Positions 1 to 64,000 of a DNA stretch of 64,000 bases are shown here, in pieces. Source of the stretch: Hyaloraphidium curvatum. Taxonomy: Eukaryota; Monoblepharomycota; Hyaloraphidiomycetes; Hyaloraphidiales; Hyaloraphidiaceae. The translations under genes were made by a program, and so were the position numbers. The stretch is taken from the NCBI GenBank assembly GCA_025558095.1, contig JAIVFI010000020.1:186001-250000 (forward strand), in the 5' to 3' direction. The notes under the pieces were generated by a model. It did not search any database. It was not told the DNA's origin and was given only the letters and a program-made list of their open reading frames with translations. Positions within the stretch are counted from its first letter, which is position 1. Each line of letters starts with the position of its first letter.

Positions 1-1
1 G

Positions 2-64
2 GCCAACGGGCTCAAGGTCCCCGGGGACAAGGACGGCGACGGGATCCCCGATCGCAAGAAGTGA
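2..64 (+). CDS. 3' end of a protein with a TSP3-like calcium-binding motif (partial)
   Basis: Only the last 20 codons and a TGA stop lie in the window; the rest is upstream of base 1. The readable tail ends DKDGDGIPDRKK. The spacing D-x-D-x-D-G-x-x-D is the acidic Ca2+-binding loop of thrombospondin type 3 repeats, which often sits near the C terminus of secreted or surface proteins. The frame is open from base 2 to the stop, and the next gene faces it tail to tail 160 bp away. Family beyond the motif cannot be judged. Confidence 0.5.
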   Translation, partial: ANGLKVPGDKDGDGIPDRKK

Positions 65-226
65 CTTTGACATTCCTGCACTTTTGTGCACCTTTGGTGG
101 AGGGGGGATTCGCGGCCTCAGCCGCGGATGTGGAGAGGGAAGCACGGATATTCTCTCGCGGCGCGCGCGTATGCGCCGTTTCAGTGATATGGGTCTTGTA
201 CGGGTGAGGGCAGGGTGCCCCGCGGT

Positions 227-1903
227 TCAAAGCCGCCAAAAATACAAGAGAGTGACAAAGGCTACAGAAATCGAGCTCCAAGAAGGCGTCCGTGCGTGCG
301 CCGAGGCGAGCTTGCGCCGGCCGTCGGCCTCGCTCCACGATTCGATGGTGAAGAGCTGCCCGACCGCCTCGACCAGCTCCTCTTCGGTCCGATCGCCCCG
401 CTGCGCCGTCCCCACGAACGCTGCCTGCCGGCCCCAGATCCTCACCGCGTACCTCGAGCTGCTGGGCAGCCCGCTGGGCACCTTCCAGGCCGCCTCCAGC
501 CTGGTGTTTTCGACGCCGGCCTCGATCGTCGCCACAAGGGTGGATGCGAGATCGTAGCAATGCAGCTCGACGGTGTAAGACTCCAGCACGGCGTTTCTCA
601 CGGTCCATTCCACGCTCGCGGGGAGGGATTTGGTCCATTTGTCTTCGGAAGATGGACCGCGGATGAGGATGAGGGGGTTCCGGAAAGAGGCCGAGGGCCA
701 GGGGTTCGCGGTGCACGCCCAGAGGAGGCGGGAGGTGCCGTCGGCGGGCGATCCGTCACGGCGATGTAGAGGAAAGCCCCAGATGCGGAGAAAGTGGAAG
801 GTTCCGGCTTCGAGGTCCGGAGGAAGCGGGATCGAGGCGGAGGTGCGCGTCATTGGCTGATCCCGCGCAAGGGGAATGCCGAGGAAGCAAGGTGCGGAAG
901 CGTTGGAGCAATGGATATCCAGGTTCCACGAAGAGAGTGGGGTGCCTCGGTAGCTGAAGGAAACATGGAGTTCCGCACCCGGGATGAGCTCGTTGGACGG
1001 TGACGGGGACTGGAGGCGGAAGCTCGATGTCGACGGCGGCCGGGAAATGCAAAAAGGGTCGCTGGTGGCATTGACAAGCTGGTCCGGCACTCCAGTCCTC
1101 TCGAAGTCCTGCTCAGACATTCCGCTGACCCGATAGACGTAGTGACATCCTTCGGGCAGGGTGAACGGAATGCTCCAGTGCACCTCTGTCGTTCCCGGGC
1201 TTTGGTTTTCGGCAACCAAGATCCTCTGCAGATCAGTCTCGCTTTGGCTACCGGAAATCTGCCCGCGCGAAACCGGCCTGAGGTCCAGCAGTTCGACCGT
1301 CAAGGGCAGCAGGGCGCCCCAACCCGCCGCATCGAGTTCGACCCGGGCAACGGAGCCGGCGACGACCGGTCGCTCGGGAGCCGCCACCGAGAGGCCGCCA
1401 ATGGCAAAGTACTGCTCGCTGAGCGCGAACCGCGGTTTCGAGCCGTTCCCGGGGAAGGCAAGCAGCCGAAGGTAGTAGACCTTGGCGGGCTCCAAGTGGG
1501 GGACTGTCCACAGGAACGAGTCCGAATCCCCGGGCAGCCCGTTGGCGACACGAACCAGCGGGCGAGATTTGTTTGCCGCCGAAAAGAGGTCCAGCTGGAA
1601 CGACGCCGCGGAAAGAAAGGGCGGCGCCGCCCAACGGACCTCGGCGGCGGCACCGGCAAAGAGCACCGCGTCCGCCGGCGGCGCCAGCACAGAGAGCTCG
1701 TGCACCGGTGGCCGCATGCGAATCTGAGAGTCATGTTTCCTACCGGGCGCCGGCCGCAGAGGGTCCACCGCCTCGGCCGGGTACAGATGCGCTGCGACGG
1801 AGCGGGCGACGCGCACGGCTGTCCGCTCGGCCCCGCCGCCCGAGTAGAAGGCCCATGCCGCGACGCAGAGCAGGAGCACAAAGATTCTGAACGAATTCAG
1901 CAT
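227..1903 (-). CDS. secreted protein with four Kre9/Knh1-like Ig-fold domains
   Basis: Single-exon protein of about 558 residues. The chosen ATG at 1903 gives an N-terminal signal peptide (MLNSFRIFVLLLCVAAWAF); an ATG 29 codons upstream would bury it. The body holds about four beta-rich repeats of roughly 110 residues. Each resembles the N-terminal Kre9/Knh1 domain of fungal Ser-Thr-rich cell-wall proteins: a V.W-type strand, then a TVP-type motif with an aromatic/Leu strand (FLWTVPHLEPAKVYYLRLL in repeat 1, VPSGLPSSSRYAVRIWG in repeat 4). N-glycosylation sequons are present. The C terminus ends in a short hydrophobic stretch after a Ser-rich spacer, compatible with a GPI-attachment signal. 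Kre9-type proteins act in cell-wall beta-glucan assembly; that role here is inferred from the fold only. Next gene upstream, on the same strand, is the AIPR gene. Confidence 0.6.
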   Translation of the reverse strand: MLNSFRIFVLLLCVAAWAFYSGGGAERTAVRVARSVAAHLYPAEAVDPLRPAPGRKHDSQIRMRPPVHELSVLAPPADAVLFAGAAAEVRWAAPPFLSAASFQLDLFSAANKSRPLVRVANGLPGDSDSFLWTVPHLEPAKVYYLRLLAFPGNGSKPRFALSEQYFAIGGLSVAAPERPVVAGSVARVELDAAGWGALLPLTVELLDLRPVSRGQISGSQSETDLQRILVAENQSPGTTEVHWSIPFTLPEGCHYVYRVSGMSEQDFERTGVPDQLVNATSDPFCISRPPSTSSFRLQSPSPSNELIPGAELHVSFSYRGTPLSSWNLDIHCSNASAPCFLGIPLARDQPMTRTSASIPLPPDLEAGTFHFLRIWGFPLHRRDGSPADGTSRLLWACTANPWPSASFRNPLILIRGPSSEDKWTKSLPASVEWTVRNAVLESYTVELHCYDLASTLVATIEAGVENTRLEAAWKVPSGLPSSSRYAVRIWGRQAAFVGTAQRGDRTEEELVEAVGQLFTIESWSEADGRRKLASAHARTPSWSSISVAFVTLLYFWRL

Positions 1904-2042
1904 GGTCGCTGGTCGGAGAAGGTGACAGAGGGGGAGGAGCTCATCCGGAATTCGAGGCCGTTGGCCGGTTCGTAGTCCATTCTTACACAAGCAAATCCCA
2001 CAGAAGTACGATATCCCACGCTCGCATACTACACGCGATCTA

Positions 2043-4211
2043 TCATTGAAGAGCGTTGAATGCAGCTTGAATAGATTTCTCTTTCGAAATTGGGTTAATC
2101 ATCGACAAGGAGACCTCATATACGTGCAGCAGGTCATGAAGCTTGGGAGTGGTTGCCTGGTCTCCAAGCTTTTCCGCCTTCAGAATAGCGTTAAGGTTGC
2201 TCGAAAACTGCGTCGCAAATAGTTCCTCTTTGTATATGGTCTGGCTGTTTGTCTCGTCTGGTTTCATGTATGAGTCTACCAGCTCGGCAGCAGCAACCGC
2301 CAGGATATCCCGTGCAGGCCCATTGTCCGAGATCCTGATGATCGCATTCGATAAGGTGACTGGAGGAGCATCTGAAGGTCGCTTCTTCAAAACGCGGCGA
2401 ATGAAGTCAACGAATATGAAGTAGAATAGGAAGCGAGACTGCCGCCGCCACGAGTATTGTGATCCTCTGCCAAACTTCGTCCGATCATCCTCCGAAATCC
2501 CTTGCACCTTGTAAGCAGCGTAAAGATCGTTAGCATCGATGGGGTTTGGTCCTTCAGTGACACGCTGGAAGACTGGTCCGCCTGGTGCAAAGGTCCTTGT
2601 TTGCCCTCTGAAAGCCAGACCAGGCTGGGAAAGCCATCCAGCCGTATAAACCTTAATGAGGTCGTAGAGATTGCAAAACTGCTTGAACTGTTGTGAATCA
2701 GGCTTCTGGGCCTGCAAAGCGCGTTGGGAGTCCCATCCGCCACGTTGAACTTCCAAGAACACGCCATGTGCAGCCATAGCCTCCGCCCAGACGTCCCGTC
2801 GTTCCACAAGGGCAAGAAAGTCTTTCTCCCGGACCGCATTCTGGGAATTGGTATACCGAGTAATGTTCATAACCTCCTCCCCATTCAACGGGTCGACCTT
2901 GGCAATCTTGACGATGATGTTTCCTTTGTCCAACCTGGTCTTCCACTCAGCTATAGAAGGAGGATCCTCACCGGCTCCGCTCTTCAAGCGAGGAACGCAG
3001 ACGTCATAAATGGTACGTGTGGTCTGACATCCATTGACCACGTATGGGTCAGACAGAATCACCTTGTCATCGTTGACCGCGTAGTCAACAACGACAATGG
3101 TCACGCCATTGTTGTATAGACCGAAGTTCTCCGGAGCCTCCGCCAACGTTTTCCGCATTCCACTGTTGACCCGCCCCTTGAAAGCCAGGAAACGTCGAAC
3201 GTTCTTGTCGTACAGTTGGTCAAGGTCTCCAGTCATGTCCTTGAAAGCACACAGGAAGTCAAACACGTTGCGCAGTGGAACAACGCCGACGATCTGGTTG
3301 GAAGCTACACCTTCGGAAGCGACAAGATTGCTCCGCCCGACCTTCAGGTCTACTTTGCGCGTGGGAAGAATGAGCTTCCGGGCATGGTCCGCCAGCAGAT
3401 CGTCCCAAATAGTCTTCAGAGACACTTCGATCACCTCAACAATGTTCTTCCTCAATCTCTCCTGGAAAAGCCGTTCCACGTCCGAAAGCCACAGCTTCTC
3501 ATTTGCTCCCATTGGGTCGAGCACCCCGAAGACGACCACGATCTTGTCCAGATCAGTTGCACCCCGAATGAAGTTGCCAATTCGTTCGCGAAAGGATTGA
3601 GCCATATGAGAGAGGTTGCCAGCAAAATGGTGGTCGGGGTCGATGGTGTCAAGCATTTTGCCGGCTTCGGCCAAAATGGAAGGGCGACCCTGGAATGCCG
3701 TGTTGTACTTCCCCTGAATGAGATACCAGGTGTTTCCAACGCGGCGATTTCTTCCAGCGTCGTCCTCTGCAGCACCGGCCACCGGGTCCCTTTCCTGATC
3801 GGCTCCCATCTCAAGCTGCGCAACGTCTATGCCCCCGTCACCAGCTCCTTGGAGATAGATGGTGTCCTCCGAGTCATCGTTGATCTCGAGCCATTGCTTT
3901 GCCAGCTTTATGGCGAACCTGTTGCCCTTGGTGGTTGTTGACGGGTTGTCTCTCTCGACATCTTCAATCCACTTCTGCTTGAACTTTTCGAACGTGAGGT
4001 CGGCCGGATTTCCGGCCTGAGGAATCGGCAAATCGATAGGAGGCGGGGGGTCGATCTGGTCTGCCGCGTTGGCGGGGACCGCGGCCATCTTCGCCGGGCA
4101 GTTCTTGCTCCTATTCGTGTGCCCAAGTGCTTGGTCCAACCAGCCTCTACTCTTGCAGGCCGTACAAGACGGTTGGCTCCGCTGCTTCTTCGATGGCGGT
4201 GGATCCCCCAT
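2043..4211 (-). CDS. AIPR-family protein with N-terminal zinc-knuckle-like motif
   Basis: Intronless ORF of about 722 residues. The C-terminal two thirds carries the hallmarks of the AIPR family (abortive infection phage resistance; PF10592): a segment reading FGLYNNGVTIV, then DPYVVNGCQTT, NITRYTNSQNAV and a following Arg-rich helix. In bacteria these proteins occur in phage-defence and mobile-element settings and are thought to be nucleic-acid acting; the biochemistry is poorly defined. The first 40 residues add a Cys/His cluster (CTACKSRGWLDQALGHTNRS then KNC), perhaps a eukaryotic zinc knuckle. The ATG at 4211 puts this cluster near the N terminus; an in-frame ATG at 4298 is possible. There are no introns although most neighbours have them. 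Base composition is near that of the window, so any transfer would be old. It sits among ordinary fungal-type genes on the same strand. Confidence 0.75.
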   Translation of the reverse strand: MGDPPPSKKQRSQPSCTACKSRGWLDQALGHTNRSKNCPAKMAAVPANAADQIDPPPPIDLPIPQAGNPADLTFEKFKQKWIEDVERDNPSTTTKGNRFAIKLAKQWLEINDDSEDTIYLQGAGDGGIDVAQLEMGADQERDPVAGAAEDDAGRNRRVGNTWYLIQGKYNTAFQGRPSILAEAGKMLDTIDPDHHFAGNLSHMAQSFRERIGNFIRGATDLDKIVVVFGVLDPMGANEKLWLSDVERLFQERLRKNIVEVIEVSLKTIWDDLLADHARKLILPTRKVDLKVGRSNLVASEGVASNQIVGVVPLRNVFDFLCAFKDMTGDLDQLYDKNVRRFLAFKGRVNSGMRKTLAEAPENFGLYNNGVTIVVVDYAVNDDKVILSDPYVVNGCQTTRTIYDVCVPRLKSGAGEDPPSIAEWKTRLDKGNIIVKIAKVDPLNGEEVMNITRYTNSQNAVREKDFLALVERRDVWAEAMAAHGVFLEVQRGGWDSQRALQAQKPDSQQFKQFCNLYDLIKVYTAGWLSQPGLAFRGQTRTFAPGGPVFQRVTEGPNPIDANDLYAAYKVQGISEDDRTKFGRGSQYSWRRQSRFLFYFIFVDFIRRVLKKRPSDAPPVTLSNAIIRISDNGPARDILAVAAAELVDSYMKPDETNSQTIYKEELFATQFSSNLNAILKAEKLGDQATTPKLHDLLHVYEVSLSMINPISKEKSIQAAFNALQ

Positions 4212-4368
4212 GTTGCGAACTGCAGAGCGCGGGAGAGAAGCGCCGTTAGAGAGACCTACGGTCCACGGCGCCGGCGATCCGCAAGGAGAAGAGCTCACCT
4301 GAAGAAACTTGGTCGGCCGTCAAGGAGCCTGATTGCGTTCGTGCGGTCCTGTTTCGCGTGGTGTGCGC

Positions 4369-4405
4369 CACTTTCAGGGACTGAGGGATACCCACTTTCA
4401 GGGAC
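4369..4405. repeat. two direct 13-bp repeats upstream of the AIPR gene
   Basis: The 13-mer cactttcagggac occurs at 4369-4381 and again at 4393-4405, a 24-bp period, about 160 bp upstream of the AIPR start codon. It could be a promoter element or chance; nothing else supports a function. Confidence 0.35.
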
Positions 4406-4536
4406 CGACGTCGGGACACGCAGGTGAACAAGTCTATCCTATGGCGCACACCTTCATCTTCTCGTTCCTAGCTGCCCGACACAGAGGGCAGCACACGCCC
4501 TCGCAACGTCCTTTCGCAATAACGTCGTACAATTCA

Positions 4537-6167
4537 TCACAACATACTCAAGCCTGTGAAGCCCGAAACCAGTCCGATCGCCACCGATCCCATCCAAACC
4601 GCCAAGCTCCCCGCTCCCGAAGGCCTCGACGTGGTCGGCGAAGCCGTCGCCGTCGTCGGCGACGGGGTCCCCGTCGTCGCGGCCCCGGTGGTCGACGCCC
4701 CGCCCGTCGCGGTGGGCACCACGGGCGGCTGCGTCGCCAGCATCTCCTTGGCAGCCCTCACGCCCGATCCCAGCGCGCCGTGCACGAGCGCGGGGAAGGT
4801 GCGGTTGGTGTGCTCCCCGGCAAAGAACAGCCATCCGTCGACGGGCTGGCCGAGGGTGCCGTACATGGTCGGATTGGAGCCCACGCCGAGGTGCGAGTAG
4901 GAACCGCGGCTCCAAGGGTCGTTGCGCCAGCGCGTGACACGCACACGGATTTGGTCTGCGGCGGGTAGCGTGTCGTCGGGGAAGGCGGAGCGAAGAGCCG
5001 AGAGGGCGTCGGCTGCGACTTCGGCGTCGGTCCTGTTTTCAGCTTGTTCCGCGAAGCTGCCCGAGATGAGGCAGACGAGCGAGTTGGCCGTGGGGACCAC
5101 GCGGCGGTAGTTGAGCCACTCGTAGAACTTTCGCGTCTCGCCGGCGACGTCGGTAGTGTAGAGCCTGAAGACGTCGCGGTCCCGGATGGCTGCGGGGACG
5201 GCACTGCCGGCAGGGAAGTCGAGCACGACCTTGTCCAGCACGCCGTAGCCCATCTTGGTGATTGCGTTGGTCTTCGCCGAGGACAAGGGCGGGTTAAAGG
5301 TGATGTTGCCTGCCTTGAGCATGCCGAGCGGGATCGTGACGAGGATCTGGTGGCACTCGACCTGTTCGCCCGCGGCGGTGGTGATTGTCGGCACGCCGTT
5401 CGCGAGCGTGACGGCCGAGATCGGGGTCGAGAGCGAGATGTTGAGGCGCGAGACCATGCCGTTAAAGAGGTTCACGTAGCCGTTGCGGAAGATGAGCGCC
5501 TCCCCGCGCTCCTCGGCTTCGATGCCAAAGTACTTGGCAGACAGCCAATCCAGGTCCACGGCGTACTCGTTGCCGACGGCGGCAGTGGCCTGCCAGAAGA
5601 CGTCGTTGCGGCGCGTCGCCGTCGCGCCGGTAAGGATCGAATCCAGCTGTGCCTGCAGGGAAATGTCCGTGGCCTCGGTGAGCGCCGGCTGCCGCTCGTA
5701 AACCTGGGCAATGGCCGCATTGTACTGCTGAGTGATCCGCGTAACGGTCGCCTCGGGAACGGGGGCGCCCGTGGCCATGTCCATGGTCTGGGTGCCCTCG
5801 AAGTCGGTCGCCACGGTCTGCACGGAGCTGTTTTCGCGCAGCAGGCTCAGCAGCGGGTTCCTCGGGTACGCACCCTGCGAAATGGACGTCAGATTGATCA
5901 CCGTCGCGAAAGAGTGCCCACGCGAACCTGGATCCAGCCGGCACCGAGGTCGATGTAGTACCCGAGCGACGTATCGCTCCACACGCGGCCGCCGACGCGG
6001 TCGCGCGCCTCGAACACGCGGACGGGACGGTCGCCGCCGTTGGAGACGAGGTAGTCGCCGGCAGAGAGACCCGCGACGCCCGCGCCCACGATGCAGCGCG
6101 GCAGTGCTTGAGCATAGGCGGAAGGCAGCGCGAGAAGGAGCGCCAGGAGCGGCGAGAGGCGCGCCAT
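4537..6167 (-). CDS. secreted FAD-dependent amine oxidase (flavin monoamine/polyamine oxidase family)
   Basis: Two exons (6167-5928 and 5874-4537) around a 53-bp GT-AG intron in phase 0, about 525 residues. Exon 1 begins with a signal peptide (MARLSPLLALLLALPSAYA), then the FAD-binding GxGxxG Rossmann motif (CIVGAGVAGLSAG) and the second flavin motif ARDRVGGRVWS. Exon 2 ends with the family's FAD-contacting WLFFAGEHTNRTFPALVHGA. These proteins oxidise primary or secondary amines or polyamines to aldehyde, ammonia or amine, and H2O2. The C-terminal 25 residues are hydrophobic after a long Thr/Pro-rich linker, which suggests a GPI or membrane anchor, so the enzyme would act at the cell surface. 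Substrate is not determinable. The length fits fungal secreted amine oxidases plus linker. Confidence 0.85.
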
Positions 6168-6667
6168 CGCGAGATGCAGGCTTGTGCGGTCACTCAGTGT
6201 GCACTTGAAGGAAGCTTCTGCCCTTTCCGCACGAGATTGGCGGCGCGTGGTGGCCGAAGATGAAGGTTGGCACCGCCCGGCCGATTTGCTGTGCCGAGCG
6301 GGACCTCGATGGGTCCGACGCAACGGCGCACTCGGGTCGCTCACAGCAAGCGGAGCAGCTAAAAGAAGGCAGAAAATGGAAGTCGGATGTTGGATGGTTG
6401 AATGCGGGCAGGAACCGGGGGATCCGCTGCTTGACTACACTAATTGGGGCCGGTTACGCAACAATCGAGCCGCAACAATTCTTGAACGGAAGGGCACTAC
6501 TTGTAGCTCAATGCTCTTGCTCGGGCTCTAAAGTACCTGTGAATCGCGACAGAGTGCGCCTGTCATAACTGCGAAAGCCTTTCTTGCCTTGCATGCAGTG
6601 AAGTCTGTACGTTACACACAGTTTTCAGTCTTCGACCGGAGCTGTTCGAGCTCTTCCTGGTCCGGCT

Positions 6668-8413
6668 CTAGGCCGGCGGCCGCGCGTAGCCCGCAACTGC
6701 GATGACCTTCTCCAGCTCCGCGACCACGACCTCGAAGCCCGGCCTGGGCTGTTCCGCCGGCGCCTTGCTGCCGTCGTACTGCCAGCACCGCCCGATCAGG
6801 TCCCACAAGCCGTTCGGCGTGTCCGGCTGTTGCGCCGGGCGGCCTCCAGCGACGAGACGGGCATGGATCTAGCGCACTGTGCGTCAGATTCGCGCGCGAA
6901 AAGAGGCCGGGCGACCCACCTCCGGCTCCGAGATCCGAGTGTTGGGCTGCTGACCGGGGAAGTACGGTTCGTAGCCCTTGGCTGTGGCCTGCCAAAGCAT
7001 CATGCCGAAAGACCACACGTCCGCGGGTCTGTGCTTCCTGTAGATCAAGAGGTTGAGGGACTCGGGCGGGTTGAAGTACATGGTGCCCGCGCCGTAGTCG
7101 GTGGAGGAAGACGCTCCGTGCGACGGGCCCTGTGACAGATCGCGGTACCGGGCGGTGCCAAAGTCGGCGATCTTGGCGCGGTTGCCGACGATGAGCACGT
7201 TGAGCGGCTTCAGGTCGCCGTGGATGACGCGGCAGGAATGAAGGTGGCGCATCCCGTGGGCCACGTCGAGGAGGTAGTAGAGGGCGTACGAGTAGTAGAG
7301 GTTGATGTCGGTCAGCAGGCGCCTCGACCGGAAGCGGCCCTTGGGATCGTGGTACAAGTCGATCGCCATGTCCCTGTCGGCCAGCTCGGATGCAATCTTG
7401 AGTTCAAGGCCGGTCTCGTTGAATCCATAAAGAGATAGAATGCACTTGTGCTGCACGGCAGCCCAGACCCGGGCCTCTCTGACAAAGGCCGCCACGTTGG
7501 CTGGCGTTGGGTTCTTTCGCACCTTGACGGCCGCGGGCACGATTTTCCCGTCCTCAAGTCTAAAGGTCCCGCGCCAGACGTCCCCAAAAGTGCCACCGCC
7601 CAGGAGGGTGGACCTGTCGTTGGGATCGTAGGCGATCCTGGAGGATTCCACTCGCAGTGGTTCCGGGGCTGCGTCAAAGACGGCCCGACGGATCTCGACG
7701 CGGAGCTGCTGGTCCGGGATAAGGTCCACGGGCGCTGCACCGGTGGCGTCTGCCAGCTTGAAGTCGATGCCCTCCGCATCGACCAAAAGGCGGAGCACGG
7801 CGCCAGCACCGGCCCGGCAGGCGAGGTTGAACGCCGTGCAGCCGTTGTCGTCCTGGGCGTTCGGCACGCAAAGGTCCGGCCTCGACAGCAGAAGCTCGAC
7901 GAGAGCCACGTCGTTGTTTGCGCAAGCAATCATCAGCCCCGTCCGCCCGCCTGCATCGCGGTGCGCGAATGTCTTGGGATCCAATCGCGCCGCGCCGTCG
8001 TACAGCGCTTGCACGACGTCGGTGCCCGCGGCGTCCCCGCGCGCGCAGGCGGCGGTGAATGCGTTGTGTCCGTCCGCGGCGGGGCGACCGGGATCGCGCA
8101 GCTCGCGGCGGCTGCGCAGGATCCTCCCGACGGCGCCGGCCTGGCCCGCGCGGCACGCGACGAGCAGCGGCGTCTCGCCGGCCGCGTTCGGCGCGTTGAT
8201 CGGCGCGCCGCCGCGGAGCAGCCCTTCGAGCAGGTACTCGTGGCCCAGCGCCGCCGCAGCGGCCGCCGCCGTGTTGCCGTCTACGTCCGTAAACGCGCGC
8301 AGCCGCTCCGCGAACCCGCGCAGCAACCTGTCCGTCGCGTCCTGCCACTCGGCAGACCCGTCCATGCGGCAGGCGCGCTCAAAGAGCGCATCGAACGCGT
8401 CCGATGCCGCCAT
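6668..8413 (-). CDS. ankyrin-repeat protein kinase (TKL-like)
   Basis: Two exons (8413-6920 and 6868-6668) around a 51-bp GTGGGT...TAG intron in phase 0, about 564 residues. The N-terminal half holds about five ankyrin-type repeats (motifs such as GETPLLVACRAG, GHNAFTAACARG, GRTGLMIACANN, GCTAFNLACRAG). The C-terminal half is a complete kinase domain: Gly loop LGGGTFGDVWRG, AAVKV lysine, catalytic loop VIHGDLKPLNVLI (HGD in place of HRD), IADFGTAR, and PADVWSFGMMLWQ. Exon 2 supplies the end of the C-lobe (LIGRCWQYD followed by a C-terminal helix), as in tyrosine-kinase-like kinases. Ankyrin-TKL fusions usually work in signalling, with the repeats choosing partners; the target here is unknown. 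The HGD replacement leaves the catalytic Asp intact, so activity is plausible. Confidence 0.85.
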
Positions 8414-8831
8414 TCCGTGGGGTCTGACTCCGTTTGATGTGATGATGATGATCAGGGACCCGACGCCGGCCGGCCCGACAGTCAAGCAGCGTGACGACCG
8501 GGACGAGACCAACCCACGAGCCGTTCGCTGACGATGCACCCATTTGACCATCAGCTCTAGGAAGTCGATAAATCCGACTTGCATGTACAGCTGCTTTGCT
8601 GAAAGGTCGTTCTTCCGGCCAACCGCCCGGCGGCGGTCGATCCCGTCGCCCCAGTCCTCACGTTTAGAATCGACATTCGGGACACAATTTGCCAGACTGA
8701 TGGCGGCGGCGGTGGATCTGCTCGTACCGCAGTAAGTTCTATTCGTCCCTTGCATCCCATGACATGTGCAAGGGAGGATGCGATTGCTTCTGCCGTAAGA
8801 GGCCCATCGAATGAATAGCTGTGCCAGAATG

Positions 8832-10068
8832 TCAGATCGCGTCCTCGATCTCGTGCTCTTCGTCACCGCCGCGCAAACACTTCACCCAGTCGTCGCGCCA
8901 TTCGTCGTGATCGAACACGGTGACGCTGTCCCAAACCTTGGCCCACTCATTGCACTCCCTGATGAATGCCCCCTTGGCATAGCTCCAATCACTCTCCTCG
9001 TCCATCCATTCCAACACGTGCGAGGAGCTCAAAGCGCCGCCCGGATAAATCAAAACATCCCAGAAAGGTTCGATGTAGATGTCGGTCTCTCCGACCGCCG
9101 CCTCAATGGCATCGAACGCATCCAGCGGCAGCTCTCCGAGAAAGCACTCCAGAAGGTCGACCCTCTTCAGTCCTTTCCACTCGCAGCCGGCCATGATCGA
9201 TGTCTGTACCGAATGAAGAAACAGGGTCTCAAGAGCAGGAAAGGCGGCCCGAATGCGGCGCACATCGTTGGGTTTGGGGGCCTCGGCGGCGGATTCGAAG
9301 CACGTAACCTCGAGCATACGAACGTTTTCGAAAACGTACGCAGTCCAGCCATCGAGCTCGCCGGTGTTGATGGTAAGGCGATGGAGGTTGGCCGCAACGG
9401 CAGAAAAAGCCTGGATCTCGCGGGGCCACTTCAGGTTGCTTCGGGCCCAGTGGCTGAATTCGACCGTAGACTGTAATTCGAGATCCTTGAAAGTGCCGCC
9501 GAGCTTATCGAGGTGCTGTACCAGAGTCCTCTCTGTCTGCATTGTGTTGATCCTTATCCCGTAGAAAACGTACGAGACGGAAACGCGCTCTAACGCATTT
9601 GCCGTGTCGATACCGCGGAGAAAGTCCGAGAAGCCGGCGAAGCTGACAATCTCAATTTTGAGGCTCACGAGGACGGGCCGACGCCGCGCAGGAGAGCTTC
9701 GAGGAAAGGGTCCGCCGAGCCGATTTCGATGCTGAGTTCCAAAACGTGCTGCAGCTTGTTCAGCTTCAGCTCGTCCGACAGAAGCCCTCGTCACGTGGCC
9801 GAAGGCTTCCCGGGGTGCGGCACGATGTGGAGCTTCCGAACCACAACAGGCGGCGGCACGTCGAAAGCAGCTTGAGAAGCGACTTCTTCTTGCCTCCTTC
9901 ATCATTGTCGCAGAGCACTCGTTCCATGATGAGCAGGAGCACTTCGGGCGGCAGACTCGCGAGCGAGAGGTCCTCGGGGTTTTCGTCGGGGGCGAGCCGT
10001 CCGCGCAGCTGCAGGTCCGAATCGGCCGCGGGGTCCACCGAGGCCGTTCGTCCGCTTCGCTGGGTCAT
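8832..10068 (-). pseudogene. F-box/LRR-like gene with broken reading frame
   Basis: The 5' part (ATG at 10068) reads an F-box-like segment, LASLPPEVLLLIMERVLCD then SLLKLLSTCRRL. Coding character then jumps: about 9835-9690 the third frame gives an LRR-like stretch (DELKLNKLQHVLELSIEIG), and from about 9675 to the stop at 8832 another frame gives roughly 280 residues of hydrophobic, LRR-like sequence ending in an acidic tail. No GT-AG intron of realistic size joins the frames, and a TGA interrupts the middle one. Either two frameshifts have killed the gene or the assembly contains indels. F-box proteins select targets for SCF ubiquitin ligases. Similar decay is seen at 19.2-20.5 kb. Confidence 0.5.
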
Positions 10069-10241
10069 TTCGATAACGGCGTCGGGCGGCTAACCGGGGC
10101 GAAAGTCGGGGGCGAGCCTCTCGGGAATTTCAAGTCGAGGTGATGGGGGCCAACCTACCGACGAACCTTTCACCAAACATCTGCAGCAAAGTGGCCAGAC
10201 TGATTGCCGCAGAAGTCCAATCTATTCAAAAGCAGCAGATA

Positions 10242-11905
10242 CTAGTCGTCCCCGTGCACCCCGTTCGCCTTGCCTCCCCGGATGGTGCTCGACTGCAGCA
10301 TCGGGCTCGTCCCCCCGCTTGTCTCGCTCTCAAAGTCGGGCTTGGGCGAAATGTGCCCCGAGTTCCACAGCTCCGTCCTCTTTCCCGGCGTCGCCGGCCG
10401 CCCTTCCTCGGCCGCGACCGCCTGCGCCTCCTCGACCTCGAGCTTGGCCTCGCCCCGCGCCACGTCGCCCTTGGCGCCCTGGTACATCCACAGCCCGAAA
10501 AAGGTGGTGCAGATGCCCACGGCCTGCATCCAGGTCACCGAGTCCTGGAACCAGACCATAGCCGCGACGATGACAAAGATGCGCTTGACCAGCGAGGCGA
10601 CCGAGTAGGTCACGGGCGAGACGAGCGAGAGGAGGTTGAAGGCGAGGATGTTCTGCAGGAAGTAGCTCGCCCCGTTGAGGAGAAAGAGCCCCGAGACGTA
10701 GAGCCCGGGGAAGTACCAGCCCTTGACCGGTGCGTCGTCCTCGGGGGCGGCGCCGCGCGCCGGCAGGAGGCGGGGGGCGGGCGACGAAAGCACGCCGTCC
10801 GAGTAGATCCACAGGGGGATCATGAGGATGAAGGCCGTCGTGGCCGAGTAGAAGAGCAGGTTCAGCTTGTCCAGCTTGGCGGGGTTCGTCTTCGAGTGCC
10901 CGCCGTGCCAGTGCGACCCCACCGTCTGCGCCGCCCGCGCCGCCGAGAAGAGCTTCTTGGAGAAGATGTTCTGCACGACGAATATCAAGCAGGAACCGAG
11001 CGCGGCGAAGAATCCGATGTGGTGGAAGACGACTTTGTTGGTGCACACGAGCATGACGCCGACCGTGACCATAAAGATCGAGGAATAGACGCGCTGGGAG
11101 TAGGGCACGCCGAAGACGACGCGGTAGATGATGACGGTGAAGAGAGGGGAAAGTGCCTGGGAGAAAGGAGGCGAACAGTTAGCCTCAAGACGCTTCACCA
11201 GAGCGACAAGTTGGCCGGCATCCTCAAAGCTGCCCGGCAACCCCAGACCGCCAACCGGTCAACGAATCCCACTCGCAGTGTTTTCCCCAATTCGAGCGCA
11301 GTGCCAACTCTCGCCAACCGAGAAACGATGCCCACCTTGATCGTGTGCGCAAAGCTCACGGGCACGTACATGATTGCCACGCTTGACATGACGTGCCCCA
11401 CGATCTGGAACAAGCTCAGCGGTGCCGTGGTCATTATGATTTCACGGGTTGGCGCGCGGATGCGGGTGAATCCCAGGCCGTGTCCAAAGACGGCCGTGAA
11501 GAGGCCCGTCAGCAGGAACTGCACGATGGTCAGGGTCACGGGGAAAGAGTAGTGGTTCAGGATGGATTTCCCGATGTTGTTCGTCAGGGCCGACGTCGAG
11601 TACCAGAGGAAGCACAGGCCGACGAACTTGGCGGTGTCGCCGTTGAACAGGGCCGGCAGCTGCACGCTGAGCTGCGACGTCGACAGCGGCGCGGGGAACG
11701 AGTCGAACACCCTGCCCCCGGCCTCGCCCTTTGCCGGCTGCGGCACGGCGCCCTGCATGCCGTGCGGCACGCCGACATTGACGACGTTCTGGGTCAGGTT
11801 GATGGAGATTGACACGAGCCCGGGTGACTGCGCCTCCTTCTTGCCGGGCGACGGCGCGGGGTCGATGTACGGGTACGGCGGCGGCGGCTCGTCCGAGTCG
11901 GCCAT
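10242..11905 (-). CDS. TPT-family nucleotide-sugar/triose-phosphate transporter (SLC35-like)
   Basis: Two exons (11905-11336 and 11156-10242) with a 179-bp GTGGGC...CCCAG intron in phase 0; about 494 residues. The start at 11905 was chosen for its compact acidic N terminus; an upstream ATG at 12001 adds 32 Arg-rich residues. About ten hydrophobic segments follow a 120-residue cytosolic Pro-rich head. Family signatures are SILNHYSFPVTLTIVQF (the K/N-x-F-P-x-x-LT-x-x-Q motif of TPT proteins), SFAHTIK at the splice junction, and the SPVTYSVASLVKRIFVIV helix with its conserved Lys-Arg. Such proteins exchange nucleotide sugars or phosphorylated sugars across the Golgi or ER membrane. The substrate cannot be read from sequence. 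The C-terminal tail is hydrophilic. Confidence 0.85.
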
Positions 11906-12221
11906 TGCGAGCGAGATGGAGCCGCGCGGGCGGGCGTGGGCGGCGCGGCCGAGGCCGGCGCCCGCGGGGAGCGGCAGCGAGGCGCGGCCGTGGCTCGGCA
12001 TTACGCTTCCGAGGCACCGGGCCGCGGACCGTGCGGACGCCGCGCTGCGTCCGGCTGCCGCGGACGGGCGGGCATGGGCCGCTGGAGGGCCGGGGGAATC
12101 GGGTAACAGAGAGAAGACCGGGCCCCAACGCGGGCTGGGGTGGGCGGTGTCGGCGGTATGCCCTCACGAGTCATCGCCGCACAGGCCAGGCCAGCCAGAG
12201 CCACAGCATGTTCCAATCAAA

Positions 12222-13301
12222 CTACAGGAGCGGCGGCTTCTCGACTCCGTACTGCCGCGGATGCGGGTCCGCCGCTCGCTTTCGCGCCCACTCCGCGATC
12301 TGCGCCAGCGCCTGGTCCAGCTGCTGCCGCGACACCTTATCCATGGCCTCCTGGCCCTCCTCGCTCTGCGACAGGACGTCCTTGTAGGTGTACCGCGGCA
12401 CGTGGTCCTTCGAGGCGTCGACCTTCGGGCTCACAAAGGGCGTGAGCTGGGTGTCCCCATGGAAAAGCGATCGGGTCACAAGAAGGAAGCGGGAAGCAGC
12501 TGAGCTGCCCACCTTGAAGTTGCTCAGGTCCGGCACAACGTAATCCCGTACTTTCCACGGGTCGATGATGTAGCGGCCGCCTGTTGGAACGGGGAAGGGG
12601 GAACGGCAATCAGCACCCTTCTCGTTACGCCCCTGGGAAACAATCCCCTTCCTCGCCCGATCCAAATGCCGTCCAGAAAGGCAACAGTCGCCAGAAAATG
12701 CCCAAAGTCCGGCAATGAGAGCCGCTACCACGACGATGGAGCACCTCCGGTCGAAACGCCATGGGGCCCTTCCCTGAGCCCGTTGCGGGCCCCATTTCCG
12801 CCATCTGACGCCCTCATGCGTGTCTTTCACGACAACCCGAAGCGCAGATAGGCGCCATCGACACGGCGGGTTCCCATCGCGGCGTCGTGAGGCCATCCCC
12901 AACGCCGCCAGACAAACGCGTCCTGGCCGGCCCATCGCCCTTCCACGGCCAGTTTGCCGCTTCCCCGCGAATCGCTTCCATCCATTTCCCCTTTCTGACG
13001 CTTTTGCGGCCCCAGACCGCGGTCCCCGCCGGCCGCGACACCCACTCGCATCGTAGTGCCCCATCGCCCCGCTCCGCGTCCCCTTGTAGAAGTTCTTGTT
13101 CCCCTTCTTCCCCGTCCATCGGATTCGTTTGTTGGCGCCCCAGCGGACCTGCTGCCGCGCGTGCGGCGGCGTGGAGAGGGCGAAGGGGTGCGGCGCGCCG
13201 AGGGCGGAGGGCATCGCGGAGGGCGCGGCGGCGGAGGGGACGAGGGCGGGGAGGAGGGAGGCGGGTCGGGAGGGGAGGCAGCGTACGCAGAAGGGCAGCA
13301 T
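12222..13301 (-). CDS. mitochondrial large-subunit ribosomal protein mL41 (yeast Mrpl27 type)
   Basis: Three exons (13301-13046, 12580-12513, 12446-12222), about 182 residues. Exon 1 has a Ser/Ala/Arg-rich presequence fitting mitochondrial import, then the mL41 core WTGKKGNKNFYKGTR. Exon 2 continues GRYIIDPWKVRDYVVPDL, and exon 3 runs on LTPFVSPKVD. This parallels yeast Mrpl27, where a GNK-x-MYKGTR block is followed by a KVRTYV-type strand. The first intron is 465 bp (GTGGGT, phase 1). The second, 12447-12512, is 66 bp and has no stop in frame; I call it an intron because removing it restores the family spacing and it has GTGGGC...CCCAG borders. The C terminus is helical and charged. Acts in the mitochondrial ribosome. 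Confidence 0.85.
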   Translation of the reverse strand: MLPFCVRCLPSRPASLLPALVPSAAAPSAMPSALGAPHPFALSTPPHARQQVRWGANKRIRWTGKKGNKNFYKGTRSGAMGHYDASGCRGRRGPRSGAAKASERGNGWKRFAGKRQTGRGRAMGRPGRVCLAALGMASRRRDGNPPCRWRLSALRVVVKDTHEGVRWRKWGPQRAQGRAPWRFDRRCSIVVVAALIAGLWAFSGDCCLSGRHLDRARKGIVSQGRNEKGADCRSPFPVPTGGRYIIDPWKVRDYVVPDLSNFKVGSSAASRFLLVTRSLFHGDTQLTPFVSPKVDASKDHVPRYTYKDVLSQSEEGQEAMDKVSRQQLDQALAQIAEWARKRAADPHPRQYGVEKPPLL

Positions 13302-13522
13302 CGTGGAGAAATCCGCTCGATGCCGCCTGGAGAGGGGACTACAGAGGTCTGTTGCTGACAGAGGGCGCAGCAAGCTTTACACTTCACACCACTTCGCCGG
13401 TTTCGCCTGAAGAGGCGCAATGGAGTCATCTGCATGTCGAGTAGTCAAGATCGATGCTATTTGTACGATTCGCCTATGTTTCTCCTCCAGAAGATCGCTC
13501 CCAGAAAAGAGTCACGCCCTCC

Positions 13523-14509
13523 TCACATCCTTCCCGGCAGCTCCGAGTACAGCTGCACCTTGATCGCCCCCGTGGTCTTGTCCGCGGCGACCTCGAAGGC
13601 CTTGGGCCCCTCGTGGATCGGGAACCGGTGGGTGACGACCGCGTCGTAGATGGCTGGCTTGCGCTTGAGCAGCTCGGCCGCCTCCACGAACTCGTCCATG
13701 TCCCGGTTGTAGTTGTGCGCAATGCTCGGTATAAATTTGATCTCCCGGACCATGATCATCGCGTTCACGGTGATCGGAATGGCCATGTCGCCCAGCTCGA
13801 CGAGGCTGCCGCCCGGCCGGGTCGCGCGGATGCAAGCGTCGAACACCTCCTGCGAGCCCCCGATGCAGTCGAACGAGACGTCCGCCGCGTTCTTGCCGGC
13901 CTCCTTGACGGGCTCCGCACCGAGCTTGCGCGCCGCGGCCTCCTGGTGGGGGTACTTTGCGACGATCTTCGTCTTGTGACCGCGGTCGACGAGTGCGGCG
14001 GCGCAGAGGAGCCCGATGCTTCCGGCCCCGTAAACGAGCGCTTCGTCCCCCGGCTTCATCGCGGCGAGGTTGATCCCGTGTATCACAACCGACACCGGTT
14101 CGACCAGGCCGACGAAGCGGGGGTCAAAGCCCGCCGGCATGGGGACAAGCCGGTCCTCCGGCACCTTGACCGCTTCCGCCATCCCGCCGGGCAGAGCGAA
14201 GCCGACGACGTCCACGCCCGCGGTGCGACACAGGTGCCTGCGGCCCTTCTTGCACTGCGAGCATTCGCCACAGGAACCGGGGGGCCGGACAGCAACGAGG
14301 CGGCCGGAAGGGTCATAGCCGCCAAACTCGTGTCCGAAGATGCGGCCTTCGAGTTTCTCCTGGCCCTTCGCAGCTCGCTGAAGCGCGTGCAGATCCGAGC
14401 CGCAGATCCCGGCGGCCGTGGGCCTGATGACCACGCCGCGGCCGGGCGGCTCCGACAGCGGTTCGACAACGAGAGTTCCCCGGCGGAACACGACTGCGCG
14501 GGTCGACAT
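13523..14509 (-). CDS. zinc-dependent alcohol dehydrogenase (MDR family)
   Basis: Single exon, about 328 residues; the ATG at 14509 begins directly at the first beta strand (MSTRAVVFRRG). Catalytic-zinc Cys lies in AAGICGSDLHAL and its His/Glu in RIFGHEF. The structural-zinc four-cysteine loop is CGECSQCKKGRRHLC. The cofactor-binding turn is VYGAGSIGLLCAAAL. These are the standard landmarks of medium-chain NAD(P)-dependent polyol or alcohol dehydrogenases. The substrate is not determinable; the short loop between GHEF and the structural zinc site is a mild oddity, as the usual GDRV segment is compressed. The next gene, 640 bp away, is divergent. Confidence 0.88.
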   Translation of the reverse strand: MSTRAVVFRRGTLVVEPLSEPPGRGVVIRPTAAGICGSDLHALQRAAKGQEKLEGRIFGHEFGGYDPSGRLVAVRPPGSCGECSQCKKGRRHLCRTAGVDVVGFALPGGMAEAVKVPEDRLVPMPAGFDPRFVGLVEPVSVVIHGINLAAMKPGDEALVYGAGSIGLLCAAALVDRGHKTKIVAKYPHQEAAARKLGAEPVKEAGKNAADVSFDCIGGSQEVFDACIRATRPGGSLVELGDMAIPITVNAMIMVREIKFIPSIAHNYNRDMDEFVEAAELLKRKPAIYDAVVTHRFPIHEGPKAFEVAADKTTGAIKVQLYSELPGRM

Positions 14510-15150
14510 TGCGTAGTGCTTCTCCTGCGAGTCTCTCGTATTGGAGAAACCGACAAGACGTGCGTGCCTCCTCGTTGGGCACTGCCTTACAGCTGGATGA
14601 AGGTGAGGTGGCGATGGGAGGCAGTCGGCGCGCGCGGTGCGCAGCGTCTCCCGACCCTGACGACGAAGCAAGAATCTCCAGAACGACCAATGCGTTGCGA
14701 ACAATAGAAAAGGAATTGAAGTCATTCTGGCTGCGGTTCCTTCGATGGGCTTCGTTGCTCGGGTGATTGAGGCTTTCGCAATCTGCTCTAGCCTCTGCGC
14801 TTCTCCCACCGGTTGTCTGTTCGATCTGGACTCCTGCGGAGTTTTTCAATCCTCCTTAATTCAACGCATTCGTGGAAGGGAAGGTCGAATCCCGCTGCGA
14901 ATCATCTTGCTTTCTCTTCTCGGGCGGGGTCCGGGCACGAAAGTGATGCTTTCCACGCGTCCATCCCGCTCGCTGATGGCCAAAATGATCCAATCAGAGG
15001 TTTATCGATCGCCGCTGACCTGTAGAATGACCTCGATCTGCGTTTCCCATCTTGGCCATGGGTGTGGGAAGTTCGTGGGTCCTGGTCTAGCGTGCGGAGT
15101 GGGACCCGCCGCGCTGCCGCACCTGTGACTTCGCGGTCTCGCAGCTCGCC
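14510..15150. other. intergenic region with no recognised gene
   Basis: 640 bp between two divergent genes. Frames are short and lack coding character on both strands; no repeat or RNA gene was recognised. It presumably holds the promoters of the dehydrogenase and the Cys-repeat protein. Confidence 0.5.
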
Positions 15151-17862
15151 ATGGCGGGCCACCGCGTCGTGCCGCTGGGCGGCACGCTCGTGGTGGTGCT
15201 TGCCCTCGTGATCCTCGCGGTCTCGCCACCGTGGGTGGGTTCCCGGCTGCCCGCCTGGCGCGCCGTGTCATTGGGCCCCGTCGGCGCGAACGCTCTCTCG
15301 GTGCCGCCTCTCGCCGCCGGATCGAGGCTGGGGAAACGCCAGGATGATGACGATGACGACGACGATGAGGAGGAGGACGGAGATGACCAGGACGACGACG
15401 TGAGTCGCCGTGCCTTCCACCTCGCATGGGCGACATCTAACTCGGGCTTCCGCGCCTCGATGGCTCGCCCCACCGTCCCAACAGGACGACTACCGAGCGC
15501 GCCGCCTCCAGAGGCGCATCTTCGGGAAGAAGAAGAGCACGACGGGCACGACCGGGACGGGCAAGACCGCCGACGTCGGCTGCAAGCCGAAGGGCCTGCT
15601 CTCCAAGAAGCTCCCCAACCCCCTGCCGGCCGGATGTACCCCCGACAAGCTTGCGGCGTACTGCAAGACCAAGAACGGCGAGACCGACCCCGCCTGTGCC
15701 TCGATCCTGGGCTGCATCCCGAAGGGCTTGATTTCGAAGAAGCTTCCGAACCCGCTTCCGGCGACCTGTACGCCTGACAAACTAAAGGCGTACTGCGCAA
15801 AACCGAAGAGCAAGAAGGACCCTGCCTGCGCCACTGGTTGCACGCCCCAGGGCTTGCTCAAGAAGAAGCTGCCGAACCCGCTGCCCAAGACGTGCACTCC
15901 TGACCTGCTCGAGAAGTATTGCGCCGGAAAGAACGGCCCGGGCGACCCTGCTTGTGCGAAGATCATCGGCTGCGTGCCCAAGGGCCTCCTCAAGAAGAAG
16001 CTCCCCAACCCGTTGCCGCCGGAATGTACTGAGGAGAAACTCGCCAAATATTGCGCGGTTGCCAAGAACAAGAAGAACGATCCGGCCTGTTTCACCGGCT
16101 GCACGCCGACCGGCACGCTGAAGAAGAAGCTGCCGAAGCCGCTGCCCAAGACGTGCACGCCGGACTTGCTGCAAAAGTATTGTGAAACGGACAAGAATGG
16201 CCCCGGGGACCCCGCGTGTGCCGAGATCATTGGTTGCGTGCCCAAGGGCCTTCTCAAGAAGAAGCTACCGAACCCACTACCTCCCAGCTGCACGCCGGCG
16301 AAGCTGGAAAAGTACTGTTCGAACGCGAAGAACAAGAAGAACGACCCTGCGTGCGCTACTGGTTGCACCCCCACGGGCTTGCTTAAGAAGAAGCTGCCGA
16401 AGCCTCTGCCCAAGACGTGCACCCCTGAGCTGTTGGCGGAGTACTGCAAGACCAAGAACGGCCCTGGGGACCCCGCATGCGCCGATCTCCTTGGTTGCGT
16501 CCCGAAGGGGTTGCTCAAGAAGAAGCTCCCGAAACCGCTCCCACCAAGCTGCACCCCCGAGAAGCTCGCGCAGTATTGCGAGAATCCGAAGAACAAGAAG
16601 AACGACCCGGCCTGCTTCACGGGCTGCACGCCGACCGGCACACTGAAGAAGAAGCTGCCGACCCCGCTCCCTGAATCATGCACGCCTGCTTTGTTGGAGG
16701 AGTACTGTAAGACCAAGAACGGTCCCGGCGACCCGGCGTGCAAGGAGATCCTCGGTTGCGTGCCCAAGGGCCTCCTGACGAAGAAGCTCCCCAACCCCCT
16801 GCCGCCCGAGTGTACTGCCGAAAAACTGGCCCTCTATTGTGCAACACCGAACGGGGCGAAGGATCCGGCATGCGGGAATGCGGACAATTGCGTCCCGGAA
16901 GAGAATCCGGTGGGTGATCGCGACAAGTGACGCTCGCAAACTACAGCCTAATCCCTACCTTCTACCCTCGTCTGTGCAGGAAACGGGCGTCATGCAACTT
17001 CCCCTGACGCTTCCTGTCGAGTGTGACAAAGCATCCCTCGGCGCTTACTGCCGCACGATCGACAAGAGTGTATGTGGGCCAGGGCCAGAAGGTCAGACGT
17101 TTCTCACCGGCATCCCTCCCAGACCGAGCCCAAGTGTGCAAGCGGTCTCACCAAGGTCGTCGGCAAGGTCAAGAACGCCTACGCGGCAGCCAACGCGCAG
17201 ATCGCGGAGCTCGGGGTCATGATCGGGCTAGAGTCGTACACGGCCGTCCAGTTTGCGATCGATTTCGGACCGATCCCTGCTCAGGCGAAGGGCGACACGG
17301 CTCTGATGGGTCGGCTCGTGGGTTTATAGTGCCCTCTGGGTGCCTCACTCCGATGCTAAACGTCTCGCGACACAGGCCGTGGCCAAGCTCAAGCAGATTG
17401 CGCAGAGCTCCGAACAACTTTCGAGCGCTAGTACGTCATTGGCAACGGCTATCGCGACGTGGACTCAACGCCCTTGCAGTTGCCATGGTCAAGAGCATCC
17501 TTGGTCTCCCTGCAGGAGGCCTCGACGGCGAGGAGGAAGTCCCGCCTGATGAGACCCCGCCCGAGGATGAAACCCCGCCCGAGGATGAAACCCCGCCCGA
17601 GGATGAAACCCCGCCCGAGGATGAAACCCCGCCCGAAGATGAAACCCCGGCCGGCGATGAAACCCCGCCGCCGGAAGATGATGATCAGCCTCCTCCAGGC
17701 GAAGAGTCGGATGAGGAGCCGCCCGCGGACGAGGAGCCTACTGATGAGGAGCCGCCCGCGGACGAGGAGCCTACGGAGGAGGAGCCGCCCGCGGACGAGG
17801 ACACACCACCTGAAGACGAGGAAGGGGGAGGCGACGAAGAGCCCGCTGAGGAGGAGCGCTAA
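15151..17862 (+). CDS. secreted cysteine-rich tandem-repeat protein with acidic C-terminal tail
   Basis: Six predicted exons: 15151-15399, 15485-16909, 16980-17069, 17123-17317, 17376-17430, 17480-17862; 798 residues, all intron phases consistent. Residues 1-35 hold a hydrophobic signal or anchor segment. Then comes a dibasic GKRQ followed by a run of eight Asp (a Kex2-like processing site is possible). The long second exon carries ten repeats of about 43 residues (see separate entry), each with four Cys and a basic KKKLPNPLP core. An eleventh, degenerate repeat spans exons 2-4. Exons 4-5 encode an Ala/Lys helical region, and exon 6 an acidic Pro-rich tail with about six copies of TPPEDE. The protein is thus basic and Cys-rich in the middle, strongly acidic at both ends. 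I do not recognise the family; a structural wall or matrix role, or cation binding, is conjecture. Confidence 0.75.
15578..16878 (+). repeat. ten tandem ~130-bp repeats encoding alternating four-Cys units
   Basis: Each unit reads roughly G-C-x-P-x-G-x-L-x-K-K-L-P-x-P-L-P-x-x-C-T then LxxYC and DPAC. Units come in two alternating types: one ends NGPGDPAC plus a hydrophobic triplet, the other KNKKNDPAC plus a Thr, giving a higher-order period of about 260 bp through units 3-9. Amino-acid identity between like types is very high while third codon positions differ, so the array is not a recent unequal-crossover product. The first two units and the tenth are less regular. Confidence 0.9.
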
Positions 17863-18258
17863 CGGTCCACTTGCCGAACATTTGTAAAGGTACATGGGAA
17901 CACACCTGTTTGGATCTACACGAAGTACCTATTTCGATCCCCATTTGTCTCCCACTTTGCTCAGACCGATTGCCAAAACAGTTCCTCGCGGGGCCTCAGG
18001 ATCACGATTTCGGCCTCCGGAGACCCAAGTAACGCGCTCTTGCGTCCTCCGCGCGGCGTAGTTCACCTATTCGATCCCCAGCAGGATCTTCAGAGCAGTG
18101 TTTTCGTTCTCTGCAAGGACCATTTGATCCCCTTGCGGACCGCAAGGGGCCACCCGAAAGCGGCGGCCTGGTAGGCGAAGTTTCGGGCAAGCATGAACAG
18201 CTTCTCGCGAGCATGATCCGTGCAGTCGACCACCAGCTCCGCGGCAAACAAGAGCAAA

Positions 18259-18387
18259 TCAACGACGTAAGAGCATGCGGCTAGCAGGCATGATACGGGA
18301 CAGGGTGCGGAAACAGCCGCGAGTCGTGAGGACCGCAGAGATCTCCTCGATGAGCTCAGTCGGCAACACTGTGGCCTTTGCCGACAT
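18259..18387 (-). pseudogene. F-box-like N-terminal fragment
   Basis: A 42-codon ORF starting MSAKATVLPTELIEEISAVL and ending in a stop. The LPTELIEEI pattern followed by a Leu/Ser helix is typical of the start of fungal F-box domains. Downstream on the same strand another frame gives a short hydrophobic stretch (FAAELVVDCTDHAREKLFML), so this may be the remains of a larger gene. Identification rests on one short motif. Confidence 0.25.
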
Positions 18388-18671
18388 AGAGGCCAAGATC
18401 AACAGCGTAAAGGCAAATAGTGATCCCCAGGAATCCAGCAAACGTGCTTCTCGTCCGGGTTCATGTGGCAACGCAGCGCGCAACCGTCACTGTCCGGACC
18501 CAAGGGGTGGGCACTCCCAAAACATCAACATGTTCCGGACGTCCACCACACACACAAAAAGAGCTCATTTCTTCTGAAACTGCGCAGAATGCTGCGTTTG
18601 TATAGTAGCAATTTGATCTGGGGGGCAGTGGTTTGATGCCTCTGCGGGCGGCGACGATATAGGGCGAAAAG

Positions 18672-19007
18672 CTGGCGTGACCCGCTTCTACCCGAAAACG
18701 TGCAAGACTGAGGACTGGAGCCGGACTGGAGCCGGATTGGGCCGGACTGAGGGACCAGCGACCTCAAGTAACATCAGCGTATGCCTCACGCGGGATGGTT
18801 GGTAAGTGAATCGTAGTGTACGGCGCGCTTGAATCGAAGAGATCTGGTGCAGTAAAGGTGATCTGATTGAGTGCCACCGAGTTTAGCACCGACCAGATGC
18901 TCACGATTGGCCCTCGTCCGTTCGGGACTGCAGACTGACAGTTGTTTTTTTGGTCGGACTGAGGACTGGATCGGACCGAAAACATGCAGACGGGCGAGTC
19001 ACGCTAG
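18672..19007. repeat. possible small MITE-like element with inverted ends
   Basis: The ends ctggcgtgacccgc (18672-18685) and the reverse complement of 18994-19007 (ctagcgtgactcgc) match at 12 of 14 positions, enclosing about 310 bp with internal direct repeats and no ORF. No clean target-site duplication is visible, so this is only a candidate. Confidence 0.25.
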
Positions 19008-19240
19008 GACTTTAGACCTAAAGCTCCCCCGCTTCGCGTGATCGGCAAAAGCCAGCCCACCAATCGTACTATTTTGTAGCTCAGTCACATTCTGGGAGAT
19101 TTTCTGGAGTTTTTGACGCGATTTGGGTGTGTGGTGAGCGCCGGGAGCGGGTTGATGTTTTGGGAGTACCCACCTCTTGGTCCGGACCGCTGGCACAAGG
19201 ACCTTCCGATTCACGAAACCCCGCCGCAATCACCCCGGCA

Positions 19241-20518
19241 ATGGCGTCTCGCTCATCTCATCGCTGCACCCATGCCGCCCCGAACCTGCACACGATCCCG
19301 GGCGAGCTTGTCGAGCGCTTCTTTAAACTGGTGTCGTTGCGGGACCCGCCCGCGTAACCCTGGGCACTGGGTGCCGACCCCGGACCGCACGCTCCTGTAC
19401 GACGTGGACGCCCGTGACAACCTTGTCGCGGTTAAAGGAACCCCTCTGCGGACCCGGCGCCGCCCCGACCCCGGCCTGTGCCTCGTTCACCCCCGGCTCC
19501 TCCCAGTCGCCGCGCGCGTCTTGTACCGGGAGGCCAGCCTGCGCACGTGCAAGATTGCCGCCGGTCTAGAAGCCGCGGTATGCCGCTCGCCCCGCGCCGG
19601 GCACAGGCTCTACTCCTCCTCGTCAGGAAGCTCGAGGTCTGGACGGTGGACAGCAAGGGCTACGATGCCGCAACGGAAACGTGGAAAGTCGAATCCGCCG
19701 ACGCGGTGCGGATGTCTCTTCACGCCCACGCTATCCTCTTCGCCTGTGCCGCGCGAGAGGTGCAGGTCTATGCCGGGCATTTTCGCGGGCTTTGCCGGAC
19801 GCCAATTCCGCAGCCTCGCTTCCGAGGGCATGTGGGACGCCCTCCGCTCGTGTGCATCGATCCGCTCCCTGCGGCTGTGCGGGGTGGAGCTGGATGCGCC
19901 GGCGCTGGAGATGCTGGCGGGGATGAAGAACCTCGAGGCGCTCTCCCTGTTCAACTGCGGCTTCTCCCTTTTCGCTCCCTACCAAAAGCCGCCCAAGGCC
20001 TCGCAATCATCTCGATCGGACATACTCCACATGCCGACGAAGCCTTGGCCCTCCTCGCCTGGCTCTCCTCGCCCCGCATCCGCTCGCTCGAGATGGACTG
20101 CGGCACCTTTGCCCTTCCCGGATCCGGCTCCCTGCGTGACCTCGCGGCCTCGTTCCCGGGCCTGCGCACGTTGACTCTCCGCGCGGGGATCGGCTTCGAG
20201 ATCTTCGGAATTCCGGGCATCAGGGCATGCGAAGTGCTCCGCATCATCGAGGGGTTTGCTGGCGGGGTGATCACGTCGGTGGAGGTGGATCGCACGGCTA
20301 CGACCGCGTCCCCGGCGAACGCTCAGGTGCTGTTCGAGATCGGGCAAGCCCTGCTGTCCCTGGATTGACTCCGGGAATGCTCGGTCGGGGTAAGGATGCC
20401 CGGGGTGCGCGGGGCGGAGGAGGCGAAGGCCACGGAGGCGGCTGTCGTTGCCTTGGTGAAAGTGCTAAAGAGCCGTCTCGGCACCGAGGCGAGGATCACG
20501 CTGACGACGGACTCGTGA
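19241..20518 (+). pseudogene. F-box/LRR-like gene broken by several frameshifts and a stop
   Basis: The ATG at 19241 opens an F-box-like segment (LHTIPGELVERFFKLVSL) that hits a stop within 32 codons. Family-like sequence then moves between frames: LCLVHPRLLPVAARVLYREA around 19480 in one frame, VRKLEVWTVDSKGYD around 19620 in a second, LRSCASIRSLRLCGVELDAP around 19850 back in the first, and an LRR-like stretch up to a TGA at 20366-20368 in the second. After that TGA the same frame stays open for 49 more codons with helical sequence. No set of GT-AG introns joins these pieces sensibly. It is read as a decayed member of the F-box family also seen at 8.8-10.1 kb; assembly indels are the alternative. 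Confidence 0.5.
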
Positions 20519-20624
20519 GCGCAATGCCAAGGAATAGAAATGAGACCGTACGATGCAGATTGACAAAATCGACATACGAAAGCAGAAATGCCCACCGACG
20601 CCCCTCACCCCATCCACGCCCGAC

Positions 20625-22779
20625 CTACCCGACCCCGCTGTCGGGGCTCACCGCGCTTCCCCCCTCCTCCTCGTTGCTCGCCAGATTCCCCGACTCGGCC
20701 GAAAGCGCCGGGCTTCTCCTCCTCCCCCTGTCCTCCATCTCGACGTCGCCGTCGCCGTCCACGACCGGCACCTCCAGCACCGGCACCGCGCCGTCGCTGG
20801 TGGGCACCACCCCCGCGAAGCTCAGCTGGGGAGGCGGCCTCGCAGGTGACGGCGGGTCGCGCTCCCTGTCCCGGTCCTTGTCGCGCGCGAGCGGCGACGG
20901 CGCGGCGGGGGACCGGCGCACCGAGGGCGGCAGCGAGTGCGAGCGCCGCGATGCGTCGGCGGCCGCGGCGCGGTTGCGCTCGTACCGCAGGCGCGCGGCG
21001 ATGCGGGTGGCGGCAGCGGCGGCGGAGAGGGCCTCCTCGCGGTACTCGGCGAACTCGCGGTTGACCTTCTTCTCGTAGTTGTGCCGCTTGAGCCACCTAT
21101 CGTGGGCGGGTCAGCAGTGTAGACAAGAGCAGCGAGGCGACGGGAGCCCACTTGAGCTCAAACTTGTGCAGGTAGTAATACTCGACGCAGTCCGCCGTCG
21201 TCTTGCGCCCCGCCGTCCGGTTCCCAAACTCGAGCGACACGAGCCAGAAATTGCGCCCGTGCTTGTCCAGCGCGCGCTCGAACGTCTCCTTGTCCTCGGC
21301 CGTGAACACGGCCCGCCTCCGCCTGCGGATCTGCAGGTCCAGCTCCGGATCCGCGACAAACACCGTGTCCACCTCGTTCTGCACCCCCGGGAGCAGCGTG
21401 GGCTTGGCATCCTTCCTGCGCACCTCGGCCCGCCCGTCGGAAATGATGAGATCGGCGCCGTCGCGCAGCGCCCAGTCCGCCCCCGAGCCCTCGGCCTCGG
21501 CCCGCCTCACCGCCGCGCGGTACGACGCCAGCCGTGCCGCCGCCTGCTCGTCCAGCTCGGGCACCGAGGCGGCCTTGCGCTCGTCGTACATGGTGTAGTT
21601 GGCCAGCTCCGGCCCGCCGAGCTCGATCCCCGCGGTGGGGTCGAACTTGTCCCCCGGCACGCGCTTGCGCGCGAGGATGCGCCGCTGCCGGTACAGCTGC
21701 TCCGCGTCCGGGCCGGGGGAGCGCGAGCGGCTCGGCGATCGCTGCGCGCGCGTGCGGGCGAGGTCCCGTCTGTAGGGTCCCGGGGTGCCAGAGCGGCGGG
21801 AGGAGGCGCCGGATTCGACAGAGTGCGAGCGGGCGCGGCGCGAGGAGGGGGCCTCGGAGGCGGAGGTGCGCATGCGCGGGGGAACCGATGATGCGGAGGG
21901 TGCGATCGGGGGGAGGGAGTCGGTTGAAGTGCCGGGGACGGGGAGGGGCGGGTGCGCGGCGAGGCCGTGCGCGAGGGGCGAGCGCGGGGAGGAGATGACG
22001 ATCTCGGGGATATGCAGGGCCGAGGAGCGCGGCACGCCATGCACCGAGTGCGAGCGGATGGGGCCGGGGAGCGTGTCGACGCGTTTGGCGGCGGCAGAGG
22101 CCGATCGAGCGACCTTTGCGGGCACGCGGCGCTGATCGTAGCGCGGCAGCGGTGGGTGGTCCCCGGCGCCGTCCTCGGACGACAGCGACGAGCGGCGCGG
22201 CGGGCGGTGCGGGCGGCGGCCCAGCTCCTCGCCCGACGACGACTTTTCGCCGTCTGCGACGATGTCCATGTCGGCAAAGTCTGCTGTGATCGACGGCGCG
22301 TATGCCGAGCCGACGCCGTCCGACGAGCGCGCCGACGGCGAGCCGTGCACGCGGCGCAGGCCCGACTCGCTGCGGTCATCGTCCGACGGGAAGCCGAGCG
22401 ACTGCTCGCGGTACGCGCGCGCGAGGCGGCCGCGCGGCGAGTCGCCGCGGCGGCCGGGAGACGTGTAGGCGGGCTGGCCGTAGCCCGGCTGGCCGTACCC
22501 GGGCTGCGCGTACTGCCCATACTGCCCATACTGCCCATATTGCGGATATTGCGGGTGCTGCGAATATTGCCCGTAGTTCTGCGGCGGCCCGTAGCTGTGC
22601 GGTGTTTGTTCCTCGGGCGAGCCGGGGTGCTGCCCGCCCTGCTGCGCCAGCTGCCGCGACGACGGCTGCAGCACCGGCCGCGGCGGGCGCGGCGACGGCG
22701 GCGGGCGGCCGCGCGCGTCGAACGCCGCGGCGTCGCCCAGCATGAGCAGCGCCAGCGCGGCCTCGTCGGGCGACGACAT
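20625..22779 (-). CDS. SANT/Myb-domain nuclear protein (MIER/RERE/Snt1-like)
   Basis: Two exons (22779-21152 and 21096-20625) with a 55-bp GTGGGC...ATAG intron in phase 2; about 699 residues. Residues 70-110 are a Tyr/Gln/Gly-rich low-complexity run (repeats of YGQ and YPQ). The middle is Ser/Arg/Pro-rich and probably disordered. Near residue 495 a SANT domain begins, FTAEDKETFERALDKHGRNF, and ends with the DCVEYYYLHKF helix that crosses the splice junction into KWLKRHNYEKK. The YYxxK ending is typical of SANT domains in histone-deacetylase corepressors of the MIER, RERE and Snt1 groups. A nuclear chromatin role is therefore likely; a full ELM2 domain was not recognised. The tail is Arg/Asp-rich. 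Its start codon faces the alpha/beta-hydrolase gene across 520 bp. Confidence 0.75.
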
Positions 22780-23299
22780 GGCGCGTCGGACGCGTCGCCG
22801 CCGGATGGTCGGCGGCCAAACAACGCCCCGGCACGGACGGAACGCGGCAACGCGCCGCGCAGGGGCCGAAAGGCCCGCGTGACTTCGTTCCGTGTTTGGC
22901 GTACAAATACCAGAAATTCGCTAGCCAACGTCGCCTCGATCGCGAAATCCAATCGCGGCGAACGGCGCCCGAAAGTGGCTCTGCACGTCGTCTTCGTTGG
23001 CCAAAACACGCTTCGATCATTTCGAGACACGTCTGGACGCGTCGGCTTCGGATTCGGGGGGCCGATCGTGTCCCCGTCTCACCACCTCCCCCAAACCCCT
23101 GTCATCGTCACAGTCCTGCCAATTGGACTCGCCCGACCAATTGCCCGTCAAAGATCGACCCGAAACCGTGTTACTGCCGGGGAATTGCTCACCGATCGAC
23201 TGATTTGCCACGAACCTCGTCACGATTTGCCACGAAGGGGGCCCCTAGAAATGGCGCCGCATCATCGCCCGCGCGATCGAACCCCCGAATCACGAGACA
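22780..23299. promoter_or_regulatory. divergent intergenic/promoter region
   Basis: 520 bp between two start codons pointing away from each other. No ORF with coding character and no clear repeats; lower GC than its flanks in the middle. Presumed to carry both promoters; no specific motif can be assigned. Confidence 0.35.
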
Positions 23300-24262
23300 A
23301 TGGCCTCCGACCCCGCCGGCCCGCCCGGGGAGCGCATCCTGCGCCTCCGCGACGGCCGCTCGCTCGCCTACACCGAGTGCGGCGACCCCGCCGGCCGCGC
23401 CATCCTGTGCTTCCACGGCGCGCTCGGCGTCGGCGACTTCTCCGCCTTCTCAAAGACCTTTGCCGCCGCGGGCTACCGCGTCGTGGCGCCCACGCTGCCC
23501 GGCTGGGGCAGCTCGTCGCCCTCGGCCGGCGACGTCTGGGCAGCGGCCTACTTCCGCGACGTCGCGGAGCTGCTGGACCACCTGGCCATCGAAAAGTGCG
23601 ACGCCATGGGCGTCTCGTACGGCTCCCTGGCCGCCCTCAACGCCGCCGCCAACCTCCCCGCCCGCGTCGGCCGCTGCCTGCTGATGTCGGGTTTCGCCCC
23701 CTTCCGCCACCCGGGCCTGGACTACTCCCTGGGCATGGGCTTCCAGACCAAGCTCACCATGGGCTGGTTCGCCCGCGCCAACCCCTGGTTCGCGCGCTTC
23801 ACGGCGTCGGCGGTGCGCAAGTACCTCGGCACCCCCGCCGCCGCCGCCAAGTTCGCGCAGGACAACCTCGCGGGGCAGATGAACGCGGACGAGAAGGCGC
23901 AGCAGGCCGCGCTCCGCGCAAAGGACCCGTCGGACCCGCGGCTCGACCCGGCGGTCATGGGGCTCAACATGCACCTCTCGATGGCCAAGTGCGAGAAGGG
24001 GTACACCACGATCCCCCAGAACCTGTGGGACCCGGACCTGTGGGGCCTCAAGTCGCTGGAAGAGTTCCCCGTGCCGTTGTACGTCACGGGGGCGACGGGG
24101 GACGCCTACGCGCCCATTAACCTGCAGCGGTTCCTGGCCAAGACGGCGCCAAAGGGGACCACCAAGATGGTTGAGCATGCGGGCGGGCACCTCAGCTACT
24201 CCTTCCTCTTCGAGGAGCTGTTTCCGCCGTTCGCGGCGTGGGACGGCAAGGGCACCGCGTAG
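23300..24262 (+). CDS. alpha/beta-hydrolase fold protein
   Basis: Single exon, 320 residues, no signal peptide. Early strand and oxyanion region: AILCFHGALGVGDFSAF. Nucleophile elbow: MGVSYGSLAALNAA (G-x-S-x-G, Ser in the S-Y-G turn). Acid residue: VTGATGDAYAP. Catalytic His: HAGGHLSYSF. The order and spacing of Ser, Asp and His match the fold, so an active esterase, lipase or similar hydrolase is expected. A lid-like helical insert of about 100 residues lies between the Ser and Asp. The substrate is unknown. Confidence 0.85.
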   Translation: MASDPAGPPGERILRLRDGRSLAYTECGDPAGRAILCFHGALGVGDFSAFSKTFAAAGYRVVAPTLPGWGSSSPSAGDVWAAAYFRDVAELLDHLAIEKCDAMGVSYGSLAALNAAANLPARVGRCLLMSGFAPFRHPGLDYSLGMGFQTKLTMGWFARANPWFARFTASAVRKYLGTPAAAAKFAQDNLAGQMNADEKAQQAALRAKDPSDPRLDPAVMGLNMHLSMAKCEKGYTTIPQNLWDPDLWGLKSLEEFPVPLYVTGATGDAYAPINLQRFLAKTAPKGTTKMVEHAGGHLSYSFLFEELFPPFAAWDGKGTA

Positions 24263-24319
24263 CGGCAACATGGCGATCGATTCGAAATATCGATGACTGC
24301 CCCGCGGTCCCCGTCGCGC

Positions 24320-26088
24320 CTACTTGCCGATGGCCTTGTGGTACACCGCCTTGACCTTCTCGTCCATCTTGACCGCGGCCTTCTCGCCCCTCTCCAGCAG
24401 CTCCTTCAGCTTGGCCTTGGCCTCGTCCACCGAGATGGCCTTCTCCTTGCCGTCGGCGGTCACGTGCGCCATGCGGGCCTGCGCCTTGCCCGCAACCGCC
24501 GCGCGGACAAAGTCGGCGTAGCGCTTGTAGAAGGCCTGCGAGATGGGCGCGGCCACGTCGACGAGGTGGAAGTCGTGGATCATCTCGTCGTACAGGTCGA
24601 AGGCGATGACGTCGCCCTTGGCCGCACGGGTGAGGGCGAGGCACAGGTCCTCGCTGTAGAGGCGGTCGGCGGTGCCGGTGATGATCTGCCGGGCGCGCGG
24701 TCAGCGGATTGCCCCGCCCGGCGGCGCGGAGGGGCACCCACGTAGGTGGGCGGCATCGCCTTGCCTTCGTCGAGCAGGAAGCTCACGAGGGGGCTCTCGA
24801 TCCCGACGGTCGCGGAGTAGGCCTTGGCGCTGTCAGTGAGCCAGCCGCCGATGGGCAGCATGCAGAGGTCGAACTCCTCGTGGAGGTTGCCCGAGGGGCC
24901 CGAGCAGGTCACTGGAAAGGGCGGCCAAAGTCAGCCGCTGTGCGCGGGGACCCCGAGCAGCTTGGACGCACTGTCGACCCAGGGGGTGAGCGCGGCGATG
25001 GCGGCGGGCATGGGGAGCTCCTTCTGGTGGTCGCGGAGGTAGACCGCCATGCCGTAGGCGAGGCCGCCGCCGGCCGAGTCGCCCGAGAAGACGATGTTGG
25101 AGGCCTTCTCGCCCTGCGCGAGGACTGCGGGGCGAAGAGAGTCAGTACGTCCGCGGGGGCGGCGGGAGCGGGACGCACGCCACTTGTAGACGATGATGCC
25201 GTCGGCGATGCCGGCCGGGGCCTGGTGATCGCGGATCAGCGGGGGGCGGTCGTCGTAAGAGACAGATCAACCCACGGGAGCCTCGGGCGCCATCCTGTAG
25301 TCGACGGAAATCACGCGCAGGCCCTGGGCCGCGATCTCGGAGGTGCTCTGGCGGTGGAGGCCGATGCCGCCGAGCGTGTAGGCGCCTGGAACGAACGGGG
25401 TGGGTCAGGTCCCCTGTTGGCGGTATCGCGGGGGCCACGGATAGGCACCTCCGTGGACGTAGAGCTGAGAACGATGAGGATCGGGTCAGTCTGCGCCGTT
25501 TGCGTGCCGCGGAGGGGTACCCACGACAACGGGGGCGTCGGCGGGCGCGCCGTCCTTGATCTGCCACTCAGCGGTCACCTCGCCCTCGTTCTTCTCCTCC
25601 AGCCCGGGCACCGGCGTGCGGGAGATCTTGACCTGCGGTCGATCGGGGCGTCAGCTCGCCCGGACGGTGGGTCCGGTCCGACGGCGCAAAGTCACCTCCT
25701 TGAGCTTGACGGACTCGTTGTGCGGGGCCGGGGGCGCGGCGCTGAGCGCGTTGCGGAAGCCGAGGAGGTCGCTATTGAACGTCGGGTAGAGAAGGCCGAA
25801 GGCGCCACGGTCTGTTGGGACGGGAGGCAGGGAGTTAGGCCCGCGGGAGACACACATCGGGGAGGGGCCGGGAGGGCCGGCGGGGGGCCGGGCGCCCCGC
25901 AATCCCGCGCATCCGTATTCGGAAACGAGGCGCGGGCCGGTGGTTGGCGGATCGGGCGTGCCGCGGGGCGCCCATGGCGCGGGACGGGATTCCGAACACC
26001 CACACAGAGCGGCGCCGCCCGCAAGCGTGGGCGTCCACGAGGGGAGCGACGGCGGCGGGGGAGCCTGTTCCTCAGCGGCGGCGGCCAT
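24320..26088 (-). CDS. HSL-type alpha/beta hydrolase (esterase/lipase), nine exons
   Basis: Predicted exons: 26088-26004, 25811-25696, 25632-25525, 25464-25449, 25385-25276, 25221-25179, 25124-24972, 24911-24742, 24685-24320; 388 residues. All phases agree and all borders are GT-AG, with introns of 54-63 bp apart from the first (192 bp). The hormone-sensitive-lipase signature HGGAY (oxyanion hole) is split between a 16-nt exon and the next one. The nucleophile motif is FSGDSAGGG. The acid lies in IITGTADRLYSED and the His in MIHDFHLVD. Substrates of the family are short- to medium-chain acyl esters; an Ala/Lys-rich C-terminal extension follows the last catalytic motif. This gene is the most intron-dense hydrolase in the window, next to an intronless one of a different subfamily. 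Confidence 0.85.
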
Positions 26089-26260
26089 TTCGTCGGTCGG
26101 AGGCTTAAGGGGCGGCGGGGAAGGCGGGGGAGACGATTCGCTTTTTGCCGAGCGCGATCGGACCGCCGCGGGACCCAACGAACGACGCCGAAGGGTCCGG
26201 AATTTGCCACGCTTCGCAGGTTCGAGTGCATCCGATGTGGCTTAGCTTCCCTCCAGTCTA

Positions 26261-26640
26261 TTCCGGTTCCTAGCATTGCTTCGCAGCCCGGGGGCACGGC
26301 AGCGGGGCCGGCGCGGTGTTCCTGCGGTAAGAGAGGCCCCCTTAGCTCTCCTTTCCCACCCATTTCGCAACCCACTCATCTGATCCACATTCTCTCTTGC
26401 CATGAAATTTGTTATGCCCTCGTGTGCCGTGGGGCGGAGCTGGTTTCCTTCTTTACGAGGCGACTGCCGTTCGCAACACGCGCACAAACCCTCGCGGAGA
26501 GGCGCAGACCGCGGCAGCAGCTAGCGCGGTGCCTGAGACGTTGAAAGGCCCGCGCACGCGCGGCATCTCCGGCCCCCGGCGGCGCACGGTCCAGTGTTTG
26601 CGATGAATCAGCGCGGCGCCGCCCGCAGTTGTCCTCAACA
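26261..26640 (+). repeat. diverged duplicate (copy A) of the 5' region of the 28.3-kb gene
   Basis: About 370 bp aligning with 27871-28290. Shared landmarks in the same order are ggttcctagcatt, ctctcctttccca, ccctcgtgtgccg, agaccgcggcagcagcta, and tttgcgatgaa followed by a related start (MNQRGAA here, MKQRSAF in copy B). Copy A leads to no long ORF, so it is a truncated copy of the other gene's promoter and first codons. Confidence 0.65.
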
Positions 26641-27024
26641 GCTGAATCCAGGCCGTTCCGATCGGATCCGTCTTACATGCCGGCACGCACAACTCGATCG
26701 GCTGCCGCGTTGGTTTGCCGGGCCAGCCTCCGACGTCCGGGCTGAACGCGTGCGACAGACCTCGTCGAAGGCGCGTTGCCGCCTCGCGTCTCGCACGGGC
26801 CGCAAACGCGGCGTCGATCCATGTCGCCGTAGTCGTCGCCGGCTTTTTCCCTGCGGCAGGCTTGCCCTCGAGCGGATATGGGTTGGATCGGATGGGACAC
26901 CGCGGTCACGGGGTGCGAGGATTTCCTAGGATTCCCGATTCCGATGCGCATGACCAAACAGCCCGCTCTTTTTTTTCAGTCAGGCCGCCCGCATCGAGCG
27001 GTTTCCTTTCCCGCCCGCATCCCG
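26641..27024. other. intergenic stretch with no recognised gene
   Basis: About 380 bp downstream of duplicate copy A and upstream of the small secreted-protein gene. Nothing coding was recognised on either strand; a T-rich run lies near 26965. Confidence 0.4.
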
Positions 27025-27736
27025 ATGCGGCCCCTCGTTGCTGCCGCCGCGCTCGCGGCCTTTGCCGCCCTCGTCGGCTCTTCATCGGCCGCCCCCGCCG
27101 CGTGAGTCTTCCCGCGCTCCCGCGCCGTTCGACGAGTGACAAACACCGCCCGCAGCCAAGTTCCCGCCGCCGTCGCGCCCCAGGTGGCCTTTGCGGCCAG
27201 CTGCGGCGACTGCGACGACGACGCCTACTGGTGACGATAGCTCCCGGGCCGATCGCCGCCGGACCGGGGCGGCTGAACCCGTCCGTCCCCCATCCAGCGA
27301 ATTTTCCTACCCGGACGCGCCGGCCAACACGGTCGCTTGCGTCAAGCACGACAGCACGTTCGTCTCGCTGTATCGGCGGTATTGCTTCCCCACCTGGACC
27401 GTGCAGGACAACGGCGCCGGCAAATCGTGTGACGAAACCGTCCTTGGCGAGACACCGATGGGGTCGGGCTCGTCCTCTGCGGACTTTGCGCAGAACGCCA
27501 CGGCGTGCCAGAACCACTGCGACGACGAAACGGGCACCGCGACCAGCGTGGTCGCCGAGCTTCTCCTCCGCAACGTGAGTGGAGTGCCGACCAACCTGCC
27601 GGACGCGGATGCTGACATGGGCGGATGGAAGGGCGCCATCACGTGCCACTGCGCTGCGGACTCCGTATGCACCGCCGGCACTTTGGCCGACGCTACGGCT
27701 TCGCGTGCCTACATCAATACCGGCGGCTGCAGCTAA
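27025..27736 (+). CDS. small secreted cysteine-rich protein
   Basis: Three exons (27025-27101, 27156-27230, 27298-27736), 196 residues, both introns (54 and 67 bp) in phase 2. The first exon is a textbook signal peptide (MRPLVAAAALAAFAALVGSS). The mature part has about ten Cys, including CGDCDDDAYC across the second splice, ACVKHDS, ACQNHC and ITCHCAADSVC, and ends GGCS. Sequons are few. I do not recognise the family; size, secretion and Cys content fit effector-like or surface proteins of fungi, but that is a label and not a function. The gene sits between the two copies of the 26.3/27.9-kb duplication. Confidence 0.65.
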
Positions 27737-27870
27737 ACGGCGGGACGGGCTGCTCCACTTCCAACATCCAATGGGGCACTGTTCGTCAAACATTCTTGTT
27801 GCGTGGACTGTGTATTGCTAAAACCGCAGTAATAAACACGCACAGTCGGCCATCATTAGCTTCTCTGCGG

Positions 27871-28290
27871 TCCGTTCCTGTTCCTAGCATTCCGTCGCAG
27901 TCGGGGGCATGGCAGCGGGCCGGAGCGGTGTTCCCGCGGGAAGAGACGCCGCCTGCGCTCTCCTTTCCCATCCACTTCGCAGCCTATTCATCTGAGCCAC
28001 ATCCTCTTTATCTCACAATTAAGGTGCTTTGTAATTCCCTCGTGTGCCGCGGGGCGGGGCGGGCGGTTGCTTGCTTTGCTGGGCGACGGCATTCGCACGC
28101 GACAACACGGGCACACGCTCCCAATTATCAACCGCCCTTGGGGAAGAAACCCCTCGCGGACGGGCGCAGACCGCGGCAGCAGCTAGCGCGGCGCCTCAGA
28201 CGTAGCGGTACCCGGGCGCGCGCGGCATCCTCAGCCCCCGCGGCGAGCGGCCCATTGTTTGCGATGAAGCAGCGCAGCGCGTTCGCCCCG
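27871..28290 (+). repeat. diverged duplicate (copy B), 5' region of the anillin-like gene
   Basis: Counterpart of 26261-26640. It differs by many substitutions and by a 25-30-bp insertion near 28125-28150. It ends at the start codon (28264) and first codons of the downstream gene. Confidence 0.65.
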
Positions 28291-30230
28291 CCGGTGCGGC
28301 CGGCCGCGCTGCCCGACGCCGCCGCGCCGTCCGCGTTCGCCGCCACGCCGGGGGACGTGCGCGGGCTGCCGCACGCCGGCTCGGCGGCCGCGCTGCCCGG
28401 CCTGCCCCCGCTGCCCGTCATGCACCGCTCGGACACGCAGCAGTCGCTCGACGTGGGCTTCGCGTACCTCGACATCAACAAAACCCGCCAGGGCTCGACC
28501 GCCTCGACCGTGCAGTCGCTGTGGGCCTCGGTGCGCGGCAAGCTGCGCCCGGACGACACCCGCTCGCTGGCCCGCACAGAGTCGGGCGCGACCTTCTCCT
28601 CCGTGCTGCTCGCAGAGGCCGCCGCCGGCGCCGCGGCCTACCAGCCCGAGGCGCTGGCCTCCCTCTACCTGCCGCCCTCGGTCGACGGCTCGGCGCCGCT
28701 CGACTCGGCCCTGTGGAACGCGTGCTGCGGCTCCGGCACCTACTCGGCCCACGACGTGCCCGCGGACGACTTCCGCGCTGGCATCGCGCCGGGGCCCAAC
28801 GGGGGCGGGATCACCGCCGTCGTGCTCTACACCGGGGTGTCGATGAAGGCCGACGCCGCCGTGGCGCAGGGCATGCTGCGCCAGCGGCCGCAGTACTCGC
28901 TGCGCGTCATGGAGGAGCTCGAGAACCACGTCGTCGAAACCGCTCGCAAGATGGAGTCGTCCATGACCCTTCAGGGGTGGGTTGCAGCTCAGGGTGCCGG
29001 GGACGAAACGTCCATGCTGACTGGCGCCGCGCTCGGCAGCTCCTCGACGTCGCTCCCCGGCGTCCCGCTCACCTCCCACCTCATCCCGCGCGGCATACTG
29101 CGCATCTCGGATGTGCAAGTCAGCCCCGCTCCCGGCGTCAAGCTGGTCAGCGCCTTTTGCGTCGTCACCGTCCGGGTGCCCGGCATCGCCGACCAGCGCT
29201 ACACGTCGCCCACCAAGGTGTTTGTGCCGGCGACCGGCAAACAGAGCAACGCGGTCGTGTCGTCCATCGCCTCGGGCTTCGTCCTGTGCGTACCTGCCGC
29301 CCCCGCGTCCGTGATCTCGCTCACCTCCAACCCTCCGCTTCCAGCGACATCCCGATGGCCCAGGCCTCCATCGAGATCCAGGTCTTTGCCTTCAAGGTCC
29401 CCCGCTCCGCCGGCACCGTCAACCGCCTCGGCTCCTTCTTCAAGGGCAAAGCATCCCCCGCCCAGCCCGCGCCGCAGGAACCCGCCCTCCTCGGCACCTT
29501 CCGCCTGACGTTGGGCAAGGGCCCGCAGGAGGTCTGCCAGCCGTCCGCGGCCCCCCTGGAGCTCGCGGATTCCCGCACCGCCAGGGGCGCGGTGCTGCGG
29601 TACGCGGCCATGTACTACATGGACCAGGCGTGGATCGAGCCGGAGGAGGCGGGGAGCGACGCCGCGAGCGTGGTCAGGGCCGAGGGAGGGGGGATGGCGG
29701 AGATGCCGCCGTTCGCGGAGCATCTGACGATCATGACGATCCACAGGGGGAAGCCGGTGGGTGTTTCTTGCGCGCATGCTGGGCGGCGAGGGTAGCGGCT
29801 GACGGGTGTCGTGCAGAACTGGAGGCGCTACTGGGCCATCCTCGGCGACGGCGTGCTAAAGGTCTTTTCCGAGAACTACAAGGGCTCCGCCTTTGCGAAC
29901 AACGAGGCCACCGGCATCCTCCCCATCTCCCGGCTGCTCTCCGTCTCCCCCCCGGACGGCGAGGAGCACTACATCCCCAGCGCGGCCGGGATGCAGCTCT
30001 CCTTTGCCTCCGGCGAGGCCGAGGAGGACCTGCTCTCGGACGCGGCGCAAAAAGCCTGGGCGGCGTCGGCGGTGCAGAACGGCCAGATGCTGTGCTTTGC
30101 CGACGCGCGGGACAAGGCGGCGCAGTGGGCGTGGATGCTGGGGCGGTGGCAGCCCGACTGCGGGGTGAGGGGGTTCGAGATGGGGGAGGGGCTGGGGCTG
30201 CATGTGCTCGAGTCGATCGCGGAGGAGTGA
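28264..30230 (+). CDS. anillin-like protein: AH-type/C2-like region plus PH domain
   Basis: Three exons (28264-29285, 29345-29756, 29817-30230), about 615 residues; introns of 59 and 60 bp with GTGCGT and GTGGGT donors. The first 150 residues are Ala/Pro-rich. A helical segment (LRVMEELENHVVETARKMES) leads into a beta-rich domain starting IPRGILRISDVQVSPAPGVK and running past SGFVLDIPMAQASIEIQVFA. The C terminus is a PH domain: HRGKP at the exon 2 end joins NWRRYWAILGDGVLKVF in exon 3, and the closing helix contains DKAAQWAWMLGRW. The order helices, AH-like beta domain, PH is that of anillin, Mid1 and Bud4, which organise septins and the cytokinetic ring at the plasma membrane. The PH call is firm; the anillin call is inference from layout. 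Confidence 0.6.
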
Positions 30231-30558
30231 TGGACGGTGGACGGTGGTGGATGGTGATGGATGGTGGAGAGGACCGGAGGATCGGGGACGGGATGTAGAT
30301 TCGCCGAGCCATGTAGTCGCACTGTCGTTGCGTTTGGACTAGACTTGCGTTGAGATCGCAGATTGACACTGATTTGCAGTCGAAATCTACTGCGCGAACA
30401 AGCGACGTGCGCGCGGATACGTGGAAGGAAGACCGCAAATGGACAGACGGGCGTGTGGCTTCAACGAGTGGGATGGCAAACGGATTCACTATTCCAAAAC
30501 GCGGCCCCTGCTCCGAAAACCGGGCAGTAAACCCAAAACTGCGCACGGACGCCCGCGC

Positions 30559-31467
30559 CTAGGCCTGGGCCTTCTTCTTGGAGGGCATGGGGCACGAGTT
30601 GTTCTCGAGCTGCAGCATGGCGAGCACGCGGCCGTAGCCCATGAACTGGCCGATCATCATGGACAGCTCGAGGAACTGCTTCTCGTCGTAGTGCTTGAGG
30701 AGCTCCTGCACGTCGTCGTCGGTGATGTTGTCTGCGCAGGGGAAGGGGCGGTGGGGGTCGGGAGGGCGGGGATAGGCCAGGGGCAACCCGGGGCGCGGCC
30801 GTCAGCCTCCTGCACAGATCTCCCGTCGGAGAAACACCCACGGTGGTCGACACACATTTTCTCGGCAAACATGATTGCGGCCACCTCGGCCTCGGTGAAG
30901 GTGGTGGGCCCCTCGGTGCCGTTGGCGTTGCCGTTGCCCTCCACCTGGTGCCCGTGCAGCTCCTTCAGGTGGTCCACGCCGAACGCCGCCTCGCCCTCCT
31001 CGACGACCTGCGGGGCCATCCGCGCGGCCTTGCACAGCTTGCACCCGTTGAGGGTGGCGATGCGGAGCCGGCAGAGCTCCTTGGTGCGCTGAGGGACCAC
31101 GGAGCCCTCGGCGGTCGAGGTGGCCCAGGGGAGGTACCAGCCCGAGTAGCTGGAGAGGAGGGCGGGGTGCTGGCCGAAGACGCGGAGGTAGCTGGGGCCG
31201 GGGAGGGAGGGGCGGGAAGGATCAGCCGGGCCCAGAGGAGCTAGGCGGTTCCGGATTGTTTCGAGGCCTCCGGAACCGCCCTAGGGTAAAGAACGTACTT
31301 CTTGCCCATATCCGTGGTCTTGGGGTCGTCGTGCGCGGTCTTGAGCGCCTCGGGGAGCTGCTCGGGGTCGAGGAGCTGTATGGGAGACGGGCGGCGCGGG
31401 CCGGGGCGTCAGCCGGTCCGTGGCCCTGGGAATCCGCAGTATAGAGGCCCACCGTGATGCGGGTCAT
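30559..31467 (-). CDS. carboxymuconolactone decarboxylase/AhpD-like protein
   Basis: Four exons (31467-31453, 31375-31299, 31191-30842, 30731-30559), 204 residues. The first coding exon is only 15 nt (MTRIT). The core motif is ELCRLRIATLNGCKLCKAAR: the Glu and the CxxC pair are the family's proton-relay and redox residues. Then follow TFTEAEVAAIMFAEKM, a DH at the third junction, and DDDVQELLKHYDEKQFLELS, again matching CMD/AhpD proteins. The family includes peroxidase partners (AhpD) and decarboxylases. With CxxC present, a thiol-peroxidase-like activity is more likely than decarboxylation. Introns are 77, 107 and 110 bp. Its start lies 168 bp from the divergent MTH1 gene, another oxidative-damage protein. 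Confidence 0.8.
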
Positions 31468-31635
31468 CTTTGCGACGTTTCTAGCGGCGTAGGAGCGACC
31501 GAGACGGGCCTGTGTGCCTTCTGTTCGAAGTTCCGGGTGATGTTTGCCGCCGTCCCGCTTCCGCTCCTCGTCACCAGCCACTCGCAAGGCCTCCCTGATT
31601 GAGAGCGTTTACCCGCCGCCGCGGCCTCCGCAAAC

Positions 31636-32403
31636 ATGATGGGGCGGCCTCCGAACAAGCAGCTGACGCTGCTCATGCTCGTGGAAGGGTCGCCGGACGG
31701 TGCTGCTCCGCGGCGGATCCTCCTGGGGATGAAGAAACGCGGCTTCGGAAAGGGCAAGGTCCGCAATCTGCCCGGCGCCGGAAACCCCGAGGCAGCCGTC
31801 TGACGCGTCCGATTCCCTCTCATGGCGGGCATTCCGTCCCTGCGATCTGTCTGCCGCGATCCGACGCGTCTACGCCCCCCGATCCGGACTCATAAATCAC
31901 GGGGGACGCGCGCTTCACCTTTTCCCCCCGACGGCGAACCGCAGTGGAACGGGTTCGGCGGCAAGATCGACCCGGGAGAATCGATTGCCGAGGCTGCGCT
32001 GCGGGAGATGCGCGAGGAGTCGGGGCTGGACGTGCTGGACGCGTCGTACGTGGGCCGCAACATCTTCGAGTTTGTGGGCGAGCCTCTGCTGCTCGAGGTC
32101 CATATTTTCCGGGCGTCCACGTACGCGGGGAAGCTGCTTGAAACCGAGGAGATGCAGCCCGCGTGGTTCGACGTCGCAGACGTACCCTACGACGCGATGT
32201 GGCTGGACGACCGGGAATGGCTTCCGCTCCTGCTCGAAGGGAAGCGGTTCGAGAACTACTTCCTGTTCAGGGGCCACGACGAGATCCTGGAGCGGGACAT
32301 CAGGATCCTGGCGGACGGGGAGGCCTTCACGCGGGATCCGGGGGACAGGCTCGTGGACAAAGTGCAGGAGTCGATCGCGCTGGACCTGGGGATCCCAAGC
32401 TGA
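31636..32403 (+). CDS. MTH1-type NUDIX hydrolase (oxidised purine nucleoside triphosphatase)
   Basis: Two exons (31636-31758 and 31945-32403), 193 residues, 186-bp intron in phase 0 (GTCCGC donor). Exon 1 ends ILLGMKKRGFGKGK and exon 2 begins WNGFGGKIDPGESIAEAAL, which rebuilds the MTH1 pattern LLGMKKRGFG-x-G-x-WNGFGGK. The NUDIX box follows (GGKIDPGESIAEAALREMRE then ESGL). Further family matches are EFVGEP, EMQPAWFDVADVPYDAMW and LLLEGKRFENYFLF. MTH1/NUDT1 hydrolyses 8-oxo-dGTP and related nucleotides to monophosphates, keeping them out of DNA. The C terminus is about 35 residues longer than in human MTH1. A second ATG directly follows the first. Confidence 0.9.
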
Positions 32404-33683
32404 AGGCAGCAGCTGTTCCGCTGCTGGTGCTGGGCGATAGCTCAACGACACCGATACCCAAGTACCTTGGCTTCCCCGTGGATATTGTATCGAGCTCCAT
32501 TGGAATTGCACAGTTCCCACCGATCTCAAGGACCGATGAGCCATTTCGTTCGTTTCCCCTCTTCCAAACGTCAAAAAGGTCCCGAAGAACCGCACGGCCC
32601 GCCCGCACGCGCGGGCTTCAGGGCACGCGCCGGCCGCCTCCTCGCCGGCCGGGACTGCCGCGAGGCTTCCCCTGCAGAGTCGCCCCCGCAGGGTCGCGGC
32701 GGGCCCCCCGGCCGGCCCGCACCGGCGTCTTGATGCCGCCAGAAGCAGCCCTCGGCGCCTGTATTTGCCTTGCGAACGCCTGGCAACGTGGCTTCAGTCC
32801 TCGGCACTCCACTCACTTGCCGGACGCCTCGACCTGGGCTTGCGCTTGCGGCCCCCAGCACCCAACTTACCTTACGGGACGCCTGCCGACCTTGCTTGCT
32901 TGCTCGGATGCCGACGCGGTTGACCGGCCCGCCGCCGTTCCCCCGGCGGCCAGGGTCTCCGGTGCCGCAGCCAGCAGCGATAAAGGGGCTTTCAACCGCA
33001 GGCCCAACAGGGCACCGCGGGCCGCCCGCCCCGATGGGGCCACTCCAGGAACCCGGGGCACCCCCGCCCGCTCGCGCGGACGGGGCCGGGGAACGGAGGG
33101 ACCCGCGCTAGCGGCTATACCGGACCTTGCTTGCTCGCTCGCTTGCTTGCTTGCTCGCTTGCTTGCTTGCTTCTTGCTACCCACGGCGCGCCGGGTGCCA
33201 ACGCCAGCGGCACCCGCAGTGCCAGCGGCGTCCGGCCCCGGTGCGAACACCGGCCGGCGCCAGCGGCGTGCAGCGGCTCCGGAAGCCGCGGGCCCGCCCA
33301 CCCCGCGTGGGGCGGGCGTCAGGGCACCGCGTGCGTCCTCCCCGCTCTCGGATCCCCGGGCGGACCCGGGCCGCCCCGCCCGGCGCCGCCTTGCGGCAGC
33401 AGCGGGCAGGCCGGGGGCCCGGAGATCCACGCCGGCTGCCACCGGCCCTGCGCGCCGCTTGATGGGGGCCGGTGCGGAGGGAGGCGGCCGGGCGGTTCGT
33501 CGGGACTGTGATTGTTCGTGCGGCGAGCGGGGCCAATTTGTAGGCCGCGGGCTTCTCCCGCGGACACGTGGCGTTCGGCGTCAGCCCGACACACGTGGCG
33601 CTGCCGAGGACATGGTGATCTCCTCCGCCGGTATATGCGCCGGTGTCAACAGAGGGTGCCGTCCCACGCAAGCCCATCGCGAA
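32404..33683. other. 1.3-kb gene-free island rich in GC hairpins
   Basis: No frame has coding character on either strand. From about 32601 to 33370 there are many perfect short hairpins with tiny loops: gcccgc-acgc-gcgggc (32601-32616), gccgcc/ggcggc (32931-32950), gcccc-gat-ggggc (33028-33040), ggtgcc/ggcacc (33194-33214), ccggtg-cgaa-caccgg (33238-33253), gcggct-ccgga-agccgc (33273-33289) and cccggg-cgga-cccggg (33355-33370). A tetranucleotide microsatellite lies within it. Confidence 0.6.
33125..33178. repeat. CTTG/CTCG tetranucleotide microsatellite
   Basis: About 13 units of a 4-bp repeat alternating cttg and ctcg. A shorter run of the same unit lies near 32891-32905. Confidence 0.9.
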
Positions 33684-35228
33684 TCAAGCCCTGAGCCGCT
33701 TGGGCGAGTTCCCACCCTCGCTGCTCCCCTCCCTCTCATGCTTCCTCCCCCCGCCTTCCTCCATGTCCGTGTCCGACCCCTCATCCTCACCCTCCGAATC
33801 CGCAAACACCACGTGCCTCGCCCCCTCCTCGGCCTCGCCGTCGCTCCCCTCCTCCGGGTCCGAGAACCTCACGTGCCGCCCCCTCGCCTCCCGCCCCTCG
33901 ACCTCGCCCAGCCCCTCCCGCGGCGCCGCGGCGCCCTTCCGCACGCGCGCCTTCTTCTGCTCCGCGATCCTTTCCCAGTACCCTCCCTCCTCGTCCCCCT
34001 TCAGCAGCCGCAGGCGCAGCCTCGCGCGCGGCCCCTCGGGCGCCTCGCGGCCGAAGATGGTCATCCGGCCCTCGGCAGGGGGTGCGTGCTTCCCGCGATC
34101 GCCGAGCATCGCCCGGCCCCCTGCGTCGGCGGCATCGTGCGGCTGCAGGCTGCCCGTCGAGTCGTCCGCGGCCGCCTGCACCACCCTCGTCCCGGCGAAA
34201 TAGCGCACCGCGGCCTCCGCGTCCCGCGCGGATTTGAACCGCACCCAGCCGGTGCCGTCGCCCTCCCCGGGCGCCGGGGGCGCAAAGTCGACGTACGCCA
34301 CGGGCGCGACGCTGCCCAACAGAGCCTTGAGCACCTTCCTCGTGGTGGCGGGGTGCGCGCCCGAGAACGCGGCGACGGTGCCGGGGGCGAACGAGGCGGT
34401 GTGGGTGTGCCGGCGGCGGGCCATCTCCTCGCGGAGGATGAGGTGCGAGGCGGCGAGGTGCTGCTTGTACTGCAGGGTGAGGGACTGGTGCTCCGCGAAC
34501 GGGAGGGCGCGGGCATGCCTGAGCCGCGGGTCGGCGGAGAGGGCGCCGGGGAGACAGCATGCCGCCGCCGAGGAGGGGTCGCCGAAGACGACGAAGCAGT
34601 AGGCCGGCCTCTTTGCTTTCCGCTTCCTGGCCTGCTTGGAGATGGCCAGGTCCGGGTACCGTCCGGCCACCCCGGGCCCGAGCTTCTCGTTCCACGGGCT
34701 CAGGACGTGCGGCTCGAGCACCCGCTCAACGGGGCCGAAGAGTGAGGCGAAGAGGTCGGCGGGTGCGGCGTCGGGGGGCAGCCCCTCGACGTACACCGCG
34801 CGGTCTGCAAAGTGCGGGTCGGCGAAGAGGGCGAAGGGGCGTGCGCGGCGCACGCGCTTGCCGTCCTCCGAGACCACCAGGTCGGGCGAGCGGTGCGCGA
34901 CGGCGTGTGCGACGACGGCGTCGTCAGCGGTCAGGTCCTTGACGCGCGCGTACGTGGCGGTGAATGCGGCCAGCGGCAGCCAGCCCTCGCCGCGCGGGTC
35001 GTCGGCCATCCTGTCGCGCAGCCAGTCGTCGAACGCGAGCGCGTCGTCCGACAGGAACGCGGAAAGGCGCGCCGCGACGAGCGCGTCCAGCTGCCGCCAG
35101 GCGGGCTCCGCAGCAGCGGCACTGTCGGACGGGGCATCGCGGCGCGGCCGCTTCGGCCCCCGGGCGCCCTCGTCCGCAGACGCGTCGGACCCGCCTTCGG
35201 GCGACCCGGTGGCGCGTTCGCGCTTCAT
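33684..35228 (-). CDS. La-related protein, LARP7/Pof8-like (La motif, RRM, C-terminal RRM)
   Basis: Single exon, about 514 residues from the ATG at 35228 (MKRERATGSP); an upstream ATG at 35303 is possible. The La motif spans about residues 45-125 (LVAARLSAFLSDDALAFDDW, then GWLPLAAF and DLVVSEDGKRVRR). RRM1 follows at about 140-220 (RAVYVEGLPPDAAPADLF and AYCFVVFGD). A second RRM-like domain is at about 285-355 (PVAYVDFAPPAPGEGDGTGW with VRFKSARDAEAAV). The tail is acidic with basic nuclear-localisation patches. A La module plus C-terminal RRM is the layout of genuine La and of LARP7-group proteins (p65, Pof8) that chaperone 7SK or telomerase RNA. The position of the second RRM favours the LARP7 group. 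The start faces the S58 gene 115 bp away. Confidence 0.7.
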   Translation of the reverse strand: MKRERATGSPEGGSDASADEGARGPKRPRRDAPSDSAAAAEPAWRQLDALVAARLSAFLSDDALAFDDWLRDRMADDPRGEGWLPLAAFTATYARVKDLTADDAVVAHAVAHRSPDLVVSEDGKRVRRARPFALFADPHFADRAVYVEGLPPDAAPADLFASLFGPVERVLEPHVLSPWNEKLGPGVAGRYPDLAISKQARKRKAKRPAYCFVVFGDPSSAAACCLPGALSADPRLRHARALPFAEHQSLTLQYKQHLAASHLILREEMARRRHTHTASFAPGTVAAFSGAHPATTRKVLKALLGSVAPVAYVDFAPPAPGEGDGTGWVRFKSARDAEAAVRYFAGTRVVQAAADDSTGSLQPHDAADAGGRAMLGDRGKHAPPAEGRMTIFGREAPEGPRARLRLRLLKGDEEGGYWERIAEQKKARVRKGAAAPREGLGEVEGREARGRHVRFSDPEEGSDGEAEEGARHVVFADSEGEDEGSDTDMEEGGGRKHEREGSSEGGNSPKRLRA

Positions 35229-35343
35229 CGGTACGCGACGCGTTGGCGGTGGCGGTGATCGGCGCCACGCGCTCCTCCAACTGTCCCCCATCGCTTCCCT
35301 CAACGAATCGCCGTCAAAGTACCGTCATCCGGAGCAACCGAAA

Positions 35344-36549
35344 ATGGCACCCAGCGCCGAATCCAACCTCGTCAAGCCGCCGGCGCCCGTCGTCCACACG
35401 CCCGAAAACACGCCCGGCAAAAGCATCCAGCTCCCCATCCCCACATCCTCGCTGCGCATCGTCTCGGCCTCGTATTTCGAGGGACCCACCGGGATGACGG
35501 TGTTCCTGTTCCCCAGCGGCAAGGCGACGGGCGTGCTGGACATTCGCGGGGGCAGCCCCGGCCATTTGTTCCCCAAGGACGGCCCGCTCGACGCCGTCGT
35601 GTTGTCGGGCGGATCGGTGCCCGGGCTGCAGTCGGGAACCGGGGTGGCGGATGCCATATGGCAGTCGAGGAACTTTGACACCTCGTGGGGCGGGATCCCC
35701 CTGGTCCGCGGGGCGATCATCTTCGACTACACCGCGAGGAAGAATTCCTACTTCGTGGGTTGACGCCTTTTCCGGCCGTACAGGAGGCGCACTTACTGTC
35801 CCCTGAAGCCCGACGCGATCCTCGGCCGCCTCGCCGGCGCCGCCGCCCTCTCCCTCCCCGCCTCCCCCTCCAACATCTTCTTCCCCGGCCAGATCGGCGG
35901 CGGCTGCTCCGCCTCGGTCGGCAAATCCCTCGTCACCGACCCGCCAAAGATGGAATTCGCCTACGCCGAGCTGGCGGGGCAGGGCGCCGGGTTCCGGATG
36001 CTGGGCAGGAAGCCGCGGGCCGAGGAGGCCGCGGGGCCCGAGGAAGACGTCTGGGTGGCCGCGTTCGTGGTGTGCAACGCGGTGGGGCACATCGTGGATC
36101 GGTCGGGGCGGACCGTCAGAGGGCACGTGGACCCGGCCGTCGTCGCCGCGGGGGAGAAGATCACCCCCGACACCAAGCGGCTCAACGTCGAGGAGCTGAT
36201 CGAGCACCTCAAATCCGGCACCGCCCTCGAATACTCCCTCGAACCTCCCCCGGAACTCTCCCAGCCCGCCGCACACGAGCTCGGCCTGGCCCCCTCGACC
36301 ACCATCTCCCTCGTCGTCACCAACCTCGCGCTCCCGCAGCGCGAGCTCTCGGCGGTGGCCCGCCAGGTGCACGCGAGCATGGGACGGGCGATCCAGCCGC
36401 TCGCGAACCTGTACGACGGGGACCAGCTGTGGTGCGTCTCGACGAACGAGGTGGTGCCGAGCTATGCCAAAGGGACGGATTGGGGGAGCACGATCGTGGG
36501 GCTGTCGGCGGGGCAGGCAATGTGGGACGCGATACTGGGGTGCTACTAG
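35344..36549 (+). CDS. S58/DmpA-family aminopeptidase (P1-family Ntn hydrolase)
   Basis: Two exons (35344-35754 and 35809-36549), 383 residues; 54-bp intron with GTGGGT donor and AAG acceptor. Family landmarks in order: GVLDIRGGSPG, DAVVLSGGSVPGLQSGTGVA, IPLVRGAIIFDY, GGGCSASVGK, PSTTISLVVTN and ANLYDGDQLWCVSTNEV. DmpA-type proteins are autoproteolytic Ntn hydrolases that release N-terminal residues or cleave beta-peptides. The Ser/Thr cluster in the PSTTI motif is the expected self-cleavage and nucleophile site. Length is normal. It converges on the ChaN-like gene, with only 17 bp between the two stop codons. Confidence 0.85.
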
Positions 36550-36566
36550 AACCGCAAGGAGAGCGT

Positions 36567-37520
36567 TCATTCGCCGCCGTCGTCGTCGGCGGTGTCATAG
36601 ACGAGCAGAGCGTCCGCCGCCTCCTCGTCCCAACCGACCTCCCCATCCTCGGCCCCGACTTCCCTCCGGCTCCGCGACGTGACGACGAACGGCGGGCCCC
36701 ACGCCGGATCCAACCTCTCCGGCACCCCGTGGCCGTAGTCCGAGTGCCCGTTGCCGCATATCGCAAGCACCCTGCCGTCCGGCCAGGAACGGAGGGCAGA
36801 GTCGACGGCATACGCCATCGAGGCGTCCTTGGCGATCTGCGCGGGGAAGATGCGGCGCATCTCGCCCGTCACCGCGCTCCACTCCGCGGTCCCCGGTTTC
36901 GGCCTCCGGCTCATGCCCTTGATCATCCCCTCGAAGTGGGCGTAGTGAGCGTCGGTCCCCGGCTTCCCGAAGAAATAGCGGTCCAGATCGAACCCCGGCA
37001 GCTTTTCCTTCGCCACCCTGGCGAGCTCCGACGGGTCCGACATGGCCAGCCGCGCGTACTGCTTGGGCAGGAACCCCGCCTTTAGGCCGCACCCCAGCTC
37101 CCTCGCGAGCTGGAGCAGGAAACCGTAGTGCCCCGCCAGATCGAACGCTTCCCTCCCCGTCCGGTCGTAATCCTCCTGGAGCTGCTCGGGTCGGTACCCC
37201 GGATCGGCGATGAAACGGTCCAGCAAAGCCTGCTGCTCGAGGTTGACCATCTCAAGCACGAGGGTGACCTTCCCCGGCTCGCCCGCACCCAATGGGCCCG
37301 CCAGCCCGGCCAGGAGGGCCAGCTGCGCCTTCAGCACGTCCGGCTGGTGGTGCCGCTCCCCGAAAATGACCACTTTGTGCCGCGAGATCGCGGAAAGGGC
37401 GGAGAACAATGGAACGGGCCCCGGTTGCCCGCGCAGGCGGAACGACACGGAGGACGCGAGCTTGCAGACGGCGGGGAGGAGCGGTTTCATCGCCGGGCCG
37501 TCTTCCGCGGCGTCGGTCAT
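36567..37520 (-). CDS. ChaN-like (haem-binding/TIKI superfamily) protein
   Basis: Single exon, about 317 residues from the ATG at 37520. Motifs at the N-terminal end of the fold are KVVIFGERHHQPDVLKAQLA and VTLVLEMVNLEQQALLDRF, matching the GE-x-H-x-x and LEM signatures of ChaN-like proteins, which in bacteria bind haem or act in iron acquisition. A later helix-turn carries GNGHSDYGHGVPERL, where the His and Gly residues match the C-terminal end of the domain. No signal peptide is seen, so it is probably cytosolic or organellar. Its function in eukaryotes is uncertain. Confidence 0.75.
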   Translation of the reverse strand: MTDAAEDGPAMKPLLPAVCKLASSVSFRLRGQPGPVPLFSALSAISRHKVVIFGERHHQPDVLKAQLALLAGLAGPLGAGEPGKVTLVLEMVNLEQQALLDRFIADPGYRPEQLQEDYDRTGREAFDLAGHYGFLLQLARELGCGLKAGFLPKQYARLAMSDPSELARVAKEKLPGFDLDRYFFGKPGTDAHYAHFEGMIKGMSRRPKPGTAEWSAVTGEMRRIFPAQIAKDASMAYAVDSALRSWPDGRVLAICGNGHSDYGHGVPERLDPAWGPPFVVTSRSRREVGAEDGEVGWDEEAADALLVYDTADDDGGE

Positions 37521-37783
37521 AGCCGATGCGGCGTGATGTCGGATCCGGCGGGGATGATGGATCGCCAGGCAAGGCGTAAACACGCGTCGACAGCCCATCG
37601 ACGCTCGCCGGTTCCGCGAACGTTCTGCGGGGGTTTCGTCACCGGGCCTGCCACGTTGAGCGTTCTCCAGCACCGATTCGCGGGGACCACGCGGGACCGC
37701 GCTCTCCTTTCCCCCCCGACGGGGTTCCACGGCGTCCCTGTCTCCCGCCCCCGCCCCAAGGGTTCAAACGCCCACTCCCCGGC

Positions 37784-37999
37784 ATGTCCTCCAACTCGAA
37801 CGCGTCGAACTACCTGCTACCCCTGCTGGCCATCGCCGCAGGCACGATGGTCGTGCTGTACCTCCTCTCCGGCTCCGGGACCGCCGAGATCGTCTGCCAG
37901 GAGCCGTCGACCAACGGGCGGTTCCCGGGGATCTGCGGGTACCCGCAGGATAACCACCCGTTCCGGCATATCTTCCAGCCGGGGCCGGCGCCACGGTAG
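37784..37999 (+). CDS. small single-pass membrane protein
   Basis: 71-codon ORF with one hydrophobic segment (YLLPLLAIAAGTMVVLYLLS, residues about 10-29) and a short polar tail ending FQPGPAPR that contains FPGICGYPQDNHPF. It starts 263 bp from the divergent ChaN-like gene. I do not recognise the family. Its composition, one clean transmembrane helix and isolated position make it plausible, but a chance ORF cannot be excluded. Confidence 0.45.
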   Translation: MSSNSNASNYLLPLLAIAAGTMVVLYLLSGSGTAEIVCQEPSTNGRFPGICGYPQDNHPFRHIFQPGPAPR

Positions 38000-38099
38000 C
38001 TGGACGCGTGGAAGGCGGTTCGATGTGGCCGCAACTGGACATTCTCTGCTGCTGGGGTATCCCTCTCGCTTGCCATCCGATTCATGTACCGTGTACAGG

Positions 38100-38753
38100 C
38101 TACGAAGACGCGTCTCGAAGCACCCAGTTCGGGTCCAGACGAAGCTTCGTTTTAGTCCGTTCCGCCCACTGCTCCAGGACCTTGAGCGACACCACCTGCG
38201 AGGAGCCGCTGCTGTTGCCCGCCGAGAAAGACAGCGCAAACTCCGTCAGGTCGCCCACGAGCTTGTTGGCGACCCGGTACGCGAGATCCTGTGGGTTTCC
38301 CCCCGCCTGGCCCGCGCTCCCCGTGCCGGGCTTCGGTATCGACGCCACCAGGGCTTCGATCGTGGCCGCAGGCTCGACGCTCAGCCCCAAAGTTGCCTTG
38401 ACCGTCGGCCCCCCCACGGCCGGCGCCGCAAAATCGTCCGCCATCATGTCGCCCTCCCCCGCCCCCGCCCCCGCGCTCCCGGGGCTGATCCGGAAGATGG
38501 CCGAAGGCGACGCGTTGCTCAGCAGGTACGGCAACGGGCTGTACGTCGCCCCCCCGTCGAACGACGCGTGGATGGAAGAGGCGGCGCCTTCGGGGAGCGG
38601 CTGCGTGAGGAAGAGGGCGACCGCGGCGCCCTTTGGGGAGGGCACGTCGAAGGGGGCCGAGAGGAAGCGGATGGCCGTGGGGGTCTGCTCCACCTGCGCA
38701 AAGGGCGAGAGAACCGGCTGCCCGGCGACGATGAGTCCGAATACTGATGCCAT
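38100..38753 (-). CDS. Hikeshi/OPI10 family protein (Hsp70 nuclear import carrier)
   Basis: Single exon, 217 residues. The N terminus MASVFGLIVAGQPVLS and the following VALFLTQPLPEGAASSIHAS match the conserved Hikeshi N-terminal domain, as do LSNASPSAIFRIS and LGLSVEPAATIEALVA. The C terminus carries the predicted helix NKLVGDLTEFALSF and an acidic-aromatic end. Hikeshi carries Hsp70 into the nucleus during heat stress through FG-nucleoporin contacts. An acidic/Gly-rich insertion (about residues 95-125) is longer than usual. The start codon lies 51 bp from that of the divergent thioesterase gene. Confidence 0.88.
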   Translation of the reverse strand: MASVFGLIVAGQPVLSPFAQVEQTPTAIRFLSAPFDVPSPKGAAVALFLTQPLPEGAASSIHASFDGGATYSPLPYLLSNASPSAIFRISPGSAGAGAGEGDMMADDFAAPAVGGPTVKATLGLSVEPAATIEALVASIPKPGTGSAGQAGGNPQDLAYRVANKLVGDLTEFALSFSAGNSSGSSQVVSLKVLEQWAERTKTKLRLDPNWVLRDASS

Positions 38754-38804
38754 TGGAGCCCGAAACGGGAAACGCTGAACGCCGAAGCTCCGGCCCGCTC
38801 TGAG

Positions 38805-39666
38805 ATGTCAAACTGCGCGCCGGCGCGCAAACGCTCATCGCCCCAGAAACGCGCTTTTCGGGAGGAAACGTGGCCAACGGATGCTGCCGATGATGCGGCC
38901 GAGAGGATTGGCGCGGCCTCTTGCGCGCCTGGACCTCATCTCGGATCATTGTCGAGCCCCGCGGGCGACACCCCGGATAGCGGCACCGCTCACTACGGCG
39001 GCGAAAGCACACGGGGGTTTGAGCCCGTCCGATCGGGCATTCTACAAGTAGGTTCACCGCTCATGGAACGTGGGACTGCTCGAGCTTCTTTGGAAGATTT
39101 TGGCTTGATATTCAGACGCGGTGGATGGATAACGACCAGTATGGCCACGTTAACAACGCGGTGTACTACTCCTACTTCGGCAAGTGCTGGTTGGGCACCG
39201 TCGTGCAATCTCTGTCTCATTCCGCCGCCCGAAGACACTGTGGTCAACGTGTACCTCATTCGGCACTGTGGACTGAATCCCACGGAACCGCCGGCCGATG
39301 ACGGAGCCATTGGCTTGGTCGTCTCCTCGAATTGCACCTACAAGGACAGCCTCGAGTACCCCGACGTTGCCGAGACCGGTCTCTCCGTCGGTCAGTCATT
39401 CTGTATTGAGCTGGGCGAGTGCTGGTCTGAATCTGCCTCACTCCGTGCAGTCAAGCTCGGAAACTCGTCTGTGACATACCAAATCGGCGTCTTCTCACGT
39501 GGGTTGGCGGCGGCGTCCGCACTTCGCGACTGACACATTCGCAGGGGCCAAGAGCATCTTCGCGGCGACGGGACAGTTCGTGCACGTCTTTGTCGATCCG
39601 AAAACGAGGCGGCCGACGCCGATCCCGGACGAACTTCGGAAAGGAATGAGCGCGCTGCTCGTCTAG
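38805..39666 (+). CDS. hotdog-fold (4HBT) acyl-CoA thioesterase-like protein
   Basis: Five exons (38805-39047, 39116-39179, 39235-39390, 39451-39498, 39545-39666), 210 residues. Exon 2 holds the catalytic signature [20 protein letters not shown] (Asp and the GHVNN loop). Exon 3 continues DTVVNVYLI and [18 protein letters not shown]. Exons 3-4 rebuild [18 protein letters not shown], and exon 5 ends [19 protein letters not shown]. All are standard for 4HBT thioesterases of fungi and bacteria. The second intron is GC-AG (GCAAGT donor). Exon 1 encodes 81 residues with a Cys/Arg-rich start but no family similarity, so the true 5' end is uncertain; it could be a mitochondrial presequence. Confidence 0.8.
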
Positions 39667-40851
39667 ATCAGGTAGAGCCCTGCGAACTGGTGGCCACGCC
39701 GCAACTGCCCCGAACGGCAGCGCGCAGTCTTGCGAGTCTTGTTTCATGGTTTAAAGAGTAGCATGACGTTTCTGACGTTTCTTGGTGCCGGTTTGTGTTA
39801 GACATGTTGCGCCCGATCGTCCGCGTCATCCTGCGCCGAATCTCCAACCGCCTCTACAAACAGGCGCTTCGAGAGCGGAGCGGTCTGAGCAACTCTACGC
39901 TTTGACGACGCGTTTTGAGAGCGTCTTCCCCGCGACGTCTATGGCGCTCGGCTGACTGTCGCGCGCTGCGTGTCGCGATTCGCACTTCATTGCTGGACGG
40001 CGGTTCCCAACGGAGCGCGCTCTTCCGAATCGCCATGTCGCACTCCGGGGCGCGAAAGTCGTTCGCGGAGCCACGCCGTCAGAGCCTGGGACCTTTTGCG
40101 GCCGAAGATCTCCGGCCCTTCCTTCCGAAGCCCGTTCGTCTGCGCCGGCGGAGTCGTCAACTACCCCGCCCCGATCTGGCCCAGAGCCCCTCAAGGCCGC
40201 ACGACACGGACGTGTCTTTGCATTCCGATGTCTCACCCTCCCGGGATCTCTCAAACGGCTGCGTCGAGGTTAGAGATCGAGGATCCCACGCTCTCGTTCC
40301 AGATGGAGGCGGAGAGCGAGATCGGCTGGCATCGACAACAACCCTTGTTCCTGGAGATGATCCGCAACGGACGGCGCCGAAGATCAGAATGGTAGCCGTG
40401 CGGGCGTCGGTCAGAAGCTCTCGTTCGGACGATCGTGGGCAACAGACCTCCGAGGGCAGCACACTACTCCAGACGCCAGCGTGGCTAGCTTGGAAGAAGA
40501 AGCTGGATAAGCGTCTGGAAGCAAAGCGCGGAGGCAGGCTCCCCTTGGGCGAGTCTCAACTTGCCACCAACGTTGCTCCGGACAGCAACGGGGGACCATT
40601 CCGAGCGACGAGGCAGGCACAAGCAAAGGACGAGAACACACGAAACCAGTGACGTGAGTGTGCTGCCCTCTTGAAGCTCACCGAAGGCTTACGATCTTGC
40701 AGCGATATCCTGATAAAGAGAAGAAGAAGAACGCCGCCGATCGTTTATTGATCCGTCCCATACACACTGAAGCCATGTCGCAGAGTTATGCCAAAGTGTA
40801 GAGCAATCCCATACTCATGAATGTTGTGCGGAAAAGGCGCCCAACGTTGTC
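39667..40851. other. 1.2 kb without a convincing gene
   Basis: Several ORFs of 60-245 codons overlap on both strands without family motifs. The best candidate is a plus-strand frame near 40229-40395 (MSHPPGISQTAASRLEIEDP onward) followed by a Lys-rich frame at 40490-40650; splicing them would be speculative. Left unannotated. Confidence 0.4.
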
Positions 40852-41929
40852 CTACTTGTCGGCGTCCGGGTGGACGGGGCTCCGATTTACGACCCCGGTG
40901 CTCAGGAACTCAGTTTTGCTCGACCACTCGACGTCCTCGATGTTGTAGAGGCTAGGTCGCTCTTTCGTCGGCGAAACCACGAGGGGCTTTTCCATAATGC
41001 TTGGGACCTCGATTGGCAAAGGGGGCGGTCGCACGGCAATCTTTGCCCTGCGCCTCGCGAAGAAGAAAACGGCCGCCAATCCCACGAGAACGGCAAGACT
41101 GGCGATTCCGGTTATGATCCACACGGCCAGTTGAGGTCCAGTAGCCTTGGCTGGCGGCGGCTCGTCGCAGAACCACCTGGGAGAAGCCAATCAGCGATTC
41201 TCTCCAATGTCTGGGGACTGTAGCAGCCCATACCAAGTAATCGGCACCCGGCCCTCATCGAGGTGGTAACCAAGTGATTCGAAGACTGGCATCGTAACGT
41301 CAATGTCCCCGCTTTGGCACTCGTTCGAAGGGCATCGGTCCTTGACCAGGCAAACTGACGTTTGTCCCGTCTTGGGGCTCTTCAGGCAAACGTTGCGGTA
41401 ACAGAGGGAATTGTTGTTCGGGTTCGTGCCCGGAGTGTGCGGGTCAAAGTCCCAGCCGGGCAGGGCGCAGTGGAACGCGGTGTCCTCGACGGGCTTACGT
41501 TGCAACGTGAGTAGGTCGTGGCTTGATCACTGTGCGCAAGCCTACCGTGCCACAAGCTCCGAGATTGCTCCGTCTTCGTAGAAGAGCCGATAGTTGAGGA
41601 GACGGGCGGGGTGAGGAAAACGAATGGCAAGAGCGAGAAGAAGTTGGCATGATGGAGGCACGAGTTTGCAGACCATTGAGCAACTGCCCTTCAACGGAGA
41701 GGGACCGAAGGGAAACCCACCCGTAGTAGTAGGTCATGTCGCCGAATTCGCGTGCCTTCAGGCCCGTCGCCGGCGCAGGATTCGCGGCCGGGCGGATCAG
41801 CGTCGCGAACCCGGCGCCGTCGGGATCTCGCGCGGGGGGGCTCCATCTCCGCCACGGCCACGCTTCCGCACGAGGAGCTGCTAAGAGAAAAGCGCAAAGG
41901 ACGAAAACCAGCCGCCTGCAGCTGGCCAT
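40852..41929 (-). CDS. membrane-anchored RlpA/expansin-like double-psi beta-barrel protein
   Basis: Four exons (41929-41721, 41573-41546, 41493-41234, 41176-40852), 273 residues. Exon 1 is a signal peptide (MASCRRLVFVLCAFLLAAPR) and linker ending GDMTYYY. A 28-nt exon supplies RSNLGACGT, and exon 3 continues to VCLVKDRCPSNECQSGDIDV and the GRVPITW end. This order (DMTYY, ACG, V-x-D-x-CP, DI-x-V/DLS, GR-x-x-I-x-W) is the double-psi beta-barrel of RlpA-like, barwin and expansin domains. Exon 4 adds a transmembrane helix (LAVWIITGIASLAVLVGLAA) and a short cytosolic tail. Fungal relatives are usually secreted wall-loosening or plant-interaction proteins; a membrane anchor is unusual. All introns are GT-AG (52-147 bp) and phases match. 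Confidence 0.8.
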
Positions 41930-42288
41930 CGCAAGCGTGGGCAGAAGATTTGGAGGAGCAAACACGAGGGCGGCGTTCACCCAAACAGATGCGCCCCCTA
42001 CGACTGCCGTTGCGCCCAAATGAGCCACCACTCTCAAAGGTGACTGATTTCAAGAGAACCAAATGGATTCAAAAGAATACAGACCAGAAACCAACTGGAT
42101 CGCTGCAAATGGGCCTTATGGTGGAGCAACCTTCAAGATCTCTCTGTGCATGTACCGAGGCACTTGTCTCTGGATTCGCGAAACGGCATTCACTTTCTGC
42201 TATCTATTTTCCAATCTGAAGTTCGTAGATGAACGGACGTGCCCGCTGATGCCGTGGTTCAAGCTGAACTGAGCGCAAGCTGCGGGCG

Positions 42289-45142
42289 TAGGGTGCCTGG
42301 CAAGCTCAAGAAATACCGTGCCCACGGGCATGCCCATCACCTGATCCGGTGCCCATGGGCACCATATGGGCATGCCCATCATGTACTTGTAGAAGAGAGT
42401 CTATTAGGAACGTGCACGATGCTGCGCTAAGAGTGCTTCCAAGCTTATCTGTGCCTCCCCCTCCTCAACAAAAGCCCGCAGCGGTTGAGCAGCAGCCAAT
42501 TGGGCTTCCTCAGCAGTGCGCAGTTGATTAATGTCGAGGAAACTCTCCAAGACATAGGGCCCTGTCGCGGCGCGGAAGACGGAAGTTGTCCCAAATCCCA
42601 CCTCGAACTCCTCCTCCTCCGCATCAATGCGAGGCCAAAGTGCGTGGAAAACATCTCGGTGCTGCTCGTTTTCCGGGTCCAGGGCCCGGATAGGAGCTCC
42701 CGAGCCCAAGGTCAAGGAATCCAGGACGTCGGCAAGGTTGTCATCGGTTCCGTGGGTTCTCCAGGGCTTTTCCTCCGCAGATTGCACCCTTGGCTTTAAG
42801 GTCTTCATCTCCTGCTTCAATGCGCTCTTGACCAGCCCTATTTCCTTCAACGTTGCGGAATTCATTCGATTCCGCGAGTCTGTCTTTGCAAGGCCCAAAC
42901 TGGAAAACACGCGCTCGGTCGCGGCACTGTGCGGCGCAATGCTAAGCACCATGAGCGCAAACTCGCGCACAAAGACGAGTTCCGTAGTGCCCAAGCCCCA
43001 GGTCTCCCAGAACTCCCTTGCCGTCCGAACCTGGCCGTCGATCCCGCTGAACATGTTGCGCCCGAAGAAATAGTCATCCAGCTGGGCAAGGACCGACAAG
43101 CTGGCCTCCTGTCGGAACTTCCAAGCAAGCAGCAGCTTGCCAATCTCCCATTCGAGCCACCGCTTCTTGTCCCTGCCGTCGACCTGGCACCCAGTCACAG
43201 AAAACTTCCGGTGAACAGGGGAAAGGTGGAGAGCAACAAGGTAGATCGCATGATCAAACTCCTTGACTCTGGCATTTAACGACAACTTAGCCAGAGCGAA
43301 TGTTTCCCTGGCACCCTCCACAACGGGACTAACACCACGCCAGGTCCGAGCAACCATCGAATACTCGATCAGTACGTCTGCCAGGGTCGCGTCCGAATGC
43401 TCAAGGCGGCCTAGGGCATCCACAATCGGCCTCACGATCTGGATCAGCTCCGCATTGTGGGCAAAGTGATACGGGTCCTTCACCACATCCAGCACCCGAT
43501 CTGGAACGTCTGTCGGCCGTACACCGGGTTCCAGGCCATCGTGCGCGTGTTGCGGGCTGAGGAGAAGACGGAACCACGGCTGATGTGCGTCAATGCCCAA
43601 GCAGACCGTAATGAGAGAGTACCAGCGCGAGTCGGTATGCGTCGCGAGGGAGTGTGCAACATCGTGCTTGCCGGCCCAAATCTGGGCCAAGCGGCGCCAC
43701 ATAGGCGCCTTGTGAATCCAATTGACGAGAGTGAGGTTCTTTTTGATCACGGAGGTGGCCCAGTCGTGCTTCACAATGTCCTTGACGAGCAGGTTGAGGT
43801 TGTGGAGAACACACCGAATGCCGATGATGTGGGGGTGCTCCGTGCTCACCAGCCGACGAAGCTTCTTCATGACGGAAGGACTGTCCGTGCAGAACGCGTT
43901 CACGGGGCCCGGGGCCGCGAGATTGAGGCCAATTGAGCGGCACGACATGTTCACCTTCTCGTGCAAAAGCTCCGCGTTGTGGCGATCCTGAGTGACATCC
44001 CAGAGGTCCAACAAACGCTCCATGCCCGGTGTAACGGCTACCATCGCGTAGATTGAGGCCCCAGACGAATCTTCCCATCCGTCAAGCTGCAGAGTCCACG
44101 ACTTTGCGGTCCCACAAAGCACGACCAACTTCTGGGCTTCGTCCCTAGTGATCTGGGTCAGGATACCACCAATAGAGTGGCGTGTCAGGGGCCGGTACGC
44201 CGGGCTCAGGATCCCCAGAGCTTGCAGCAAATATGGATTCGACGCGAATCGAAACGGGACGTTGCCGGTCACAAAAGCTTTGGTGATCGCAAAATCCACC
44301 GCACTTGCAGTGGCAGCAGACAGAGGGGGATGGAAATGAGCCAGGAGAGTTCCAGCGCCAGATGCGGAGCCCGCCGCAGAACACGCCGAGGGCGACGTCG
44401 ACGACGCGTCAGAAAACGCGTTCCTCTTCCTGCGTTTGCTCTGCGGCGCTGCAGCAGACTTTTTCTTCTGCTCCTCGTCGTACTGATTGAGGCGCCGAAG
44501 GTACGCGACGCGTTCTTCCCCCACGGACTTGCACTTGGAAACGATGTGCTGCTCCAACCGTTCTGGCCGGCCATCCATTTCCTCCGAGCAGAAAGTGCAC
44601 TTGGCCGTGACGCGTTTGCCCCTGTTCACCCCGTCCTTCCTTTTGACGAGGAAGCCCGCCCATCGCGGGTCGAGATCCGGTGCCGGGCGCACCCAATCGC
44701 CCCGCTCCACGGAAGGTCGCAAGGAGGCAGAGCCGCGCTCGGATCCGCTCTCCTCCTCGTCGCTGCGTCCTTCATTGACTGCGCTGATGCTGTCATTGGG
44801 CGCGAGTTCGTCCTCCATGTTCAGGACTTCGCAAAGCCGGTGAACTCGCGACGAACCCCCCACCCGCCGACCGCGACACCCTCGCAGAAAAGGAACGGAG
44901 ACCGCTCTACGGATGAATGATTTCATTGAATCACTATATCAATTCATCCACGTTTGCTTGGCGTGAGCGATAGATTCCGCGTCCTGGCCCTGGCTCCTGA
45001 CCCCTTAGGCCGGCTCCCCTGCCCGCTCGACGGGCTCGCTGTTGGGCACCCGGTGGGCAGCGCATCCGCAATTGGTGCCCATGGGCATGCCATGGGCATG
45101 CCCACTTTGGGCATGCCCAACTTTTTGGTGCCAGGCACCCTA
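42289..45142 (-). mobile_element. hAT-superfamily DNA transposon, apparently full length
   Basis: 2,854 bp bounded by perfect 14-bp terminal inverted repeats: TAGGGTGCCTGGCA at 42289-42302 and its reverse complement at 45129-45142. The TAGGG start is typical of hAT ends. Both subterminal regions carry several copies of the palindromic gggcatgccca/gtgcccatgggcac type, likely transposase-binding sites. It encloses one intact transposase ORF. No exact 8-bp target-site duplication abuts the repeats (tgcgggcg left, ctggcagc right), although a related agctgcgggcg/agccgcgggcc pair lies close by; the insertion may be old or the ends slightly misplaced. Confidence 0.8.
42404..44818 (-). CDS. hAT transposase (BED zinc finger, RNase H-like core, C-terminal dimerisation region)
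   Basis: Uninterrupted ORF, about 804 residues from the ATG at 44818; an ATG at 44926 would add 36 Arg-rich residues. An N-terminal BED-type finger is visible (CTFCSEEMDGRPERLEQHIV then SKC). The catalytic region includes SWTLQLDGWEDSSGASIYAM (first Asp of the DDE triad region) and AFCTDSPSVMKKLRRLV (second Asp), with RCVLHNLNLLVKDIV after it. The C-terminal hAT dimerisation motif is SIAPHSAATERVFSSLGLAK. There is no stop or frameshift, so the enzyme may still work. It lies on the minus strand inside the matching terminal repeats. Confidence 0.88.
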   Translation of the reverse strand: MEDELAPNDSISAVNEGRSDEEESGSERGSASLRPSVERGDWVRPAPDLDPRWAGFLVKRKDGVNRGKRVTAKCTFCSEEMDGRPERLEQHIVSKCKSVGEERVAYLRRLNQYDEEQKKKSAAAPQSKRRKRNAFSDASSTSPSACSAAGSASGAGTLLAHFHPPLSAATASAVDFAITKAFVTGNVPFRFASNPYLLQALGILSPAYRPLTRHSIGGILTQITRDEAQKLVVLCGTAKSWTLQLDGWEDSSGASIYAMVAVTPGMERLLDLWDVTQDRHNAELLHEKVNMSCRSIGLNLAAPGPVNAFCTDSPSVMKKLRRLVSTEHPHIIGIRCVLHNLNLLVKDIVKHDWATSVIKKNLTLVNWIHKAPMWRRLAQIWAGKHDVAHSLATHTDSRWYSLITVCLGIDAHQPWFRLLLSPQHAHDGLEPGVRPTDVPDRVLDVVKDPYHFAHNAELIQIVRPIVDALGRLEHSDATLADVLIEYSMVARTWRGVSPVVEGARETFALAKLSLNARVKEFDHAIYLVALHLSPVHRKFSVTGCQVDGRDKKRWLEWEIGKLLLAWKFRQEASLSVLAQLDDYFFGRNMFSGIDGQVRTAREFWETWGLGTTELVFVREFALMVLSIAPHSAATERVFSSLGLAKTDSRNRMNSATLKEIGLVKSALKQEMKTLKPRVQSAEEKPWRTHGTDDNLADVLDSLTLGSGAPIRALDPENEQHRDVFHALWPRIDAEEEEFEVGFGTTSVFRAATGPYVLESFLDINQLRTAEEAQLAAAQPLRAFVEEGEAQISLEALLAQHRARS

Positions 45143-45243
45143 CTGGCAGCCGCGGGCCCAGACACGGCCCCTGCGGGCGCCAGCCCAGCCGCCCGCTTCC
45201 CCAAGTCCGACAAAAGTCGACCCCGGCCTGCCGGACCACGGTC

Positions 45244-45981
45244 GTGCCTCCAGCCGACCGTCTCGCTCGTCAGGCAGCCAGCTCAGGCTCGGTCGAGCTG
45301 GAGGGGATCCGCAACGCCGGGGTCGCCGCGGACTGGACTCCCGCGGACGGCACTCCCGCGGACGGCACTCCCGCGGACGGCACTCCGCAGCATGCTGACT
45401 CTCTGAACAAGACGGCGGCGCCGGCGGCAGCCGAGTTCCCCGTTTTCACTTACGGGAGCCTGCGTCACGATGACGTCTATCGGCGTGCCATCGGCGGTCA
45501 GCGCTGGGAAGACGTTGGCGTCCCAGAGCGTGTTCGGGGATTCGTGAAGGGCTACGCGCGGCACCCGGTCAAGGAGGCGGCCTATCCGGCAATGATTTTC
45601 ACGGACGACGACAGGGACATTGTCGACGGTGCGCTGAGCTACGTCCCCGAGGCGTACCTTCGTCTGCTGGACGAGTTCGAGGGGGACGATTACGGGCGCT
45701 TCCCTGTGCAAGTCCACCTGACCACGGGCAAAACGGTTCAGGCCACCGCTTGGGTCTGGATCGCGGGAGCTCATTGGTTGGACTTGTCTTCCGCGTGGTC
45801 CTACGATGATTTCCTGAAGAACAAGCTGGCCGCGTGGCTGGCCATGTCGGACGAGGACTTCCTGGTCGCAGGAGAGACGCGCTTCCAGGTGCAGGAGACC
45901 GTTGAGCGCGAGAGCATTTGCGATGGCCAGGAAGATGATTTGGGATTCTCGACGATGGATGGGATCACCGTCATGGCCTGA
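45244..45981 (+). CDS. gamma-glutamylcyclotransferase/AIG2-like protein, 5' end unresolved
   Basis: The frame is open from 45001 to the stop at 45981 but has no ATG before the domain; 45244 is a GTG given only as a marker. The domain begins EFPVFTYGSLRHDDVYRRAI (the YGSLR motif binds the substrate) and continues VKGYARHPVKEAAYPAMIF, then RLLDEFEGDDYGRF, whose Glu is the expected catalytic acid. Family members convert gamma-glutamyl amines or peptides to 5-oxoproline. Upstream sequence encodes three copies of a 15-bp unit (PADGT). The ORF begins about 100 bp from the right end of the hAT element, so the first exon may lie elsewhere, or insertion may have cut the gene off. A TGACT...GCAG acceptor-like site just before the domain supports a missing upstream exon. 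Confidence 0.65.
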   Translation: MPPADRLARQAASSGSVELEGIRNAGVAADWTPADGTPADGTPADGTPQHADSLNKTAAPAAAEFPVFTYGSLRHDDVYRRAIGGQRWEDVGVPERVRGFVKGYARHPVKEAAYPAMIFTDDDRDIVDGALSYVPEAYLRLLDEFEGDDYGRFPVQVHLTTGKTVQATAWVWIAGAHWLDLSSAWSYDDFLKNKLAAWLAMSDEDFLVAGETRFQVQETVERESICDGQEDDLGFSTMDGITVMA

Positions 45982-46017
45982 CTGGACGATGGGGGAAAGA
46001 AGAGGACGAACGTGAAT

Positions 46018-48735
46018 TTAGGCGCTTCTGCCAGCTCTTTTCCTCGCAAAATGTTCAAAAGCGGTATCAAAGCTGTGCCGAGATATCGCGGCAGCCCCCG
46101 TGGACTGCCTGAGGGCCGCATTCGCAGCATCATTCACTATCCCGGCGATGTCACCGGCCACGAAGCCATCCGTCCGCATCGCCAGATCATTGACAAGCTC
46201 CTCGGGGAACGGCGTTCTCCGCCGTAAAGCTTCAAGGATTGCAACGCGATCCTGCCGGTCTGGTGGCGGGATCTTGACAACACGGTCGAAACGGCCAGGT
46301 CGAAGCAATGCTTGATCCACCATGTCCAGCCTATTCGTGCAGCCCAGGATGAAAAGACCCGTCCCCATCGTTTCGACGCCGTCCATTTCATTGAGCATGG
46401 TCGAAAGAATACGCTCCGGAACTCCGTTGGACGCCTCGCTCTCTGCCCCTGTGCTATGGTTAAAAACACACCCATTTGCTAGACGAGCAACGCACCTCGT
46501 TGAGTGCCGATGGCGTCGATCTCGTCAAATAGGAGCAGGCATGGCTTGAGGCGCTTCGCCTTTGCAAACAGATCGCGGATGTACCTTTCCGACTCGCCGA
46601 GATACTTGCTGAAGACTTCGGATGCGGAGATCGAGAGGAAGTTCAGAGCAGGATTCGATCCCAAAGCGTTGGCAAGGACGGTCTTGCCGCAGCCCGGCTC
46701 GCCGAGCAGCAGCACCCCCGAAGGAGGTTTGACCCCGAGTTCATTGAACGAGTCTGGGCTCAGGAGCGAGGTTTCGACCATGAGGCGCAGGCGCTGGATG
46801 ATGTGGTTGTATCTGCGATGCGTCGCAATTGTGAGGCACTAGACAAAGCACGTCGCGCGCAAAGTCCTACCCTCCAATGCTATCCCACGACGTGCTTGGC
46901 CTCGACTGTTCCACAGTAACCGACTGCGAAGCTTTGGCAATTGAGAGGGCAAACTTGAAGTCATCCCACACAAGCTGAGGGGCTGTCGCGCCCGTAGGGC
47001 TGCCATTCAGAGAGCGCAAGGCAGCATTCCAAGCTGCGTGTGCTAACACGGCCTCTAGATCGCTGCTCAAATAACCGGGTGTGAGCTTCGAGAGGCGATT
47101 GGCCACGTCTGAAGTCGGCAAGTCTGCTGTGGCACATTCAGAGGTGCGTAGTAGTCCCTCGAGAATCACCGCGCGGCGAAGAGCATCCGGCGAAGGAACT
47201 TGCACATGCGAAGCAAAGAGCTGCTGCAGAGATCCAAGCCCGGCGGAGTTGTCTGAAGCCAATCCAACAACCATGACCCGAAAGTGAGGCAATGTCCGTA
47301 TCTCCTCCGAGAGCTGGCTCGTCATCTTCGCTCGACTAAATGCTGAAGCACCATCCTTTGATCCCCGGAGCAGAACGTCCGCGTCCGGAAGCAGCAAGCA
47401 CGAAGGCGCAGACAGTTTCGCTGCACGGAAAACGGCGGCGATCACGCCTCGACTAGTGTCGGATATCTGGGTCGCATCGTCCTCCTCCTCTTGTTCCGCA
47501 TATCGGGCCGCTAGCGGAGCCAGCTTCAAGACATGCAGAGTCAGCTGCATCGTCCGGCAGAGGGCTCTGTGTAGGGCGTGTTGGTCAGATCGCGTGACGG
47601 GCCAACGAAAGCTCTGCACCTCAAGAGCTTTCCCTTGCCGACCCCAACTGGTCCCCGAACAAGAACGGACTTCGGCGGCCGTAAAGAAAGACCGGCGAAC
47701 CGTTCAGCCTGAAAGAAAGAGTCGTCTACGAAGAACGTATGGTAAGCCCTGTGATCAAGCAAGAAGAAGCTGAACGAGATGCCAACCGACAAGTTGCCGC
47801 AGCTCTGCGAGTTCCGAGGTCAATCCGTACGGCTCAACGGCATTCTCAGCCAACAGGAGATGGTTGTGTGCCGTTCCCTTCCTTCCAAGAGAGTTCAAAA
47901 TGACGGCTTCACCGAACTGCACGTCGGCTTCCCTCCCAACCTCGAGCAAGCCTTTGCATTCCGAGGTTCCGTCGACGGACACTGAAGCGGGATCCGCCAA
48001 GAAGAGACAAGCTCTACCAGACACTCGCAGTGCAAAGAGGGGCCATACGGCCACGGGCGCTTCCATCTCAGGTATGTAAAGCAGCCGTCCCTGCATCTGG
48101 CGCCGCAGAGCTGCCAGCCATGGTGCTATGTTCGACGGAAGATCCGTGTCGAAGGCAGCCAAAGCAGAGCCGTTGGGAAACCAAGGCTGTTCCTCAGCCA
48201 CCGTTGGAAACAACAAAGGCCGCAATAGGAGCGATGTGCATAACTGCGGCCTCGCTTCGGGCCGTTGAAGAGGGAGGTCATCGCCGGGCCGGATCAGGAG
48301 CGCCTCGGTAGCCCAATCCGGAACGAGAATCTCATCGGGCAAAGCGTCATCGTCCGCAATAGGCCGCAATGTCAAAGAAATAGCTGGCGACGTCTGCGCG
48401 TCCCCGAGAACGCAAGGAGCGGACAGCCCGAGACTGAGCATGAAGGTCACGGGGGCAATCTGTCCACCTGCGGGTCCATGCACGATGCAAGAGGAAAGGA
48501 ACGCGTCCGCAGCCCTCCGATACAGTTCTTTCCGTCGCCTGGCCTTGTAGCTGGGTCGATCCGCTATGCTGGAAGTCCTGGGGGTCGCCAACCGTGCTGA
48601 AGCGGACGTTGGGAACCGTTCCTCGCCGTCCGGAAGCAGGGTATCCCCAGCATGGTCGGCCTCCGACGTCGAGCCAGTGTTCAATCGCTCGAAAAGAGAC
48701 CGGAACGTGTCGAGACTCGCGCATTCGACGATCAT
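46018..48735 (-). CDS. two-domain AAA ATPase (Pex1/Pex6- or Afg2-like)
   Basis: Five exons (48735-47831, 47748-47620, 47566-46871, 46812-46496, 46448-46018), about 825 residues. The first 300 residues have no recognised motif. D1 is degenerate: its Walker A reads GPVGVGKGKLL (Gly where Thr/Ser is required) and its Walker B reads LLLPDAD. D2 is complete: linker WDSIGGYNHIIQRLRLMVET, Walker A LLGEPGCGKTVLANA, Walker B CLLLFDEIDAIG, sensor 1 LGCTNRLDMVDQALLRPGRF with the arginine finger, and GDIAGIVNDAANAALR. One inactive and one active AAA domain is the arrangement of peroxisomal Pex6 and Pex1. A Cdc48/Afg2-type relative is possible, so no symbol is given. The exon 1-2 junction (GTACGG donor) is the least certain. 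Confidence 0.7.
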
Positions 48736-48814
48736 GCGCGTTCGCGAACGAAGGCGGGGCAATACGGTTGATCGACGGCACCCCCGCTCGCTAAACAAAC
48801 AGCTTTGCCAATGG
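48736..48814. promoter_or_regulatory. 79-bp divergent promoter region
   Basis: The AAA ATPase start (48735, minus) and the homocysteine methyltransferase start (48815, plus) are separated by 79 bp, so both promoters must share or overlap this stretch or extend into the genes. No TATA box was seen. Confidence 0.5.
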
Positions 48815-49801
48815 ATGGCCGTGACGATCCTGGACGGCGGTGTGGGCCACTGCCTGAAGCTCCGAGGGCTCAGGAGCAAAGTGGCCCCGGAGACGGACGG
48901 GTGGTTTATGGCCGGGGCGCTCGGGAACTTGGAGCGCCGTGACGCGGTGGTGGCAGTCCATCGCGACTTCATCCACGCCGGGTGCGATGTCATCACGACG
49001 AACTCGTACGTCTTGACGCCGTGGAACTCGGCAAAGTTCTCCCTCGATGCCAAGGCCGGCGCTTTGTTTCCAACTGCACCTTCCGACGTTCTCGACGCGC
49101 TTCTGGAGGCCGCATGCGAGAATGCGCGGACAGCCATCGCAGAATCGCGCGTCGGGAGGCACGTTGCAGTCGCCGGATGTCTGCCTCCGCTGCGGGAATC
49201 GTACCAGAGCACGGATTTGCCGGCTACGGCCGAACTGCGTTCCACGTACGAGAGGATTGCTCGTGTTCTGCAGCCGCGCGTCGATATGTACGTTGCGGAA
49301 ACCATGGCCACATCTTCCGAGGCTCTGGCAGCCGTTGGTGCGGCATCCGGCTATGGAAAGTTGGTTTTCTGTTCGTGGACCTTGCGGGACGATTGCACGG
49401 CACGTTTGAGGGACGGCACCCCGCTTTCGTCGGCCGTGGCCTCCCTCAGTGAGGCGAAGTTGGATGTTGATGCGGTGCTCGTCAACTGCTGCTCGCCCGC
49501 CGCGGTCGACGCCGCGCTGCCCGTCCTCGAAGCTTCGAAGGCCGCGCACTGGCGGATCGGTGGATACGCGAACGGCTTCCGCACCACGACCTCCGAATGG
49601 CTAGGCGAGGAAGTGCAACCAACCGACGACCTGCCCGCTGGCACGACGGCAGAGTACGACGGCACGGACCTGATCACGGTCGATAGCTATGCGCAGTGGG
49701 CCGAGCGCTGGGCTTCGTGCGGGGCGAGCGTTGTCGGTGGATGCTGCGGCGTGCAGCCGCAACACATGGCGGAGGTGGTTAAGCGGTTGAAGGATCGTTA
49801 A
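48815..49801 (+). CDS. homocysteine S-methyltransferase family protein
   Basis: Single exon, 328 residues. The start MAVTILDGGVGHCLKLRG is the usual TIM-barrel opening (LDGG with a Gly loop). HRDFIHAGCDVITTNSY matches the substrate-binding strand. The zinc site is split as in the family: VDAVLVNCCSPAAVDAAL supplies the first Cys and SVVGGCCGVQPQHM the GGCCG pair. The enzyme transfers a methyl group from S-methylmethionine or S-adenosylmethionine to homocysteine, making methionine. Length and motifs are complete. Confidence 0.88.
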   Translation: MAVTILDGGVGHCLKLRGLRSKVAPETDGWFMAGALGNLERRDAVVAVHRDFIHAGCDVITTNSYVLTPWNSAKFSLDAKAGALFPTAPSDVLDALLEAACENARTAIAESRVGRHVAVAGCLPPLRESYQSTDLPATAELRSTYERIARVLQPRVDMYVAETMATSSEALAAVGAASGYGKLVFCSWTLRDDCTARLRDGTPLSSAVASLSEAKLDVDAVLVNCCSPAAVDAALPVLEASKAAHWRIGGYANGFRTTTSEWLGEEVQPTDDLPAGTTAEYDGTDLITVDSYAQWAERWASCGASVVGGCCGVQPQHMAEVVKRLKDR

Positions 49802-50131
49802 TGCTGTCAAGGTGAGCTGGTGGGCGATTGTGGGAGGAGTGCGACGGCGAAGATTATCGCAAATATTGGGTAATTCTGATCTCCGTGACGAGTTCAAGCG
49901 CATGGTGAACAATCTCTGAGCCAAAGTGAAACGATGGATTTGGGACTCGCGACGGACTGTGACTGTGGGCTATTCTAACGGCATTCCTCCCCGCAGAAGC
50001 ACTGCATAACGCCACGAATCGAGTCGCTTTGAACTGGCATTCCCGGCGACAATGACATGTGTCCGTACTATTGATACCCTCGAAAACCCTCTCTGGTCCT
50101 CCACTTGCCATTCTTTCTGCGTTCCGTCCGG

Positions 50132-51481
50132 TCACTCGGTCGATTCCTCCGCGGCCGCCTCCGAGATCGCGGTGACCTGCTCGGCGACGTCGCGGATGGC
50201 ACCGCGCACGTCCTCGGCGGTCTTGGCGGTGGAAAGCTTCGCGGAGGCTTCGTCGAGGGCCCCGGCCATGGAGATGTTCATCGCTGAAGGATGAGGTTAG
50301 ACCGCGCAGGAAAAGGCCAGCCCGCAGCACTGCCTACCGGCGCTGGTGACCAGCTCCTCCGCGCCCTCCCTCAGCTCCGCCGCCTCCTCCTGGATCTCGT
50401 TCGACGCCTCGAGCTGCTCCGTGCCCTCCTCGAGCTCCTGCTCGCCGAGGCTGCTGAGCTTGCTGGCCGTGGTCTGGGCGGCCTTGGCCATGGCGCGCGA
50501 GGAAACGGAGGAGAGGATCTGGTCGCGGCCCATGCCGATGAGCATCTGCGACCGGGTCTCGAAGAAGTTCTTTGTGGAGAAACGAGGTCAGTAGTGGCAC
50601 TATGACGGCAGCGCAATCCAAACCTTGAGGTAGGGAGCGTCGAGGGTGTCGATCACGCCCCTGAGCGCCGCCATCTCGCCGCCGATCCTGGCCAGCGCGA
50701 GGCCGTGCTCGGTGTCCTCGGCGCCGACCATCCCAAACACCTCGGCCAGCATGCCGACGTTGCGCGAGGCCGCGAGCAGCTGGGCTCCTTCTTCGATGTC
50801 GGTGATGCCGGCCTGCGCCATGGCCTCGGCCAGCCTCTCGGACCGCTCGGCCATGATCGCCGCGGCGGAAGCAGCCTGGAAGTCGAGCTTGGCCTCGCTC
50901 TCGGCGTCGTTCGCGGCGTCGGTGGCCAGGCCGGCGGCCTCGCGGGCGACGCTGCGGACGAACTCTTCGTGCTCGATATCATGGTCGTGGTCGTGGTCTC
51001 CGTGGTCGTGCGAGTGTCCTCCGTGTCCGCCGTGGGAATGATCGTGTCCGCCTCCTGATTGTCGAACGACGGTGGGGGAACATGTCAGATCAGACGACGC
51101 GAGCCACAAGAGGACGTCAGATCACGCAATCAATGCCGCGAAACGCGTGGAACGCACCCCTGTGGCCCCTCCCCCCGCGCCCGCGGCCCCTCCTCTGGGC
51201 GGGACCCCCGCGCGGCGGACCCATGCCGGGCACGAAGGGCGGCGGCATCCCGAAGCCGGGCGGCAGCGACGGCATGCCGTACATCATCATGCCGGGGGGC
51301 GCGCCGTAACCGGGCGGGAACTGCATGTACGCTGATGTCCGGAGAGGGCGCGTCAGCGAGGCAGCGAAACTCCGGCGGGCCGGCGCGCACCCTGCGGCGG
51401 CATCCCCATGCCGGGCGGCATCATCGGCGGCGGACCGGGGCGCGGAGGGCGCGGCTGGCCAGGGCGAGGCGGCGCGGACAT
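50132..51481 (-). CDS. helical protein with Pro/Gly/Met-rich head and His-rich linker, unknown family
   Basis: Five exons (51481-51391, 51331-51158, 51054-50624, 50569-50338, 50283-50132), 359 residues, all phases consistent; introns 54-103 bp. Residues 1-85 are Pro/Gly/Met-rich, ending in an Arg/Gly patch (GGPAQRRGRGRGGRGHRGG). Next is a His/Asp/Gly run (HDHSHGGHGG, HSHDHGDHDHDHDIEHEEF), a classic metal-binding composition. The last 250 residues are Ala/Glu-rich helices (for example AGLATDAANDAESEAKLDFQ and ASKLSSLGEQELEEGTEQLE), likely a coiled-coil bundle, ending EESTE. No enzyme motif or transmembrane segment was found. Metal binding is plausible from composition only; the helical part has the feel of an apolipoprotein- or chemoreceptor-like bundle. 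Confidence 0.65.
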
Positions 51482-51673
51482 CGGAGGGAGTTCGGGATGA
51501 GATGAGTCGTTGCTTGCGACCACGCGGGTGGCAGTCCCGTCCCTGAGCCCGGGACGAAGCCCCGACGACCCTGATCGACCCCCGGCCATCAGACTGATGA
51601 AGCACCGGATGCATTCAAATCAGATCTATACGGTCACGCTCTCATCCACCCCGGCTCGCACACCAGCTCACAT

Positions 51674-52018
51674 TCAGCCCTGATGATGTTTGAGCTCCAC
51701 CTCGACAAACTTGATGTCGCCGTCGAATCCATCGTCCGCGGCGCGTCTGACCTCGTGTTCGACGCCCACTTGCCGCGTGTACGCGACGCCGGGGTTCAGT
51801 TGGAAGGTGGAGAGCACCGGAACGCCGTCAGCCCCCTTGTTCAGGACTTGGAGAGTCCCGGCGGTGATAGGCACGACAACGAATTCCATGCCGTGTCGGT
51901 GCCATCCCGTCGTCGTTCCGGGCGGGAACTGCCACTCCGTCACTTTGACCAGATCATTCTCCAGCCGTAGAACGGCGCGAGCGGTCGTCTCGTGGGAAAT
52001 CGAGATTGGGTCCGACAT
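51674..52018 (-). CDS. small cupin-fold protein
   Basis: 114 residues from the ATG at 52018, no intron. Cupin motif 1 is visible as PPGTTTGWHRHGMEFVVVPI, which gives the paired His and Glu metal ligands (H-x-H and E); motif 2 lies near GVEHEVRRAADDGF, with the final His ligand. Single-domain cupins of this size are usually metal-dependent dioxygenases or sugar/small-molecule binding proteins; no more precise role can be given. The upstream 430 bp, shared with the divergent kinase gene, hold no other gene. Confidence 0.75.
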   Translation of the reverse strand: MSDPISISHETTARAVLRLENDLVKVTEWQFPPGTTTGWHRHGMEFVVVPITAGTLQVLNKGADGVPVLSTFQLNPGVAYTRQVGVEHEVRRAADDGFDGDIKFVEVELKHHQG

Positions 52019-52450
52019 TCTTCCCGGGGGGCGATGGAACGCGGGTAAACCAAAGATCTGTTCGTGTAAACGTCCGAGCAATGCTCGATGAGGGCGCTGG
52101 CGCGGTTGAGGTTCTTCCGGGAGGGTCGGTGGCACTTTAGGAGAGAGGTAAGTGAGCGACTCCCGCCCGCGGATCCCCAAGCAAACTCCGGCGCCGTTCC
52201 AACGCGGTAGCCAGAGTGCCACCGCTCCGCCACGTCTCTCCGCGCATTGGCCCGCGTGCGTCTCGCGACCCCGCGCGGCCGCCGCATGGCCGCGAGGGTC
52301 TGCTGACCCGGCCCGCGGTGCCGACTCACAAACATTGGAAAGGGCGCCAGGGGGGCGGGGGTCGCGCGCGGATCTGAGCGACCGGACTCCGGCGAAAAGG
52401 ATCAAGCAGACACCGCCGAAGGCCGACCACTGCTGAAGGCCGGGCACGCC

Positions 52451-54142
52451 ATGGCAGGGGCCGCGATTCCCAGCTCGGACTTGGAGGACTGGCGCGAAAT
52501 CGGCGTGGGCTCCTTCGGCCGCGTGTACCGCGTCAACTACCTCGGCACGGACGTGGCATGCAAGGAGTTCGCCGCCGGCACGGACGCGGACCGCAGGCTG
52601 CTCGAGCGCGAGATCGAGCTGCTGCGCGAGTGCCGCCACCCCAACGTGGTGCAGTTCATCGGCGTCTCGGACCACGGCGGGGCCACGGTCATGGTCACCG
52701 AGTTTGTTCCGAACGGGTCCCTCAGGTCGCTGCTTGAGAACCCCGCCGCCGACATACCCTGGCGCCTGCGTGTGGCTTTCGCCCTGGACGTGGCCCGCGG
52801 GGCGACGTACATGAGCAGCAGGGGCATGATCCACCGCGACATCAAGTCGGACAACCTCTTGCTCACGGAGAATCTGCGGGTCAAGATCGCTGACTTTGGC
52901 TTCTCACGCTTCCTCCCCACGACCACGGCCTCGCGCAACGAGCGTCTCTCGTACTGTGGCACCGATGCGACGATGGCACCGGAAATCATCCTCGGCCTGG
53001 ACTTTTTCGACGGGGCGGTGGACGTCTTTTCGTACGGGATCGTGCTCTGCGAGCTGGCCGCGCGCAGGACGGTCGAGCCGGGGGTGTTTGACCGGGTGAT
53101 CCCGGGCTTCGGAATCGACCCAGAGGAGATCAGGACGAGGGCGGCCGAGACCGGAATTGACGCCAGCGGAATTACGGCACCGGAAGCGTTCCTGGAGCTC
53201 GCGGCCCGGTGCACGGACGACGACCCGAAGAAGCGCCCGGCGTGGAAGCAAATCATCTTCCAGCTGGAGCAGGTCGAGAAGCAGCTCAAGCTCGGGGATC
53301 CGGACAACGTCGGGCTGCCCATGAACCGCTTCATGGACGCCGCTTCCTTCCTCTCGCTACTCGGCCCCTCGACGGCATCGCTGGACCTCCAGAGCCTTCG
53401 GTTGGCGCGGAGCAACCAGCCTTCGGCGCTCGAGCTCGGCGGCCTAGACGCAAAAGCGGTGCAGCTGATGCCGAGCCAGGAGACGCTTTCCGTTGACACT
53501 TCGTCGCTCCCGAACTCGAACTCGATCGGCGCGAGCCCGGTCGGCGAGATCAGGGACTCTTTCGAGACCGACAGCGCACGTTCGCCGGTCTCTGCCACCT
53601 TTTCCGCCTCGCCAACGACGCCTTCGCCTGGAAAGAAGCGGTCTTCACTCCCCGACATCCTGTCTCGCATGGTGACGGGCATGCGCGGATCCACCCATCG
53701 CGGGCTGGCGTCCGGATCGCCCGACAACAAGTCCCCGGACCGCACCCGCCCCTCCGTCTCCCGCGCCTCCTCCTCCCCACGTCTCTCTCCCATCCGCGCT
53801 CCGTCGAACAACCTCGTCCCCATCTCCGAAGCGCCCCCGCAGAGCCCCGGCACCCTCGTCGCGCACCGCTTCGCCCCACGCCTCAACATGGTCTCCAACC
53901 GGCGTTGCCAGGTCTGCGTCCAGCCTCTCGCGCTGATGCGCCGTGCGGTCGAATGCGACGGGTGCGGGTTCGTCGCGCACGCCGAGTGCGGGAGGGAGGC
54001 GCCGGCGACGTGCGGGCTTTCGCAGAGCGGGCTGCGCGCGGCGCTGGCGGAGCTGTCGGTGGTCGGGGCGCGGGCGGAGCAGCTCGAGGCGTCCGCGGGC
54101 GGTGACACGGGAGCACATGCCGAGGGTTCTTGGAACCAGTGA
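52451..54142 (+). CDS. TKL-like protein kinase with C-terminal C1-type zinc finger
   Basis: Single exon, 563 residues. Kinase domain at about residues 10-280: Gly loop IGVGSFGRVYRV, VACKEF lysine, catalytic loop MIHRDIKSDNLLL, IADFGFSR, CGTDATMAPEIILG activation end and VFSYGIVLCELA. The RCTDDDPKKRPAWKQI end is typical of tyrosine-kinase-like kinases. A Ser/Pro-rich linker follows. Near the C terminus a C1-like finger has the full ligand series: HRFAPRLNMVSNRRCQVC, then VECDGCGFVAHAECG and a final Cys. C1 fingers bind diacylglycerol/phorbol or act as docking modules; its aromatic rim is only partly conserved, so lipid binding is uncertain. Kinase plus C1 recalls RAF-type or LIM/TES-type TKL members, but with the order reversed compared with RAF. 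Confidence 0.85.
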   Translation: MAGAAIPSSDLEDWREIGVGSFGRVYRVNYLGTDVACKEFAAGTDADRRLLEREIELLRECRHPNVVQFIGVSDHGGATVMVTEFVPNGSLRSLLENPAADIPWRLRVAFALDVARGATYMSSRGMIHRDIKSDNLLLTENLRVKIADFGFSRFLPTTTASRNERLSYCGTDATMAPEIILGLDFFDGAVDVFSYGIVLCELAARRTVEPGVFDRVIPGFGIDPEEIRTRAAETGIDASGITAPEAFLELAARCTDDDPKKRPAWKQIIFQLEQVEKQLKLGDPDNVGLPMNRFMDAASFLSLLGPSTASLDLQSLRLARSNQPSALELGGLDAKAVQLMPSQETLSVDTSSLPNSNSIGASPVGEIRDSFETDSARSPVSATFSASPTTPSPGKKRSSLPDILSRMVTGMRGSTHRGLASGSPDNKSPDRTRPSVSRASSSPRLSPIRAPSNNLVPISEAPPQSPGTLVAHRFAPRLNMVSNRRCQVCVQPLALMRRAVECDGCGFVAHAECGREAPATCGLSQSGLRAALAELSVVGARAEQLEASAGGDTGAHAEGSWNQ

Positions 54143-54319
54143 CTTTTGCGAACAGTCGTGCTCACTCATTCCCGTCGCTCATGTGAGGCACGCTCAAAAA
54201 GTCAAGTTGACGATCTTTCGCTCTCACCCGGACAGTAGCATGTCAGATATCATTGTGGTGTTCATTGTGCGATAGCATTTCTGTACAGCTGAGTCAAGAT
54301 TCAATGATGATGACATCAA

Positions 54320-55750
54320 TCAAGTTCCTTTCAGTTGGACGCCCTCGATGGCCCGCTCCGCCGTCAGCGCCTCCCAGATCCTCTGAGGATCCCACCCCTC
54401 GAACGCGATCCCGTGCACCGTCCGGAAGAGGGGAAAGTCCGCCGCGCTGCCCCTCGCCAGCAGGAACTGGTACACCTGCGCCGCGGTAGAGGTGCCCTGC
54501 AGCTTCTGGCCGTTGAGCAGCTCGTCCTGCAATGCGGTAAAGGTCGCGTTGCGCCGGGAGGTGAACTCGCGGGCGAGGGTGAAGTTGCGGCCCGAGGTGC
54601 AGGAGGTGATCATGTCCTGTTCGCCATGCGCGTTAGCAACGACCATCGCACGAGAGCGGCCAGCACTTACAGCCACGCCGCAGCTCTCGAGCAGGGTCGC
54701 GCTCTTCATGCCACCGTAGTAGCGATCGGCGAAGCGCTTCATCTCGAGCAGACCCAGCCGGATCATCGTTGCCTTGGCGTTACTCCCCATCTTGAGCCCC
54801 TCCACAAAACCGGCCGCGAGGGCAACCACGTTCTTCAGCGCCCCGCACAGCTCGACCCCCTTCAGGTCGTCGATCGAGCTCACACGGAAATAGGTCCCGT
54901 TGTCCAAAAGCGCCATCCACAGCGGGACGTCGGCCGCGCTCGCAGAGTCAAAGCCCAGCGTGGACTCGGTTGGCTGCTCGCGAGCAATCTCGGCGGCTAT
55001 GTTGGCGCCGCTGAGAACAGACACCGAAAGCCGGCGATCCGGTGGGGAAAGCACATTGCGGATGTGCTCCGAAGGCAGTTCGATCTTTGTCGGATCGTGC
55101 AGCGACGAGGGAAGCAGGCCCTTTATCAGGGAGACGGCTTTGACGCGGCCACGGAACGAGGCGGGGTACGCTTCCAAAACCGATTGCACTGTGATGCATG
55201 CCGACTCCAAGAACTCGTGCGGCAGCACGAAGACCAGCATCGTCGCTCCGTTCACCGCCGAAGCCAGGTCAGGATCGGCGACAACGTTAGTGGGCAGCGA
55301 GATACCAGGAAGGTACTTTGGGTTCTCGTGCGTCTCGTTCACGAGCTCCGTGAGCTTCCTCCCCTTGACAATTTCCTCAAAGACCCACATCCGGACCGAG
55401 GATTCGAAGAGGGCAGGGCGCCGGGAGACGTTCGTCGTGATCATCTTCGCGGCGGTTGTGCCCCAGTTTCCCGAGCCAATGACCGCAACGCGTTCCTTGG
55501 AAATGAAGGTGCTCAGACCACGGTGATTGTATAGTTTTCGGTTGTATAGTTTTCGGCCAAGGAAAGTCCGAAAGGCGCGTCTGGGATCGTCCGAACCCCG
55601 GGCCAGTGACGTCTGGCACTGAGTCCTCTGCGACGCTCCGGAGACATGTTTGGGCCACGGAGCACATTGAGGTCGACCAAATGCCGGGATTTGCTGGCAA
55701 TGGTAGAGCAAAGATGGCAGTCTCGCGTGTAGTCGGTGTGGGATGGTCAT
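54320..55750 (-). CDS. NAD-dependent glycerol-3-phosphate dehydrogenase
   Basis: Two exons (55750-54671 and 54616-54320), about 458 residues. NAD-binding turn ERVAVIGSGNWGTTAAKMI, then SLIKGL (catalytic Lys region), SVLSGANIAAEIA, ELCGALKNVVALAAGFVEGL and the C-terminal TSCTSGRNFTLAREF. The intron at 54617-54670 is 54 bp, in frame and stop-free; it is called because it has a perfect GTAAGT donor and a TGCTAAC branch site, and because its removal gives ESCGVADMITSC, matching the family. The enzyme reduces dihydroxyacetone phosphate to glycerol 3-phosphate. The first 85 residues are Arg/Ser-rich without acids, like a mitochondrial presequence, and include a duplicated RKLYN from a 15-bp tandem repeat. 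Confidence 0.88.
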   Translation of the reverse strand: MTIPHRLHARLPSLLYHCQQIPAFGRPQCAPWPKHVSGASQRTQCQTSLARGSDDPRRAFRTFLGRKLYNRKLYNHRGLSTFISKERVAVIGSGNWGTTAAKMITTNVSRRPALFESSVRMWVFEEIVKGRKLTELVNETHENPKYLPGISLPTNVVADPDLASAVNGATMLVFVLPHEFLESACITVQSVLEAYPASFRGRVKAVSLIKGLLPSSLHDPTKIELPSEHIRNVLSPPDRRLSVSVLSGANIAAEIAREQPTESTLGFDSASAADVPLWMALLDNGTYFRVSSIDDLKGVELCGALKNVVALAAGFVEGLKMGSNAKATMIRLGLLEMKRFADRYYGGMKSATLLESCGVAVSAGRSRAMVVANAHGEQDMITSCTSGRNFTLAREFTSRRNATFTALQDELLNGQKLQGTSTAAQVYQFLLARGSAADFPLFRTVHGIAFEGWDPQRIWEALTAERAIEGVQLKGT

Positions 55751-55936
55751 TGTTTGTGTCGGTGTTTACGCTGCCAGCTCCTCCGAATCCGTGGTGGTAA
55801 GTGGACGCGGGAACGCGCCGGCGACCTTTCTCAAGGCCGGGACAACTCGAGTTCGCAATCGTCAGAAAGAAAGGGCACGTAGTCCGCGAGCTCCGCGGCC
55901 GCCTCATGTCGAAAAAGATCATCAAGTTCACGAAGC

Positions 55937-58640
55937 CTACAACTTGGCCTGCGCCGACCCAAGAACCTTCTCCTGAAGCTCTTTCCTCAGCTCTCGCTTC
56001 AATATTTTCATCGATCCGTTCTTGACCTTGGAAGGCGATCGAGGCATGACAACCGCGGCGCATTAAGTCGAGGGTAACACCTACCAATTCTTCAGTTCTG
56101 AAGTCCCAATGAACGGGGATTTTGAACGCTCCAAGCTTCGTCTTGAGCTGCTCCGTAATCTGCTGAGCGAGCTTCGCCTCGCCTTGCGCCAACGCCTCGG
56201 GCTTGACCCTCGCGACGCAGCCGACCTCCTCGCCGAGCACACGGTGCGGGATGCCCACAACTGCGCATTCGACGACGGAGTCGCAGGTCATGAGGGCGGC
56301 TTCGACCTCGGCGCTCTGCGGAACGCAAGAACGGTCAGATGGTACGCAACTCGCAACCGCAACGTAATACTAGCGTAGATATTTTCGCCACCACTGTGCG
56401 CAGCCATGTAGAGCAACGTTGGAGGGCGGAGGGGGAAAGGGCGGGAGGCACGGTAGCACCAGACGAGCCAAGACAGAAAATTAGAGCTCCAGGACCCTCA
56501 GAACGCCCTGCTGACCGTACCGGATCAACATATCCTGGTCGCATCGTAACCGAAGAGCAGACAAACGCAATACACGAGCAGTTAGAGCCTTCAAGTGATG
56601 GGAAACGCTCCAAGGCACCTTGATTCTGTCTTGCATCACCAAGAAACCCTCGTCATCGATCAATCCGGAGTCCCCGGTCTTGATAAAGCCATCCGGCGTG
56701 AAAGTCTTGGCGTTGGCCTGCGTAGAACGAGCGCCGTCGTCACAAAGGAAGTTTCGGTGTCACGAATTGTTGCACAGGCGAAACATGGCGAGAGCAATCA
56801 CCTCAGGCTTCTTGTAGTATCCCTGGATAACGCCGGGGCCGCGAATCCAAATCTCGCCCCTCTGGCCCCGCGGCACTTCCTTGCCGGTCTCTTCGTCGAC
56901 AATCTTGACGTCGAAGAGCGGTCCAGCAACACCGACAGAGTGCGGCTTCCGGAGATAATCCTCTTGCATGTTGAAGACGACGCCTTGGCTGAGCTCGGTC
57001 ATGCCCTGGTACCGCGGCAACCGTCAGCTCAGCCAACGCGTCCAAAAATGTCCTGTACTCGCATACGCATTCACTCCCCCAAAGGCAAATCCAGGTGCAG
57101 GGGTCTTGATTAAAGCCTTGAGCTTGCCCACGATCTCCGGGGCGGCCGGAGCCCCGGAATACCTGATCATGATCAGCTTCAGCATCTTCAGTCGCGTCGT
57201 CACTTTGGGGGACTCACATCATGGTATCGAAGCTTGATATGTCTCTGGTCTTCACGTCAGGGTGCTCCATCATCTGCCAGACAATGGTGGGCACGGCCGT
57301 GATTCCATTGACCTGTCAAAATGTCAGAAGGTGGAGTCCCGGGACCCGCCATCACGCACCTTCTCCTGCTCGATGAGCTTCAAGCCGAGTCCCGGCTCCC
57401 ACTTGTAAATCATCACATACTTGGTCCCTGTAGTGCTTCCGGTGATGACAGGCCTTCGTGGATTGGGGTGACGTTAAGTGCGGAACGCCGATGGCACGAG
57501 CGCAACAAACATACCACAGTCCGGTTCCGTGGAACAGCGGTGCAACCTGGAGGCTCACACGCTGCACGGCTACTGCCGGCGGCTCAGGGATGGCATCACC
57601 GCGTCGAAGGAAGTAGCGAGCCATCACGACCTGCGTGCCAGGAACTCCTTGAAGCCAGCCTTGCTGGCAGATGTAGGCGCCCTTGGGAAGACCCTGTAGA
57701 CATACACGTTAGTAATGTCCAGCGGCTAGCTGGCGGCTTGTTGAAGAACCCCTGGGTGCAATGATGGTAACTCAAGTCAAGACTCCCCTCCGGTTCACAG
57801 GCGGGTCCCCGCACCCACACTGTAGTGCCTGACGTAAAAAGAATCATCAACCCCGACTCTGGTGCGAGCTCCACCCGCGGGACCTCGATGTCCCTCCACT
57901 TGGGGTCGCCGCGCGCCATGAAGCCGTCCCACGTGATGACCGAGCCGCCGTGGGGTGCAGGTTTGAGGGCACGCCCCGACGGCTTGATGACGACGAGAGA
58001 ACGCAGCTGCGACTTGGCGGGATCGAAGAGGTCCGAATAATGAGGTTCCAGCCTCTCGATCCGCTCGGCATCCGCAAAGATGAGCTTGCAGTCGCTGTCG
58101 GTGGCGCAGTACAGCAGCTCGGGGCCCGTGAGCCATGCGTTGATCGGCACAGCAACACATCCCATCGCAACGATGGCCCAGAAGGCTATCATGAACTCTG
58201 GAAAGTTGCGGCTGGCGATGCCGACATGGTCGCCCTTCTTGATACCGTAGACCTGTCGTAACGGATCAATCCCCTGTGATGGCGGATGCTTCGTGTAAAG
58301 TGCACCTTCTGAAGAATGTGGGACACCTGTTGGACGCGCTTGACACCCTCGCCGTAGGTGATCCTCTCGTTCTCCTGGATTGGGCAATGCTTCGTCAACT
58401 CACACACCATGGGGCCGCAACGGATAGACAACCCACGTAGACGAACCACTCCCAAGAGGGATTCACGGCAAGAACCATGTCCCAGAGGACCCGGATGTCC
58501 TTGGGCGCGTGCTTAAACACCCGGAGGCCTTTTCGACCATGGAGGGTCGTTTCGACGATTTCGAACGGGCCACCGGGCTGGCAAAGGAGCCGGTGGCACT
58601 CTTCGTGGCTCAGCACCGCTGGCTTGATTTCCGACGCCAT
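55937..58640 (-). CDS. acyl-CoA synthetase/AMP-dependent ligase (ANL family), 13 exons
   Basis: Exons: 58640-58437, 58374-58306, 58252-57821, 57693-57515, 57453-57360, 57312-57218, 57162-57075, 57005-56802, 56717-56619, 56534-56521, 56393-about 56371, about 56315-56085, 56026-55937; roughly 608 residues. Motifs in order: ENERITYGEGVKRV, AFWAIVAMGCVAVPINAW, ILFTSGTT joined to GLPKGA (P-loop), FHGTGLW, MYSGAPAAPE, GMTELSQG, TGDSGLIDDEGFLVMQDRIK, then a 14-nt exon DMLI leading to GGENIYA, then EVEAAL and KILKREL with the catalytic Lys. The family activates carboxylic acids to acyl-CoA through an acyl-AMP. The layout resembles ACSF2 or 4-coumarate-CoA-ligase relatives; the substrate is unknown. 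The junction after GGENIYA is unresolved: the obvious GTATTA donor leaves the wrong phase. Confidence 0.85.
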
Positions 58641-59028
58641 GTTTCGCCGGGTTAACGGCGGAAATCGGGAATAAGCGCAATGTCTCCCGGGTCTGAGAGC
58701 GATCGGATCGGCGGCCGGCGGCGGATCCGAACTTCCACCGTTTGCGGCAAAGACTGTCGGTAACGGACAGCAATGTACGCAAAGAAGTGGATCGAATACA
58801 TGAAGGAAGATGGCGGGAGAAGGGCAGCTTGCAAGCAGCTCTCGACACTGAAGAGTCGAAACGGCGAAATCGCAAATAGAAGACCTTGCTATCGTTTCCA
58901 CATTATTCATTCTGCTTGTTTTTCTTTGGTCGGTGTGTCGCTGGCATGGGTTCGATTGGGCAGCGGGCGACAGTCGACGGAACTGCTGACTCTGCGGTCC
59001 CACAAGCTCCACCCCGCCCTCCTCAACC

Positions 59029-59982
59029 ATGGCCGAAGGCACTGGTCACACCTACCGTTCCGCGAATGACTCCTCCACGCTGCCGCCTCCGGCCCCACCA
59101 GCGCTGCACCCGGCCCTTGGGCTCTTGCTCGCAAACCGCAGCACCGTCCTCTTCCCCACCCCGAATCCCGGGACGGACGACGTTCTCTGGGTTTCGTCGG
59201 CGGAACTGGAGCGGCGTCTGAACGAGCTTGCCGGCGCGTGCATGGCGGCCCTGGTCCCGCCCGTCCCCGGCACGGCATCGGACATGGGTGTCCCAGATCA
59301 GGCCCTGCTCGCGACCGTCGTCGAAGGATCTCTCGCCCAGCTTCGAAGCTTCGTGGAAATCACCAAAGGCTACGAAAGGCGCATGGCAGAGCTCAGGGAC
59401 GCGCCTTCGTTCGCGACGGACGTTCAGACTGAGGTTCAGAGTCACATGCTGCCCTCACGCCCCCTCGCGCATGGTTCGCCCCAACGGGAGCTGTCGCCTT
59501 CGACCAGCGTAAAGAGCGACACTCGAATGATGACGGAGCAAAGCCCCAGCAGGGCGGAACCCGCGACCAAGCGGCCCAAGAAGGCCCAACCTCTTCCGAT
59601 CGAGCCGGCCGGCCAGCCCTCCTTCTTCGTTCCCCCGATCAAAACCGAAGATCTTACCGCATCCTTCTCTCGCGCCACTCCGCCGAGAAAGAAGGCCGTC
59701 CAGCTTCCGACGCCCCCGAACGACTTTTCCCCAAACGGCGCCCCGTCGCACAAGGCGCACAAGGCTCCGAGGAAGCCCGCGGTGCCGCAGGTCAAGCAGC
59801 AGCCCCCTCTTGCGCCATTCGTCGCTCCCCTTACCGCATTCCCCACGCACATCCAACTGCCGACTGTTCCTGCGACCGGCGCCGAACTGATGGGCACCTT
59901 GGGCGAAGTCGTGACGCCTCGGATCGAAGCGGCAAACGCGATTCTTCAGCTGGAGCGCGATGCTCGTGCAGCGATGCGATGA
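59029..59982 (+). CDS. hypothetical nuclear-type protein, unknown family
   Basis: Single exon, 317 residues. An N-terminal folded-looking segment (about residues 25-125) has two helices (SSAELERRLNELAGACMAAL and AQLRSFVEITKGYERRMAEL). The rest is Pro/Ser/Lys-rich and probably disordered, with two basic clusters that could be nuclear localisation signals (TKRPKKAQ and PPRKKAVQ). It closes with a helical tail (EAANAILQLERDARAAMR). No known domain was recognised. It starts 388 bp from the divergent acyl-CoA synthetase gene. Confidence 0.6.
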   Translation: MAEGTGHTYRSANDSSTLPPPAPPALHPALGLLLANRSTVLFPTPNPGTDDVLWVSSAELERRLNELAGACMAALVPPVPGTASDMGVPDQALLATVVEGSLAQLRSFVEITKGYERRMAELRDAPSFATDVQTEVQSHMLPSRPLAHGSPQRELSPSTSVKSDTRMMTEQSPSRAEPATKRPKKAQPLPIEPAGQPSFFVPPIKTEDLTASFSRATPPRKKAVQLPTPPNDFSPNGAPSHKAHKAPRKPAVPQVKQQPPLAPFVAPLTAFPTHIQLPTVPATGAELMGTLGEVVTPRIEAANAILQLERDARAAMR

Positions 59983-60198
59983 TTTCTCCAGGCTACTACT
60001 GATCGTTGAACAGACTTCTGATCTGCGATGCGGACGGGTTTGACTTTTCCCGGCGAGGCATAGAACGATAGATGTTGTTTGTTCGCACGCTAGGATGGTA
60101 GCTGTGGCTATAGGATACATTAGTCTTTCACTGCACTTCCTTTTCGTGCTCTGTTGTTAGTCCGCTGCCAGTAGTTAGAAATCGGAACAACAACAAAA

Positions 60199-60608
60199 CT
60201 ACAGACCCCCCGGCGTCGCCACTTTCAAAGGCCCTAGTGCGGGCGGTTCGGAAACACCGGGCCCAGGAAACCCGCATGGCCGCTCTCCAAATGTAGCGAC
60301 GCGGCAACCGTTACCGTCGTGGCAGTCCTCAACGCGGAAACCAGCAAGACAGCTCCACCGGCGCCACTGCACCTGCAAAAAAAGCAAACCAACTTTTCCT
60401 ACCTCCGGCGCTACATCGCAGACGACTTCTATATTCAGTGTTGCCTTTTGAACACCTTTTTGAAGAATGGTCCCATCACCAAGCTACAGGTCAAATTCAA
60501 CTCCAGATCCCGCCTTGCCTCTGCTTCCAGCCGCGCCTGCTCCTGTTTCAACGCTCCCAAGTCCGTCTCCATTTGCCGCCAAGTCTGCCCAATCCTTTCC
60601 ACTTCCCT
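60199..60608 (-). CDS. 3' part of a coiled-coil protein gene (5' exons unresolved)
   Basis: Two exons are supported: 60608-60456 and 60372-60199, both phase 0. The first follows a CTCTAG acceptor and encodes a clear coiled coil (REVERIGQTWRQMETDLGAL onward). The second follows a strong polypyrimidine acceptor (GCTTTTTTTGCAG) and ends at a TAG at 60199. Upstream, a GTGAGG donor near 60850 after SVRHYELR is a possible partner exon, but nothing fixes the start. Function unknown. Confidence 0.35.
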
Positions 60609-61792
60609 CTAGAGTTCATGGATTGATGAGCTCGCTTCGACATTCGGTCGCCGTCGTGCTGCATCCGTCCCTAACGTCCGTGCGCAGTTTGATGCTCCAT
60701 TGTCATGCACAGAGGGGGTTTGTCGTCCGGAGACGTTCCGAGATGGCAAAGGCGGGATTTGAAGCGCGTTCGCGAGGAAGAGGTGCGAACGCAGACCGCG
60801 GTCCAGAACAGCACAGCACGTCACCCTCGACGACCTCACCCTCAGCTCGTAATGCCGCACCGATATACGGTGGAGAACAGCGCGGCCGTCAGTAGTCTCT
60901 TACGCGATTCCTGGTTCCACCCCTGGGATGGCAGTACGGGCTCGCGCGTGGACCGTGGCCCGTTAAACTGGAAACGAACTGCCGAGCGAACTCCCCTCCC
61001 CGACCTGCAAACGCATCCCGCTTAAACGGCACCTAGGCGGCGCCAGGAGCATCTTGGAAGGCGATGCCGACGGCGCGGCTCCGTTTTGCGCCCGATCGTC
61101 GTCGCTACGACGACCGAAGTGCCGCGGTTGTGTCGAACCGCTGCGCTCCCGTTTCGCGACGTGGCATTCCACAGAAAGGGGGCCGAGCTCCCAGAATTCC
61201 ACGTCGGAAAACGACTCAAAGGGGATCTCGGCCGCTCAGAACCCGATTCTGGGGAACCCGCACCGCATCGGTTTGGCGCTAGACCATGTCGCCCGCCGGA
61301 GCACTGGAAGCGACGGAGGTCAGGCGGTAGCGGCTCTCCTCCTCTGGAGCTTCAATGGATAAAATGCTTCGCTCGCCGGTGTCTGGAGCCGCGTTGGCAT
61401 CCGCCGGCGCGCGGACGGTGCGGCGCCCGAATCCCTCGGAGCTAGTGGCCGATTCGAAATAAGTGCAAAGGCGGCGCGAGTTCCTTCCGGTCTAATCGTT
61501 CGGCCCTATGGAGTGGAGCAAGGAGCTTTCGCGGGTCCCGGGAGTCCGATCCCGCTTTGGCTGGTCCGAGCGCGCCGGAGCCGGGACCCCCCGGTCAATC
61601 GACTCGGGCTGGTGAAACCCCCGGCAACCGGGCGGAGCTCCCAGCGGCAGAGGGCCGGGAACTGTATGGAATCGGACACCGAGAAGGGCTTTTTCGACGC
61701 GCGGCCTTGGGTTTAGGCGGGCCGTGTGGGCGCCGCACATTCCATCACCGACCCGCACGCCCGCCCGCCCCACCCGTGCCCCGCCCGCCACG
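60609..61792. other. 1.2 kb with no convincing gene
   Basis: Short overlapping frames on both strands without motifs. It may hold the missing 5' exons of the coiled-coil gene (minus) and the promoter of the membrane-protein gene (plus). No repeat or RNA gene was recognised. Confidence 0.4.
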
Positions 61793-63214
61793 ATGGGCGT
61801 CGGCAAGGGAAGATGGCAGGGTGTTTCTCTGCCGCCGCGGGCCCCCCCGCCGCCGCCGCCGCCGAAGCCCAGGAGGGGCAAGCGGTGGACCATCCCCGAG
61901 AAGGGCGAGAAGCCGAGCCTGCTGTGCGCCCCCGTGCTCGCCCTCCTCGGAACCGTCAACACCGCCGCCGCTCTCGCGCTTGCCGTGCACGGCACATCCA
62001 GCCTCCCCACCCCCACCCCGGTTGTCCTTGCCGACCCTGCCCACCACGTCATTGCGCCCCCCCAAGTGACGCTGCTCCATGCCGCCTGCATGATGGCGGC
62101 CGTCGCCGCCCTGTTCGCACTGGACGCTGCGATGGACTGGCTGGCTGAGGTGCTCGGGGTGAGCGAGGAGGTCGGCTGGATGGGTGCCGTTGCCCGTTGG
62201 GTGGGGTCGGCGGCGTCCCGGGTGCGGGAGTGGGCGAGGAAGAATATGGGCTGCCGGGCACGCAAGAACGGCGGATTTCCGGTCGCTCAAGTCGTCACAC
62301 GCACCCTAGCCGCTTCGGCCGCCGTCATCGCCATCTTGGCCGCGATGAGGCGTGCACTGGGCGGATCCGTGACCTGGTCCAACCTGACCGACGCGGCCAT
62401 GCTCCTCCCTATCGGCTTCTTCACCGTGACGATGCTCCAGTGGATCCAGGCCGATTCGGCGCCCCGCAAGAGCAAACAGCTTCGCCTTCTGCGCAGGTGC
62501 AGGACCGCCAAGATCCTCAAGCCCTCCGCCGCGCCGCCCGGATTCGTCAACGTCGCCACCGCGACCGGACTCGTATTCGTCGCGGCGTTTGCGTACATTC
62601 TGTCCTCTCCGTGGTTGCATTCGTTCCCGTTCGACGCCGGCGTCTCCATCCTCGTCGCGGCAGTCTTTGCCTTCGCCGACAGCCAGAGATGGCACAAGTC
62701 GGACACAACTGGCCGCTGGATCTCGGACGTCAGGATGACCGTCGGCGACTGGGTGAATGTGTTGTCAGATCCGTGCCTCGTAACCTTTCGCAGCGTGCGC
62801 GCCCACGTGAGCGAGGCACTGGAGCGGGAGCGCAAGCTACGCGGCCTCTCGCTCGTCGCACCGAACCGCCATGCCCGCCGGCGCACGACGCGCACGGCGC
62901 GCGGCCTCTCTCGCCCAAGGCTGCTGCCTCGGGCGCCGCGATGCCGCCTGCTCTTGGCCGTCGCTCTGGGAGTGGTCCGCGTGCTCTTCGGCGCGCGGTC
63001 GCTGGTCGGTAGCATCACTGCGCTGGCAGCGCACGTGCTCGAGACCCTGTGGAGCTGGGCGGCCGAGGAAGGACAGAAGGCCGGCCCGCCGACGGTCCCT
63101 GGTGCCTGGATGGACACGGACGAGGGGCCAAGGCAGCGCCTTACCACTCTGCTCACCGGTAGGCACATGCACTCGGGTCGTTGGCAGAGCGTTCTGATCG
63201 ACGTCGTCCACTGA
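61793..63214 (+). CDS. multipass membrane protein, unknown family
   Basis: Single exon, 473 residues from the ATG at 61793 (MGVGKGRWQG); an ATG at 61724 adds 23 Pro-rich residues. A Pro-rich basic head (a run of eight Pro) precedes about seven hydrophobic segments, near residues 43-66, 89-115, 165-185, 195-215, 250-270, 275-292 and 385-405, separated by short Arg/Lys-rich loops. The loop after the sixth helix is long and Arg-rich (ERERKLRGLSLVAPNRHARR). No channel or transporter motif was recognised. The basic loops suggest cytosolic faces by the positive-inside rule. Confidence 0.6.
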   Translation: MGVGKGRWQGVSLPPRAPPPPPPPKPRRGKRWTIPEKGEKPSLLCAPVLALLGTVNTAAALALAVHGTSSLPTPTPVVLADPAHHVIAPPQVTLLHAACMMAAVAALFALDAAMDWLAEVLGVSEEVGWMGAVARWVGSAASRVREWARKNMGCRARKNGGFPVAQVVTRTLAASAAVIAILAAMRRALGGSVTWSNLTDAAMLLPIGFFTVTMLQWIQADSAPRKSKQLRLLRRCRTAKILKPSAAPPGFVNVATATGLVFVAAFAYILSSPWLHSFPFDAGVSILVAAVFAFADSQRWHKSDTTGRWISDVRMTVGDWVNVLSDPCLVTFRSVRAHVSEALERERKLRGLSLVAPNRHARRRTTRTARGLSRPRLLPRAPRCRLLLAVALGVVRVLFGARSLVGSITALAAHVLETLWSWAAEEGQKAGPPTVPGAWMDTDEGPRQRLTTLLTGRHMHSGRWQSVLIDVVH

Positions 63215-63382
63215 AGTCAAGGAGATCAACTGGTTCGTCCAGTCCGCCGCGCAACAAGGCTCCGACCACGATCAACTTGCACGCACCTTTACCTACCCCG
63301 CCTTCGCGGTTCAGGACAGACGCCTTTCTCATTGGCTCACGGGTTCGTCTATTCCGCTTCGGGCCACGCGCATTCTGATGAA

Positions 63383-64000
63383 ATGCCCACAGTGGACCAG
63401 TTCCTCGCCGCCAAGCTGTGCCGCGCGTGGCTCCGCGCCCCGTGGGACGACGCCGCGCAAGCCTGGATGTCTGTCCCTGCGGCGGCGCAGAGCCGCTCGA
63501 CCCGGCGGCGGCGGCGCAGGCAGTTCGGACTCTTCCTCCGCCCCGTACTCGCGCTTGCCACAAGGACGGCTTGGCTCGCCAACGAGGCAACGCTGAGCAT
63601 AGATACGCAGACTGCGGAGCTCAACGGCGAGAATCCTGTGCTTGGAACGGACGACCTCCCGCCGCTGTGCCGCAAGACCCGCGAGGTCATCTTGGCCGAA
63701 ATTGCATTCCTGAGCGCTCCCAGCAGGTAGGCCACGGTGCTGTTGGCCCTTGGGGCGTCGGTCCTCATTCGTACCGTTTCGAAAGGCAAGTGCCCGGCTC
63801 CGAGGGCACGGCCAAGGGCAAGGGCAAGGCCAAGGCACCTCCTGGAGGAGCGGACGGAGATGGGTTGGAGCCGCCGCCGAGCAAGGTCGGCAAGGTGTGC
63901 GGAAGATGCGGGGGGGCCGACCATGAACGGGCCAGCAACAGGCTGTGTCCGTATCACAAGCCCACCATCAAGGCGACGGCGAAGAAGGACGTCGAGCAGG
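63383..64000 (+). CDS. zinc-knuckle protein, truncated by the window edge
   Basis: Exon 63383-63726, a 59-bp intron (GTAGGC donor, CGAAAG acceptor, phase 2), then 63786 to beyond 64000. The first exon is helical with an Arg run (RRRRRRQ). The second has a Lys/Gly-rich stretch and a knuckle CGRCGGADHERASNRLC followed by PYHK. The pattern C-x2-C-G-x3-H-x7-C is found in zinc knuckles of transposon-related and nucleic-acid-binding proteins of fungi. The 3' end is missing, so the family cannot be settled. An alternative upstream start exists, but 63383 is the first ATG in frame. Confidence 0.5.

What the first reader, a model, noticed from the sequence alone, without database searches (positions are those of the whole stretch)
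15151..17862. Undescribed-looking secreted protein of alternating four-Cys repeats between two acidic ends
Ten units of about 43 residues with invariant Cys spacing and a basic LP-x-PLP core alternate between two subtypes, flanked by an Asp run after a possible Kex2 site and a TPPEDE-repeat tail. I know no family with this pattern. Alternation of subtypes suggests dimers of repeats as the evolving unit. Opposite charges of core and ends suggest self-assembly or mineral/cation binding (conjecture).
Basis: partly seen in the sequence, partly recalled or inferred. Interest (0 to 1): 0.75.

Follow-up and report, generated by a model that had tools for sequence, protein, structure and literature searches.

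The report
Secreted fungal four-cysteine repeat protein
A fungus carries a small, apparently undescribed gene family for secreted-looking proteins built as a string of small cysteine-rich, lysine-rich units held between two strongly acidic ends; it is real and conserved, but what it binds or does has not been shown.

Summary
A six-exon gene (15151-17862, all introns GT-AG, 798 aa) encodes a signal peptide, a conserved [KR]R|Q site, an Asp run, a second dibasic cluster, ten four-Cys units, a divergent eleventh unit split over three exons, a conserved non-repeat domain and an acidic tail. It is not a singleton: the same genome has two full paralogs (C7, C19) with the same order of parts and matching intron positions, and a divergent one-unit relative (C26). 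Unit numbers are 11, 3, 5 and 1. Subtypes alternate in the window gene, where the DNA shows a 261-bp two-unit period. Units are old at synonymous sites but conserved in protein. No match in Pfam, NCBIfam, PDB (sequence or fold), viral contigs, GTDB genomes or plasmids. Best explanation: a secreted charge-block protein, a lysine-rich disulfide-braced core between acidic ends, possibly trimmed by Kex2, acting as a multivalent binder of anionic glycan or surface in the wall or matrix. Gene, family and architecture are shown; secretion, processing, folding and binding are inferred. Main gap: other fungal proteomes could not be searched, so how widespread or already catalogued the family is stays open.

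The parts
15151..15399 (+). exon 1: signal peptide, pro-segment, KR|Q dibasic site, most of the Asp/Glu run
   Evidence: ATG, GT donor at 15400; hydrophobic core (Kyte-Doolittle 3.7 at residue 14); KRQ/RRQ conserved in two paralogs
15485..16909 (+). exon 2: end of acidic run, second dibasic cluster (RARRLQRR), short linker, ten four-Cys units, first Cys of the eleventh
15578..15709 (+). unit 1 (end type)
15710..15835 (+). unit 2 (end type)
15836..15967 (+). unit 3 (odd subtype, KNGPGDPAC)
15968..16096 (+). unit 4 (even subtype, KNKKNDPAC)
16097..16231 (+). unit 5 (odd subtype)
16232..16360 (+). unit 6 (even subtype)
16361..16492 (+). unit 7 (odd subtype)
16493..16621 (+). unit 8 (even subtype)
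16622..16753 (+). unit 9 (odd subtype)
16754..16885 (+). unit 10 (end type)
16886..17137 (+). eleventh, divergent unit, split by two introns (NCVPEENP / ETGVMQLPLTLPVECDKASLGAYCRTIDKS / TEPKC)
   Evidence: 18.6 bits to the unit profile; same split in both full paralogs
16980..17069 (+). exon 3
17123..17317 (+). exon 4: last Cys and start of the conserved C-terminal domain (QIAELG.MIG...YT...FA.DFGPI)
17376..17430 (+). exon 5: rest of the C-terminal domain
17480..17862 (+). exon 6: end of the domain and acidic TPPEDE / EEPPADE tail, stop
   Evidence: tail net charge -55 in 111 aa; 18-bp and 33-bp DNA repeats

Best explanation
A secreted charge-block protein of a small fungal family. The signal peptide sends it out. 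A conserved [KR]R|Q site and a second dibasic cluster flank the Asp run, so a Kex2-type protease could free the acidic segment, which would act as a counter-charge pro-segment. The mature part is a string of small units, each with four cysteines forming its own two disulfides around a Pro-rich loop (LPxPLP) and a short helix (CTPxxLxxYC), followed by a conserved C-terminal domain and an acidic tail. The Lys-rich core acts as a multivalent binder of anionic glycan or cell surface in the wall or extracellular matrix; the acidic ends keep it soluble or let molecules associate end to core. Shown: gene, family, conserved order of parts, conserved cysteine spacing, conserved charge blocks. Inferred: secretion, Kex2 cleavage, intra-unit disulfides, binding, assembly.
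For: Six-exon model with GT-AG borders, repeated at matching alignment positions in paralogs on C7 and C19 (the C19 copy lacks one intron and has one extra). All four members start with a hydrophobic stretch. Charge blocks in A/B/C: acidic N segment -19/-18/-18, core +47/+36/+45, tail -55/-31/-46; C26 relative: core +19, tail -16. The ten units of A have 75 Lys and 0 Arg where five neighbouring reading frames have K/(K+R) 0.32. KR or RR occurs only at the first site and the second cluster in A, B and C. The Cys array starts with C1 and ends with C4 in A and B, and Cys totals are even, 44, 12 and 22, as expected if each unit pairs its own four. dN about 0.1-0.5 against dS near or above 1 between units. 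AlphaFold puts a helix at CTPxxLxxY in every unit of both models.
Against: No expression, secretion or binding data. Models are weak (pLDDT 70 and 68, pTM 0.47 and 0.44) and give no disulfide assignment. The C26 relative has five Cys after its signal peptide and lacks the Asp run and the C-terminal domain, so one Cys is unpaired there or its gene model is incomplete. The KKK of each unit is not in the paralogs. Fungal identity rests on chitin synthase and Zn-cluster matches, not on a species name.
Confidence: 0.4

Rival explanations
1. Precursor of an antimicrobial or antifungal protein: acidic segments neutralise a cationic cysteine-rich core until it is cut out by Kex2, as acidic pro-parts do in some defence peptides.
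For: Acid-base-acid order and dibasic sites conserved; cationic, Cys-rich core.
Against: The core is a long tandem array, not a single small domain, and no KR/RR lies between core and acidic tail in A, B or C, so the tail would stay attached.
Confidence: 0.2
2. Repeat-containing secreted effector or adhesin acting on a host or prey surface, comparable in role to Rsp3 or BAD-1.
For: Secreted-looking, hydrophilic acidic C terminus without the hydrophobic end of a GPI signal; unit number varies between paralogs (11, 3, 5, 1).
Against: Host and lifestyle unknown; units are old and under purifying selection, not fast changing.
Confidence: 0.18
3. Cation or mineral binder: the Asp run and PPEDE tail bind Ca2+ and the protein organises mineral or cross-links a wall.
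For: Both acidic ends conserved in three paralogs.
Against: No known Ca-binding family found; the basic core has no evident role in it.
Confidence: 0.12
4. KEP-type precursor: repeats are cut apart at KK sites into peptides of about 43 residues.
For: Each window unit holds KK before LP; the KEP survey counts KK among the recognition sites (PMC7329392).
Against: No KR or RR in the ten units, 0 Arg of 75 basic residues; in the paralogs the KK before LP is absent; a cut there would fall between C1 and C2 and could leave the pieces disulfide-bound.
Confidence: 0.1

Closest known systems
Blastomyces BAD-1 tandem-repeat adhesin (PMC3708853)
   Same: Fungal surface protein, many tandem units braced by disulfides, separate C-terminal domain
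   Different: BAD-1 units have two Cys and a WxxWxxW motif; here four Cys per unit and no Trp in the core
Ustilago maydis Rsp3 (PMC5923269)
   Same: Secreted repeat protein without GPI anchor, with a Cys-rich region needed for function
   Different: In Rsp3 the Cys region and the repeats are separate parts and the repeats are short and length-variable; no sequence comparison with Rsp3 was run here
Kex2-processed repeat proteins, KEPs (PMC7329392)
   Same: Signal peptide, tandem repeats, dibasic sites near the N terminus
   Different: Units here are not separated by KR or RR
Cationic Cys-rich antifungal proteins (PAF type; PMC5224997, abstract)
   Same: Secreted, cationic, Cys-rich
   Different: PAF is a single five-strand beta-barrel with three disulfides; here a tandem array with predicted short helices and no Pfam match

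Membership tests
BAD-1 type repeat | two Cys and WxxWxxW per unit | tested here: not met
   four Cys per unit, zero Trp in 436 core residues
KEP | signal peptide | tested here: inconclusive
   hydrophobic N terminus by Kyte-Doolittle in all members; no signal-peptide program on hand
KEP | repeats separated by Kex2 sites | tested here: not met
   no KR or RR in the repeat array; KK is present in the window gene, which the survey also counts, but not at that place in the paralogs
any Pfam or NCBIfam family | profile match above the curated cut-off | tested here: not met
   best is RRM_1 at 18.5 bits, below its cut-off of 20.7 and on a 13-residue stretch
any solved fold | sequence or Foldseek match | tested here: inconclusive
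   no credible sequence match, no fold match with E under 5, but the models are of low confidence
Rsp3 family | sequence similarity to Rsp3 | not tested
   no fungal protein collection on hand
PAF-type antifungal proteins | antifungal activity | not testable with these tools
   needs an assay

The most novel reading that the evidence does not exclude
A new disulfide-braced repeat module that builds extracellular charge-block polymers: oppositely charged ends and core drive assembly or coating, with length tuned by duplication of unit pairs.
Probability: 0.25. Interest if true: 0.7.

Novelty: new variant of a known kind. Interest (0 to 1): 0.45.

Why it matters
If right, it is a natural, genetically encoded block polymer with a Lys-rich, Cys-braced core and acidic ends, with a four-member series (1, 3, 5 and 11 units) in one genome that allows testing how unit number sets binding or assembly. 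It is also a clear case of a conserved, secreted-looking family that Pfam, NCBIfam and PDB do not cover.

Tried and rejected
Singleton or chance repeat: rejected by paralogs and shuffles. Downstream exons as separate genes: rejected, same exon order in the C7 and C19 copies. Antisense ORF 15493-16833 (447 aa): open frame opposite exon 2, not scanned further; regarded as a by-product of GC-rich codon use. Viral or prokaryotic origin: no match in viral contigs, GTDB genomes or plasmids. Segmental duplication with neighbours: the paralog loci share no reading frame with window 1-40000 other than this gene at E 1e-5. STE3 and 5.8S rRNA searches gave nothing, so the species was not placed; Hyaloraphidium was considered as the source and not confirmed. 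Literature searches gave comparators but no described family of this pattern.

Full report
Setting. The window is G000:C20:186001-250000 of a 31.9-Mb genome in 55 contigs. Chitin synthase (13 exon matches on four contigs, best E 5.4e-182) and 96 Zn-cluster matches make it a fungus; chlorophyll-binding proteins gave none. The species was not placed.

Observation. Exons 15151-15399, 15485-16909, 16980-17069, 17123-17317, 17376-17430 and 17480-17862 join in frame with GT-AG introns of 49-85 bp into 798 aa. Sixteen units of three paralogs keep 18 invariant positions: G1 C2 P4 G6 L12 P13 P15 L16 P17 C20 T21 L25 Y28 C29 D37 P38 A39 C40. The second-to-third Cys spacing is always 8; the first-to-second varies 16-20 and the third-to-fourth 10-12.

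Alternation. Identity at lag 2 is 0.77 (protein) and 0.72 (DNA) against 0.64 and 0.63 at lag 1; parity permutation p is 0.008 for both. Tandem Repeats Finder gives a 261-bp period, 3.8 copies, at 15812-16797, and a 132-bp period for units 1-2. In a tree of units, 3, 5, 7 and 9 form one clade (ultrafast bootstrap 97) and 4, 6 and 8 another (74); units 1, 2 and 10 stand apart. The four units of the C19 copy show no such pattern, its two closest units being neighbours (88% identical), though four units are too few for a formal test. Pair duplication therefore looks local to the window gene.

Family. A two-unit query finds C7:52694-52954 and C19:648008-648562; gene models there give 431 and 633 aa with the same parts in the same order. 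A query from the last units of the C19 copy adds C26:137107-137241, a three-exon gene of 196 aa with one unit, scoring 43.7 bits to the unit profile against at most 7.2 in 2000 shuffles. The split last unit scores 18.6, 12.7 and 10.1 bits in A, B and C. The C-terminal domain was found only in A, B and C.

Selection. Between units dN is about 0.1-0.5 and dS about 0.7 to saturated. C-terminal regions of A, B and C have dN/dS 0.36-0.44 with dS near 1. These are rough counting estimates on short, diverged sequences, but they point the same way: old and constrained.

Charge. The protein is acid-base-acid in the three full members and base-acid in the C26 relative. In A the basic charge sits largely in the units (75 Lys, 0 Arg), in B and C in a Lys-rich stretch before them. 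The property is conserved while its place shifts; this is the main argument for a charge-driven role, and it is an inference.

Processing. KRQ (A, B) or RRQ (C) precedes the Asp run and a second dibasic cluster follows it in all three; no further KR or RR lies in the units or before the tail. Kex2 cleavage after KR and RR is established knowledge for fungi; that it happens here is not shown.

Structure. Two AlphaFold jobs, on two units with nine rows and on four units with four rows, gave pLDDT 70 and 68 with a helix at the CTPxxLxxY segment of each unit. Foldseek found nothing for the first and only E above 5 for the second. This is too weak to call the fold new.

Known families. No match above cut-off in Pfam or NCBIfam, no credible match in PDB sequences, none in viral contigs, GTDB genomes or plasmids. 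Comparators read: Rsp3, KEPs, BAD-1. None shares the defining features that could be tested. Fungal proteomes at large could not be searched, so 'undescribed' here means 'not in the libraries searched'.

Verdict. A real, conserved, small family of secreted-looking repeat proteins with an unusual charge-block architecture; the mechanism is inferred only.

Noticed in passing
window 2046-4319, minus strand: Reading frame with a strong AIPR match (E 3.9e-39), a family best known from bacterial phage resistance, here in a fungal genome.
   Followed up: no
window 6887-8881 (minus) and 52307-54139 (plus): Tyrosine-kinase-like kinases, one with ankyrin repeats and one with a C1 domain.
   Followed up: no
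window 42407-44938, minus strand: Reading frame with DUF659 and a weak hAT dimerisation match, likely a hAT-type transposon.
   Followed up: no
L012 4344-4954: Reeler-domain protein (E 3.1e-6) directly downstream of the C19 paralog.
   Followed up: partly
L027 2952-4648: Secreted-looking reading frames with an HEMGHVLGLG metalloprotease-like motif just downstream of the C26 relative; no Pfam match in the pieces scanned.
   Followed up: partly
G000 C35, C26, C4, C16 and others: Several reading frames hold two Zn-cluster domains in tandem about 140-250 bp apart, for example C35:28125 and C35:28266.
   Followed up: no
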